Source: Zygnema cylindricum
Taxonomy: Eukaryota > Streptophyta > Zygnematophyceae > Zygnematales > Zygnemataceae
Direction of reading: 5' to 3'
Length of the DNA stretch: 64,000 nucleotides
Assembly (NCBI GenBank): GCA_037447655.1
Contig: JBBHKE010002482.1
Coordinates: 1 to 64,000, forward strand
Shown: positions 1 to 64,000 of the stretch, one piece after another
Position numbering within the stretch: position 1 is the stretch's first letter
Layout of the letters: each line of letters starts with the position of its first letter
Notes under the pieces: generated by a model
The model's input: the letters and a program-made list of their open reading frames with translations, nothing else
The model's database searches: none
What the model was told of the DNA's origin: nothing
Position numbers and translations under genes: made by a program

Positions 1-335
1 ATCTAAATTCTTAAAATTCATACAACTTTAGAAATCTAGTGAAATTCAACCCGTATATTATAACTTAGTCAATATTCGGGAAAGACGGAAAAAATAGGGG
101 AGGGGCACCTTGTTAGTTTGTAGAGGTTAGAGAATTATAGATTTGGTAGAGTATGTCCAATCACTTTATTGTTACTACCACCATTACCACGTTTGTGGTT
201 GTGATAAAAATGTAATTTTGATGCAATCCGTTGGGTGCCGTGACATGTTCGAAAATGGAGAGAGTGCAAATATTCATTCTCTTCAAAACATTTTGTTCAC
301 GAATCACGAGGTTTTCATTTTTAATTTCTTAACAT
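1..335. other. AT-rich flank without a confident gene
   Basis: No convincing coding region is seen. The T-rich stretch at about 305-350 ends in a CAG at about 359, which resembles a plant intron 3' end. The ORF that follows may therefore be an exon rather than a complete gene. Confidence 0.4.
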
Positions 336-1520
336 ATGTTTTCATGTTTTGTGATCCAGAGGAATTTACGTGGAAGTGACAAAACTCGAGATATTTCGGC
401 CCAAAAATTTCTCGAGTTACTAACTAGCACCATTCGACGAACCATATGGCAAGATCTTGCACTTATGCAAAAGGATTTCCCGGACCATGCATACTTTACC
501 ACTTCATTCTTTTTGACTATACTAGAAGAATACGGTCTGCAGTGGCAAACTTTCATGGAAGCGGTACATCGAATGGACGCGAAAAAAGACGAAAGGTCCC
601 CTATTGCCGACATTCCAATTCCAGCGGAAGTGAAAGATGAACCCCGCTCGTTGAGACTGGGAGTTGACTCTATTCCACCCCTCATAGGAAGAATACATGA
701 ACTTGAAAATATTATAGAAAAAATTGGAAAAAAGTTAGAAACATGTATTGCGAAGATTGACACAAGGCTCACAACAACACAACGCCAACTTGACGGAGGA
801 TTCTCAAAAATCGAGTCTATACTTCTAGGCTTGCCACAACGTTTTATGCAACCATTTTCCTTTTCTTCACAACCATCATTTTCCCCTCCCCTTTGTCCTA
901 CTCATCACCCTCCTCCTCCCTCTTCATCTTCAAATCCACCACCTTTTTTATTTCCCACTTTTGCACCCATGTCTTCTACCCAACCAACACCTTTCTTTTT
1001 CAACGTCATACATTTACTAATGTCCTCTTCCACCCTATTCATTCCACAACCTCTCCTTCCGACCATTCTACATCTACCGATGCCCCTCTTCCCCCTATTG
1101 ATTCCACAACATCTCTTTCCAACCATTCTACATCTACCGATGCCTCTCTTCCCCCTATTCATTCCACGACCTCTCCTTCCCACCAATATACGTCTATCGA
1201 TGCTACTCTTCCCACTATTCATTCCACACAAATTCTTACCCCCAGCTTATGTCACACTTAGTGCATTTCCTATAAATTGGGCCAATTGGGAAAAATGTGT
1301 TGAAAAGCTAATGACTGTTCCAAAGTGGGATTTAACAAAAAGTATAAACTTTGTAGAAAGACTTGAAATAAAGAAGTTTAGTTGGAGCACAACAAATCTT
1401 AAAGAGGCCTTATACATAACAACTGAACCAATTTCGAAAGACGGATTGAATGAGAAAGAATTTCAACGAAGGTTGAGTCGTTTCCAAAAATTAGAAGAGT
1501 TACATGCAATCATAGGTTAA
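336..1520 (+). CDS. Hypothetical protein with coiled coil and Pro/Ser-rich repeat region
   Basis: This is a 394-codon open frame that I do not recognise. Residues 1-115 are mixed polar sequence. About residues 120-165 form a likely coiled coil (LENIIEKIGKK then IDTRLTTTQRQ, with heptad-like I/L spacing). A Pro/Ser-rich stretch with a PPPPSSSSNPPP run follows. Next come 3.5 copies of a 20-residue hydrophobic repeat, then a C-terminal tail of about 100 residues with Trp-rich motifs (NWANWEK). The ATG at 336 is only the first Met in the open frame. A splice-acceptor-like CAG nearby suggests the true N-terminus could lie upstream through an intron. Over the repeat, another forward frame (893-1261) reads as a Ser/Thr/Pro repeat of more typical composition, so the frame may have slipped there. 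It could be a host gene exon or a transposon protein; no domain decides this. Confidence 0.4.
   Translation: MFSCFVIQRNLRGSDKTRDISAQKFLELLTSTIRRTIWQDLALMQKDFPDHAYFTTSFFLTILEEYGLQWQTFMEAVHRMDAKKDERSPIADIPIPAEVKDEPRSLRLGVDSIPPLIGRIHELENIIEKIGKKLETCIAKIDTRLTTTQRQLDGGFSKIESILLGLPQRFMQPFSFSSQPSFSPPLCPTHHPPPPSSSSNPPPFLFPTFAPMSSTQPTPFFFNVIHLLMSSSTLFIPQPLLPTILHLPMPLFPLLIPQHLFPTILHLPMPLFPLFIPRPLLPTNIRLSMLLFPLFIPHKFLPPAYVTLSAFPINWANWEKCVEKLMTVPKWDLTKSINFVERLEIKKFSWSTTNLKEALYITTEPISKDGLNEKEFQRRLSRFQKLEELHAIIG
1021..1233 (+). repeat. 60-bp tandem repeat (about 3.5 units)
   Basis: Units at 1021-1080, 1081-1140, 1141-1200 and a partial unit at 1201-1233 align without gaps. Each carries CTACATCTACCGATG-like and CCTATTCATTCCAC-like segments. 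The period is 20 codons, so all frames stay open across it. Confidence 0.9.
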
Positions 1521-1974
1521 TTTAGGAGTTAGTAGGAATAGTATATGAGTTTCAATGTGGTGACTAGAGATATACTCTTTATTTGTAATTGTTGAACTTG
1601 GATTTCGTATACAATTGGGGTGAAAAGCTTACTTTAACCTTTTGTGTTTCATTAAATTTTACTACAAATATTATACCTTTTTGTTTGTGCTGTTTTTTTT
1701 TTGTTGAATTTACGTTTTGTTATTTTTTTTCGTTAAAATTATACCGTACTTTTTATTTGCCTTTTTGTAAACTTATTTGTCTTCGTTGGTTTTTTCATTT
1801 TTTTTATTTTTTAATGTATAAAGTTGTGAAATGGTTAAAAAAAAACGTGCATGTAAATAGTCTGGGTTTTCAAATATTTATAGAAAGCTTTGGATGTAAA
1901 ATGGTGGTATGGATATAAATTAACGGTTAGATTTCCATACGGTCTGTCCTTTGCCTGTTCTATCCTCTCTCTAT

Positions 1975-1978
<4 letters not shown>
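1521..1978. other. T-rich spacer, no gene seen
   Basis: AT-rich DNA with long T runs. It may include the 3' untranslated part of the preceding ORF. No conserved coding or RNA feature is visible. Confidence 0.4.
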
Positions 1979-2022
<44 letters not shown>

Positions 2023-2740
2023 ATTTTTTGCTCTTTACCTTATTTACGGATTCCTCACATTCTAACTTTTCTGTTCCGTTGGACTTCAATTTTATCGCTT
2101 TCTTGCTTTTACTTGTTTATTCTCTTTCTCGCTTTCTCTTTCTCTCTCTCCCCTCTCTTTCTCTTTCTCTCTCTCCTTTCTCTCCTTTTCTCCCTCTCCC
2201 TCTCCCTCTCCCTCTCCCTCTACCTCTCCCTCTCCCTCTACCTCTCCCTCTATCTCTCCCTCTCCCTCTCCCTCTCCCTCTTCCTCTCCCTCTCCCTCTA
2301 CCTCTCCCTCTCTCTCTCCCTCTCCCTCTCTCCCTCTCCCTCTCCCCCTTCACATCACTCTCCCTCTCCCTCTCCCCCTTCACATCCCTCTCTCTCTCCC
2401 TCTCCCCCTCTCCCTCTCCCTCTCCCTCTCCCTCTACCTCTCCCTCTCCCTCTCCCTCTCCCTCTCCCTCTCTCCCCCTCCCCCCTTCCCATCCCTCTCC
2501 CTCTCCCCCTCTCCCTCTCCCTCTCCCTCTCCCTCTCCCTCTCCCTCTCCCTCTCTTTCTCTCTCTCCCTCTACCTCTCCCTCTCTCTCTCTCCCTTCAC
2601 ATCCCTCTCCCTCTTTTCCTCTCCCTCTCCCCCTTCATATCCCTCTCCCTCTCCCTCTCCCCCTTCACATCCCTCTCTCTCCCTCTCCCTCTCTCCCTCT
2701 CCCTCTCCCTCTCTCTCTCCCTCTCCCTCTCCCTCTCTAG
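1979..2740. repeat. Polypyrimidine (CTCTCC)n / (CT)n low-complexity tract
   Basis: The plus strand is almost pure pyrimidine. A (CT)n block lies at about 1981-2018 and a long CTCTCC-hexamer block at about 2123-2739, separated by about 100 bp of ordinary sequence. The hexamer array is interrupted by a recurring CCCTTCACATCCCTC-type variant. Long open frames on both strands here are compositional artefacts. Such homopurine/homopyrimidine tracts can form triplex DNA. Confidence 0.9.
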
Positions 2741-2744
2741 CAGA

Positions 2745-3715
2745 TTTTATTATTACAGTTTCTTATTATTAATAGAATTATAACAGTTATTATTATTGTA
2801 GCTATGGTTAGTGTAGTTAGTGTTGTTATGGTTATATTATTACTGCAGCTATGGTTAGTGTAGTTAGTGTTGTTATGGTTATATTATTATTTTTATTATG
2901 ATACGAATACAGTAAGTCATATTATTATGTCAGTTATCATTTTCCGGTGAGTATTAATGTTGCACTTATCACTAGTACGGTTGTAATTATTACAACTATT
3001 ATTTCTGCAGTTCGCATTGTTCTGGTATTTATTATTATTACTATAACTATTTTACTTATTATTGTTAAGTTTATTAATATTGTTGTTGTTATTGTTATAG
3101 CATTTCTTATTATTATAGTTATTATTACTGTAGTTATGGTTAGTGTACTTAGTATTGTTATGGTTATATCATTATATTTGTTATGATAAGATTACAGTAA
3201 GTCATATTATTATGACAGCTATTATTATTCTGGTGATTAATATTGTATAATTTATTATTATTACGGTTGTAATTATGATTATTACTGCACTTCTCATTGT
3301 TCCGGTTGTTATTAACATTGTTATAACTATTTTACTTATTATTGTTAAGTTTAGTGATATTGTTGTTGTTATTGTTATATCATTTCTTATTATTACAGCT
3401 ATTATTACAGTAGTTATATAGATATTATCACAGTTTGTTATTAATACTATACTTATTACCGTATTTTTACAGTTTGTTATTATTAATATAACTATAGCAA
3501 TTATTATTTTAGTATCATAGTTGTTGTAATCGCAGTTCTTATTATTACAGTTATTATTATTGTAGTTATGGTTATTGTAGTTAGTTTTGTTATGGTCATA
3601 TTATTATGTTTATTATGATACGATTACAGTAAGTCATATTATCACGACAGTTAATTATTATTCCGGTGATTATTATTGTTGTACTTATTATTATTATTAC
3701 ATACACTAAATTGAA
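2745..3715. repeat. AT-rich degenerate TTA/ATT repeat with higher-order units
   Basis: Simple TTATTA-like sequence contains larger recurring blocks. A module with ATGGTTAGTGTAGTTAG recurs about every 50 bp near 2802-2890. A module with ACAGTAAGTCATATTATTA recurs near 2910, 3193 and 3622. A module with ATTGTTAAGTTTA recurs near 3061 and 3341. The 79-residue Ile/Val-rich frame at 2947-3186 is an artefact of this composition. Confidence 0.75.
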
Positions 3716-3947
3716 ATTGATTATTAATTAACTAAATTTAAAATCATCGTAATAAGTACAATCCGGTACACTGCCCAACTTTATTAGTGTTAGTACCACT
3801 AATTCAGTCGAAACCTTTTTTGACTTTTCTTTAAACCATAAAATAGTGTTAATAACATTCTTTGAGGGAGTGAATTGAAACTGGTTATGAGTCCTTACTC
3901 TAAACCAGTATTATCACTCATAATTTCGCATTTAAACTAAAAATTTC

Positions 3948-3991
3948 TTACCTCTAATAGAAATGGGCAGTCCTATCACTATTAGAGGTAA
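3948..3991. repeat. Hairpin: 13-bp perfect inverted repeat
   Basis: TTACCTCTAATAG (3948-3960) and its exact reverse complement (3979-3991) flank an 18-nt loop. A diverged relative of this block lies at about 4141-4195, with weaker arms. This suggests a small mobile or duplicated hairpin element in the intergenic DNA. Confidence 0.75.
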
Positions 3992-4269
3992 CAGTAATAA
4001 CTTGGTCGCGGCTTTTTTTGGGTCAAGTATCATAAAATAGTCCTACCAGTAACACTATTTACTCGAGTAGACTAAATTTGCCGCGTCTCTGTATACCCAA
4101 TTAGGTTTTTTGATCCTACTATCGCTTAAATGATAATAATTTCTTTACACCAATAGAAATGTGCAGTGTACACCGTTTATCGCTATTAGTGTTAATGATT
4201 TTTCTCTGTGCACATTTGTTGGATTGTTAATCCGACGGTTGCGATTGAAAGGCAGGTTTCTCACCATAC

Positions 4270-4298
4270 AATTGGAGACCAATTGGTGGTCTCCAATT
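4270..4298. repeat. Hairpin: 12-bp perfect inverted repeat, 5-nt loop
   Basis: AATTGGAGACCA (4270-4281) is matched exactly by its reverse complement at 4287-4298, with a 5-nt loop. No T-run follows, so it does not look like a terminator. It lies in AT-rich DNA without a clear gene. Confidence 0.75.
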
Positions 4299-4413
4299 AA
4301 AAATGAGACGTGTACAGGGAAAAAAAAAATCGTTGGCGATAGCGACACACGGTGTATTATACAACCACCTATTGGCATTAAAGTTACTACTTCATTCCAT
4401 TAACAGTTTTTCA

Positions 4414-4902
4414 ACACTCGAAGTAACTACCGACGCACGTCTGAATGAGCGATTGTGTGCGCGCGTCGATTTCTCGTTGGGTCAACCCAACAACGGGGTA
4501 TTGTGGTGCTTTGTATTTGATATGTTGTACGTTCTCTCACAAAATAGGTTTGTTATTGGAAACAACGGTATAAACATGCTTTGTGTGTAAGACGTCGTCG
4601 ACGGTCCTCGACATAAAATATGATTTTTACGCCTTTACCTTAATTCACATACTTTTAAGGCACAATAACGCCTAGTTTTGCGTTTCCAATATTTGGTGTA
4701 ACACATATCGTTTCGACACTCGAAGTAACTACCGACGCACGTCTGAATGGGCGATTGTGTGCACGCGTCGATTTCTCGTTGGGTCAAACCAACAACGAGT
4801 TATTGTGGTGCTTTGTGTTTGACATGTTGTACGTTCTCTCACAAAATAAGTTTGTTATTAGAAGCAACGGTACAAACATGCTTTGTGTGTAAGACGTCGT
4901 CG
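4414..4902. repeat. Direct duplication of a ~187-bp segment
   Basis: 4414-4600 and 4716-4902 are near-identical (offset 302 bp) and differ at scattered bases. Both contain GACGCACGTCTGAATG and GACGTCGTCG blocks. The short open frames inside have no recognisable protein. Confidence 0.85.
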
Positions 4903-5626
4903 GTAATAAATTCTTGAATTATTATTCAAGCATGTTCTTCATGGATTATTATTCAACCACGTGTAAGCATACGATATTGAAATTCGAACAAGTATAACTG
5001 GAAACACTTTGGAATTGAGTATACAAAATAAATCACACCCTACATCTAACACTAAACATAAAACGAAAATTACTAGTTTTTTTGAAAAGGATGTTTATTC
5101 GACTGCATATACAAACACAACAACATATCGTTAGATTTAATAAATAAAGTAAACTACTAATTATAGGAACGATGTTTAATTGCAACAATGTACCATTGGA
5201 CGCATTATAAAACAGAGATTTTAACACAATTAACTAGTTTAACAATTAGGGCATAAAGGTCGTCTTGTATAAACAAATGTTTTACAACGAAGTTATGAAA
5301 TAATATATGTAATCAAACATGTTCTTCGAATGGCAACATCAACACTACTAAGAGTTTTGATAGATAAGGTTTGTTTACATAGTACAAATTCGTGTCAAGA
5401 TAAAGAAAAACTACAAGAAATCACACACTCCAACTAAATTATTTAGGGATCTCCACACTTTTATTTGTCATTAATAACATTATCCATCAAATGTTAACAA
5501 ACCCTCCTCTTAAAGTCATAAATATGGGTTTGCACTCGACACTCGTTACGAAAGGGAAACCCTATATTAATGTAAACGGGAGATTATAACCTCTAATAAT
5601 AGTTTGGTGTAAGGATACTTGGAAAA
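4903..5626. other. AT-rich spacer, nothing recognised
   Basis: No coding region, RNA gene or clear repeat is visible. It ends at the outer edge of the first copia LTR. Confidence 0.5.
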
Positions 5627-6655
5627 TGAAACTCAAAGACCTCCATTTGTACACAGAGTAGGCAGCTTCCTAGAAGCCCCTAGGATAGCCTCAAACCCTT
5701 GGTTTTGTATGAGTATTACAGACACACTGACACACTAACAGACTACAGAATGATCAGACTTCACCCCTTAGTAGAGTAGACTCCCTTGAATCTGCTACAA
5801 AAAGAATACTTGAATTTGCTACAAAAAGAATACTTGAATTTGCTCCCTGAGCAATAAATTATCAATAGTCAAAGATGACAATTTATACAGAGGCTCTCTG
5901 GGAGAGAGGCGGCTACTTTTAATTCTCCTAAGTCCTAAAACCCTCTCTAATCCCTCTATTACTGATGTACAAGACCAATCAAATCATTATACAGTACAAA
6001 AAGGTACTTTGCCCAGAGTACTTTCTGTACAACCATTGTACGACATGGCCCAGAAGACGACGCCTGTCATATCTGAGTTTGCCATGGTATGTGCAAGAGA
6101 TGTCGCTATCCAATGTCATATTGCCACGTGTTACCTGGTGTGGCGGCGACCGCAAACCGCCAAATCATCCATTTCGGGATGTCGGCTTCTTCCTCTGCCG
6201 TCAGATTGATATTGACCATAATTCAGGGCCGTTTAAAATACAAGTACTATTTTCCGATGTAACTCTATCTATCTATCTCTATGTGATTGTGGTCCGTTCG
6301 TTAGTTAAATGAACTTCTATTTTTCCATATCTTTAAGTAGCTATCATATCCTGTATACTTCAGCACAAGTCCTAGTCGCCAAAGCTACCGCTATAGGCAG
6401 ATTGACAAACGGTAGGTACCAGGATCAAATACTAGGTCCGTCAACCTTTTTTCTAAGTTTACCAAGAGGAATGCCTTTTAACTCTAGGAGAAGCATAGGC
6501 AGCCATGGCTCTATCTTCTTCTTGAGCCTTGAATGACTATGGCAAGTATGGGGGCTAGAGAGAGAAGTTAGAAGCAGGCTGCCTCTGCTTTTCCTCCTAA
6601 TTTTAGATCAATTAATAAACCTAGAAAATACATAAAAAACCTTTTAATTTCAGCA
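5627..6655 (-). repeat. 3' LTR of copia element A
   Basis: On the minus strand it starts TGCTGAAATTAAAAGG and ends TTGAGTTTCA. It is about 1.03 kb and diverged from the ~1.05-kb LTRs of the later copies. Short open frames within it are noise. Confidence 0.8.
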
Positions 6656-6668
6656 CTCCCCTTATTTT

Positions 6669-8462
6669 CTAGTCACTTTTAAGTCTAAGTCCACACTTCT
6701 CTCTACAAAAAATTAATTTAGGAGAAGGCACAGGTTTTGTCATCATGTCTGCCACCATCTCAATGTCTGGTCTATACTCTAGACTTATTATTTTAATCTC
6801 CACCTTTTTCTTGACAAAGCTAATCCTGAAATCCATGTGCTTTGCTTTAAAGTGATGTTTAGAATTAGCAGCAATTGCAATTGCTGCTCGATTATGACAT
6901 AATATTTTATGAATTCCACTCTTAAGATGCCCCAATTCACCAAGCAAGGATTTGACCCACATCAATTCCTTCACAGCAAAGCAAGATGCCATATACTCTG
7001 CCTCAATGGCGGATTGAACAATGACCTTTTGCTGCTTACTGCTCCAACAACGAGCACCATTCCCCACATACAACACATATCTACATGTGCATCTTGACAT
7101 CGGAGCATCCCTATAGCTGGCATCACTCCAAGGGGTGATGTTAGTATCTTTCGCACCCAGATGCAACCATAAATCCCTAGTTCCTATGAGATATCTGAGG
7201 ACCCTCTTAGCTACTTCCCAATCCCTTTTGGTTGGAGCATTCAGACTCCGTCCTAACACTCTTAGAGCTGCTGCCAAATCCGGCCTGGTAGAATTCATAA
7301 AAGAAATCAGACTGCCCACTACCTATCTGTATGGAATAGTCTGTATAAACTTTTCTCTTTAGACCTAGTTCTTCATCTAGAATTAGGATGTCTCCTTCGT
7401 TACTCCCCTCACTTCTTTTCTATAAATCTATAGGAGTTGTACAACTCTTGGTTTTCTCCATCTGAAATTTTTCTAACATGTTTCCAATTGCTTCTTTCTG
7501 AGTTAGTCTAATTATTATCTTTTTCTATCTCTCTCTACTTGTATTCCCAGAATATACCTTGCCTCCCCCATGTCCTTCATCTCAAATCTTCCCTTTAAAT
7601 CTGTTTTTAGTTTGTTGATTTTCTCCATTGACTTACTCAGGATAAGCAAATCATCAACGTAAATTGCAATAAAGATGACACTTTTCTCATCTTTAAAGAC
7701 ATAAATTGAATTATCTGAACTAATCCGGATGTATCCCAGACTGGTAAGGAACTCATCAAGTTTGTTGTTCCATTTTCTGGGCGCATGTTTCAAACCAAAG
7801 AGAGATTTGATCAGCCGACATACCTTACTTTTCTCTTCTTGTTCCACAAATCCTTACGGTTGTCGCATGAAGATCTCCTCCTCTAGTTCTTTATGCAAGA
7901 AGGCTCTCTTGACGTCCACCTGGTGTACTTCCATGTCCTCTGCAGATGCCAAACTGAGAAGTATTTTGACCGAGGGAAATCTGACGACTGCAGCAAAGGT
8001 TTCTTTGTAGTCTATTCCCTCTTTTTGAGTAAAACCTTTGGCCACTAACTGGGCCTTATACCGCTCAATTGTATTCTCCGGATTCAGTTTTAATTTGAAA
8101 ACCCACTTACATCCAATTGGTTTTCAATCGGGTGGACAGTCCACCAACTCCCATGTATCAGCCGCCATGATTGAAGCCATCTCTTCATTGATTGTCATCT
8201 TCCACCGGTTTCTCTCTAGGCAGTTCATTGCCTCTCCAGATGTTTGAGGTTCATCCGCGTGAGAGAGTTTGGTTACCTTGTTGTTAACTTGTTTCTCTTG
8301 AAGCCTTTTGGTGCTCCTTCTCCCTCCCTCAAATTCTGCCGCCGAAATAGATGGTTCCCATGGATTCTTTTGACTCACCACATCTTCTCCCTTGTCCCTC
8401 ACATCCATATCCGTTTCTACTACGTTTTTTGCTTCAGATATAAGTGTCACCGATGTTTCCAA
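6669..8462 (-). pseudogene. Element A reverse transcriptase / RNase H (pol C-terminal half)
   Basis: The RT part reads in one frame from about 8462 to 7515. It includes ERNRWKMTINEEMAS, then KGFTQKEGIDYKETFA, FGLKHAPRKWN and the catalytic YVDDLL motif. It is broken by stops at 8124 (TGA) and about 7851 (TAA). The RNase H part (7319-6669) has the copia series TRPDLAAAL, DASYRD, SSKQQKV and EAEYMAS, and ends beside the polypurine tract. The usual CDNQAAI motif reads CHNRAAI, so a catalytic Asp is His. The product would copy retrotransposon RNA and remove the RNA strand; this copy is dead. Confidence 0.85.
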
Positions 8463-9758
8463 GTCTTAGTATTTCTCGGTCTGTTTTGGACCTGCAGGAA
8501 TATCATCCGGACCTGCAAGAGTATCATCTTCTGGAAGACCCGGATAGTTAGAAAGATGAAAGTCATCAGAATTGCTTGACTCAAATTTGATTCTAACTAA
8601 CTTTGAGGATTTGAACGGATCTACTGACTTCCCTTCATCCATAGCTACCAGGTGCTTTACTAGAATGAATATCTTCTCTCTTTAGATCATACACTCTATA
8701 CCCTTTTACATCCTCATCATATCCCAGCAAGTATCCGGGTTTCCCTTTAGGGTCTAATTTCTAGTTACATTTATCTGTATCTAAACTGAAGACTATACTA
8801 TCGAAAACCATTAAGTGAGATAGATCTGGTTTTCAGCCGGTCCATCTCTCATATGGAGTTTGGCCTTTCACCGCCGAAGTAAGTACTCTATTTCTCAAAT
8901 AATAAGATTTGCTCATAGCTTCGGCCCAGAACCTTTTTCTTATTCATTTGTCTGACAACATACTCTCTGCACTATCATTCAGTGACCTATTCAATATCTC
9001 GGCAATACCATTCTGTTCCGGGTTTTTCGGAACTATCTTTTGATGTTGCACACCATCCTCTCTTAAAAACTCCTCAAACTGATTGGAGGTATATTCCCCT
9101 CCATTTTCACATCTTACTCTCTTTATTGAGGTCTCGTGAAGCTTCTTGGCCCATGCCTTATATTGTTTGAAGTACTCAAGAGTTTATGATTTGTTTTTCA
9201 AAAAATTACTTTGGGGTACCGAGACGAATCATCGGTAATGGTTAGCATAAATCTTTTCCCTCCGGGTGATGGCACTCTTGCCGGTCCCCAAATGTCCGTG
9301 TATACCAAATCAAAAACTTTCTCTCCTTTTTAGGTTGCTTCCTTTGGAAATGGTAATCTATGTGCTTTACCTTGAGCACACCCACTACAATCACTTAAAT
9401 TCTCATTTTCCCCAAAGATTATCCCTTCAACTACTCCCATCTTTTTTATTTCTTTTAGCTTTTCTAGATTCACATGCCGAAGTCTCTTATGCCACAACAT
9501 AATATCATTGACACCAACATAGTAAAGTTTGAGTATTTCATTACTTAAAGCGAGCCTGAACATTCATTGGCTACCTTTCTCAACAGTGAAATATACATCT
9601 TCCTCAAAACTTGTTGTAAAACCTCCTTTTCTGGTGCTAGTTTCAAAACCTTTATCATCTAATACAGATGTAGAGATAAGGTTTTTGTTTAGCTCCGGAA
9701 TAAACAATACATTGAAGAATGTAACTATTGAGGTTTTCCCTTCCACTATGACATTCAA
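8463..9758 (-). pseudogene. Element A integrase remnant
   Basis: The N-terminal zinc-binding region is readable at 9563-9330 (HKRLRHVN, later CSGCAQGKAH), matching the copia integrase HHCC domain. From about 9330 to 8463 the catalytic core and C-terminal region survive only as short frame-shifted pieces aligning with the better copies (elements E, F and H). A stop near 9564 separates the protease-integrase linker. Integrase would insert the element cDNA into chromosomes; this one cannot be made intact. Confidence 0.75.
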
Positions 9759-11002
9759 ATCTACCGATCCTACATATGTAATGGTAACTACCCCTCATCC
9801 TCATATTGAATCTCTACTATAGTTCTCAACTTAGTGAACAGATGCTTATCCTTTCACATGTGCATGAAGGCACCTGAATACACAATCCAACTCCCTTCAC
9901 ATTTTAGACCGCCGAAAGCACATTTCTGCTTCTGTGGAATTTCGACTTCTGTCTTAGCCTCCAACTCCTCATCCAAACGAAGTTCGTCGTCTTTCTCATC
10001 GGATTCCTCCTCAAATACCTGTGTGACAAGTGCCTTTTTCTTCCCTCGTGGCTGTCCCCTGGTTTGTCCCTCCTTTATCCGAAGCTCGGTCAGTTTGGTA
10101 CATTCGGCCATGTAATGTGCGGGATTCTTGCAAAAATGACAAAGCCCCTTAGTTTCCGTTGTTCCAGACTCATCGGATTGAATTTTCCGGTCTTCCCCTC
10201 CATGGCTTCCAAAGGGTTTTGGTGAATCTTTGTTTCTCCAACTTGCTCCGACCGCAAAGGCTTGTCCACTCTTAACTCCCCTTTGGATCTTGATTGTATT
10301 CTCTCGGATGAGGATCATACCAATTACCGAATTCCATATCCACCTGGAGTCCGGCAGATCTTGTACCCGGTTCACAATGTTCTCATATTCATTGGGTAGT
10401 TTCATTAGTAAGCAGTGAACCTTTGCCTTCTTGGTTTCTACCTTTCCGGCACACTCTAACTCCATGAAGAGTATAGCCAGCTCATTGCAAAAATCGAGCA
10501 TCTTCTCTCCTTTGTGAAAATATCCTTTGATCTTCTGCTCTGCTAGCTTATGTTCATGAATCGTACCGCTCTAGTAGAATTCTATAAGCGCATCCCACAG
10601 ATCAGATAACCTTTCCAATTACAAATGAGAACCTGCGAGTCCTTGTGTGAGATGACGGAGGATAAAATGTTTGGCCGCCATGTTGTTGTAGTCCCAAGTA
10701 TCAATGTCATTCTCCTCATTCCTCAGAATAAGAGACATGAAAACACAACCGGTTCCTATAGGTGTGCTTTTCTCTTTTTCTTTCCCCTTTTCCATCACGA
10801 TGCTTTCTCTGTCTTTTGAGTCCTCTGATGGCGGTGGATCTGATTTCCTAGCAAATCTGCTTCCTCCAAACCTTTGAGGAATAGCAGGACCGGATGGGCG
10901 CTTTACTCGCCCACTCACTATTCCCCAAAATCTTTTCTCACATAGGGCTCCGATCATCATACTCTCCCAGTAGATGAACCCAATCCCATTGAATGTGGGC
11001 AC
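9759..11002 (-). pseudogene. Element A gag and protease N-terminus
   Basis: The gag begins mid-motif at 11002 (PTFNGIGFIYWESMM), where element B interrupts it. It runs in one frame with a TAA near 10619. A CCHC zinc knuckle (CHFCKNPAHYMAEC) lies near 10135. An acidic region and the start of the aspartic protease follow, where the catalytic DSG reads YSG (Asp to Tyr), and a TGA comes three residues later. The N-terminus (ALCEKRFWGIVSGRVKRPSG) is intermediate between the main copia family and element D. Confidence 0.8.
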
Positions 11003-12049
11003 TGTAGAAATTAATGGTTCGTTTAAAGTATTTTCTAGGTCTAAACAGAAATATAGAAAGAAGTCAAGGGAGTCTACATCTAACTTCTCTCTCCAACTCT
11101 CAAACTTGTCGCAGTCACTAAGAGTTCGGAGAGGGAGCTAGAGCCATAGCTACCTAGGCTATCCAAAGGTTTACGGGAAATATATATATTAGTTAAGGGT
11201 TTATTTACTAAAAGGATATGTGCCGGCAACAGGATTTGATCGTGGAACCTACAGGACGTCAAGCTGCAGGTAGCCAGAAGCCTTAATCGTTAAGTCTTTA
11301 GCTGATGTTACGTACTATATGGTTTGATTTTTAGTTATACATTAATAAGTAGAATAATTCATTTAACTGATACTATTTACGCGATACATAGAATCAGTAA
11401 TGTAAAGTACAGATTATCATACGGATAAAGACACGAATACCGCGCATTTGTTTCTTTAGCGAAACGAATACCGCGCGGGTATTTATTACGGCTACGATTA
11501 ACTGTAAACTTAATCGGACGGCCGAAAGGAACGCCGAGATCGCGGAAGAGAAAATCAGGCGGTTTGTGGTCATCGCGATATCGAATGACCCGTGGCGAAA
11601 TTACATTAGATCGTGGTATCTCCGGAGATTATGGCACCAAATCCGGATATGACATGTGTCGACATTTAGGCCATGTCATACAAAAAGTACACTGGCAGCT
11701 GTACTTTATGTACGAAAGTGGAATAAGATTGGCTCGGTACATCAGTAGAAAGAGTCTGTGAGAGAGATAGGACTTAGAAAAATTAGGAGATAGGATCCTC
11801 TCTCCCAAAGAGCTTCTGTACAAAAGGTCAACTTTGACCCTCCATAACTTACTGCTCAGGGGAGCAAATTCAAAGATTCTTTTTGCTATCGACTCAAGGG
11901 AGTATTCCCTTTACATGGGTGAAGGTGGTCAAAGTTATTGTCTACCAAAGTGGCAGTTGTTCTTGCTAAAACCCAATGGAATCAGGGTTATCCTAGAGGC
12001 TTTTTAGAAACTGTCAACTCTGAGGACTTATGGAGGTCTCAGAGTTTCA
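11003..12049 (+). repeat. 5' LTR of copia element B
   Basis: It runs from TGTAGAAATTAATGG to GAGTTTCA, 1,047 bp, directly followed by the primer-binding site. It contains the family's internal hairpin region (GCGCATTTGTTTC... near 11443). Confidence 0.85.
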
Positions 12050-12064
12050 GGTTATGGGCCCACC
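12050..12064 (+). other. Primer-binding site of element B (half-tRNA type)
   Basis: GGTTATGGGCCCACC directly follows the LTR CA end. It is the exact complement of 15 nt of the plant initiator tRNA-Met anticodon arm, not of the tRNA 3' end. The ATG inside it (12054) is in frame with gag. Confidence 0.8.
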
Positions 12065-13439
12065 CTCTAGGGTACCAATATTTAATGGAACAAACTTCAT
12101 ATACTGGGAAAGTATGATGATAGGAGCTCTATACGAAAAAAGGTTTTGGGGGATACTGAGTGGACGATTGGGGCGTCCATCAAGTCTTGGAATTCCTCCA
12201 TGGTTTGAAGGAAGCAGATTCACAAAGAAAGCAGATCCATCTTCAACGGAGGAGATAAAGGAAGGAGAAGTGGTGGACAAAGGAGAGGAGAAGGAGACGA
12301 CCACACCAATAGCAACTGGTTCAGCATTCATGTCACCTATTCCGAGGAACGAGGAGAATGATAATGAAACCTGGGACTTCCACAATATGGAGGCAAAGCA
12401 TTTCATCCTACGCCATCTCACTCAAGGACTTGCATGTCCTCATTTGCAAGTACAAACGGCATCCAATCTTTGGATGGCTCTCATAGAGATGTACCGAAGT
12501 GGTACGATTCAGCAACAACAGTTGGCTGATCAGAAAGTTAAAGAGTATGTATACAAAGGGGGGAAGATGTTGGATTTTTGCAATGAGCTTGCTACACTCT
12601 TCATGGAGCTAGAGAGTGCGTGAAAAGATTTTAGTGAAAAAGAAAAGGTTAACTTTTTACTGATAAAGTTACCCGATGAGTTCGAGAACATAGTCAACCA
12701 TGTGCATGACTTGCCGAACTCAAGATGGATATGGAACTCAGTGGTAGGGATGATTCTTGTTCGGGAGAAAATGATTGAGATCCGAAAGGGAGGAAAGAGT
12801 GGCCAAGCCTTGGCAACTACGACCGATTGGAGGAACAAGGATTCGCGGAAACTGGTCGGACACTATGGGGGTGGGGAGCAGAAAAATTAGACCGATGAGA
12901 TCTAACTAAGGGCTCCCAAAAGTTTATGTCATTTTTGTAAGAAACCTAGGCACTATATGGTAGAGTGTACTAAACTAATCGAGCTTCAATTTAAGGAGGG
13001 GCAGATCGGTGGTACCCCGAGAGGAAAAAAAAAGGCCCTTGTGACACAGGTACATGAGGCGGAATCCGAGGGCGAGGATGATGAGCATCTTTTAGATGAG
13101 GAGTTGGAGGCAAAAAACGAGGTCAAAATTCCACGAAGGCAAAAATATCCTTACGGTGGATTGAAAGGTGAAGCTGGCTGGATTGTAGATTCAGGTGCCT
13201 CCATGCACATGTGTAAGGATAGGCACCTGTTCACTAAGATAAGAAAGATTCCCACCGTAAAGATAGAGTACGGGGATGGGAAGATAGTCACTACTACTCT
13301 TATAGGATCGGCAGATTTGAAAGTGTTAGTAGAAGGAAAGACATCCATAGTAACATTCTCCGATGTATTGTTTATTCCGGAGCTGAACAAAAACCTCATC
13401 TCTACATCCGTATTAGATGATAAAAGTTTTTTTTACTAG
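12054..13439 (+). pseudogene. Element B gag and protease
   Basis: The gag frame starts at the primer-site ATG (12054); an in-frame ATG in the LTR (12030) is an alternative. VPIFNGTNFIYWES is the typical copia gag N-terminus. A TGA at 12621, a TAG near 12888 and a TAA near 12903 break the frame. The zinc knuckle is CHFC...HYMVEC near 12930-12972. The protease active site (WIVDSGASMHMC, ~13175) is intact. The frame ends at 13439 because a T8 run replaces the T7 (or T6C) found in other copies. Confidence 0.85.
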
Positions 13440-14668
13440 CACTAGGGAAGGAGTCTTTACTGCTAGTTTTGAGGAGGATGTCTATTTCATTGCTGAGAAA
13501 GGTAGCCATGGGATGTTTAGGTTGGTTTTAAGTAATGAAATGAAGAAACTTTATTTTGCTAATGTTCATGATATTATGAAGAGGCTTGGGCATGTGAATC
13601 TAGATAAGCTAAGAGAGATGAAAAAGACGGGAGTGGTAGAAGGGATTCAGTTCAATGAGAGTGACAATATAATTGATTGTAGTGGATGTGTTCAAGGTAA
13701 AACACACAGATTACCCTTTCCTAAAACAGCCACCTATAAGGGAGAAAAAATTCTAGATCTAGTACACACAGATATTTGGGGACCGGCTAAAGTGCCCTCA
13801 CCGGGGGAGAAGAGATTTATGATGACTATCACTAATGATTGGTCTCGGTATTCCCGGAGTATTTTTTGAAAAATAAGTCAAAAGGTCAGGATTTCTTCAG
13901 ACAATATAAAGCATGGAGTGAAAAACTCCATGAAACTCCAATCAAAAAAGTAAGGAGTGACAATGGTGGAGATTATACTTCTAACCAGTTTGAGGATTTT
14001 CTGAGGGAAGATAGGGTCTAACACCAAAAGACAGTTCCATAAAATCCGGAGCAGAATGGGGTAGCTGAAAGGTTAAATAAAGTGATAGTGCTAGAAGTAT
14101 GTTGTCAGATAAAAAGATAGGAAAAAGGTTTTGGGCAGAAGCAATGAACTGTGCTAATTACCTCAAAAATAGAGTTCTTACTTCAGCTATAAAAGATCAA
14201 ACACCTTATGAGAGATGGACAGGCCGGAAACCAGACATATCTCACTTACAGGTTTTCGGCAGTCAAGTATTCAGTCTAGATACAGATCGGTCTAATTGGA
14301 AGCTAGATCCTAAAGGAAAACCGGGATACTTATTAGGATATGATGAAGATGTTAAAGAATATAGAGTTTATGATCTAAAAAGGGAAGATAACATCTTAGT
14401 AAAACATCTAGTAGTTATGGATGAAGAAAAGTCTGTGGATCCTTTCAAACATACAAAGTCAGTAATAAACAGATTTGAGTCAGAAAATTCTGATGACTTT
14501 GAGCTTCCTAACTATCTAGGCTTTAGAGACGATGTCATTCTTGCAGGTACAAATCAGACCAAAAAGGACTCGGCTGTGGAAACTCCAGTGACAACTCTAC
14601 CCGAAACGGAAGACGTGGTGGAAATTGATTCGGAATCAAGGGATAGGGGAGAAGCCGCGTTTGTTTGA
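13440..14668 (+). pseudogene. Element B integrase
   Basis: It reads in frame from 13417 to 13869, then in two further frames. The HHCC region has lost the residues before KRLGHVNL, so one His ligand is missing; CSGCVQGKTH supplies the Cys pair. Core motifs HTDIWGP, RSDNGGDYTS and NGVAERLN hold the three catalytic acids. A stop replaces a residue near 14021, and a deletion near 14085 removes the residues after AERLNK. The C-terminal region (WTGRKPDISHLQVFG) is readable to 14668, where a TGA follows. Confidence 0.8.
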
Positions 14669-16372
14669 AAGAATCCACCAGAACCATCTATTCCGACCTC
14701 AGATTTTGAGGGGGGGAGGAGAAGTAGCAAAAGACTGCAAGAAAAACAGGTTAATAACAAGGTAACTAAACTATCTCATCAACATTAACCTCAAACTTAT
14801 GGAGAGGCAATGACTTGTCTAGAAAGAAACCGGTGGAAGACAGCCATCAATGAGGAGATGGCCTCAATCATGGCAGCCGATACTTAGGAGCTGGTGGATT
14901 GTCCACCTAACCGAAAACCAATTGGTTGTAAGTGGGTTTTCAAATTAAAACTGAACCCAGATAACACAATCGAGCGCTACAAGGCCCGACTAGTGGCAAA
15001 GGGATTTACACAAAAGGAGGGAATTGACTACGAGGAAACCGTTGCCCCGCTGGTCAGATTTTCCTCTATCCGCATACTTCTCAGCCAGGCAGCAGTGAAA
15101 GACATAGAAGTGCACCAGATGGACATAAAAACAGCCTTTTTGCATAGAGAATTGGAAAAAGAGATCTTCATGCGACAACCCGAAGGGTTTGTGGAGGAAC
15201 GAGAGGAAAGTAAGGTATGCCGGCTGATTAAATCTCTTTATGGTTTGAAACAGGCGCCTCGACAGTGGAATAAGAAGCTTGATGAGTTTCTTACCAATCT
15301 GGGATATATCCGGATCAGCTCAGATCACTCAATCTATGTTTTCGAAGATGAGGAAGGTTTTATATTTATTGAAATTTATGTTGATGATTTGCTTGTTTTA
15401 AGTAAATCAATGGAAAAAAATAATAAACTTATAACCGATCTTAAGGGGAGATTTGAAATGAAGGATATGGGGGAAGCAAAATATATTTTGGGAATTCAAG
15501 TAGAGAGAGACCAAAAAAGAAAAATCATAAGATTGACTCAAAAGGAAATAATAGGGAACATGCTTGAAAATTTTCAAATGGATAAAGCAAATAGTTGTAC
15601 AACTCCAATGGAGTTGAAGAAGGGAAGTGAGGGGAGTGAAGAAGAAGGAGTCATAGTCTTAGACGCGGAATTATCTCCTAAAGAATAGAAGTTCATGCAG
15701 ACTATTCCTTACAGGCAAGTAGTGGGAAGTCTAATCTATTTTATGAATTGTACCCGGCCGGATTTAGCTGCAGCTGTAGGAGTGCTGAGTAGAAGTCTAA
15801 ATGCTCCCACTAAGAAGGATTGGGAGGCAGCTAAGAGAGTCTTTAGATACTTGATAGGAACTAGGGATCTATGGTTGCATTTGGGTGGGGAGAATACTGA
15901 CATCACTAGTTGGAGTGATTCCAGTTATGGTGATGATCCAATGAGGAGATGCACTTTTGGATATGTATTATATGTGGGTGATGGGGCTTGCTGTTGGAGT
16001 AGCAAACAGCAAAAGGTTATTGCTCAGTCCACCATGGAGGCTGAGTATATGGCCTCTTGCTTTGCTGTAAAAGAATTGATGTGGGTCAAGTCTTTGCTTG
16101 GTGAACTTGGTCATCTTAAGAGTGGTGTGCAGAAAATATTTTTTGATAATCAAGCAGCAATCGCTATTTCTGCCAATCCTAAACATCATTTTAAAGCCAA
16201 ACGTATGGACATTAGACTCAGCTTTGTTAGAGAGAAAGTAGAAAATAAAATAATCAGTTTAGTGTACCGACCAGATAGTGAGATGGTAGCAGATATGATG
16301 ACCAAACCTGTGCCTTCCCCTAAGCTAATTTTCTGCAATGAGAAGTGTGGTCTGAAAATAAAGATTGACTAG
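14669..16372 (+). pseudogene. Element B reverse transcriptase and RNase H
   Basis: The RT is readable from about 14894 after a TGG-to-TAG stop (14886). It has [27 protein letters not shown] and the catalytic YVDDLLVLSKS, and ends at a CAG-to-TAG stop (15686-15688). RNase H continues in the same frame (15695-16372) with TRPDLAAAV, SWSDSSYGD, SSKQQKVIAQS and FDNQAAIA, ending in KID and a TAG just before the polypurine tract. Few other changes are visible, so this half is better preserved than its gag. Confidence 0.85.
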
Positions 16373-16385
16373 AAAATAAAGGGAG

Positions 16386-16946
16386 TGTAGAAATTAATTG
16401 TTTTAAAGTATTTTCTAGGTCTGAATAGAAATAAAGAAGCCGAGGCAGTTTACCTCTAACTTCTCTCTCCAACTCTCAAACTTGTCGTAGTCACTGAGAA
16501 ATTGGAGAGGAAGCTAGAGCCATGGCTACCTAGGCTATCCTGAGGTTTACGAGAAATTTATATTAGTTAGGGGATAATGTACTAAAAGGTATGTGTCGGC
16601 TACAGGATTTGATAATTAATTAAAACATTAATTATCGTACTATATAATACGTAAGACTACTTCTAGACTTAACGGCTAAGGCTACCGGCTATCTACTGTC
16701 TGTCGGCCAGCAGGTACCAGGATCAAATCCTGTGGCTGGCATATACCTTTTAGTAAATAATCCCCTAACTAGTATAAATTTCTCGTAAACCTCAGGATAG
16801 CCTAGGTAGCCATGGCTCTAGCTTCCTCTCCAATTTCTTAGTGACTGCAACAAGTTTGAGAGTTGGAGAGAGAAGTTAGAGGTAGACTGCCTCGGCTTCT
16901 TTTTTTCTATTCAGACCTAGAAAATACTTAAAACCTTTAATTTCTA
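16386..16946. repeat. Tail-to-tail LTR fragments meeting at a hairpin
   Basis: 16386-16610 is the first ~225 bp of a plus-strand LTR (element B 3' LTR). About 16627-16946 is the first ~320 bp of a minus-strand LTR of the same family, starting TGTAGAAATTAAAGG at 16946. They meet at a perfect 10-bp inverted repeat, GATAATTAAT (16611-16620) and ATTAATTATC (16627-16636), with a 6-nt loop. The unit is a ~560-bp imperfect palindrome. Confidence 0.8.
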
Positions 16947-17820
16947 CAAAACCATTGGGAGCCCTTAGTCCAAACTTGTCGGTCTGATTTTTCTGCTCCC
17001 CCCCCCCCATAGTTCCCGACCGCTTTCCGAGAATCTTTGTTCCTCCTATCGGTCGCAGTTGCCAAGGCTTGGCCACTCTTTCCTCCCTTTCGGATCTCAA
17101 TTGTATTCTCTCGAACGAGAATCATCCCTACCACTGAGTTCCATTTCCATCTTGAGTCCGGCAAGTCCTGTACACGATTGACTATGTTCTTGAACTCATC
17201 GGGTAACTTCATTAGTAAACAATAAACCTTTTCTTTTTCACTAAAATATTTTCCCGCACTCTCTAGCTCCATGAAGAGTGTAGAAAGCTCATTGCAAATA
17301 TCCAACATCTTCCCCCCTTTGTATGTATACTCCTTAACTTTGTGATCAGCCAACTGTTGTTGCTGATCGTACCACTTCAGTACATCTCTATGAAAGCCAT
17401 CCAAAGATCGGATGCCCCTTCTGCCTGCAAATGAGGATATGTAAGTCCTTGAGTGAGATGGCGTAGGATGAAGTGCTTTGCCGCCATATTATTGAAGTCC
17501 CACGTTTCAATATCATTCTCCTCGTTCCTCGGAATACGTGACATGAATGCCGAATCAATTGCTATTGATGTGGTTGTCTTTTTCTCCTTTCCTTCGTCCA
17601 CCACCTCTCATTCCTTTGGTTCCTCCGTTGAAGGTGGATCCTCCTTCTTGGTGAATTTGCTTCCTCCAAACCCTGGAGGGATTCCAAGACTTGATGGACG
17701 CCCCAATCTTCCACTCACTATCCCCCAAAACCTTTTTTCGCATAGAGCTCCTATCATCATACTTTCCTAGTATATGAAGCCCGTTCCATTCAAGATTGGT
17801 ACCCTAGAGGGTGGGCCCAT
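16947..17820 (-). pseudogene. Element C gag fragment
   Basis: A frame from the primer-site ATG (17820-17818) encodes the copia gag N-terminus. TGG to TAG at 17767-17769 (the YWES motif) interrupts it, exactly the same change as in element E (27799-27801). Later sequence (KVKEYTYKGGKMLDICNEL, LPDEFKNIVNRVQDLPDSRW) matches the family, with frame changes near 17404 and 16990. It stops at RAP(K/N)G, just before the zinc knuckle, where the LTR begins. Confidence 0.8.
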
Positions 17821-17824
17821 ATCC
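17810..17824 (-). other. Primer-binding site of element C (one mismatch)
   Basis: The minus strand reads GGATATGGGCCCACC, one base off the family site. An in-frame TAG lies between the LTR ATG and the primer-site ATG. In this copy only the primer-site ATG could start gag. Confidence 0.7.
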
Positions 17825-18428
17825 TAAAACTCTGAGACCTCCATAAGTCTTCAGAGTGGACAGTTTTAAGAAGCCTCTAGGATAACGCTGACCCCTTTTT
17901 GTTTCAGCAAGATCACTTGCCACCCTGGCAGACAATAACTACCTTCATCCCTGTAAAGGCAATACTCCCCTGAGTCGATAGCAAAATGAATCACTGAATT
18001 TGCTCCCCTGAGTAGTAAGTTCTTGATGGTCAAAGTTGACCTTTTGTATAGAAGCTCTCTAGGAGAGAGGATCCTATCTCCTAATTTTTCTATGTCCTAT
18101 CTCTCTCACAGACTCTATCTAGTGATGTACGGAGCCAATCATATTCCACTTTCGTACACAAAAGTAGAGCTACCGATGTACTTTATGTACGGACATTGTA
18201 CAACATGGCCTAAATGTCGACACATGTCAAATCCGAATTCAGTGCCGTAATCTCCAGAGATACCACGATCCAATGTAACTTTGCCACGTGTCATTCGATG
18301 TGGCGATGACCACAAACCGCCAAAATCTTCTTCCGCGATCTCGACGCTAATTCCAGCCGTCCGATTAAATTTACGTTTAATCGTAGCCGTAATACATATA
18401 TGCAAACAGTATCTCGCACAAAACAAAT
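17825..18428 (-). repeat. Partial 5' LTR of element C
   Basis: The minus-strand LTR 3' part matches the family as far as the AAACAAATG hairpin arm near 18428. There the sequence turns into a plus-strand LTR of element D type, around an ACAAATG/CATTTGT inverted pair. Confidence 0.65.
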
Positions 18429-19341
18429 GAATCGGACATTTGTTTTGACGGCGGACATTTAATGTCCGATTTAATCCGACGGCGTATATCACTGCCGAGA
18501 TCGCGGAATGGCCACTTTTACGTTTATGGACGTGGCATGACGTGGCGCCACGCGGAGGGATGAAATTTGGTCGCAGGAATTCCGACGAACATAAAGACAA
18601 GTTAAAAGTGGACAAGCGTCCACTCGATGACATTGTCCTACATAGGCCGTACAAAACGTATATCGACCATAGTATTTTTTTGTACCCTATAGTGATGTGA
18701 TTAGTTTGTATTTCAATAGATATAGGTTGTGAGAGGGATTTAGGACTAAGAGAATTTGGTAGATAGGTACCTCTTTTATTTTGAGAGTTTGTATAAACTT
18801 GGCATTTTTGCCGACTCATAACTTATCCGCTAGTTGGCCGTTTTCAGTGATTCCTTTTGCTACGCACTCAGTGGCGTCACGCGGAGGGATGACATTTGGT
18901 CGCAGGAATTTCGACGAACATAAAGACAAGTTAAAAGTGGACACGCGTCCACTGGATGACGTCGTCGTACATAGGCCGTACAAAACGTATATCGACCATA
19001 GTACTTTTTTGTACCCTACAATGATCTGATTAGTTTGTATTTCAATAGATATAGGTTGTGAGAGGGATTTAGGGCTAAGAGATTTTGGTAGATAGGTACC
19101 TCTTTTATTTTGAGAGTTTGTATAAACTTGGCATTTTTGCCGACTCATAACTTATCGGCTGGTTGGCCGTTTTCAGTGATTCTTTTTGCTACGCACTCAA
19201 GGGAGTCCAGGCTGCACAGGGGTGTTGTCAAAATATTAGTCTGCCTTCTTGGATAGCGATGGTTCTGGATTGAAGTGGGTTAGTTAAATACTATGTAGAG
19301 GCTTTCGTATTCTGTGGTCTAATGGAGGACACATAATTGCA
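18429..19341 (+). repeat. 5' LTR of element D with internal tandem duplication
   Basis: The right end is fixed by the TAATTGCA/primer-site junction at 19341. The left end is not clear because it abuts an inverted LTR piece of C. A block resembling the main family LTR (CCGACGGCG...GCCGAGATCGCGGAA, ~18475-18516) shows shared ancestry. Confidence 0.65.
18542..19199. repeat. 329-bp tandem duplication in the D LTR
   Basis: 18542-18870 and 18871-19199 are head-to-tail copies at exact offset 329. Each runs from GTGGCG(C/T)CACGCGGAG to TTGCTACGCACTCA, with a handful of substitutions. Confidence 0.9.
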
Positions 19342-19356
19342 GGTTATGGGCCAACC
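19342..19356 (+). other. Primer-binding site of element D
   Basis: GGTTATGGGCCAACC matches the plant initiator tRNA-Met anticodon arm at 14 of 15 positions. The ATG at 19346 opens gag. The upstream in-frame LTR ATG (19322) is closed by a TAA after four codons. Confidence 0.75.
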
Positions 19357-20382
19357 CTTTAGGGTGCCCACATACAATGGATATGGGTTCATCTATTGCG
19401 AAGCCATGATGATGGGAGCTTTGTGCAAGAAACGATACCGGGGTATCGCCAGTGGATAAGTGAAACGTCCACCTTCGGGAACTCCACCAAGATTTGGAGG
19501 AGTAAGGTTTCCTGCAGCAATAGTTGCCTCAGCGGAGGAGGAAGATGTTGGGGAAAGCAGTGTGTTCGAAAAGGGGAAAGGGAAGGAGACACTCCTTACT
19601 CCTATTGCCACAGTATCGGGAGCGGCGATTGTGAAGACCACGGAGAACGATACACAAATGTGGGAGGATGTAAACATGGCTCCCAATAACTTCATTTTGA
19701 GGCACCTCAATCAAGCTTTGGCCACCCCTCATCTTCACATTTACAAGGCTGAGGAGTTCTGGGTAAGTTTGGTGGAGATTTATAAAGATGGAACTATTCA
19801 GGAGCTCCAGTTGGTTGAGCAAAAGCTAGTGAGTTACAGTTACAAAGGAGGAAAAATGTTAGATTTTTGTAATGATCTTTCTTGTTTGTATATGGAGATG
19901 GAAAGTGTCGGGTGGACATGTACAATGAAAATGAAAGTTAACACCCTTATCATGAAGTTACTAGATGAGTACGCGAACATAGTGTACCGAGTATAGGAAA
20001 TACCTGATAGTTCATGCAAATGGAACACAGTGGTCAGGATAATACTCGTGTAAGAAAACACAATGGAGATTAGGAGAAGAGGAAAGAGTATTCAAGCTCT
20101 AGCAGCTAAAGGGGACCGATGGGGGAAGGACCCGAAGAAACCCTACAAAGGGGAAAGATATCATTCAGGACCGAAGCCCCAAAAGGCCCTTTGTCATTTT
20201 TGCAAGAACGCGGGACACTTCATCGCAGATTGTGTCAAGCTGTTGGAGCTGAGGCTCTAAGAGAACCGTGGAGAGGGTTTTTCGGAGGGAAGAAAAAGGC
20301 ACTTGTGGTTACAAAAGTGACAGGAGAAACCGAGGATGAGTCTTGTGACGAAGATGGGGAGCTTCTTCTTGACAAAGTCTAG
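19346..20382 (+). pseudogene. Element D gag
   Basis: It starts MGQPFRVPTYNGYGFIY, a typical copia gag beginning. A TAA at 19457 is followed by 178 open codons in frame. A TAG near 19994 and further breaks follow. The zinc knuckle CHFCKNAGHFIADC lies near 20190-20232, followed by the acidic linker. Sequence is clearly diverged from the main family (KRPPSGTPPRFGGVRF), which supports a separate lineage. The role would be particle formation and RNA packaging; it is not intact. Confidence 0.8.
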
Positions 20383-21420
20383 AGGAGAAAGAGATCCCTC
20401 GGAGACAAAAGTGTGCCCTTCGAGCAATTCGGGAAGCTCCACAGGAAGGATGGATCATCGACTCAGGTGCATCCATGCATATGTGTCGTGATAAGGAACT
20501 CTTCACAAGCTAAGAAAAATCCCTACTGTAGATATAGAGTATGGGGATGGGATTGTGGTTACTACAGATTTAGTGGGGTTAGTAGATTTGAAAGTCTTAA
20601 TGGAGGGCAAGACTTCTATACTTACATTCCCATATGTACTCAACAATCCTTATTTGAGAAAATATCTTGTCTCTACGTCTGTGTTAGATGACAAAGAGTT
20701 TGATACCTTCACTAGAAAGGGAGTCATTACAACTAAGTATGGGGATGAAGTTTACTTCACGGCAGATAAGGGTAGCCAAAGAATGTTTAGGCTTAACCTC
20801 AGTAATGAAAAGAATAATCCTTACTATGATGGTGTTCCTAAGGTGATGATTTGGCATAAGCGGTTGGGGCATGTGCATTTTGAAAGGTTGAGGGAAATGA
20901 AAAAGCTTGGGGTAGTAGAAGGCATTCAATTTGGGGATAATGAAATGATGGGTGATTGTAGTCGTTGTGCTCAAGGTAAGGCTCACACACTTCCCTTTCC
21001 CAAAGTCGCTACATATAGAGGTGAGAAAGTATTAGACTTGGTCCACACAGATATTTGGGGGCCTGCAAAAGTAACTTCGGTTGGAGGAAAGAGGTTTATG
21101 AGACAATAACAGATGACTGGTCTAGATACTCGAGAGTCTACTTTCTAAAAACAAAGTCTGAAGCATCAACATACTTCGAAGTATATAAAACCTGGAGTGA
21201 GAAGTTGCATGAAACCCCCATTAAGAGGATAAAAAGTGATTATGGGGGGGAATATACCTCTAACCAGTTTGAGAAATATCTGAGAGATGAGGGAGTGCAG
21301 CACCAAAAAAAATGTACCATATAACTCTGAACATAATGGGGTAGCTGGGAGGCTGAATCGAACACTAAGAGCTAGTGCATGCAGTATGTTGGCCGACAAG
21401 AAAATAGGAAAGAGATTTTG
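20383..21420 (+). pseudogene. Element D protease and integrase
   Basis: The protease active site (WIIDSGASMHMC) is readable near 20455-20490, in a different frame from the flanking gag. Integrase shows HKRLGHVHFERL and CSRCAQGKAH (zinc-binding region), then HTDIWGP and a frameshift after KRFM near 21100. Next come KSDYGGEYTS, where Asn is Tyr beside the second catalytic Asp, and NGVAGRLNRTL, where the catalytic Glu of the usual NGVAERLN is Gly. Even with frames ignored, the integrase would be catalytically dead. Confidence 0.8.
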
Positions 21421-22455
21421 GGCAAAAGCAATAAACTGTGCCAATTACATTAATAATAAAGTCCTTACCTCTGATGTAAAGGGAGTGACACCTTATGAGA
21501 GATGGGTTGGAAGGAAACCAGATATCTCACACCTTAAAGTATTCAGTAGCAAAGTTTACAATCTTGACACGGATAGGAAAAACTGGAAACTAGATGCTAA
21601 GGGAAAACTTGGATACTTTGTGGGATATGATGCGTATGTCAAAGGATATATAGTATATGACTTAACGAAGAAAGATATCATTCTGGTCAAATACCTAGTT
21701 GTCATGGATGAAGGGAAGTCATTTGACCATTTCAAATGTACAAAGAAGATAAGAATCAGATTAGAGTCCGAGAGTGAGGAGAACTCGGTCGTTCCCAAAA
21801 AGGACATGAATGAAACGATGATTGCAGATTCAGTGGAGATCCGAGATACAGCAGACTTACCCGAAATCTCACATACTCCTATGGACTTCGAGGTGATAGA
21901 AGAAGTGGGACCAGAACCGGCTCCCATGGACAGGGGAGCCGATGAGACAGTGAGGAGAAATCCAAGACTTCAATCCATTCCAGTTTCGGAGTTTGAGGGA
22001 GGAAGAACGAGCAGCAAAAGGATACAAGAAAAACAGGCCGCTCATAAGGTAACTAAGTTATCTCACCCAGATGAGCCTCGGTCTTACACAGAGACAGTAA
22101 ATAATCGTGAGAAGGAAAGGTGGATTAGAGCCATAAATAATGAGATGGCTTTGATCATGGAAACAAGTACTTGGGAGCTAATGGATTGTCCTCCAGACAA
22201 AAAACCTATTTGGTGTAGATGGGTATTTAAACTAAGACTAAACCAAGATAATACCATTGAAATATATTAGGCTCGATTGGTAGTGAAAGGATTTAACCAA
22301 AAGGAGGGAATTGACTACGAGGAGACCTTTGCCCCAGTTGTTCGGTTCCCATCAGTAAGGATTCTCCTCAATCTGGCAACAGCGGAAGACATAGAAATTC
22401 ACCAGATGGATATTAAGACTTCCTTTTTTAATAGTGAGTTAGAGAAAGAGATAAT
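21421..22455 (+). pseudogene. Element D integrase C-terminus and truncated RT
   Basis: It is open from 21287 to 22270. It covers WVGRKPDISHLKVFS, an acidic variable linker, and the RT start (KERWIRAINNEMALIM, WCRWVFKLRLNQDN). A TAG at about 22268-22270 is followed in frame by [20 protein letters not shown] and [10 protein letters not shown], then the sequence ends at the LTR junction (22455/22456). The catalytic YVDD part is missing. Confidence 0.8.
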
Positions 22456-23505
22456 TGTAACTCTGAGACCTCCATAAGTCCTCAGAGTGGACAGCTTCCA
22501 AGAAGCCTCTAGGATAATCCTGACCCCTTTGTGTTTAAGCAAAAATAACTGCCACCCTGGCAGACAAAAACACTGACCAACTTCACCCTTGTGAAGGCAA
22601 GACTCCCCTGAGTCGATAGCAAAAAGAATCTCTGAATTTGCTCCCCTGAGCAGTAAGTTATGGAGGGTCAAAGTTGACCTTTTGTACAGAAGCTCTCTGG
22701 GAGAGAGGGTCCTATCTTCTAATTTTTCTAAGTCCTATCTCTCTCACAAACTCTATCTACTGATGTACGGAACCAATGAGAATTGAGTTCCGTACGCAAA
22801 AGTACATCTGCCGGTGTACTTTATGTACGGATATTGTACGACATGGCCAAAATGTCGACACATGTCAAATCCGGATTCGGTGCCATAATCTCCGGAGATT
22901 CCACAATCCAACGGAATTTCGCCACGTGTCATCCGATGTGGCGATGGCCACAAACCGCCGAAATCTTCCTCCGCAATCTCGGCGCTAATCTCGGCCGTCC
23001 GATTAAAGTCGGCTTTAATCGTAGCCGTAATAAATACATGCGCGGTATTTGTTTCATTTACGAAACAAATGCGCGGTACTGATTTGTGTCCGTACTGTAA
23101 GTCGTACATTTATATTTTACTGGATCTATGTATCCCGTAATTCATTTCAGTTAAATGGTTTATCGCATGCATAACTATTTAAATAAATATCAAACTATAT
23201 AGTACGTAATACTACTGCTATACTTAACGGCTAAGGCTACCGGCTATTTCCTATCTGCCGGCCGGTAGGTACATGGATCAAATCCTGCCGCCGGCACATA
23301 CCTTTTAATTAAATAAATAAACCCTAACATAAAATTCCCGTAAACCTCAGGATAGCCAAGGTAGCCATGGCTCTAGCTTCCTCTCCAATTTCTTAGTGAC
23401 TGCGACAAGTTTGAGAGTTGGAGAGAGAAGTTAGAGATAGACTGCCTCGACTTCTATATTTCTTTTCAGACCTAGAAAATACTAATAAAACCATTAGTTT
23501 TTACA
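22456..23505 (-). repeat. 3'-side LTR of element E
   Basis: On the minus strand it runs TGTAAAAACTAATGG to GAGTTACA, 1,050 bp. Its outer end abuts element D's RT. If the inversion model holds, it is a hybrid of E and F LTR sequence. Confidence 0.85.
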
Positions 23506-23518
23506 CTCCCCTTATTTT

Positions 23519-25155
23519 CTAGTCAATCTTTAATTTCAGACCACACTTCTCCCTGCAAAAAATTAGCTTAGGGGAAGGCACAGGTTTGGTCATCATATCT
23601 GCTACCATCTCAGTATCTGGTCTGTACTCTAAACTGATTATTTTGTTTTCTACTTTCTCTCTAACAAAGCTGAGTCTGATGTCCATGTGTTTGGCTTTAA
23701 AATGGTATTTAGGATTGGCAGAAATAGCGATTGCTGCCTGATTATCACAAAATATTTTCTGCACACCACTCTTAAGGTGACCAAGCTCACCAAGCAAAGA
23801 CTTGACCCACATCAATTCTTTTACAGCAGAGCAAGAGGCCATATACTCAGCCTCCATGGTGGACTGAGCAATAACCTTTTGCTGTTTTCTACTCCAACAG
23901 CAAGCCCCATCACCCACATATAATACATATCAAGAAGTACATCTCCTCATCGGAGCATCACCATAACTGGCATCACTCCAAGTAGTGATGTCAGTATTCT
24001 CCCCACCCAAATGCAACCATAGATCTCTAGTTCCTACCAAGTATCTAAGGACTCTCTTAGCTGCCTCCCAATCCTTCTTAGTGGGAGCATTTAGACTTCT
24101 ACTCAGCACTCCTACAGCTGCAGCTAAATCCGGCCGGGTACAATTCATAAAATAGATTAGACTTCCCACTACTTGCCTGTAAGGAATAGTCTGCATGAAC
24201 TTCTGTTCATCAGGAGATAATTCCTCGTCTAAGACTATGACTCCTTCTTCCTCACTCCCCTCACTTCCCTTCTTCAACTCCATTGGAGTTGTACAACTAT
24301 TAGCTTTATCCATTTGAAATTTTTCAAGCATGTTCCCTATTGCTTCCTTTTGAGTCAATCTTATAATTTTCCTTTTTCGGTCTCTCTCTACTTGAATTCC
24401 CAAAATATATTTTGCTTCCCCCATATCCTTCATTTCAAATCTCCCCTTAAGATCGGTTTTCAGTTTATTAATTTTTTCCATTGATTTACTTAAAACAAGC
24501 AAATCATCAACATAAATTACAATAATATAAAACCTTCCTCATCTTCGAAAACATAGATTGAGTGATCTGAGCTGATCCGAATATATCCTAGACCGGTAAG
24601 AAACTCATCAAGCTTCTTATTCCACTGTCGAGGCGCCTGTTTCAAACCATAAAGAGATTTAATCAGCCGGCATACCTTACTCTCCTCTCCTTCTTCCACA
24701 AACCCTTCGGGTTGTCGCATGAAGATCTCCTCTTCCAATTCTCCATGCAAAAAGGCTGTTTTGATGTCCATCTGGTGCACTTCCATGTCTTCCACCGCTG
24801 CTAAACTGAGAAGTATGCGGACGGAGGGAAATCTTACCACCGGGGCAAAGGTTTCCTCGTAGTCAATTCCTTCCTTTTGTGTAAATCCCTTTGCCACTAA
24901 TCTGGCCTTGTAGCGCTCGCTTGTGTTATCTGGGTTTAGTTTTAGTTTGAAAACCCACTTACAACCGATTGGTTTTCGGTTAGGTGGACAGTCCACCAGC
25001 TCCCAAGTATCGGCTGCCATGATTGAAGCCATCTCCTCATTGATGGTTGTCTTCCACCGGTTTCTTTCTGGACAAGTCATCGCCTCTCCATAAGTTTGAG
25101 GTTCATCTTGATGAGATAGTTTAGTTACCTTGTTATTAACCTGTTTTTCTTGCAG
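23519..25155 (-). pseudogene. Element E reverse transcriptase and RNase H
   Basis: RT reads at 25080-24517 ([49 protein letters not shown]). A one-base loss in a T run near 24535 shifts the frame just before the YVDD region. The next frame (24502-23930) begins after it with VLSKSMEKINK, then TRPDLAAAV and TWSDASYGDAP, and ends at GGA to TGA (~23931). RNase H completes at 23917-23519 (SRKQQKVIAQS, CDNQAAIA, ending KLKID). A TGA (AGA to TGA) near 25155 separates it from the integrase part. Only three changes disable this half. Confidence 0.85.
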
Positions 25156-27165
25156 TCATTTGCTACTTCTCCTCCCCCCCTCAAAATCTGAGGCCGGAAT
25201 AGATGGTTCTCGTGGATTGTTTCGAACAAACTCGGCTTCTCCCCTATCCCTTGATTCCGAATCAATTTCCACCACGTCTTCCGCTTCGAGTAGAGTTGTC
25301 ACTGGAGTTTCCACAGCCGAGTCCTTTTCAGTCTGATTTGTTCCTGCAAGAATGTCATCTTCTCTAAAACCTGGATAGTTAGGAAGCTCAAAGTCATCGG
25401 AATTTTCTAACTCAAATCTGATTTTTACTGACTTCGTATATTTGAAGGGATCTACAGACTTTCCTTCATCCATAACTACTAGATGCTTTACTAAGATTAT
25501 ATCTTCCTTTTTTAGATCATAAACTCTATATCCTTTAACATCTTCATCATATCCTAATAAGTATCCTGGTTTTCCTTTAGGATCTAGCTTCCAATTGGAC
25601 CGATCAGTATCTAGACTGAACACTTGACTGCCGAAAACCTTTAAGTGAGATATGTCTGGTTTCCGGCCTGTCCATCTCTCATAAGGTGTTTGATCTTTTA
25701 TAGCTGAAGTAAGGACTCTATTCTTGAGGTAATTAGCACAGTTCATTGCTTCTGCCCAAAACCTTTTCCCTATCGTTTTATCTGACAACATACTTCTAGC
25801 ACTATCACTTAGTGTTCTATTTAACCTCTCAGCTACCCCATTCTGTTCAGGATTTTCTGGAACTGTCTTTTGGTGTTGAACCCCATCTTCCCTCAGAAAA
25901 TCCTCAAACTGGTTAGAAGTATACTCTCCACCATTGTCACTCCTTACTCTCTTGATTGGAGTTTCATGGAGTTTTTCGCTCCATGCTTTATATTGTCTAA
26001 AACAATCCTCAGCTTCGGACTTGTTTTTCAAAAAATATACCCGGGAATACCGAGACCAATCATCAGTTATAGTCATCATAAATCTCTTCCCCCCCGGTGA
26101 GGGCACTTTAGCCGGTCCCCAAATATCTGTGTGTACTAGATCTAGAATTTTTTCTCCCTTATAGGTGGCTGACTTAGGAAAGGGTAATCTGTGTGCTTTA
26201 CCTTGAGCACATCCACTACAATCACTTATATCATCACTCTCACTGAACTGAATCCCTTCCACCACTCCCATCTTTTTCATCTCTCTTAACTTATCTAGAT
26301 TCACATGCCCAAGCCTCTTATGCCACATCATAATATCATGAACACCAACATAATAAAGTTTCTTCTTTTCATTACTTAAGATCAGCCTAAACATCCCATG
26401 GCTACCTTTCCCAGCAATAAAATAGACATCATCCTCAAAACTAGCAGTAAAGACTCCTTCCCTAGTGCTAGTAAAAAAACCCTTATCATCTAATACTGAT
26501 GTAGAGATAAGATTTTTGTTCAGCTCCGGAATAAACAATATATCGGAGAATGTTAATATGGATGTCTTTCCTTCTACTAACACTTTTAGATGTACCGATC
26601 CTACAAGAGTAGTGGTGACTATCCTCCCATCCCCGTACTCTATCTCTACTGTGGGAATCTTTCTTATCTTAGTGAACAGGTGTCTATCCTTACACATGTG
26701 CATGGAGGCACCTGAATCTACAATCCAGCCTGCTTCACCTTTCAATCCACCGTAAGCACATTTCTGCCTTCGTGGAATTTCGACCTCATTTTTCGCCTCC
26801 AACTCCTCATCCAAAAGGAGCTCATCGTCCTCGTCCTCGGATTCAGCCTCAAGTACCTGTGTGACAAGGGCCTTTTTCTTTCCTCTCGGGGTACCACCGG
26901 TCTGCCCCTCCTTTAACCAAAGCTCGGTTAGCTTAGTGCACTCTGCCATATAGTGCCCCGGTTTCTTACAAAAATGACATAGTCCTTTGGGAGCTCTTGG
27001 TTCGAACTCATCGGCCTGTTTTTTCTGCTCCCTACCCCCATAGTTTCCGACCGGTTTTCGGGAATCCCTGTTCCTCCAATCAGTCGCTGTTGCCAAGGCT
27101 TGGCCACTCTTTCCTCCCCTTCGGATCTCAATTGTATTCTCTTGAACGAGAATCATCCCTACCAC
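25156..27165 (-). pseudogene. Element E gag C-terminus, protease and integrase (669 open codons)
   Basis: This is the longest uninterrupted copia frame in the window. By residue: CCHC zinc knuckle C63-C66-H71-C76 (CHFCKKPGHYMAEC); aspartic protease DSG at 150-152; integrase zinc-binding H282, H287, C316, C319; catalytic acids D347 (HTDIWGP), D410 (RSDNGGEYT) and E446 (NGVAERLN), with 35 residues between the last two. The C-terminal copia domain (RWTGRKPDISHLKVFG) and acidic linker follow. All expected catalytic residues are present, so these domains could still be active in this copy if made. The N-terminal gag part is cut off by upstream stops. Confidence 0.85.
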
Positions 27166-27852
27166 TGAGTTGCATATCCACCTTGAGTCAGGAAAGTCCT
27201 ACACACGGTAAACTATGTTCACGAACTCATCAGGTAACTTCATCAGTAAACAGTTAACCTTTTCTTTTTCACTAAAATCTTTTCCCGCACTCTGTAGCTC
27301 CATGAAGAGTGTAGCTAGCTCATTGCAAAAATCCAACATATTTCCCCCTTTGTATACATACTCCTTAACTTTCTGATCAGCCAACTGTTGTTGCTAAATC
27401 GTACCACTTCGGTACATCTCTATAAGAGCCATCCAAAGATCGGATGCCCTTTCTACCTGCAAATGAGGACATGCAAGTCCTTGAGTGAGATGGCATAGGA
27501 TGAAGTGCTTTGCCGCCATATTGTTGAAGTCCCAGGTTTCAGTATCATTCTCCTTGCTCCTCGGAATAGGTGACATGAATGCTAAACCAGTTGCTATTGG
27601 TGTGGTCGCCTCCTTCTCCTTTCCTTTGTCCACCACCTCTCCTTCCTTTGTTTCCTCCGTTGAAGGTGAATCCTCTTTCCTGGTGAATCTGCTTCCTCCA
27701 AACCCTGGAGGAATTCCAAGACTTGATGGACGCCCCAATCGTCCACTCACTATCCCCCAAAACCTTTTTTCGCATAGAGCTCCTATCATCATACTTTCCT
27801 AGTATATGAAGCCAGTTCCATTAAAGATTGGTACCCTAGAGGGTGGGCCCAT
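27166..27852 (-). pseudogene. Element E gag N-terminal part
   Basis: The frame runs from the primer-site ATG (27852-27850). Three amber codons break it, and the sister copies identify the original codons: TGG to TAG at 27799-27801 (YWES), CAG to TAG at 27394-27396 (TIQQQQ) and CAG to TAG near 27207 (RVQDLPDS). No frameshift is seen, so gag, protease and integrase were one frame. Confidence 0.85.
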
Positions 27853-27856
27853 AACC
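27842..27856 (-). other. Primer-binding site of element E
   Basis: The minus strand reads GGTTATGGGCCCACC directly after the LTR end, the perfect 15-nt half-tRNA site. The ATG inside it is in frame with gag. Confidence 0.8.
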
Positions 27857-28902
27857 TGTAACTCTGAGACCTCCATAAGTCCTCAGAGTGGACAGCTTCC
27901 AAGAAGCCTCTAGGATAATCCTGACCCCTTTGTGTTTAAGCAAAAATAACTGCCACCCTGGCAGACAAAAACTCTGACCAACTTCACCCCTGTGAAGGCA
28001 AGACTCCCCTGAGTCGATAGCAAAAAGAATCTCTGAATTTGCTCCCCTGAGCAGTAAGTTATGGAGGGTCAAAGTTGACCTTTTGTACAGAAGCTCTCTG
28101 GGAGAGAGGGTCCTATCTTCTAATTTTTCTAAGTCCTATCTCTCTCACAAACTCTATCTACTGATGTACGGAACCAATCAGAATTGAGTTCCGTACGCAA
28201 AAGTACATCTGCCGATGTACTTTATGTACGAACATTGTACGACATGGCCAAAATGTCGACACATGTCAAATCCGGATTCGGTGCCATAATCTCCGGAGAT
28301 TCCACAATCCAACGGAATTTCGCCACGCGTCATCCAATGTGGCGATGGCCACAAACCGCCAGAATCTTCCTCCGCGATCTCGGCGCTAATCCCGGCCGTT
28401 CGATTAAATTCGGATTTAATCGTAGCCGTAATAAATACATGCGCGGTATTTGTTTCACTTACGAAACAAATGCGCGGTATTGATTTTTGTCCGTACCGTA
28501 ATTCGTACATTATATATTACTGGATCTATGTATCCCGTAATCCATAACAGTTAAATGATTTATCGTACGTATACATAATTAAATAAATATCAAACTATAT
28601 AGTATGTAACACTATTGCTAGACTTAACGGCTAAGGCTACCGGCTATTTCCTGTCTGCCGGCCGGTAGGTACAAGGATCAAATCCTGCCGCCGACACATA
28701 CCTTTTAAATAAATAAACCCTAATATAAAATTCCCGTAAACCTCAGGATAGCCAAGGTAGCCATGGCTCTAGCTTCCTCTCCAATTTCTCAATGACTGCG
28801 ACAAGTTTGAGAGTTGGAGAAAGAAGTTAGAGATAGATTGCCTCGGCTTCTATATTTCTTTTCAGACCTAGAAAATACTAATAATAACCATTAGTTTCTA
28901 CA
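27857..28902 (-). repeat. 5' LTR of element E
   Basis: On the minus strand it starts TGTAGAAACTAATGG (28902) and ends GAGTTACA (27857), 1,046 bp. It directly abuts plus-strand LTR sequence of element F at 28903. Confidence 0.85.
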
Positions 28903-29444
28903 GGCCGCAATTAGCTCCGAGATCGCGGAGGAAGATTTCGGCGGTTTGTGGCCATCGCCACATCGGATGACGCATGGCGAAATTACGTTGGATCGTGGAA
29001 TCTTTGGAGATTATGGCACCGAATCCGGATATGACATGTGTCGACATTTAGGCCATGTCGTACAATGTCCGTACATAAAGTACACCGGCAGCTGTACTTT
29101 TGCATACGGAACTGTATTCTGATTGGTTCCGTACATCAGTAGATAGAGTCTCTGAGAGAGATAGGACTTAGAAAAATTTAGAAGATAGGACCCTCTCTCC
29201 CAGAGAGCTTCTGTATAAAAGGTTAACTTTGACCCTCCATAACTTACTACTCAGGGGAGCAAATTCAGAGATTCTTTTTGCTATCAACTCAGGGGAGTCT
29301 TGCCTTCACAGGGGTGTAGGTGGTCAGGGTTTTTGTCTGCCAGGGTGGCAGTTATTTTTGCTGAAACACAAAGGGGTCAGGATTATCCTAGAGGCTTCTT
29401 GGAAGCTGTCTACTCTGAGGACTTATGGAGGTCTCAGAGTTGCA
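28903..29444 (+). repeat. Right part of F's 5' LTR
   Basis: It starts GGCCGCAATTAG, matching the LTR interior just after the CGGCCG site, and ends GAGTTGCA before the primer site. Together with 34839-35351 it makes ~1,050 bp after allowing a 5-bp duplication, the full family LTR length. Confidence 0.85.
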
Positions 29445-29459
29445 GGTTATGGGCCCACC
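29445..29459 (+). other. Primer-binding site of element F
   Basis: GGTTATGGGCCCACC is a perfect 15-nt complement of the plant initiator tRNA-Met anticodon arm. Its ATG (29449) is in frame with gag and lies 24 nt after an in-frame LTR ATG (29425). Confidence 0.8.
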
Positions 29460-30056
29460 CTCTAGGGTACCAATCTTTAATGGAACCGGCTTCATATACT
29501 GGGAAAGTATGATGATAGGAGCTCTATGCGAAAAAAGGTTTTGGGGGATAGTGAGTGGACGGTTGGGGCGTCCATCAAGTCTTGGAATTCCTCCAGGATT
29601 TGGAGGAACCAGATTCACCAGGAAAGAGGATCCATCTTCAACGGAGGAAACAAAAGAAGGAGAGGTGGTGGACAAAGGAAAGGAGAAGGAGACGACCACA
29701 CCAATAGCAACTGGTTCGACATTCATGTCGCCTATTCCGAGGAATGAGGAGAATGATACTGAAACCTGGGACTTCAACAATATGGCGGCAAAGCACTTCA
29801 TCCTACGCCATCTCACTCAAGGATTTGCATGTCTTCATTTGCAGGTAGAAAGGGCATCCGATCTTTGGATGGCTCTCATAAAGATGTACCGAAGTGGTAC
29901 GATTCAGCAACAACAGTTGGCTGATGAGAAAGTTAAGGAGTATGTATACAAAGGGGGAAATATGTTGGATTTTTGCAATGAGCTTGCTACACTCTTCATG
30001 GAGCTACAGAGTGCGGGAAAAGATTTTAGTGAAAAAGAAAAGGTTAACTGTTTCTG
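29449..30056 (+). pseudogene. Element F gag N-terminal part
   Basis: MGPPSRVPIFNGTGF opens a continuous gag frame through the conserved ALCEKRFWGIVSG, MAAKHFILRHLTQG and KGGNMLDFCNEL segments. One base (A) is missing in the run that reads GTTTACTG in element H. This ends the frame at a TGA (~30054), and the rest continues from 30057 in another frame. Confidence 0.85.
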
Positions 30057-31727
30057 ATGAAGTTACCTGATGAGTTCGTGAACATAGTTTACCGTGTGCC
30101 GGACTTGCCTGACTCAAGGTGGATATGGAACTCAGTGGTAGGGATGATTCTCGTTGAAGAGAATACAATTGAGATCCGAAGGGGAGGAAAGAGTGGCCAA
30201 GCCTTGGCAACAGCGACTGATTGGAGGAACAGGGATTCCCAAAAACCGGTCGGAAACTATGGGGGTAGGGAGCAGAAAAAACAGTCCGACGAGTTCGAAC
30301 CAAGGGCTCCCAAAGGTTTATGTCATTTTTGTAAGAAACCGGGGCACTATATGGCAGAGTGCACTAAGCTAACCGAGCTTCGGTTAAAGGAGGGGCAGAC
30401 CGGTGGTACCCTAAGAGGAAAGAAAAAGGCCCTTGTCACACAGGTACTTGAGGCTGAATCCGAGGACGAGGACGATGAGCTCCTTTTGGATGAGGAGTTG
30501 GAGGCGAAAAATGAGGTCGAAATTCCACGAAGGCAGAAATGTGCTTACGGTGGACTGAAAGGTGAAGCAGGCAGGATTGTAGATTCAGGTGCCTCCATGC
30601 ACATGTGTAAGGATAGACACCTGTTCACTAAGATAAGAAAGATTCCCACCGTAGAGATAGAGTACGGGGATGGGAGGATAGTCACCACTACTCTTGTAGG
30701 ATCGGTAGATCTGAAAGTGTTAGTAGAAGGAAAGACATCCATATTAACATTCTCCGATGTATTCTTTATTCCGGAGCTGAACAAAAATCTTATCTCTACA
30801 TTAGTATTAGATGATAAGGGTTTTTTCACTAGCACTAGGGAAGGAGTCTTTACTGCTAGTTTTGAGGAGGATGTCTATTTCATTGCTGAGAAAGGTAGCC
30901 ATGGGATGTTTAGGCTCGTTTTAAGTAATGAAAAGAAGAAACTTTATTATGCTGGTGTTCATGATATTATGATGTGTCATAAGAGGCTTGGGCATGTGAA
31001 TCTAGATAAGTTAAGAGAGATGAAAAAGATTGGAGTGGTGGAAGGGATTCAGTTCAGTGAAAGTGATGATATAAGTGATTGTAGTGGATGTGCTCAAGGT
31101 AAAGCACACAGATTACCCTTTCCTAAATCAGCCACCTATAAGGGAGAAAAAGTTCTAGATCTAGTACACACAGATATTTGGGGACCGGCTAAAGTGCCCT
31201 CACCGGGGGGGAAGAGATTTATGATGACTATAACTGATGATTGGTCTCGGTATTCCCGGGTATATTTTTTGAAAAACAAGTCCGAAGCTGAGGATTGTTT
31301 TAGACAATATAAAGCATGGAGCGAAAAACTCCATGAAACTCCAATCAAGAGAGTAAGGAGTGATAATGGTGGAGAGTATACTTCTAACCATTTTGAGAAT
31401 TTTCTGAGGGAAGTTGGGGTTCAACATCAAAAGACAGTTCCAGAAAATCCGGAACAGAATGGGGTAGCTGAAAGGTTAAATAGAACACTAAGTGATAGTG
31501 CTAGAAGTATGTTGTCAGATAAAAAGATAGGAAAAAGGTTTTGGGCAGAAGCAATGAACTATGCTAATTACCTCAAGAATAGAGTTCTTACTTTAGCTAT
31601 AAAAGATCAAACACCTTATGAGAGATGGACAGGCCGGAAACCAGACATATCTCACTTAAAGGTTTTCGGTAGTCAAGTGTTCAGTCTAGATACTGATCGG
31701 TCCAATTGGAAGCTAGATCCTAAATGA
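30057..31727 (+). pseudogene. Element F gag C-terminus, protease and integrase
   Basis: 556 open codons hold the CCHC knuckle (CHFCKKPGHYMAEC), protease DSGASMHMC, integrase HKRLGHVNL with CSGCAQGKAH, and catalytic HTDIWGP, RSDNGGEYTS and NGVAERLNRTL. The T run after the protease is T6C, which keeps the frame. The frame closes at GGA to TGA (31725-31727). The following ~155 bp continue in frame (KPGYLLGYDEDVKGYR). Confidence 0.85.
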
Positions 31728-33782
31728 AAACCGGGATACTTATTAGGATATGATGAAGATGTTAAAGGATATAGAGTTTATGATCTAAAAAGGGAAGATA
31801 TAATCTTAGTAAAGCATCTAGTAGTTATGGATGAAGGAAAGTCTGTGGATCCCTTCAAATATACGAAGTCAGTAAAAATCAGATTTGAGTCAGAAAAATT
31901 CCGATGACTTTGAGCTTCCTAACTATCCAGGTTTTAGAGAAGATGACATTCTTGCAGGAACAAATCAGACCGAAAACGACTCGGCTGTGGAAACTCCAGT
32001 GACAACTCTACCCGAAGCAGAAGACGTGGTGAAAATTGATTCGGAATCAAGGGATAGGGGAGAAGCCGAGTTTGTTCGAAAGAATCCACGAGAACCATCT
32101 ATTTCGGCCTCAGATTTTGAGGGGGGGAGGAGAAGTAGCAAAAGACTGCAAGAAAAACAGGTTAATAACAAGGTAACTAAACTATCTCATCAAGATGAAC
32201 CTCAAACTTATGGAGAGGCGATGACTTGTCCAGAAAGAAACCGGTGGAAGACAGCTATCAATGAGGAGATGGCTTCAATCATGGCAGCCGATACTTGGGA
32301 GCTGGTGGACTGTCCACCTAACCGAAAACCAATCGGTTGTAAGTGGGTTTTCAAATTAAAACTGAATCCAGATAACACAATCGAGCGCTACAAGGCCAGA
32401 TTAGTGGCAAAGGGATTTACACAAAAGGAAGGAATTGACTACGAGGAAACCTTTGCTCGGTGGTCAGATTTCCCTCTGTCCGCATACTTCTCAGTTTAGC
32501 AGCGGCGGAAGACATGGAAGTGCATCAGATGGACATCAAGACAGCCTTTTTGCATGGAGAATTGAAAGAGGAGATCTTCATGCGACAACCCGAAGGTTTT
32601 GTGGAGGAAGGAGAGGAGAGTAAGGTATGCCGGCTGATTAAATCTCTTTATGGTTTGAAACAGGCACCTCGACAATGGAATAAGAAGCTTGATGAGTTTC
32701 TTACCGGTCTGGGATATATTCGGATCAGCTCAGATCAATCAATCTATGTTTTCGAAGATGAGGAAGGTTTTATATTTATCGCAATTTATGTTGATGATTT
32801 GCTTGTTTTAAGTAAATCAATGGAAAAAATTAACAAACTGAAAACCGATCTTAAGGGGAGAATTAAAATGAAGGATATGAGAGAAGCAAGATATATTTTG
32901 GGAATTCAAGTAGAGAGAGACCGAAAAAGGAAAATTATAAGACTGACTCAAAAGGAAGCAATAGGGAACATGCTTGAAAAATTTCAAATGGATAAAGCTA
33001 ATAGTTGTACAACTCCAATGGAGTTGAAGAAGGGAAGTGAGGGGAGTGAGGAAAAAGGAGTCATAGTCTTAGACGAGGGATTATCTCCTGATGAACAGAA
33101 GTTCATGCAGACTATTCCTTACAGGCAAGTAGTGGGAAGTCTAATCTATTTTATGAATTGTACCCGGCCGGATTTAGCTGCAGCTGTAGGAGTGCTGAGT
33201 AGAAGTCTAAATGCTCCCACTAAGAAGGATTGGGAGGCAGCTAAGAGAGTCCTTAGATATTTGGTAGGAACTAGGGATCTATGGTTGCATCTGGGTGGGG
33301 AGAATACTGACATCACTACTTGGAGTGATGCCAGTTATGGTGATGCTCCGATGAGGAGATGCACTTCTGGATATGTATTATATGTGGGTGAAAGGGCTTG
33401 CTGTTGGAGTAGTAAACAGCAAAAGGTTATTGCTCAGTCCACCATGGAGAGTGAGTATATGGCCTCCTTTTCTGCTGTAAAAGAATTGATGTGGGTCAAG
33501 TCTTTACTTGGTGAGCTTGGCCACCTTAAGAGTGGTGTGCAGAAAATATTTTGTGATAATCAGGCAGCAATCGCTATTTCTGCCAATCCTAAACATCATT
33601 TTAAAGCCAAACACATGGACATCAGACTCAGCTTTGTTAGAGAAAAAGTAAAAAACAAAATAATCAGTTTAGAGTACAGACCAGATAGTGAGATGGTAGC
33701 GGATATGATGACCAAACCTGTGCCTTCCCCTAAGCTAATGTTTTGCAGGGAGAAGTGTGGTCTGAAATTAAAGATTGACTAG
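31728..33782 (+). pseudogene. Element F integrase C-terminus, RT and RNase H
   Basis: After the stop at 31725 the frame runs to an extra A near 31897, then continues at 31885-32499 through the acidic linker and RT start (KPIGCKWVFKLKL). A base loss near 32455 shifts it again. 32460-33782 is 440 open codons with HQMDIKTAFLHGEL, YGLKQAPRQWN, the catalytic YVDDLLVLSKS, TRPDLAAAV, WSDASYGDAP and CDNQAAIA, ending KLKID. All RT and RNase H catalytic motifs are present. Confidence 0.85.
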
Positions 33783-33795
33783 AAAATAAGCGGAG

Positions 33796-34838
33796 TGTGG
33801 AAACTAATGGTTTTTATTAGTATTTTCTAGGTCTGAAAAGAAATATAGAAGCCGAGGCAGTCTATCTCTAACTTCTCTCTCCAACTCTCAAACTTCTCGT
33901 AGTCATTGAGAAATTGGAGAGGAAGCTAGAGCCATGGCTACCTTGGCTATCTTGAGGTTTACGGGAATTTTATATTAGGGTTTATTTATTTAAAAGGTAT
34001 GTGCCGGCAGCAGGATTTGATTCTTGTACCTACCGGCCGGCAGACAGGAAATAGCAGGTAGCCTTAGCCGTTAAGTCTAGCAATAGTGTTACATACTATA
34101 TAGTTTGATATTTATTTGAATAGGTATACGTACGATAAATCATTTAACGTTTATGGATTACGGGATACATAGATCCAGTAATATATAATGTACGAATTAC
34201 GGTACGGACAAAAATCAATACCGCGCATTTGTTTCGTAAGTGAAACAAATACCGCGCATGTATTTATTACGGCTACGATTAAATCCGAATTTAATCGGAC
34301 GGCCGGGATGAGCACCGAGATCGCGGAGGAAGATTTCGGCGGTTTGTGGCCATCGACACATCGGATGACGCGTGGCGAAATTCCGTTGGATTGTGGAATC
34401 TCCGGAGATTATGGCACCGAATCCAGATTTGACATGTGTCAACATTTTGGCCATGTCGTACAATGTCCATACATAAAGTACACCGGCAACTGTACTTTTG
34501 CGTACGGAACTGTATTCTGATTGGTTCCGTACATCAGTAGATAGATTCTGTGAGAGAGATAGGACTTAGAAAAATTAGAAGATAGGACCCCCTCTCCAAA
34601 GAGCTCCTATACAAAAGGTCAACTTTGACCCTCCATAACTTACAGCTCGGGGGAGCAAATTCAGAGAATCTTTTTGCTATCGACTCAAGGGAGTCTTGCC
34701 TTCACAAGGGTGCAGGTGGTCAGATTTTGTCTGCCACGGTGGCAGTTATTTTTGCTGAAACACAAAGGGGTCAGGATTATCCTAGAGGCTTCTTGGAAGC
34801 TATCTACTCTGAGGACTTATGGAGGTCTCAGAGTTACA
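33796..34838 (+). repeat. 3' LTR of element F
   Basis: It runs TGTGGAAACTAATGG to GAGTTACA, 1,043 bp, directly followed by inverted LTR sequence at 34839. Under the inversion model this LTR and 22456-23505 were the recombining inverted pair. Confidence 0.85.
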
Positions 34839-35351
34839 CGGCCGTGCGATTACAATGTAATTTAATCGTAACCGTAATAAATACATGCGCGGTATTTGTT
34901 TCACTTACGAAACAAATGCACGGTATTGATTTTTAATCCGTACCGTAATTCGTACTTTATATATTATCGGATCTATGTATCAAGTAATCAATTATAGTTA
35001 AATGAATTATCGTACGTATACATATTTAATTAATTATCAACCTATATACTATGTAACATTAATCCTAGACTTAACGGCTAAGGCTACCGGCTATTTCCTA
35101 TCTGCCCGCCGGTAGGTACAAGGATCAATTCCTGTCGCCGGCACATTCCTTTTAAATAAATAAACCCTAACTAATATAAATTTCCCGTAAACCTCAGGAT
35201 AGCCTAGGTAGCCATGGCTCTAGCTTCCTCTCCAATTTCTCAGTGACTGCGACAAGTTTGAGAGTTGGAGAGAGATGTTAGAGATAGACTGCCTCGGCTT
35301 CTTTATTTCTTTTCAGACCTAGAAATTACTTTAAAACCATTAGTTTCTACA
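34839..35351 (-). repeat. Left part of F's 5' LTR, now inverted
   Basis: Read on the minus strand it begins TGTAGAAACTAATGG (35351) and ends at the CGGCCG site (34839), 513 bp. It stops exactly where 28903-29444 begins in LTR coordinates, sharing GGCCG. Its outer end abuts the unknown ORF at 35352. Confidence 0.8.
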
Positions 35352-37021
35352 GAGCGGGCTTGCATTTGATCAGACCCGACATCAATGACAAGCTGTCCCT
35401 TCGTCCTCGCATTCATTGCAGCCTCGTATAACCTTGCCCTGACTTGAAACAAGAAGCTGCTGACTCGCCTCGTGAGCAAGAGATCACCTGTGCTCGTGGA
35501 GCGCACCACATTAATGCATGTCTTTACGACCTCGTAATAGTTGGGCCTCTCCTTGTCAGACCTCCACATGAAGGACTCCACTCTCGCCTTGCCATCGTCG
35601 TCCAACCCGAGCACGCACTCGTATATGAGCCCTTCTCGCATGCCAGGCATTGCACTAAAGAACCGAGTACTCTGGCCCTGCCCGACTTTACCATGCGCAC
35701 AAGAAGGAGGCATCGAGCCCAGCTCCCCGTCCATCATCATGAGATCCACAATCGACTTCTTCATCCGGTACGTGAGTGAACTAGCCTTGTCCATCACAAT
35801 CACTCCGTCGGACGGCAGGTCTGATGTCATCCTTGCAATGATGGCATCCCGCAGTGTGTCATAGTCATGTCGAGTGATGTGGTTAGCCAGCAGTGTGAGC
35901 CCGGAGTCATGACTGCTTGCCAGTGGAACCAGTGACCCCCTAGTTGACACCACCTTAATGAAGACAAGCCGACTATCCGTCAACTGCTCCGCCCTCACCA
36001 CATTAGGGACGACCGTCCATTTGTGCAAGGACTGCTTGACCATGAAGCCTTTGACAGTGAGGCTCGAGTAATTGCGCACACTGAACCAGACGGACCCTCC
36101 ATTGACAAGCTTGCAGTGCTTAGCGTCCGCCTTGATGCGATAGATGTTATTGGACGAGGGAGGCATGAACACATCACGAACAAGCCTGCATGAACTCTTC
36201 AGCTGAGCCATCAAGCTGGCACCAAAGTATGGTCCCAGTGACATCGGGCACGACACTAATGTGCACGTGATCCCCAATCCATTCAGCACGTCGGACTCAG
36301 TGGGCACGCAGGAGGGACTACCATCAGGACTCCACTTCAGCTCACACGCGTACGCCTTGTCACGCATGTACCTGCGAGTCTTGCACACCCAGCATGACAT
36401 CCTCCTTACCTTCTCCACTATTGACACGTGGTATAACTCTGAGGTGCTGCAATGCCATGAGGGAGTAGTGCCAAAAACCAGCCTCACATCCACCGACCGA
36501 CTGAACACAACGTGAGGGCATACTTGCAAGCTGGACAACTCAGCCTTCGCAGTGCATTCACTCTACACTCTTGTGCGCCACCTGGTCCTGCCAGACCGCA
36601 CGACTCTTGACTCAGTGATGCTGGAAGGCACACCCACCTCGTCTCACTCACTCTTGTCCCATCCTGCACCACACTCGAAAGCACATTGTGCTTCTGCACT
36701 ACTGGTGAAGCGAAGCCCATACTCCTCAATCGGCAAGGAATCAACATGTCCAACGTCAACCCACCTAACCGCATGTGAAACCACACCACTGACAGCACGT
36801 GCCTGACTGACGTCTTCACGACTGCCCGACTGTCCAATCCTTGAATCGCCAGACTCGAGTGCTTCAGCTATCATGCGTGAGAGCACATCAGGAGGAGGAC
36901 AAGAGCACACCTCGAGGTCAGCTGCCTCGTCTGCTCCAACCTTACGACTAACAAGCCTCCCCCTCTTCCACCTATTGCACAACGCACACATCACATCATC
37001 CATCACGTCACCTCCTTGCAT
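35352..37021 (-). pseudogene. Unknown Cys-rich protein, 3' end cut by LTR
   Basis: I do not recognise this protein. One frame runs from an ATG at 37021 to the LTR at 35351, about 555 codons, with a TGA at ~36644 and a TAG at ~36564. The interval between them begins with a GTGAGT splice-donor-like sequence, so a short intron is possible instead of decay. The N-terminus has CALCNRWKRGR and later CSC, a zinc-finger-like Cys pattern with a Trp. A second Cys group reads SCWVCKTRR. The rest has no repeats or membrane segments. The last ~16 codons of the open frame are LTR sequence, so the natural C-terminus is lost. It could be a DNA-transposon protein or host gene fragment. Confidence 0.45.
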
Positions 37022-38198
37022 GCTTGGTCAATGATGTGAGTGACGGAAAGTCCAAGAGTACTACGTTAACTCCTTGTCAGACTTGCATCGTTAGGCTTGC
37101 CGTCTAGTATTCTGCCATGCAAAGTCCTCTTTCCGCCTACTAAAGGGGGGGGGGGGTAATCAGCAGTGGTCTTGGTCGAGGCGCCTAGATGCCAGTGCTG
37201 GACTCCATGGTGCTCGTGGACTTAGTGCATGATGCACATGATAACAAGGCTCGCATTCCTCGTGCTCGGTGCTGATGATGAACTGGCCCTTATGACATGA
37301 GTAGTAGGGAGTGATGTAATAGGGGGAGGATGAGGTAAAATTTTAAGATCGGCGATAATCAAGTCTTGTTCTCATTCTGAAGTCCAAGAATGAAACTCCA
37401 AAAATGAACTCCGGGCCATCGAACAACAGAGAAGATGGAAGGTGAGAGAGGAGGTGAAACACACAAGAAGGGACACCATGCTTACGGTCCACGAGCCGAA
37501 GGCCAACTCACCCACGCCACTCCCTCATGCTCACATCCTCATTGCCTAAACCACTCTCGCATCGCACCCTTGAGAATCCCACCTCGTCACACATGCCCAC
37601 ACACCTCACTGCCCATACTCATCACCCTCTACTATCATGCCTGCCTGCATCTTCTCCTCCTCCTCCGCCCGACTGTCGGCGAGTAGCCGACCCTTCTGTC
37701 CACTAACCCATTGGCTCACTCACTCGCTCACTCACCCACTCACACCTTCTTGGCGAGCAACAGGTTCTTCATTGACTGCCCGCCCGACCACTGCCCGTAC
37801 ATGCACCCGACAAGCCATCGTGCTAGCTGTGCCATCTCACAATCCCAGCGCGGTGTCCTAAGCGGGGCGAGACCGCGAGCGTGAGCGAGCGGGCTCGGCC
37901 GCGCTGGCACAGATAGATCAACAACCATGCCATGCTTGATGATGTGAGTGTTCATCCTAATCTTCCGCTGTAACAATATGTTTATCCTAAGCTGCGATCT
38001 TTAACACACGCGTGCTTGGCAATCTCCGATCACTTGTTGAACGAATTGTCGATGGTCAGCTCGATCGACACACTAAGTCTCCGACTTGTTCCCAACTTCA
38101 CATGTAACACAATCCTACTATTAGTTTCCAGTTTCCGCCTTACCTTCTACCTTTTCTGTTGTTCAATGGTCCGGAGTTCATTTTTGGAGTGGTAAGGT
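37022..38198. other. Intergenic DNA with G-run and GC-rich inverted repeat
   Basis: No convincing gene is seen; short plus-strand frames rich in His/Pro/Ser look compositional. A G12-13 run lies near 37146-37158. CCAGCGCGG (near 37846) and its reverse complement CCGCGCTGG (near 37899) form a GC-rich stem, extended by TGTGCCA/TGGCACA further out. Confidence 0.45.
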
Positions 38199-38720
38199 CG
38201 TGTACCATTGGTACACGTTAAAAAGAAAAAAAATATCCAATTTAAACAAGCGATCACATGCCTACACGTCCTACAGGCCATGTGCCTATGTCCTACAGGC
38301 CATGTGTCCCCTGCCACGCTGGATGCAGTTGAGCTGAAAATATCCTCGCACTCTCCGTCTGACATCCACCGACATTCAAAGTATGCCGCGAACTTCAAAG
38401 TTTGCCCCGTTTTTTTGCCATTCCGTTTTGAAATTTTGATTTCCATTTTCAAAATGAAAATCTCGCAACAAACTTTACGTACGAATCATTAACTACCTCC
38501 GGTCGTACATATATTTCTTTTTGACTTTCCGTTTGTAGATTTTTTAAAGATCTTCTTAATCTCGACTCTAACCTTTGTGGCGCCGATCATAATTGAGGAA
38601 TGTTTGTTACTGTCCCAACAAAATGGAATAGTCTTCCAGTAAACCCTTCCGGTATAATATTCCGTATATTTACTGGGACCGCCTAAGGGAATTCTACCCT
38701 TAGGGTAGAATAGAATTCCA
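38199..38720 (+). repeat. Dispersed repeat R, copy 1
   Basis: It matches 50514-51020 over about 500 bp, including CTCCGTCTGACATCCACC, CATAATTGAGGAA and ACAAAATGGAATAGTCTTC. It starts with the palindrome CGTGTACCATTGGTACACG. It ends beside a hairpin, ATTCTACCCT (38691-38700) and AGGGTAGAAT (38702-38711), that is absent in copy 2. No coding content is recognised. Confidence 0.8.
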
Positions 38721-38939
38721 TTAGAAGAAAAGTGTGGTTCGTTACTGGATGCCGTACAAGTTTGTACAGATTTGTACCACGCCGTACTTTATTTTTTTTT
38801 TTGTCAGACAAAAGACAAAATATCGTTACTGGAAATCTGTCGGGAAGTTCGAATGATATGGGCGTAATTCCAGGACGTTGGATATTCCACTTTTTCAGAT
38901 CCGCGAAGCAATCGCGCACATCATCCAGTGTGACAATAC
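38721..38939. other. Spacer between repeat R and element G
   Basis: No gene is seen. It ends in AATAC (38935-38939), the left target-site duplication of element G. Confidence 0.5.
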
Positions 38940-39997
38940 TGTTGAAATTAATGGTCCATTTTTAAGTATTTTCTAGGTCTAAATAGAAATATAGAAAGAA
39001 GCCGAGGCAGGTCTACCTCTAACTTCTCTCTCCAACTCTCAAACTTGTCGCAGTCACTGAGAAATTGGAGAGGGAGCTAGAGCCATGGCTACCTAGGCTA
39101 TCCAGAGGTTTACGGGAAATTTATATTAGTTAGGGGTCTATTTACTAAAATGTATGTGCCGGCCACAGGATTTGATCCTAGTACCTACCGGCCGGCAAAC
39201 AACAGGTAGTCGGTAGCCTTAGCCGTTAAGTCTAGAACTAGTGTTACGTACTATATGGTTTGATATTTATTTAAACATCAATACGTAGGATAATTCATTT
39301 AACTCTAATTGTTTACGGGATACATAGATCCGGTAATGTATAAGTACGGATTACGGTACGAACAAGAAATCAAAACCACGCATTTATTTCTTTAATGAAA
39401 CGAATACCGCGCATGTATTTATTATGGCTACGATTAAATTCGAATTTAATCAGACGGCCGGAATTAGAGCCAAGATCGCGGAAGAAGATTTCAGCGGTTT
39501 TGTGGCCATCGCCACATCGGATGACACGTGGCGAAATTACATTGGATCGTGGAATCTCCGGAGATTAAGGCACCGAATCCGGATATGACATGTGTCGACA
39601 TTTGGGCCATGTCCTACAATGTCCGTACATAAAGTACACTGGCAGCTGTACTTTTACGTACGGAACTGTAATCTGATTGGTTCCGTACATCAGTAGATAG
39701 AGTCTGTGAGAGAGATAGGACTTAGAAAAATTAGAAGATAGGACCCTCTCTTCCAGAGAGCTTCTTTACAAAAGGTCAACTTTGACCCTCCATAACTTAC
39801 TACTCAAAGGAGCAAATTCAGAGATTCTTTTTGCTATCGACTCAGGGGAGTCTTGCCTTCACAAGGGTGCAGGTGGTTAGAGTTTTTGTATGCCAGGGTG
39901 GCAGTTGTTCTTGCTGAAACACAAAGGGGTCAAAGTTATCTTAGAGACTTCTTGGAAGCTGTCCACTTTGAGGCATTATGGAGGTCTCAGAGTTTCA
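38940..39997 (+). repeat. 5' LTR of element G
   Basis: It runs TGTTGAAATTAATGG to GAGTTTCA, 1,058 bp. It contains a perfect 20-bp palindrome, GATTAAATTCGAATTTAATC (39432-39451), beside the CGGCCG site. Confidence 0.85.
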
Positions 39998-40011
39998 GGT
40001 TATGGCCCACC
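39998..40011 (+). other. Primer-binding site of element G, one base deleted
   Basis: GGTTATGGCCCACC lacks one G of the family site. The deletion also throws the primer-site ATG out of gag frame, so a different LTR frame (from 39890) runs into gag. Confidence 0.7.
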
Positions 40012-41060
40012 CTCTAGGGTACCAATCTTTAATGGAACTGGCTTCATATACTGGGAAAGTATGATGATAGGAGCTCTATGCGAAAAAGGCTTTTGGGGGA
40101 TAGTGAGTGGACAGTTGGGGCGTCCATCAAGTCTTCGAATCCCTCTAGGGTTTGAAGGAAGCACATTCACCAGGAAAGAGGATCCACCTTCAACTGAGGA
40201 AATAAAGGAAGGAGAAGTGGTGGACAAAGGAAAGGAGAAGGAGGCGACCACACCAATAGCAACTGTTTCGGCAATCATGTCACCTATTCCGATGAACGAG
40301 GAGAATGATACTGAAACCTGGGACTTCAACAATATGGCGGCAAAGCACTCCATCCTACGACATCTCACTCAAGGACTTGCATGTCCTCATTTGCAGGTAG
40401 AAAGGGCATCCGATCTTTGGATGGCTCTCATAGAGATGTACCGAAGTGGTACGATTCAGCAACAACGGTTGGTTGATCAAAAAGTTAAGGAGTATGTATA
40501 CAAAGGGGGGAAGATGTTGGATTTTTGCAATGAGCTTGCTACACTCTTCATGGAGCTAGGGAGTGCGGGAAAATATTTTAGTGAAAAAGAAAAGGTTGAT
40601 GAAGTTACCCGATGAGTTCGAGAACATATTCAACCATGTGCAAGACTTGCCGGACTCAAGGTGGATATGGAACTCAGTGGTAGGGATGATTCTCGTTTGG
40701 GAGAATACGATTGAGATCCGAAGGGGAGGAAAGAGTGGCCAAGCCTTAGCAGCTGCGACCGATTGGAGGAATAAGGATTCACGAAAACCGGTCGGAAACT
40801 ATGGGGGGAAGGAGCAAAAAAATCAGACAGACGAGTTTGGACCAAAGGCTTCCAAAGGTTTATGTCATTTTTGTAAGAAACTTGGGCACTATATGGCAGA
40901 GTGCACTAAGCTAACCGAGCTTCGTTTAAAGGAGGGGCAGATCGGTGGTACCGCGAGAGGAAAGAAAAAGGCCCTTGTGACACAGATACATAACGCAGAA
41001 TCCGAGGACGAGGACGATAAGCTCCTTTTAGATGAGGAGTTGGAGGCGAAAAAACGAGGT
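40012..41060 (+). pseudogene. Element G gag
   Basis: The typical gag frame (VPIFNGTGFIYWESMM) runs to about 40597. There an 11-bp loss in the KEKVNCLLMKLP region shifts the frame. The second part (from ~40600) carries the zinc knuckle CHFCKKLGHYMAEC and acidic linker. One extra A near 41046 shifts it again before the protease. Confidence 0.8.
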
Positions 41061-42113
41061 CGAAATTCCACGAAGGCAGAAATGTGCTTACGGTGGATTG
41101 AAAGGTGAAGCAGGCTGGATTGTAGATTCAGGTGCCTCCATGCACATGTGTAAGGATAGACACCTGTTCACTAAGATAAGAAATATTCCCACCGTAGAGA
41201 TAGAGTACGGGGATGGGAGGATAGTGACCACTACTCTTGTAGGATCGGTAGATCTAAAAGTGTTAGTAGAAGGAAAGACATCCATAGTAACATTCTCCAA
41301 TGTATTATTTATTCCGGAGCTGAACAAAAACCTCATCTCTACATCTGTATTAGATGATAAGGGTTTTTTTACTAGCACTAGGGAAGGAGTCTTTACTGCT
41401 AGTTTTGAGGAGGATGTCTATTTCATTGCTGAGAAAGGTAGCCATGGGATGTTTAGGCTGATCTTAAGTAATGAAAAGAAGAAACTTTATTATGCTGGTG
41501 TTCATGATATTATGATGTGGCATAAGAGGCTTGGGCATGTGAATCTAGACAAGTTAAGAGAGATGAAAAAGATGGGAGTGGTGGAAGGGATTAAGTTCAG
41601 TGAGAATGATAATATAAGTGATTGTAGTGGATGTGCTCAAGGTAAAACACACAGATTACCCTTTCCTAAAACAGCCACCTATAAGGGAGAAAAAATTCTA
41701 GATCTAGTACACACATATATATGGGGACCGGCTAAAGTGCCCTCACCGGGGAGGGAAGAGATTTATGATGACTATCACTGATGATAGGTCTCGGTATTCC
41801 CGAGTGTATATTTTGAAAAACAAAACCGAAGCTCAGGATTGTTTTAGGCAATATAAAGCATGGTGCGAAAAACTCCATGAAACTCCAATCAAGGGAATAC
41901 GGAGTGACAATGGTGGAGAGTATACTTTTTACAAGTTTGAGGATTTTATGAGGGAAGATGGGGTCCAACACCAAAAGACAGTTCCAGAAAAACCCGGAAC
42001 AGAATGGGGTAGCTGAAAGGTTAAATAGAACACTAAGTGATACTGCAAGAATTATGTTGTCAGATAAGAAGATAGGAAAAAGGTTTTGGCAGAAGCAATG
42101 AACTGTGCTAATT
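41061..42113 (+). pseudogene. Element G protease and integrase remnant
   Basis: The protease DSGASMHMC is intact. In integrase, HKRLGHVNL and CSGCAQGKTH are present, but the first catalytic motif reads HTYIWGP (Asp to Tyr). Frame changes follow near 41750, 41995 and 42088. RSDNGGEYTF and, in another frame, NGVAERLN remain. At ~42113 the sequence jumps into RT. Confidence 0.8.
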
Positions 42114-42942
42114 GACTCAAAAGGAAGCAATGCTTGAAAATTTTCAAATGGATAAAGCTAATAGTTGTACAACTCCAATGGAGTTGAAGAAGGGAAGTGA
42201 TGGGAGTGAGGAAGAAGGAGTCATAGTCTTAGACAAGGAATTATCTCCTTAAGAACAGAAGTTTATGCAGACTATTCCTTACAGGCAAGTAGTGCAAAGT
42301 CTAATCTATTTTATGAATTGTACCCTGCTCGATTTTGCTGCAGCTGTAGGAGTGTTGAGTAGAATTCTAAATGCACCCACTAAGAAGGATTGGGAGGCAG
42401 CTAAGAGAGTCCTTAGATATTTGGTAGGAACTAGAGATCTATGGTTGCATTTGGGTGGGGAGAATACTGACATCACTACTTGGAGTGATGCCAGTTATGG
42501 TGATGCTCCGATGAGGAGATGTACTTCTGGATATGTATTATATGTGGGTGATGGGGCTTGCTGTTGGAGTAGCAAACAACAAAAGGTTATTGCTCAGTCC
42601 ACCATGGAGGCTGAGTATATGGCCTCTTGCTCTCCTGTAAAAGAATTGATGTGGGTCAAGTCTTTGCTTGGTGAGCTTGGTCACCTTAAGAGTGGTGTGC
42701 ATAAATTTTTTTGTGATAATCAGGCAGCAATCGCTATTTCTGCCAATCCTAAACATCATTTTAAAGCCAAACACATGGATATCAGACTCAGTTTTGTTAG
42801 AGAGAAAGAAGAAAACAAAATAATCAGTTTAGAGTACAAACCAGATAGTGAGATGGTAGCAAATATGTTGACCAAACCTGTGCCTTCCCCTAAGCTAATG
42901 TTCTGCTGGGAGAAGTGTGGTTTGAAATTAAAGATTGACTAG
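42114..42942 (+). pseudogene. Element G RT remnant and RNase H
   Basis: After the deletion only the last part of RT (TQKEAMLENFQMDKANS) and RNase H remain. The sequence lost runs from the ANYLKNRVL region of integrase through the YVDD part of RT. A TAA at ~42250 precedes the 226-codon frame 42265-42942 (WSDASYGDAP, SSKQQKVIAQS, CDNQAAIA, ending KLKID). Confidence 0.85.
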
Positions 42943-42955
42943 AAAATAAGGGGAG

Positions 42956-43553
42956 TGTAGAAATTAATGGTCCAGTTTTAAGTATTTTCTAGGTCTAAAT
43001 AGAAATATAGAAAGAAGCCGAGGCAGTCTACCTCTAACTTCTCTCTCCAACTCTCAAACTTGTTGCAGTCACTGAGAAATTGGAGAGGGAGCTAGAACCA
43101 TGGCTACCTAGGCTATCCAGAGGTTTACGCGAAATTTATATTAGTTAGGGGTTTATTTACTAAAAGGTATGTGTTGGCCACAGGATTTGATCTTGGTACC
43201 TACCGGCCTGCAGACAGCAGCTAGTCGCTAGCCTTAGCCGTTAAGTCTTGAACTAGTGTTACGTACTATATGGTTTGATATTTATTTAAACATCAATACG
43301 TAGGATAATTCATTTAACTGTAATTGTTTTTGGATACATAGATCTAGTAATATATAATGTACGAATTACGGTACGGAAAAAATCAATACCGCGCATTTGT
43401 TTCGTAAGTGAAACAAATACCGCGCATGTATTTATTACGGCTACGATAAAATTCGAATTTAATCGGACGGCCGGAATTAGCGCCGAGATCGCGGAAGACG
43501 ATTTCGGAGGTTTTGTGGCCATCGCCACATATGATGATACGTGGCGAAATTAC
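42956..43553 (+). repeat. 3' LTR of G, left part
   Basis: It starts TGTAGAAATTAATGG after the polypurine tract (about 42943-42955) and is interrupted at ATTAC (43549-43553), where H begins. Confidence 0.85.
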
Positions 43554-44595
43554 TGTAGAAACTAATGGTTTTATTAGTATTTTCTAGGTTTGAAAAGAAA
43601 TATAGAAGTCGAGGCAGTCTATCTCTAACTTCTCTCTCCAACTCTCAAACTTGTCGCAGTCACTGAGAAATTGGAGAGGAAGCTAGAGCCATGGCTACCT
43701 TGGCTATCCTGAGGTTTACGGGAATTTTATATTAGGGTTTATTTATTTATTTAAAAGGTATGTGTCCCGGCAAGATTTGATCCTTGTACCTACCGGCTGG
43801 CTGACAGGAAATAGCCGGTAGCCTTAGCCGTTAGCAATAGTGTTACATACTATATAGTTTGATATTTATTTGAATAGGTATACGTACGATAAATCATTTA
43901 ACTGTTATGGATTACGGGATACATTGATCCAGTAATATATAATGTACGAATTACGGTACGGACAAAAATCAATACCGCGCATTTGTTTCGTAAGTGAAAC
44001 AAATACCGCGCATGTATTTATTACGGCTACGATTAAATCCGAATTTAATCGGACGGCCGGGATTAGCGCCGAGATCGCGGAGGAAGATTTTAACGGTTTG
44101 TGGCCATCGTCACATCGGATGACGCGTGGCGAAATTCCGTTGGATTGTGGAATCTCCGGAGATTATGGCACCGAATCCGGATTTGACATGTGTCGACATT
44201 TTGGCCATATCGTACAATATCCGTACATAAAGTACACCAGCAGCTGTACTTTTGCGTACGGAACTCAATTCTGATTGGTTCCGTACATCAGTAGATAGAG
44301 TCTATGAGAGAGATAGGACTTAGAAAAATTAGAAGATAGGACCCCCCCTCCCAGAGAGCTTCTGAACAAAAGGTCAACTTTGACCCTCCATAACTTACTG
44401 CTCAGGGGAGCAAATTAAGAGATTCTTTTTGCTACCGACTCAGGGGAGTCTTGCCTTTACATGGGTGCAGGTGGTCAGGGTTTTTGTCTGCCAAGGTGAC
44501 AGTTATTTTTGCTGGAACACAAAGGGGTCAGGATTATCCTAGAGGCTTCTTGGGAGCTGTATACTCTGAGGACTTATGGATGTCTCAGAGTTTCA
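43554..44595 (+). repeat. 5' LTR of element H
   Basis: TGTAGAAACTAATGG to GAGTTTCA, 1,042 bp. Over its first ~190 bp it differs from the 3' LTR at about two positions by eye. Confidence 0.85.
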
Positions 44596-44610
44596 GGTTA
44601 TGGGCCCACC
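44596..44610 (+). other. Primer-binding site of element H
   Basis: GGTTATGGGCCCACC is a perfect family site. The ATG at 44600 is in frame with gag and 24 nt downstream of an in-frame LTR ATG (44576). Confidence 0.8.
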
Positions 44611-45985
44611 CTCTACGGTACCAATCTTTAATGGAACTGGCTTCATATACTGGGAAAGTATGATGATAGGAGCTCTATGCGAAAAGAGGTTTTGGGGGAT
44701 AGTGAGTGGACGGTTGGGGCGTCCATCAAGTCTTGGAATTCCTCCAGGGTTTGGAGGAACCAGATTCACCAGGAAAGAGGACCCACCTTCAACGGAGGAA
44801 ACAAAAGAAGGAGAGGTGGTGGACAAAGGAAAGGAGAAGGAGACGACCACACCAATAGCAACTGGTTCGACATTCATGTCACCTATTCCGAGGAATGAGG
44901 AGAATGATACTGAAACCTGGGACTTCAACAATATGGCGGCAAAGCACTTCATCCTACGCCATCTCACTCAAGGACTTGCATGTCCTCATTTGCAGGTAGA
45001 AAGATCATCGGATCTTTGGATGGCTCTCATAGAGATGTACCGAAGTTGTACGATTCAGCAACAACAGTTGGCTGATCAGAAAGTTAAGGAGTATGTATAC
45101 AAAGGGAGAAATATGTTGGATTTTTGCAATGAGCTTGCTACACTCTTCATGGAGCTACAGAGTGCGGGAAAAGATTTTAGTGAAAAAGAAAAGGTTAACT
45201 GTTTACTGATGAAGTTACCTAATGAGTTCGTGAACATAGTTTACCGTGTGCAGGACTTGCCTGACTCAAGGTGGATATGGAACTCAGTGGTAGGGATGAT
45301 TCTCGTTCAAGAGAATACAATTGAGATCCGAAGGGGAGGAAAGAGTGGCCAAGCCTTGGCAACAGCGACCGATTGGAGGAACAAGGATTCCCGAAAACCG
45401 GACGGAAACTATCGGGGTAGGGAGCAGAAAAAACAGGCCGACGAGTTCGAACCAAGGGCTCCCAAAGGTTTATGTCATTTTTGTAAGAAACCGGGGCACT
45501 ATATGGCAGAGTGCACTAAGCTAACCGAGCTTCGGTTAAAGGAGGGGCAGACCGATGGTACCCCGAGAGGAAAGAAAAAGGCCCTTGTCACACAGGTACT
45601 TGAGGCTGAATCCGAGGACGAGGACGATGAGCTCCTTTTGGATGAGGAGTTGGAGGCGAAAAATGAGGTCGAAATTCCACGAAGGCAGAAATGTGCTTAC
45701 GGTGGATTGAAAGGTGAAGCAGGCTTGATTATAGATTCAAATGCCTCCATGCACATGTGTAAGGATAGACACCTGTTCACTAAGATAAGAAAGATTCCCA
45801 CCGTAGAGATAGAGTACGGGGATGGGAGGATAGTCACCACTACTCTTGTAGGATCGGTAGATCTAAAAGTGTTAGTAGAAGGAAAGACATCCATATTAAC
45901 ATTCTCCGATGTATTGTTTATTCCGGAGCTGAACAAAAATCTTATCTCTACATCAGTATTAGATGATAAGGGTTTTTTTTACTAG
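44600..45985 (+). pseudogene. Element H gag and protease
   Basis: A single open frame covers gag (MGPPSTVPIFNGTGF, ALCEKRFWGIVSG, MAAKHFILRHLTQG), the CCHC knuckle CHFCKKPGHYMAEC, the acidic linker and the protease. The catalytic triplet reads DSN instead of DSG (IIDSNASMHMC), which should disable the protease. The frame ends at 45985 because the following T run is T8 rather than T7. Confidence 0.85.
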
Positions 45986-47309
45986 CACTAGGGAAGGAGT
46001 CTTTACTGCTAGTTTTGAGGATGATGTCTATTTTATTGCTGAGAAAGGTAGCCATGGGATGTTTAGGCTGATCTTAAGTAATGAAAAGAAGAAACTTTAT
46101 TATGCTGGTGTTCATGATATTATGATGTGGCATAAGAGGCTTAGGCATGTGAATCTAGATAAGTTAAGAGAGATGAAAAAGATGGGAGTGGTGGAAGGGA
46201 TTCAGTTCAGTGAAAGTGATGATATAAGTGATTGTAGTGGATGTGCTCAAGGTAAAGCACACAGATTACCCTTTCCTAAGTCAGCCACCTATAAGGGAGA
46301 AAAAATTCTAGATCTAGTACACACAGATATTTGGGGACCGGCTAAAGTGCCCTCACCGGGGGGGGAGAGATTTATGATGACTATAACTGATGATTGGTCT
46401 CGGTATTCCCGGGTATATTTTTTGAAAAACAAGTCCGAAGCTGAGGATTGTTTTAGACAATATAAAGCATGGAGCGAAAAACTCCATGAAACTCCAATCA
46501 AGAGAGTAAGGAGTGACAATGGTGGAGAGTATACTTCTAACCAGTTTGAGGATTTTCTGAGGGAAGATAGGGTTCAACACCAAAAGACAGTTCCAGAAAA
46601 TCCGGAACAGAATGGGGTAGCTGAAAGGTTAAATAGAACACTAAGTGATAGTGCTAGAAGTATGTTGTCAGATAAAAAGATAGGGAAAAGGTTTTGTGCA
46701 GAAGCAATGAACTGTGCTTATAACATCAAGAATAGAGTTCTTACTTCAGCTATAAGAGATCAAACATCTTATGAGAGATGGACAGGCCGGAAGAGATGGA
46801 CAGGCCGGAAACCAGACATATCTCACTTAAAGGTTTTCGACAGTCAAGTGTTCAGTCTAGACACTGATCGGTCCAATTGGAAGCTAGATCCTAAAGGAAA
46901 ACCGGGATACTTATTAGGATATGATGAAGATGTTAAAGGATATAGAGTTTATGATCTAAAAAGGGAAGATATAATCTTAGTAAAGCATCTAGTAGTTACG
47001 GATGAAGGAAAGTCTGTGGATCCATTCAAATATACGAAGTCAGTAAAAATCAGATTTGAGTCAGAAAATTCGGATGACTTTGAGCTTCCTAACTATCCAG
47101 GTTTTAGAGAAGATGACATTCTTGCAGGAACAAATCAGATAGAAAAGGACTCGGCTGTGGAAACTCTAGTGACAACTCTACTCGAAGCGGAAGACATGGT
47201 GGAAATTGATTCGGAATCAAGGGATAGGGGAGAAGCCGAGTTTGTTCGAAAGAATCCACGAGAACCATCTATTCCGTTCTCAGATTTTGAGGGGGGGGAG
47301 GAGAAGTAG
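45963..47309 (+). pseudogene. Element H integrase
   Basis: 448 open codons carry the zinc-binding HKRLRHVNL and CSGCAQGKAH, catalytic HTDIWGP, RSDNGGEYTS and NGVAERLNRTL, and the C-terminal GRKPDISHLKVF region. An 18-bp tandem duplication repeats RWTGRK (~46785-46815). The frame ends at 47309 because a G run has 8 rather than 7 bases (47291-47298). Confidence 0.85.
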
Positions 47310-48952
47310 CAAAAGACTGCAAGAAAAACAGGTTAATAACAAGGTAACTAAACTATCTCATCAAGATGAACCTCAAACTTATGGAGAGGCGATGATTTGT
47401 CCAGAAAGAAACCGGTGGAAGACAGCCATCAATGAGGAGATGGCTTCAATCATGGCAGGCGATACTTGAAGCTGGTGGACTGCCCACCTAACCGAAAACC
47501 AATCGGTTGTAAGTGGGTTTTCAAATTAAAACTGAACCCAGATAACACAATCGAACGCTACAAGGCCAGATTAGTGGCAAAGGGATTTACACAAAAGGAA
47601 GGAATTGACTACGAGGAAACCTTTGCCCCGGTGGTCAGATTTCCCTCCGTCCGCATACTTCTCAGTTTAGCAGCGGCGGAAGACATGGAAGTGCATCAGA
47701 TGGACATCAAGACAGCTTTTTTGCATGGAGAATTGGAAGAGGAGATCTTCATGCGAGAACCCGAAGGTTTTGTGGAGGAAGGAGAGGAGAGTAAGGTATG
47801 CCGGCTGATTAAATCTCTTTATGGTTTGAAACAGGCACCTCGACAATGGAATAAGAAGCTTGATGAGTTTCTTACCGGTCTGGGATATATTCGGATCAGC
47901 TCAGATCACTCAATCTATGTTTTCGAGATGAGGAAGGTTTGATATTTATTGCAATTTATGTTGATGATTTGCTTGTATTAAGTAAATCAATGGAAAAAAT
48001 TAACAAACTGAAAACCGATCTTAAGGGGAGATTTGAAATGAAGGATATGGGAGAAGCAAGATATATTTTGGGAATTCAAGTAGAGAGAGACCGAAAAAGG
48101 AAAATTATAAGATTGACTCAAAAGGAAGCAATAGGGAACATGCTTGAAAAATTTCAAATGGATAAAGCTAATAGTTGTACAACTCCAATGGAGTTGAAGA
48201 AGGGAAGTGAGGGGAGTGAGGAAGAAGGAGTCATAGTCTTAGACGAGGATTTATCTCCTGATGAACAGAAGTTCATGCAGACTATTCCTTACAGGCAAGT
48301 AGTGGGAAGTCTAATCTATTTTATGAATTGTACCCGGCCGGATTTAGCTGCAGCTGTAGGAGTGCTGAGTAGAAGTCTAAATGCTCCCACTAAGAAGGAT
48401 TGGGAGGCAGCTAAGAGAGTCCTTAGATATTTGGTAGGAACTAGAGATCTATGGTTGCATTTGGGTGGGGAGAATACTGACATCACTACTTGGAGTGATG
48501 CCAGTTATGGTGATGCTCCGATGAGGAGATGTACTTCTGGATATGTATTATATGTGGGTGATGGGGCTTGCTGTTGGAGTAGCAAACAGCAAAAGGTTAT
48601 TGCTCAGTCCACCATGGAGGCTGAGTATATGGCCTCTTGCTTTGCTGTAAAAAAATTGATGTGGGTCAAGTCTTTGCTTGGTGAGCTTGGTCACCTTAAG
48701 AGTGGTGTGCAAAAAATATTTTGTGATAATCAGGCAGCAATCGCAATTTCTGCCAATCCTAAACACCATTTTAAAGCCAAACACATGGACATCAGACTCA
48801 GCTTTGTTAGAGAGAAAGTAGAAAACAAAATAATCAGTTTAGAGTACAGACCAGATAATGAGATGGTAGCAGATATGATGACCAAACCTGTGCCTTCCCC
48901 TAAGCTAATTTTTCGCAGGGAGAAGTGTGGTTTGAAATTAAAGATTGACTAG
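47310..48952 (+). pseudogene. Element H reverse transcriptase and RNase H
   Basis: A shifted frame covers the linker and RT start to TGG-to-TGA at 47467-47469. RT continues ([44 protein letters not shown]) to 47942, where one A is missing from the VFEDEEG codons. 47939-48952 then reads IAIYVDDLLVLSKS, TRPDLAAAV, WSDASYGDAP, SSKQQKVIAQS, CDNQAAIA and KLKID. All catalytic motifs are present. Confidence 0.85.
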
Positions 48953-48965
48953 AAAATAAGGGGAG

Positions 48966-50015
48966 TGTAGAAACTAATGGTTTTATTAGTATTTTCTAGG
49001 TCTGAAAAGAAATATAGAAGTCGAGGCAGTCTATCTCTAACTTCTCTCTCCAACTCTCAAACTTGTCGCAGTCACTGAGAAATTGGAGAGGAAGCTAGAG
49101 CCATGGCTACCTTGGCTATCTTGAGGTTTACGGGAATTTTATATTAGGGTTTATTTATTTATTTAAAAGGTATGTGCCGGCGGCAGGATTTGGTCCTTGT
49201 ACCTACCGGCCGGCAGACAGGAAATAGCCGGTATCCTTAGCCGTTAAGTCAAGCCGTAGTGTTACGTAGCATATAGTTTGATATTTATTTAAATGATTAT
49301 ACGAGCGATAAATCATTTAACAGGAAATGAATTACGGGATACATAGATCCAGTAATATATAATGTACGAATTACGGTACGGACACAAATCATTACCGCGC
49401 ATTTGTTTCGTAAGTGAAACAAATACCGCGCATGTATTTATTACGGCTACGATTAAATCCGAATTTAATCGGACGGCCAGGATTAGCGCCGAGATCGCTG
49501 AGGAAGATTTCGACGGTTTGTGGCCATCGCCACATCGGATGACGCGTGGCAAAATTCCGTTGGATTGTGGAATCTCCAGAGATTATGGCACCGAATCCGG
49601 ATTTGACATGTGTCGACATTTTGGCCATGTCGTACAATGTCCGTACATAAAGTACACCGGCAGCTGTACTTTTGCGTACGGAACTCAATTCTGATTGGTT
49701 CCGTACATCAGTAGATAGAGTCTGTGAGAGAGATAGGACTTAGAAAAATTAGAAGATAGGACCCCCTCTCCTAGAGAGCTTCTGTACAAAAGGTCAACTT
49801 TGACCCTCCATAACTTACTGCTCAGGGGAGCAAATTAAGAGATTCTTTTTGCTACCGACTCAGGGGAGTCTTGCCTTTACAGGGGTGCAGGTGGTCAAGG
49901 TTTTTGTCTGCTAGGGTGGCAGTTATTTTTGCTGGAACACAAAGGGGTCACGATTATCCTAGAGGCTTCTTGGAAGCTGTATACTTTGAGGACTTATGGA
50001 TGTCTCAGAGTTTCA
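48966..50015 (+). repeat. 3' LTR of element H
   Basis: TGTAGAAACTAATGG to GAGTTTCA, 1,050 bp, preceded by the polypurine tract AAAATAAGGGGAG. Confidence 0.9.
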
Positions 50016-50477
50016 ATTACATAGGATCGTGGTATCTCCGAAGATTATGGCACCGAATCTGGATATGACATGTGTCGACATTTAGGCCATGTCGTACAAT
50101 GTCCGTACATAAAGTACACCGGCAGCTGTACTTTTGCGTACAGAATTATAATCTGATTGTTTCCGTACATCAGTAGATAGAGTCTGTGAGAGAGATAGGA
50201 CTTAGAAAAATTAGAAGATAGGACCCTCTCTTCCAGAGAGCTTCTTTACAAAAGGTCAACTTTGACCCTCCATAACTTACTGCTCAGGGGAACAAATTCA
50301 GGGATACTTTTTGCTATCGACTCACGCGAGTCTTGCCTTCACAAGGGTGTAGGTGGTCAGAGTTTTTGTATGCCAGGGTGGTTGTTGTTCTTGCTGAAAC
50401 ACAAAGGGGTCAGAGTTATCCTAGAGGCTTCTTGGAAGCTGTCCACTCTGAGGACTTATGGAGGTCTCAGAGTTTCA
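50016..50477 (+). repeat. 3' LTR of G, right part
   Basis: It resumes at ATTACATAGGATCGTGG, exactly the LTR position where the left part stopped, and ends GAGTTTCA at 50477. Confidence 0.85.
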
Positions 50478-50480
50478 GAT

Positions 50481-50500
50481 ACTCTCCTCGCGAGGAGAGT
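50481..50500. repeat. Perfect 20-bp palindrome at G's right flank
   Basis: ACTCTCCTCGCGAGGAGAGT is its own reverse complement. It overlaps the last bases of G's target-site duplication (50478-50482), so G inserted at the edge of a pre-existing palindrome. Confidence 0.85.
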
Positions 50501-50513
50501 TGTACGATACTGG

Positions 50514-51020
50514 ACGTGTACCATTTGTATAGGTGAAAAAACAAAAAAATATCAGCTTTGAACAAACGATCACAAGTCTACACGTCGTATAGGCCATGTG
50601 CCTACGTCGTACGGTCCATGTGCTACCTGCAATGCTAAATGCAGGTGAGCCGAAAATATTTTGGCACGCTCCGTCTGACATCCACCGACATTCAAAGTTT
50701 GCCGCGACCTTGAAAGTTTGTCGCGTCTTTTTGCAATTCTGTTTCCGAATTTTGATTTTCGATTTCAAAATCAAAAATCAGGCTGTAAATTTTACGATAG
50801 AATCATTCGTTCTGGCTTTCCGTTTGAAGATTTTCTTTAAGATTTTCAAATCTGGACTCTAACCTACGTGGTGCCAATCATAATTGAGGAAGGTTTGTTA
50901 CTTGCCCGACAAAATGGAATAGTCTTCTAGTAAACGTTGCCAGTAAAATTCTCCGTACATTTAATAAGACCGCCTAATGGAATTCTACCCTTAGTCAGAA
51001 AGTGTCGTCAAAGTCGGATG
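50514..51020 (+). repeat. Dispersed repeat R, copy 2
   Basis: Same orientation and order of blocks as 38199-38720. It diverges after CTACCCTTAG, where copy 1 has the extra hairpin. No coding content is recognised. Confidence 0.8.
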
Positions 51021-51125
51021 CCAAAAATCACAATCGCTGACAATCGCGGAGTTCAAATAAACAGGGGCACACTCTCGGCTGCCCTCACGGTCGTGGATAA
51101 TATGGCCCACATTTCGTCCTTTTTG

Positions 51126-52322
51126 TAAAGTACACGCGAATCGTAATTAGAGTAATGAAAAAATTATAGTACAAAAACTAAAATAAAAAAATAGAGTAAT
51201 TAACGCTCTTTTATGTGATAAAGCTTTTTCAACTATGAAGTTTACTCTAATTTATTTAAGTACTCTGATTTGGCAAGCTAATATCCTCTACTGTAAATAA
51301 GGTGTTCGTAAGAATTTGGCAAAACGTACAGTTTATCGTCACTATGACGTTTACACTACATTGTTTGTTAAAACACAGTTACATGATAACGGTCTGTATT
51401 AAATCATTATTTGTACTTTTTTACTTGATAAAGTACAATTTTGCACGGTCTGACAACGTTTGTACTCCACACTATTTAAAACGAACGTTTATTATAATTA
51501 AAAACGTTAATTAAACTTTACCTTAAATATAATAATGAAAAAATTATAATCGTTTACCCTATTTCATGTGATAGAGTCGAAATTTGGAGCGACCGAATTA
51601 GAGTAATTTACTCTAATTACATTTCGTGGTGTACAATATACCGCGAATTGTAATTTGAGTAAAAAAAGATAAAAAAATAATTAGAGTTACGAACTCTAAT
51701 TTGTGTGATAAAATTTTTTCAAAAAGGAATTTACTCTATTTAAGTTAAGTATTTTATTTTGAAGCGATGAATATCTCTACTGTAAACTAGGTATTCGGGG
51801 TGTACTGTACTGTATTTTACAGTCCATTATGAATCCCATCACTTTAAATAGAGTAAATGATTGTAAATTTTTCATTATACTATTTAAGGTACTTTTTGAA
51901 TGAGCGTTAACAACTATAGTACAGTGTCGTTTTAAATATTGTGGCATACGGTCTGTGTCTGACCGTGCAAAATTGTACTTTATTAAGTAAAAAAGTACAA
52001 ATAATGATTTAATACAAATTGTAATTAATTAAGTTAAAAAATACAAATAATGATTGAATACATGTCGTTATTATGTAACTGCGTTTTAACAAACGGCGCA
52101 GTGCAAACGTCATAGTGACGATAAACTGTACGTTTTGTCAAATTCTGTATAAATACCTAAGTTACAATAGAGATATTCAGCACGTCAAATTAGAATACTT
52201 AAATAAATTACTAAATTAGAGTAAATTCATTTTTGGAAAAGTTACATCACGCAAATTAGAGTTCATAACTATAGTTATTTTTTTATCTTTCTTTACTCTA
52301 ACTACTAGTGTTGTGTATCTGT
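51126..52322. mobile_element. Long inverted-repeat (foldback-like) element, non-coding
   Basis: The left arm (about 51130-51450) and right arm (about 51950-52320, reverse complement) share long blocks such as GTACAGTTTATCGTCACTAT and ATCATTATTTGTACTTTTTT. A second partial copy of the left arm, in direct orientation, lies at about 51650-51800. The outer ends share a TAATTAGAGTAA / TAGTTAGAGTAA motif. No transposase is seen. It looks like a non-autonomous DNA transposon or foldback element. Confidence 0.7.
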
Positions 52323-52339
52323 AAGGATTTGTCGATAAC

Positions 52340-52480
52340 CGATATGGGTCTTTTTTCCGAGTAACTGATAATCGATATATTGGTACGACTTATCGTTATC
52401 GGTGTTATCGCTGATAAATACCCGATATTTATCGGTTTTTATCGGCAATAACACCGATAAAGATAACTATCGGTAATATT
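52340..52480. repeat. Cluster of TATCGG/CCGATA palindromes
   Basis: TTATCGGTGTTAT (52396-52408) pairs perfectly with ATAACACCGATAA (52448-52460). Between them, CCGATA-TT-TATCGG (52422-52435) forms a second nested stem. Further CCGATA and TATCGG copies flank them. No gene is seen. Confidence 0.75.
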
Positions 52481-52524
52481 TGGACGGACCATACAGATAA
52501 GTGTACGGCCAGTACACTAAACTA

Positions 52525-53573
52525 TGAAACTCTGAGACCTCTATAAGTCCTCTGAGTAGACAGCTTCCAAGAAGCCTCTAGGATAATCCTGACCCCTTTG
52601 TGTTTCAGCAAAAATAACTGCCACCCTGGCAGACAAAAACCCTGACCACCTACACCCCTTTGAAGGCAAGACTCCCCTGAGTCAGTAGCAAAAAAAATCT
52701 CTGAATTTGCTCCCCTGAGCAGTAAGTTATGGAGGGTCAAAGTTGACCTTTTGTACAGAAGCTCTCTGGGAGAGAGGGTCCTATCTTCTAATTTTTCTAA
52801 GTCCTATCTCTCTCACAGACTCTATCTACTGATGTACGGAACCAATCAAAATTGAGTTCCGTACGCAAAAGTACAGCTGCCGGTGTACTTTAGGTACGGA
52901 CATTGTACGACATGGCCTAAATGTCGACACATGTCATATCCGGATTCGGTGCCATAATCTCCGGAGATTCCACGATCCAACGTAATTTCGCCACGCGTCA
53001 TCCAATGTGGCGATGGCCACAAACCGCCGAAATCTTCCTCCGCGATCTCGGGCTAATTGCGGCCGTCCGATTAGAATCTAATTTAATCGTAGCCGTAATA
53101 AATACATGTGCGGTATTTTTTTCACTTACGTAACAAATGCGCGGTATTGATTTTTAGTCTGTACCGTAATCCGTACTTTATATATTACCGGATCTATGTA
53201 TCCCGTAATCTATTATAGTTAAATGAATAATCGTACGTATACATATTTAATTAATTATCAAACTATATACTACGTAACATGAATCCTAGACTTAACGGCT
53301 AAGGCTACCGGCTATTTCCTGTCTGCCGGCCGGTAGGTACAAGGATCAATTCCTGTCGCCGGCACATACCTTTTAAATAAATAAACCCTAACTAATATAA
53401 ATTTCCCGTAAACCTCAGGATAGCCAAGGTAGCCATGGCTCTAGCTTCCTCTCCAATTTCTCAGTGACTGCGACAAGTTTGAGAGTTGGAGAGAGAAGTT
53501 AGAGATAGACTGCCTCGGCTTCTTTAATTCTTTTCAGACCTAGAAAATATTTCAAAAACCATTAGTTTCTACA
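52525..53573 (-). repeat. 3' LTR of element J
   Basis: Minus strand TGTAGAAACTAATGG (53573) to GAGTTTCA (52525), 1,049 bp, preceded by the polypurine tract AAAATAATGGGAG. Confidence 0.85.
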
Positions 53574-53586
53574 CTCCCATTATTTT

Positions 53587-54103
53587 CTAGTCAATCTTTA
53601 ATTTCATACCACACTTCTCCCTGCAAAAAATTAGCTTAGGGGGAGGGACAGGTTTGGTCATCATATCTGCTACCATCTCACTATCTGGTCTGTACTCTAA
53701 ACTGATTATTTTATTTTCTACTTTTTCTCTAACAAAGCTGAGTCTGATGTCCATTTGTTTGGCTTTAAAATGATGTTTAGGATTGGCAGAAATAGCGATT
53801 GCTGCCTGATTATCACAAAATATTTTCTGCACACCACTCTTAAGGTGACTAAGCTCACGAAGCAAAGACTTGACCCACATCAATTCTTTTACAGCAGAAC
53901 AAGAGGCCATATACTCAGCCTCCATGGTGGACTGAGCAATAACCTTTTGTTGTTTGCTACTCCAACAGCAAGCCCCATCACCCACATATAATACATATCC
54001 AAAAGTGCACCTCCTCATCGGAGCATCACCATAACTGGTATCACTCCAAGTAGTGATGTCAGTATTCTCCCCACCCAAATGCAACCATAGATCCCTAGTT
54101 CCT
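53587..54103 (-). pseudogene. Element J RNase H fragment
   Basis: Reads GTRDLWLHLGGENTDIT, TWSDTSYGDAP, SSKQQKVIAQS, EAEYMAS, FCDNQAAIA and ends KLKID before the polypurine tract. The open frame continues upstream into K sequence, which is fortuitous. No stop is seen within the fragment, so J was fairly young when K inserted. Confidence 0.85.
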
Positions 54104-54303
54104 TGTCGAGCGTGCCTGGGAACCAGGAGGTTCAGGTAAGATGTCCAAAGGAGGTGTGCATGAGAAACCTGCAATCCACCCCAAATGCTGATGCTTCCCC
54201 GGATCCGTGACCATGCCCATCTCTGTTACCCCCCCAGGGATATGCATAGATAGTTAGGAGGAATGGAGTGGAAAAGAAAAGTATCCAGTACCCCCCCTGA
54301 TTT
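54104..54303 (-). repeat. Terminal ~200-bp repeat of K, outer copy
   Basis: It is about 97% identical to 55491-55691. Its outer edge is the element end. On the minus strand it runs from AAATCAGGGGGGGTACTGG to CGCTCGACA. Confidence 0.8.
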
Positions 54304-55490
54304 TGTGCTACTCCGCTGGAAGCTCACTAAATGCCACACTCCTAGCTACTCTCCAAAGAATAGGAAGGAAATGAGAGTCGTCCGATCTGTTCCGCAAAAA
54401 CTCCGACAAACCCAAGGAGGACCACAAGAGTGTGCAAATAACTTCCACGCAGAAATAGATAAATAACAAATATCGGCTTTTCAGATTAAACAATATCACC
54501 TTGCCCCAGAGAATGGAATTAAAGATAGAAATAAATGATTATGGTGAAGCGAATTCACATACCCCGGAGTACAACGATGACCAAACTCAGCAGAAGAAAA
54601 CCTCTCCCAATGGCCCCGATGACAGGTATGAGTCTCCCTCACCCTCCCGGTTCCCCCGCAAGGATCTGACAATACTCTTCTTAGTTTCAAACAGCGGAAG
54701 TCCAAACCGCCCAAATAGGAGATAGTGCCAACTACCCACCCATGCTACTGTCTCCACAAAAGACAATCCAAAACAAAGATGGCAATAGAGTCAACGACAC
54801 AATGCAACCGTTCTCCAACAGAAAGATTGATTCACTTCTCTGAGGGTTTTCTCAGGAGACAGTACTGAAAAGCCACCTGTCTCCTTCGGCCCCAAGTGCC
54901 TTATACAACCAGAGTTTGTCCTACTGCAAGTTCAAAAGTCAAAGCAATTTAACAAGCCAATCAGCGGCCAGCAATTGTTATCGTCCTGACATAAGACAAA
55001 ACAGACTGTACTACACTCAGGTCTAAAATATAGACGACTGGTTTCGGCTGGATTGGCGGCCGAAGGTCCTTCTATATTACACAAAATGGAAACAAAGTTT
55101 TGACTCGACGTGAAACCGCCTAACTTTGTCCCAATGTCATAAATGCTTGGCCCGGTTATGGGGCCTGAACTAACATCCTATTGACAGCTAACAGTAAGAT
55201 CTACGGGATAATCCCAAAGGTTACGTGTCGTTCTCTAATGTATCCCTCTACTAGAGCTACATAGAACACACAATATAATAGAGCATGCACTTTGCACCAG
55301 ACTAACTCCTCAGTTCGACCTCCGTTTAAGGTGAACTAAATTGCGTAGGGCTCCAGGGTGAAAATATAAAGATCTGATCCGGCTGATTGTCCTTTTCCTC
55401 CTCCGTACGCTAGAGTTCGTACAAAGTAGAAGCAAGCCTCGGAAATCCTGGGAGTGCAAATGTGCCGAAGATGCACACAAGCTTGACAGC
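54304..55490 (-). other. Non-coding terminal region of K (between the 200-bp repeats)
   Basis: No coding region is recognised. A TTTATATTTT stretch on the minus strand near 55370 could be a TATA element. The region could be the body of a ~1.6-kb LTR or material trapped between two short LTRs. No primer-binding site is seen next to the inner repeat. Confidence 0.5.
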
Positions 55491-55691
55491 TGTCGAGCGT
55501 GCCTGGGAACCGGGAGGTTCAGGTAAGATGTCCAAAGAAGGTGTGCATGAGAAACCTGCAATCCACCCCAAATGCTGATGCTTGCCCGGATCCTTGACCA
55601 TGCCCATCTCTGTTACCCCCCCCAGGGATATGCATAGATAGTTAGGAGGAATGGAGTGGAAAAGAAAAGTATCCAGTACCCCCCCTGATTT
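55491..55691 (-). repeat. Terminal ~200-bp repeat of K, inner copy (LTR start)
   Basis: It lies directly downstream of a strong polypurine tract on the minus strand, so the 3' LTR should begin here. The shared sequence includes the last AAATCAGGGGGGG of that tract. Confidence 0.75.
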
Positions 55692-55703
55692 CCCCCCCCT
55701 CTT
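55679..55703 (-). other. Polypurine tract of element K
   Basis: The minus strand reads AAGAGGGGGGGG, then AAATCAGGGGGGG, just downstream of the pol stop (TAA at 55734). It would prime plus-strand DNA synthesis. Confidence 0.75.
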
Positions 55704-55733
55704 AGTCCCACGTGACTAAAAGGATTTGACAGA

Positions 55734-57362
55734 TTAACCGCCAAACTCGCAGTCCCCACAGAACCACGGATTTGCCGGTTGAGAGCGGGGCTCCCAATTC
55801 AGAGGTAAGCAGCAGTCATGCCACCCTTGGTGACAGCGGTTACACACCAACAGGAGGTCGGGTAAGGATGACATATGGCAGGCAGAGGAACAGGCTGGGG
55901 GGTCTGCAAAGTAAGTGAGGTGGAAAGTGGGTTCATCCTCTAACCCTCGAAGATAGCAAGGAGCCACATTGATCTGATTTTCTTTAATTTTGCGGCCATC
56001 CTTCCCTTCCAAGGTAAGAAACCCTTTGTTGGAGACCTCCACAACTTTCAGAATCACCCGTCCGGCCGAAATGTCCAAAGTATCCTGCTTCTGTTGCATG
56101 CAATACACAAAATCCCCTGGCACAAATCGCCGTTGCCGTGGGACATAATTGGCGCTCCGTCGTTGGGAATACCAGAGTTGATCCATGTGCTGAGCAGCCT
56201 GTAAATTGCCCATGGCCAGAGGTATTTCCCGCTCAAATACCTTCGCCCTGTTGGCAATCAGTTTCTCGACCGTCCCCCGATTGTCCATCTCCGGTAGAAC
56301 AACCGCCTAAGCTGATGCAGCCCTTGGTAGGATGGGATGTCGGCCGAAGAGAATGAAGTAAGGGCTATAGGAGTGGAGAGATGCCTGCCTGCTGAACCTG
56401 TATCCCATTGCAATCCAAGGCACCCGTGTGTCCCATTCCCCCTAATCCTCTTCCATCGCATATTTTCGTAGTGACCGCTTCACTGTCTGTATGCACCTCT
56501 CGGCCAATCCGTCGGCTTGGGGGTGGTCTCGGCTGGTCAATCTGTGGTCAATGAGGCACTTCTCCAGAAGGTTAGAAAATTCTCCGGCAAACTCTGACCC
56601 CTGATCCGTCAGAACTTCGGTCGGGGCTCCAAATTGAGACAACACTCTCTGCAAAAATGCGTCCGCGATAGCTTTGGACTCCTTTCGGGGAAGAACCACC
56701 AATTCAATCCATTTAGAGAAGTGTTCTATCATGACCAGAACAAAACGGTTCCCCCTCCGGCTAGTGGGAAGTGGTCCTAGCAGATCCAGGGACCATCTGT
56801 AAAACATCCCCCGGATGGGGAGGGAATGAAGCTCAGTCCCACCCTTTTTTTCAAAAGCTGCTTTTACCCCGTCGCTTGAAGGGCACGTTTGCACCACACG
56901 ATTGACCTGGGCCCCGCAACCCATGCCACCAATACGACCCTGTGACTAGCGAGGTGGTTCGTTTCTGTCCGAAATGCCTGCATTGTTGTTGAAGCCGAAC
57001 AATGAGCGTTTCCCGATCTGCCGGAGGAGGAACCACTTTCCTCGTCCCATTGGCCCATTTTCGGAGAAAAATGCCTCGGTCCCATTCATAAGCCGCCATT
57101 CGGTTCTGAACACGGGATAATTGACTTCCGGCAAGGTGGGGTAGAGGAGAGCCCTTCTGGATAGATTGGAGGGAATCGTTGTCATTCCATATATCTTTCC
57201 GGCCGACTCCAATGGGGGCCTGCCCCTCTACATCTGCAGCAAAAGTTGACAGTTCTCCTTCGGCCCGAGGCAGCCAGATAAAAGCAGAGGAAGCCCGGAT
57301 AAGTCCCAGGTTGAGCTCAGGGTCCTCGTCATGTCGCGCCCTAGTAGAGTCTCTGGTGGAAG
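55734..57362 (-). pseudogene. K integrase with C-terminal PHD finger
   Basis: The N-terminal zinc-binding region (LQQQCRHFGQKRTTSLV, then WWHG) is followed by a frameshift near 56905. The second Cys of the expected Cys pair reads Ser (QTCPSSDG). The catalytic core has RWSLDLLGPLP (first Asp), LTDQGSEF (second Asp) and HPQADGLAERC (Glu, 34 residues after the second Asp), a normal retroviral-type core. TAG codons at 56442 and 56307 interrupt the sequence after the core. A C-terminal strand-rich region (GDFVYC...ISAGRVILKVVEV, LTLEGKDGRKI) resembles the gypsy GPY/F-type module. The last ~50 residues form a PHD finger, listed separately. No chromodomain is present. Confidence 0.85.
55749..55892 (-). 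other. PHD-type zinc finger at the integrase C-terminus
   Basis: In the 184-codon terminal frame the eight ligands are C133, C137, C149, C152, H157, C160, C177 and C180: the C4HC3 order, with canonical CNRCHQGWHDCCL and WFCGDC parts. The first pair is C-x3-C rather than the more usual C-x2-C. PHD fingers generally read histone H3 tails; here it could steer integration to chromatin. The ligand set is complete, and no stop falls inside it. Confidence 0.8.
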
Positions 57363-57363
57363 G

Positions 57364-57735
57364 GTCCGAATTCCGGCTGAGTCCGTCGGTATTCCCATGA
57401 ATCTCCCCGACTCTATGGATGATGCTGAAATCATATTCCTGCAGGATGAGAACCCATCTGGCCAGCTTTCCAGTCAACTTACTGTTCTCCATGATCCATT
57501 TGAGGGGCTGGTGATCCGTAATAAGGGTAAAGTGTACTCCATAGAGGTAAGGCCTGAAGTGTTGGATGGCCCAAACCGCGGCCAGTAATTACCCATAGTA
57601 ACTGTTGTAATTCCCCTCGGCTCTGTTATCACTCCGGCTTGCGTAGGCTACTACATACTCAGCCCCTGCGTCGTCCAATTGAGCCAAAACTGCTCCTAAT
57701 CCAAACCTGCTCCAATCTGTATAAAGGAGAAAAGG
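57364..57735 (-). pseudogene. K RNase H
   Basis: Gypsy RNase H: FLLYTDWSRFGLGAVLAQ (first Asp), EGNYNSYYG followed by TAA at 57589 where the catalytic Glu of the family normally sits (GAA to TAA), then LLAAVWAI, TDHQPLKW (third acidic residue) and the DGLSR end. The stop removes a catalytic residue. The downstream sequence stays in the same frame. Confidence 0.85.
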
Positions 57736-58692
57736 CCGCTGGTGATCGGGCATCCGAAGCACAGGATGCTGTTTGAGGGAATCTTTCAGGAATTGGAACG
57801 CTATCTGCTGTTCTTCCTTCCACTGCCACTCCTGGTCCTTTCGCAACAATTGGTTCAATGGCTGAGCGTGACTACTGAATTCAGGAATAAACCGCCGGTA
57901 ATAGTTGGCAAGGCCCAGGAAAGTACGCAGAGCAGAAATGTCTTGCGGGGGTGGAAGAGCGTCTAGGGCTGCCACCTTAACCATGTGGGGACCCACTGTC
58001 CCGGGAGTCACCTCATGACCCAGATAAACAATTTTCTGCACCCCAAAGATGCCCTTCCCCGGGTGACATTTCAAACCCGTTGCTTGGAGTGCCTAGAGAA
58101 CGATCTGTATGTGCTCCAAGTGTTCTTTGAATGTCTTGGAGAAAATGATAACATCGTCGATATAACACCATGCGAAATCAATTCCCCGGAGAGCCTCGTC
58201 CATGGCCCTTTGGAATTTGGCAGGTGCATTCTTGAGGCCAAACGGCATATACAGCCATTCATATAGCCTGGATCCGACCCAAAAAGCAGTCCTCTCTCGG
58301 TGTTTCGGCTCCATTGCAATCTGGTGGAATCCATTTTTCATATCCAAAGTGGAGTAGATAGTGGCCCCAGCAAGAGAGTCGAAGATCTCTTCCGGGGTAG
58401 GCATAGGATAACGGTCGGAGACAGTTGCCGCGTTGAGCATCCGATAGTCCCCACACATCCGGAAATCTGCAGTTTTTCCGGAGGAGTCTTTCTTTGGCGG
58501 GAGCACGGTTGGTGAGGCAAACCCATGTAGTCCTGTACTCTCCTGAACCAGCCTTGCTTCCACCAAAGTCTGCACCTTTGAAGTGATGAACTCCTTCTCC
58601 TTGAAACTGATAGGGTACTGTTTCTGCCAAACAGTAGCTGTCTCATCGATCAGGTCATAGATCCCTACATCTGTGTCAGACCAGGCGAACAC
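57736..58692 (-). pseudogene. K reverse transcriptase
   Basis: It opens directly after a TAG (58693) with VFAWSDTDVG, a gypsy RT lead-in. By residue from 58692: ASPTVLPPKKDSSGKTADFRMCGDYR motif region at ~59-83, STLDMKNGFHQI (catalytic Asp117), FGLKNAPAKFQ (~151-160) and the YIDDVIIFS catalytic motif (177-180). A TAG at 58093 interrupts before ALQATGLKCH. The connection segment (YLGHEV, LRTFLGLANYYRRFIP) continues in frame. All catalytic residues are present. Confidence 0.9.
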
Positions 58693-59117
58693 CTACCAGT
58701 TCTCTTCTAACAGCTTGGAGAGCCGGGCCTTCTGCTGTGGGTCTAGCTGTTCACCTAGAGTCCAGTCCATCTTCTCAAGTTCCACTGCCGCCAATGCTTC
58801 CGGTGGTCTACCCAAGAGAGAGATGTCGAAGTTCAGCTCTACATGTGGGTTTGTCCCTTGTTTGGCTGTTAAAACGCTGCTGCTAACAACTTCCTCTAAG
58901 CTGTCCTGTTCTAAGACCCCGTTCCCCCCCACTAAAGAAACTCTTGGGTCCAGTGTGCCATTGCTCCCCCCCACTGAGGAAGTTCTTGGGAATTTGGTGA
59001 ATGTGAATTTTTTCCGCCTTGTCTCTCTCCCCCTCTCAAGCTTTAGAGTTGCTTGCATGGCCAACAACTGTGGAGCTTGAAGGTACGTTGTCCGTGATTG
59101 TGGAGACTGAAGGCTTG
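58693..59117 (-). pseudogene. K linker between methyltransferase and RT
   Basis: About 140 low-complexity residues (SSVGGSNGTLDPR, VGGNGVLEQD), then FDISLLGRPPEAL and LDPQQKARLSKLLEENW. The last part is the typical gypsy segment just before RT. It ends at TAG 58693-58695. No domain is recognised in the middle. Confidence 0.7.
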
Positions 59118-60077
59118 AGAATGCAAGAGAATGTTTTAGCACCCAGGAGATTGCATTTAAATCCATACTTTGTCCGATTAAACTGCACCTTTTTGAGGCC
59201 GATACCCCCGGCGCCGCTGTGGTTCCCTGTTGAAACCCCATTGCTTGTTCCCGTTCTGTAATATTCGGCGCTGTCCACGTGGCGGTTGTACTGTCAAAGA
59301 TCATTCCTGGTGCGCCCTTCCGGTAAGCGTGGCTGTTTGGAAAAGATACCAGAGTTGGTAGGGCCCTCCGTGGATACCCAGGCTTATTACAACAGAAGAA
59401 GGGTGCTTTGTCGGATGTGATCACCGGGTGGCCATTCGCCCCGGTCCGAGGATCTGTTGGACCGTGATGTTGGGATCCGTAACCTGTGTTCTTAACAGCT
59501 GTTGGAGGATTGGAAGAGGAACCAAGTTGGTCCAATATGCCCGAACTCTGTGGGCTCTTGATCCGATCTGAGCTGCATCAAAAACTATGGGAGTTCCTAG
59601 AACCTTGGTCACTTGGTTCCAGCTGTTGACCACCTGTTTTCTCTTATCATCTATGGGGTGTACGTTTTCCAAGACGTACCCCATTGGTGTGTCCTAGCGT
59701 TCCTGTAACCTTGTTATTAGTCTGGTCATTTGAAAGAAAATTATGCTACGGACGTCCTGGTGTCCTCGGCCCTGTCCAGCTAACGAATACCCCTGGCATG
59801 GCCATCCAGCGACCACCTGGTCTACCCTTCCGAGCTTTTCCAAATGGGAATTTGTGATATTATCCACATTCTGGGGAAGCGTGCGATGAGAGTTAGACAT
59901 GGCGGACACCGGGAGTTGCTGTGGGTAAAGTTGGTGCAGCTGTTGCAGGCGGTACTCACTGACTGCACGGGCGTCCGGGTCAATCTCGACTGCCGAGTAA
60001 GTTTCTATTTGATATCCGGCTTTCAAGACGGCTTCCAGATCGGAACTAATGCCAGAAAATAGAGATAGAATCCTAAG
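59118..60077 (-). pseudogene. K cytosine-5 DNA methyltransferase domain
   Basis: About 320 codons with the C5-methyltransferase motifs in order. Motif I: LRILSLFSGISS (S-adenosylmethionine binding). Motif II/III region: VEIDPDARAV. Motif IV: GWPCQGYSLAGQGRG, catalytic Cys codon at 59796-59798. Motif VI: ENVHP (~59669). Motif VIII: SRAHRVRAYWTN (~59555). Motifs IX-X region: NITEREQAMGF and KRCSLIGQSMDLNAISWVL. The AHRVRAYWTNL and final motifs look most like the DNMT3/DRM group, while PCQ resembles DNMT1 and bacterial enzymes. A TAG (59694) and a one-base frameshift (~59424) break it. It lies in frame between protease and RT, so it is part of the polyprotein and not a separate gene. The expected activity is methylation of cytosine in DNA. 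Confidence 0.88.
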
Positions 60078-60281
60078 TCCTGAAAGCGGGATTTGTAGTG
60101 ACACCACTTGTCGATTAAAGTCTTTCCCTTTGTTAGGAACCGTTGGAAGTTCCGACCGGGGGACTTTTGCTGCTCCGGGTGATATTGCAGCCAAGCTCCT
60201 GTCCACTTCCCGCCGAAGTGTGGCCATCTGTACCAATCGGTTCTGATACTCCCTTTCCCACCGCTTGGAAATAGGGAATTG
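60078..60281 (-). pseudogene. K protease-methyltransferase linker
   Basis: About 65 residues after the TAG at 60282 (QFPISKRWEREYQNRL, then a Ser/Pro-rich stretch), in frame with both neighbours. Nothing recognised. Confidence 0.6.
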
Positions 60282-60938
60282 CTAGATAGAATCAACGATA
60301 TCGTTAGAGTATTTGAACAACTCTGAGGGGGTTGAAGCAGAGTAGACGGGATAGCATCCAGACACCAGAACAGTCTTTTTTCCCCGGTTCCACAAATCCA
60401 AGGGGACCACCACTTTTGTTCCTTCAGGATCCTCAGGGTTTAAGACTGTAACTTGTTCCTTCCATATGCTCAACTCCATGTTCAATCTTGTCCACGTAGC
60501 CATACCCAGCAAAATTTCAAATTGCTTACCTTCCATCACTAGGAAGGGGAGCCAAATCTGCACATGTTGGCGTGCGTCGTTAGCAAATTCGATTTCCATG
60601 GCTTTTATGATCCCATATACTGGTTGGCTGCCACTGCTGACCATGCTCAAGCACATGTCACTTGGACTGATTTTTGGCCGGAGTTCCTCGGGCATTTGTT
60701 GTAACGCTGATGTAGTTATTAGGTTTGGAAGAGCTCCCGTATCCACTACTACATCTTGGTACCCGCCGTATCCATTAAGTTTAAAATTTCCCGTCCTGTT
60801 GAGAATAAGGGTCACCGAAAGGGCCTTATAATCCCTATCTGCCATAGAGGTTTTTGGTTGTGACGACATGAAGACTGTCTTGGGCGATGCTGCCAACGCG
60901 ACGCTCTTCCTCATAATGTGAATTTCTTCCCCTAATGC
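60282..60938 (-). pseudogene. K aspartic protease
   Basis: Retropepsin-like. Counting from the Met at 60914, VVVDTGALPNLI gives D58-T59-G60 as the active site. EILLGMATWTRLNMEL (~140-155) is the second conserved block. A TAG at 60939-60941 separates it from gag in the same frame, and it ends at a TAG (60282-60284). It would cut the polyprotein. Confidence 0.85.
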
Positions 60939-63900
60939 CTAAATGAGGGCTTCTTCGGGCAGATTGTGGGAGGAGGCAAGTGTTTTGACATGCGTCAAAG
61001 CGTAGGGCATCAATTGTCGTACTAGCATAACTGCCGGTTTGGAGGAAGGAGGGAGAGCTTTGGGCGATGAAATGGGTGAGTCCTCGTCTTCCGATTTCTC
61101 CTGTTCCCCCCCCCCTGCTTCCTCACTTTCTGCGTCAGAATTTCCCGTAGGAGGTGTAATTGGCGGATCTGTGAACGGTCTCTCAGCCATGTATCTGTCG
61201 AACCACTCCTGATCTGTTTCAGTGGTTGAAGTATTTCCTTTCGGCTGTGTCTTCTTGTAATCTTCAAAATCGGGAGGAAGTTTCTTCGGAGGCGGAGGAG
61301 GCGGGTTTGTCGGCTTGATTCCCAGTCCAATGTTACTGTTCAGAAGGACTGCTCGCGGGGCAAAGGATAAGGGGCCTGTGGCTTTGCGACTGTGGTCCTT
61401 TTGTTCCATCGATTGCTTGTCTTTCCTTTGGGAGGACGTGGTAAAGCGCAGTTGCCTGCGACTGTCCCCTACACCAACGTTCCATGCTCCGGACAGAAAT
61501 GTCCTAGCATGTTGAGCCTTTGGAGGCTCCAAATCCCAACCCATCAGGTCATCATCATCTCCACCCAATGTGGTCTGCTGCTCCAGCTCCGCTAGCTGTT
61601 GTAGCAGTTCTTGTTTTTGTTTCTGCAGTTTCTGAGCCGGCGTAAGAGGTTGAGGAGTGCGGGCAGTGGATCTCAGTCGTAGAGCGGCCAGTTCCGTTGC
61701 CAAAGCGGCCAACTGAGTGCTTTGTTGCTGAATGATTCGTTCCGGTGTCAGTCTGCTGGGGCCCGGTTCATTTGGAGATCGTCCCCAGGGATACAAAAGT
61801 TGCAGTGGCAGAGGATTAACGGCAGTTTCCCCTTCGCCTGTAAACAATGCATACTGCATCATCTCCTTAGGAACCCCATTTTTCCGAAAGCATTGCCCCT
61901 CTTTGTGGCCCATGAACCCACAAGCTTCACATTTTGATCCTTCAGTGGTATACTTCCCCCTTAGCTCATTCGAGATTTGAGCGTCATCAAATTTTGGAAG
62001 TCGGATTTGTCTCAACTGGGATTGAGACATTTTGGCGGTTTCAGAGCGTGGAGTAGGTTTATAGGTTTCTTTAGTGACCGGGGTTCGGTCTCCTCCTCCG
62101 CTTCCTTGCTTGCGTTCTTGCTGTTTCCTTGTCCTTTCCGCACGCTCCCTCTCAAACTCCTTCTGCTTGATGGCGAGTTCTGGTTTGAGCTTTCGGGGGC
62201 ACCTCTTCCATCCGTGACCGGGCTGGTTACAGTTCAGGCAGTCGTAAAGAAATACTTTTTCATCCCCCCCCATTGCAGGTTCTGGTCGGGCAACCGCTTC
62301 CTGTTTCCCTTTAAGCTTCCGCAAAGCTTGCAGTTCTGTCTGTTCGTCGTGGCTGAGCGTTGTTTCCCCGGCGAAACCTGCAAAGTTGGCTCTGGATTTT
62401 CCGGTGACAGCCTTTTCTCGTGCCTCGCTATTAACAAAATGATCATACAATTTCATTGCAGCCAATGAAATTTCTTGAGCTGTGGGATTTCGATCGTGTA
62501 TGGCCTGACTGGCACTCCAATTGTCTAGAGCAGCCTGCCCCGTTGGCCCGAAGGAATTTCGAACAGCGACATAATATTTGGTAGCCATAGCCGGTGTATC
62601 GATGGTGGACAGTTTGGTCTTCTGGCAGAGGCTGGAGAGTCGGTTGAACAGCGTCTGGGGAGTTTCATTCTTCAAACAGCGGAAGTCTGTGAACTCCTTG
62701 ATGGCAGTTTCATTCCTTTCTGTGTAAAGGAGTCTCCAAGCGTCCAGAAGAGTGGTACAGGGATTGGGATTGGCAACCATCCGGGTTGCCGCTTCAGCTG
62801 CTTGTACTGCCTGAAGGTGGTTGACGTAGGCCCTGCCTTGGGCCTGAAGTTTCATATCCATGGTGAAAGTGGGGGTGAGAGGAGCTGCGGCTGCGGCGGC
62901 CAGGTCGGCTGCTGCTTGAAGAGCCTCGGCGTCCAGATCCGGATCCGATATTTTGATACTGGGGGCCATCAACAGAGGTTGACGTTCCTTGTAATCGGCC
63001 AAAGCTCCTCCGGCTAGATAATTGACCATCATCGGAAACAGGGTTGTTTCAAAATCTGCAGGAATGGCCCCTCCCCTGTATTTGTTGATTTCAGATTGGG
63101 TGAACGACTTCCACAACAATTCGAAATCAGAGAAAGCGATTCCCGAGCTATCTCCTGTGAAGATCCTTACGTCCCCCATTTTTTTTCCCTCCTCTGCAAG
63201 GTTGGTGAACTGTGAAGAGGAGGTTCCGGTTGGGCTAACAAACTGAACCGGTGAGATTACCCCTGGATCTGCGTTGTCTGGTTCGGGCCCGACTCCTTCT
63301 TCGGTAGAGGGAGCGGTCTGACGAGAGATAGTACTTCCCCCCACTGAGAAAGTTACGGTTACTGGTGGGATAGTGAGATGACCAGTATCTCCCTGGAGTT
63401 GGCCCTTGGGAAACGAGGAGCTTATCACCTTGGGAAAAGCTGCCCGAAGTCCTGCCCCTCTATACCCAGGAGATGCCTGTTCCCCCCGGCGAACTGTTTC
63501 CACCGAGGGAATGTTGAGAATAGGTTTAGTCACCGGTGGTTCTTGAGGGATTGGTGGAGAAGGGGATGGAGATGGCCGAGGACTACGAGGGAAAGGGGTC
63601 TGTCTCCGTGTACGCCTACTGGAGGTTTCTGGTGGCGGAGTTCCTTCGCTAGAACCGGGAGAACGTCGGTGAGGAGGAGAGTAGGCAGGAACGTCGTACT
63701 TGTAGGGTAAGACAGGTGGTCCCGGTGACCCACGAACCGCAGCGGCCGGAGAAACAGGAGGCGAAGGAGAGGATGCCTGAGGTGGCGATGGAGGAGGAGT
63801 GGTAAGTCCGAGGGAAATGTGTAGTCTCTGGTCGGGTTGTAGCTGCACCACGGCTTCCACGGTAGAAGATCCCTTGACCGAGACAGCTGTAGGGAGACCT

Positions 63901-64000
63901 GTAGCTGCGGCTACCGGACTTTTCGGCAAATCTGCACCCACCCCACTTTTGTTAGGCCCTGTTGTTTCCTCCCCTTCCCGCTGAAGAGGAGATTCTGGTC
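60939..64000 (-). CDS. K gag polyprotein with two CCHC zinc knuckles (5' end outside window)
   Basis: More than 1,000 open codons. The frame stays open to the window edge, so the GTG at 63941 is not the real start. The N-terminal ~230 residues are Pro/Ser-rich and probably disordered. The capsid-like region (VRIFTGDSSGIAFSDFELLW, ~265, through ~540) follows. Two CCHC knuckles are CLNCNQPGHGWKRC (568-581) and CEACGFMGHKEGQC (671-684). A Gln/Leu-rich coiled coil lies at ~725-785, and an acidic Pro-rich tail follows. It ends EEALI, then TAG. The role is particle assembly and RNA packaging. This is the only K domain without an internal stop or frameshift in the window. Confidence 0.85.
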   Translation of the reverse strand, partial: PESPLQREGEETTGPNKSGVGADLPKSPVAAATGLPTAVSVKGSSTVEAVVQLQPDQRLHISLGLTTPPPSPPQASSPSPPVSPAAAVRGSPGPPVLPYKYDVPAYSPPHRRSPGSSEGTPPPETSSRRTRRQTPFPRSPRPSPSPSPPIPQEPPVTKPILNIPSVETVRRGEQASPGYRGAGLRAAFPKVISSSFPKGQLQGDTGHLTIPPVTVTFSVGGSTISRQTAPSTEEGVGPEPDNADPGVISPVQFVSPTGTSSSQFTNLAEEGKKMGDVRIFTGDSSGIAFSDFELLWKSFTQSEINKYRGGAIPADFETTLFPMMVNYLAGGALADYKERQPLLMAPSIKISDPDLDAEALQAAADLAAAAAAPLTPTFTMDMKLQAQGRAYVNHLQAVQAAEAATRMVANPNPCTTLLDAWRLLYTERNETAIKEFTDFRCLKNETPQTLFNRLSSLCQKTKLSTIDTPAMATKYYVAVRNSFGPTGQAALDNWSASQAIHDRNPTAQEISLAAMKLYDHFVNSEAREKAVTGKSRANFAGFAGETTLSHDEQTELQALRKLKGKQEAVARPEPAMGGDEKVFLYDCLNCNQPGHGWKRCPRKLKPELAIKQKEFERERAERTRKQQERKQGSGGGDRTPVTKETYKPTPRSETAKMSQSQLRQIRLPKFDDAQISNELRGKYTTEGSKCEACGFMGHKEGQCFRKNGVPKEMMQYALFTGEGETAVNPLPLQLLYPWGRSPNEPGPSRLTPERIIQQQSTQLAALATELAALRLRSTARTPQPLTPAQKLQKQKQELLQQLAELEQQTTLGGDDDDLMGWDLEPPKAQHARTFLSGAWNVGVGDSRRQLRFTTSSQRKDKQSMEQKDHSRKATGPLSFAPRAVLLNSNIGLGIKPTNPPPPPPKKLPPDFEDYKKTQPKGNTSTTETDQEWFDRYMAERPFTDPPITPPTGNSDAESEEAGGGEQEKSEDEDSPISSPKALPPSSKPAVMLVRQLMPYALTHVKTLASSHNLPEEALI

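Follow-up and report, generated by a model that had tools for sequence, protein, structure and literature searches.

Retrotransposons are usually targets of DNA methylation, whereas the elements considered here carry a methylating enzyme themselves, which raises the question of whether a cytosine-5 DNA methyltransferase (DNMT) belongs to such an element, how it would be made and what it would act on. The window, i.e., the whole stretch of 64,000 nucleotides analysed here (positions 1 to 64000 of Zygnema cylindricum contig JBBHKE010002482.1, C1870 below), contains a DNMT-carrying element on its minus strand, running from 64000 down to 54104; the full element starts outside the window, at contig position 66535. 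Taken together, our observations describe a dead, probably recombinant copy of a DNMT3-carrying retrotransposon, in whose subfamily a stop codon is probably read through and the Pol-borne DNMT would most likely methylate the element's own cDNA.

Gypsy-type elements carrying a DNMT are an already known kind, represented in the literature covered by KnitGypsy-Dnmt3 of one green alga, Klebsormidium nitens, which has a DNMT3 within a gypsy-type Pol and DIRS-like repeats (de Mendoza et al. 2018, PMC5890265). Methyltransferase capture by retrotransposons, to which the preliminary description referred, is on record there. The same source, as far as it was covered, describes expression of the Klebsormidium enzyme in yeast with no detectable methylation, a result that its authors call inconclusive. 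In the portions covered, streptophytes and dinoflagellates are spoken of in a 2025 study (PMC12344493), and green algae are named among the hosts of methylase-bearing elements in general (PMC6338049).

The domain order of the window element on the minus strand is gag, protease, DNMT, reverse transcriptase (RT), RNase H (RH), integrase (IN) and PHD finger, followed by the repeats:

60942-63998, minus strand: gag frame, cut by the window edge, with two CCHC-like knuckles recognized by eye
60285-60938, minus strand: aspartic protease frame (profile match at 60501-60755, PF13650 Asp_protease_2, E 0.0014, below the cut-off)
60276-60284, minus strand: in-frame TAG (60282-60284) with CAATTC (60276-60281), kept in the family; probable programmed readthrough site
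59118-60095, minus strand: DNMT3-type cytosine-5 methyltransferase (PF00145, E 1.2e-9; motifs; two-fragment alignment with relatives)
58099-58497, minus strand: reverse transcriptase (PF00078 RVT_1, E 2.1e-25)
57433-57822, minus strand: RNase H with one stop within (PF17919 RT_RNaseH_2, E 2.1e-22; PF17917, E 9.5e-18)
56520-57027, minus strand: integrase (rve core at 56520-56801, PF00665, E 2e-13)
56914-57027, minus strand: H2C2 zinc-binding part of the integrase (PF17921, E 7.5e-4, below the cut-off)
55749-55883, minus strand: PHD finger at the integrase C-terminus (PF00628, E 0.0014, below the cut-off)
55692-55699, minus strand: G-rich tract preceding B1, possible polypurine tract
55491-55691, minus strand: repeat B1
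54304-55490, minus strand: repeat A2, starting GC-TGTCAAGC after B1, 91% identical to A1
54104-54303, minus strand: repeat B2, the 3′ end of the element, ending in ...GCTCGACA, 97.5% identical to 55491-55691

The G-rich tract may serve as the polypurine tract, and repeat A1 lies outside the window, at C1870:65351-66535. The gag frame had no Pfam match in the profile search, and no start codon was found within 32 codons past the window edge. Three TAGs (60939-60941, 60282-60284 and 59694-59696) interrupt the frame from gag to DNMT, the last of which disrupts the DNMT, as does one frame change that falls between about 59577 and 59421; the integrase has a frame change between its rve core and its H2C2 zinc-binding part, and the remaining Pol contains additional stops and frame changes. 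The window copy is decayed and dead. It is probably also a recombinant, because its 5′ flank is the RT of another DNMT element, its 3′ flank is copia (boundary at 54103, directly beyond repeat B2), and the A1/A2 distance (0.082) is four times the B1/B2 distance (0.020).

The preliminary description had placed a cytosine-5 methyltransferase between the protease and the RT of a Ty3/gypsy-type element, which is confirmed by the PF00145 match, the protease upstream and the RT, RNase H and integrase downstream. The upper bound of its interval of 59118..60938, however, is where the protease frame begins; the DNMT itself starts at about 60095. Similarly, the protease does lie upstream in the DNMT frame, as it had claimed for gag and protease together, but the three TAGs that break the frame from gag to DNMT went unmentioned.

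With regard to the identity of the enzyme, the Pfam profile search suggested in that description returned the PF00145 match (59697-60281, minus strand), which strengthens from E 1.2e-9 to E 1.9e-13 once the TAG at 59694-59696 is read through. The motifs follow the unrearranged order that had been described, with motif I as LSLFSG, motif IV (PCQ) at 59793-59801, motif VI (ENV) at 59661-59669, motif VIII as AHRVR and, after one frame change, motifs IX-X down to about 59118; PCQ, ENV and AHRVR are intact. Against solved structures, the best match of the window protein was DNMT3A (E 5.3e-14, compared with 2.4e-5 for HhaI), and a profile of nine relatives matched DNMT3A at 1.4e-24, 4onj (annotated as 'DNA methyltransferase' and presumably a plant DRM) at 1.4e-14, HhaI at 2.9e-12, DRM2 at 1.6e-11 and DNMT2 at 5.5e-9, while DNMT1 was absent from the 57 matches of this profile. 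The predicted structure of the DNMT domain of one relative (P0012) has a mean pLDDT of 90, and a fold search of this model against the PDB gave DNMT3 structures in 50 of 50 among the matches listed. By profile, motif order and modelled fold, the enzyme is thus assigned to the DNMT3 type, closest to DNMT3 among the C5-methyltransferases.

Conservation was assessed in 67 element enzymes (58 of the 62 DNMT-matching relatives described below, seven copies of this genome, the window and the related contig L078), the same set being used for the DNMT tree. In this alignment the catalytic Cys and the Glu of ENV are each kept in 66/67 enzymes, the sole exception for both being a Pleodorina protein (P0103) that is misaligned or damaged there, and each of the two Arg of motif VIII is kept in 65/67. 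The residue before the catalytic Cys, the Pro of motif IV, is Glu in 46 enzymes, Pro in 13 (including the window) and another residue in eight; a change from PCQ to ECQ is therefore seen in many element enzymes, including subfamily K2 of the same genome, with the catalytic Cys retained. As judged by codon comparison, the DNMT evolves under purifying selection, with dN/dS of 0.129 (C1374-C544), 0.151 (C1344-C783) and 0.156 (C1407-C783) in the three informative pairs (C1344-C1407 differ by two changes only, and the remaining pairs are saturated at synonymous sites), alongside 0.10 (C1374-C544) and 0.02 (C1344-C783) for the RT. The enzyme is likely to be catalytically active. A phage source was considered and rejected, P0013 being without a match in 50,697 phage records.

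In the 352.8-Mb assembly, 123 of 782 candidates were scored for PF00145 and all 123 lay above the cut-off, a count that may include host genes. Eleven further copies were annotated, chosen from this list for their long frames or because they adjoin the window, as does L009. All 11, selected as they were by their DNMT match, have the domain before the RT, and copies lacking it, which would have spoken against the preliminary description, were not among them; RNase H and integrase follow the RT in 10/11, L009 being cut in the RT. Two subfamilies can be distinguished: K1 comprises the window, C544 and C1374, with L009 more distant, and K2 comprises C1344, C1407, C449, C829, C1915, C2577 and C783, as well as C82, whose DNMT is 77% identical to that of C1344. 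Between the subfamilies (C1374 and C1344), DNMT identity is 42%. Open frames reach 1525 aa in C544, 1520 aa in C1374 and 2395 aa in C1344, and DNMT, RT, RNase H, integrase and PHD finger share a single frame in L019 (K1) and in L011 (K2); the PHD finger is below the cut-off in L019 and above it in L011 (PF00628, E 3.6e-10). Chromoviruses, Ty3/gypsy elements with an integrase chromodomain, likewise have a chromatin-reader-type domain at the integrase C-terminus, but a chromodomain there and a PHD finger here, and this finger may be the chromatin-targeting part of the element. Directly 5′ of the window's element, at C1870 about 66531-71990, L009 is a second DNMT-carrying element with gag, protease, the kept TAG, DNMT and a cut RT, i.e., a truncated copy.

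The boundary between protease and DNMT was examined in 31 stretches (L007 and L029 being one place) and could be located in 26 of them, among which are the window and C1374; the DNMTs of these 26 are 51-100% identical to that of C1374. All 26 window-type boundaries have an in-frame stop, which is TAG in 24 and TAA in two (L034 and L045), and CAATT follows directly in 24/26, the exceptions being L030 and L034. The boundary was not located in L005, L007, L029 and L031; in L004 the linker was matched in its later part only, and no stop was seen there. L004 and L005 are of K2 type, and K2 copies lack the boundary stop (as in the 2395-aa frame of C1344), which shows that part of the family does without readthrough. 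The type I readthrough context of the tobamovirus type is UAG CARYYA (PMC5382211, as far as covered). The window context, UAG CAAUUC, has 5/6 of the positions, the missing final A counting against readthrough; an exact 6/6 match, UAG CAAUCA, occurs in L078, but after the DNMT. L078 is a 9285-nt contig filed, probably wrongly, under a cyanobacterial bin, and carries a related element (DNMT identity 45-46%) in which gag-protease-DNMT (1162 aa), TAG CAATCA and RT-RH-IN (1047 aa) follow each other in the same frame; its gag, protease and PHD finger were identified by eye. Unlike sites of the tobamovirus type, the putative site here belongs to a retrotransposon and borders a DNMT domain. RNA structure was dropped as a readthrough signal, being clear in only one of six 60-nt sequences after the stop (L003, z -4.4; the other five -0.2 to -1.8), and 122 nt of the window gave z -1.2. 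The hairpin predicted in L003 occupies the 60 nt after the TAG at 1054. In viral contigs the stop-context pattern was found in two contigs, both without any element domain. A separate pattern search was too loose to be informative, matching 4209 times forward and 4080 times reverse where the control gave 3768 and 3764.

Several readings of this boundary can be weighed against each other. That the DNMT is a fragment inserted once into an unrelated element has practically no chance of being right and is ruled out by the 123 scored matches, the identical order in 11/11 annotated copies and its recurrence in proteins of Klebsormidium, Closterium and metagenomes. Readthrough of the boundary stop is likely, given that the frame is kept across the stop, that TAG and the following CAATT each occur in 24/26 boundaries and that L078 has the exact CARYYA; production of DNMT-Pol from another transcript, or by reinitiation or internal initiation once Gag-protease has been made, would agree with an in-frame ATG that the window copy has about 20 codons past the stop and with the inconsistent RNA structure among copies, but we regard it as rather improbable. 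It is far less probable still that TAG is a glutamine codon in this host. The majority of stops in the window copy are indeed TAG, but the frames of C544, C1374 and C1344 are free of TAG over 1525, 1520 and 2395 aa and the window's copia elements, translated with the standard code, also give long frames, and the glutamine reading was rejected on these grounds. Besides, private C>T changes of the window copy relative to C544 and C1374 are in excess at CHG (31/461, against 35/1236 at CHH, p 5.7e-4; CG 15/307, p 0.07 against CHH; private T>C 25/1782), and therefore several of its TAG stops would be decayed CAG. In C544 the corresponding p values are 0.03 for CHG and 0.007 for CG, and C1374 has few private C>T changes (CHG 7/432, CG 5/289, CHH 12/1209). 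The C>T excess is as expected if old copies were methylated at CG and CHG sites, but it does not show self-methylation.

With readthrough as the preferred reading, Gag-protease of subfamily K1 would end at the kept UAG, and some ribosomes would pass it to give Gag-protease-DNMT3-RT-RNase H-integrase-PHD, so that the DNMT would be made as part of Pol, packaged with the RT and, most likely, set to methylate freshly made cDNA prior to insertion, which the DDE integrase would carry out at the TG...CA ends with a 4-bp duplication. A kept, probably read-through stop beside the DNMT would then be a handle on enzyme dose and packaging. Own cDNA is put forward as the main substrate with some reserve, as a good possibility. 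The preliminary description had suggested that the element may methylate its own DNA copies, or use host marks to hide or tolerate its insertions. An enzyme serving mainly another purpose, be it methylation of host DNA or RNA or the damping of rival elements or viruses, appears less likely, if far from negligible: the covered parts of PMC5890265 and PMC6338049 discuss effects on the host epigenome, antiviral roles and, for LINE versions, RNA as a substrate, and the change of the motif IV Pro to Glu in 46/67 enzymes may mean an altered substrate or activity, but in open frames the enzyme is fused to RT and integrase, which would place it at the cDNA, and the window subfamily retains this Pro. 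With many open copies in one genome, self-methylation of cDNA and its purpose become directly testable.

The repeats have the split layout A1-coding-B1-A2-B2 in C1344, C829, C1915, C449 and the window with L009 (comparison of 5′ and 3′ pieces), and C1407 has B1-A2-B2 without A1 in the fetched piece. In C1344, A (931 nt) is 100% identical between its two occurrences, and the insertion is therefore recent; B (about 242 nt) is 99.6% identical. The ends are TGTC...GACA (TG...CA), and 4-bp target duplications flank three of five complete copies: TTGG (C1344), AAGG (C829) and CCCT (C1915). Counting against the best explanation, C449 and the window copy have no target duplication, and C2577, C783, C544 and C1374 have A1 and B1 but neither A2-B2 beside B1 nor a target duplication; C1374 has another B-A 3.7 kb further on. 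The B1/A2 junction reads ACGACA-GC-TGTCA in five pieces of this genome and in L078 (6/108 loci) and CTCGACA-GC-TGTCA in the window, and with two nucleotides separating the inverted ends it is similar to the joint found in two-LTR circles of retroviruses. If the GACAGCTGTC junction truly goes with a DDE integrase, a circular or permuted cDNA stage would be implied, otherwise known from tyrosine-recombinase elements. In L078, positions 1-127 and 9159-9285 are identical over 127 bases, so that the two contig ends join up; a single A and a single B region are present, and either the assembly collapsed the repeats or the element occurs here in circular form.

As for classification, the elements share with Ty3/gypsy the order gag-protease-RT-RNase H-DDE integrase (gag without Pfam match) and, in 3/5 complete copies, TG...CA ends with a short target duplication, but they have split repeats instead of the same full LTR at both ends, and are therefore filed as gypsy-type Pol with DIRS-like repeats rather than as standard LTR elements. 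With DIRS they have the split direct repeats in common, but an rve integrase and 4-bp duplications in place of a tyrosine recombinase and no duplication. SymbioDIRS-Dnmt3 of dinoflagellates, as described in the covered part of PMC5890265, accordingly resembles them in its DNMT3 within Pol and its A-coding-B-A-B repeats, but differs in its tyrosine recombinase. The closest counterpart is KnitGypsy-Dnmt3, which the same partly covered source describes with a DNMT3 in a gypsy-type Pol, DIRS-like repeats and purifying selection, all found here as well; its DNMT is about 42% identical to the copies of this genome. The boundary stop, the target duplications, the B1/A2 junction, the PHD finger and a second domain order were not found in the portions of PMC5890265, PMC6338049 and PMC12344493 that our partial literature coverage included, and neither were carriers in Closterium, Chlamydomonas eustigma and Pleodorina.

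Three protein searches yielded at least 130 relatives, the third contributing its best 120 of 602; fifteen hits labelled Cordylochernes were excluded from relative counts, and nine of them rooted the RT tree. A DNMT match is present in 62/130 listed relatives, before the RT in 20, after it in 36 and in pieces without RT in six, with Closterium, Klebsormidium nitens, Chlamydomonas eustigma and Pleodorina starrii among the named carriers. The Closterium, C. eustigma and Pleodorina carriers lie outside Klebsormidium, and relatives in other green algae with two domain orders call into question a capture confined to the Klebsormidium lineage. The DNMT-before-RT order is common to Klebsormidium, Closterium and metagenome proteins, and the second order is RT-RH-DNMT-IN. 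In the RT-RH tree (120 tips: 110 of the 130 relatives after length filtering, nine copies of this genome and the window), 35/35 RT-RH-DNMT-IN tips fall into one clade (0.97), which includes five DNMT-less proteins and whose sister (0.998) consists of P0128 and K. nitens P0094 (KFL_009030040); the latter has the same DNMT-RT-RH-IN order as the copies of this genome, but its RT groups apart from them. In the DNMT tree, all element enzymes group together (0.96), apart from DNMT3A and four bacterial enzymes, and support for the separation of the two orders is 0.85 and 0.54; a single DNMT3 capture is suggested by this tree, which includes one host DNMT3. Among DNMT-less relatives (Cordylochernes excluded), 48/53 start within 160 aa of the RT, as expected from a stop or a contig end in front, two cases that look alike; P0064, P0095, P0113, P0115 and P0116 have long upstream parts with no DNMT match and probably lack the domain. 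The P0012 query found no relative in viral contigs, where an alignment-based search turned up 29 loci, with 29% identity across about 210 residues in the top two. In genome contigs the alignment-based search gave 31 loci, of which L078, a clear relative (45%), and four bacterial loci, the outgroup of the DNMT tree, were used.

A possible, rather speculative history would be one old gypsy-type lineage with a single DNMT3 capture, either before the main green-algal groups or by exchange between them, and one later move of the enzyme from before the RT to between RNase H and integrase, in which the UAG site would set enzyme dose by placing it on the Pol side (K1) or the Gag side (L078) or by being absent (K2), and the DDE integrase would act on split repeats.

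Elsewhere in the window, 5800-54103 is occupied by many nested Ty1/copia copies and fragments with a mutual identity of 77-96% in the compared parts, one fragment terminating exactly at the 3′ end of the DNMT-carrying element. An open frame of 419 aa at 35303-36562 (minus strand) has a weak match to the C-terminal domain of mRNA capping enzyme (E 0.023, below the cut-off), and a low-complexity CT-rich tract at 1884-2783 leaves three forward frames open, with translations rich in Ser-Leu-Pro.
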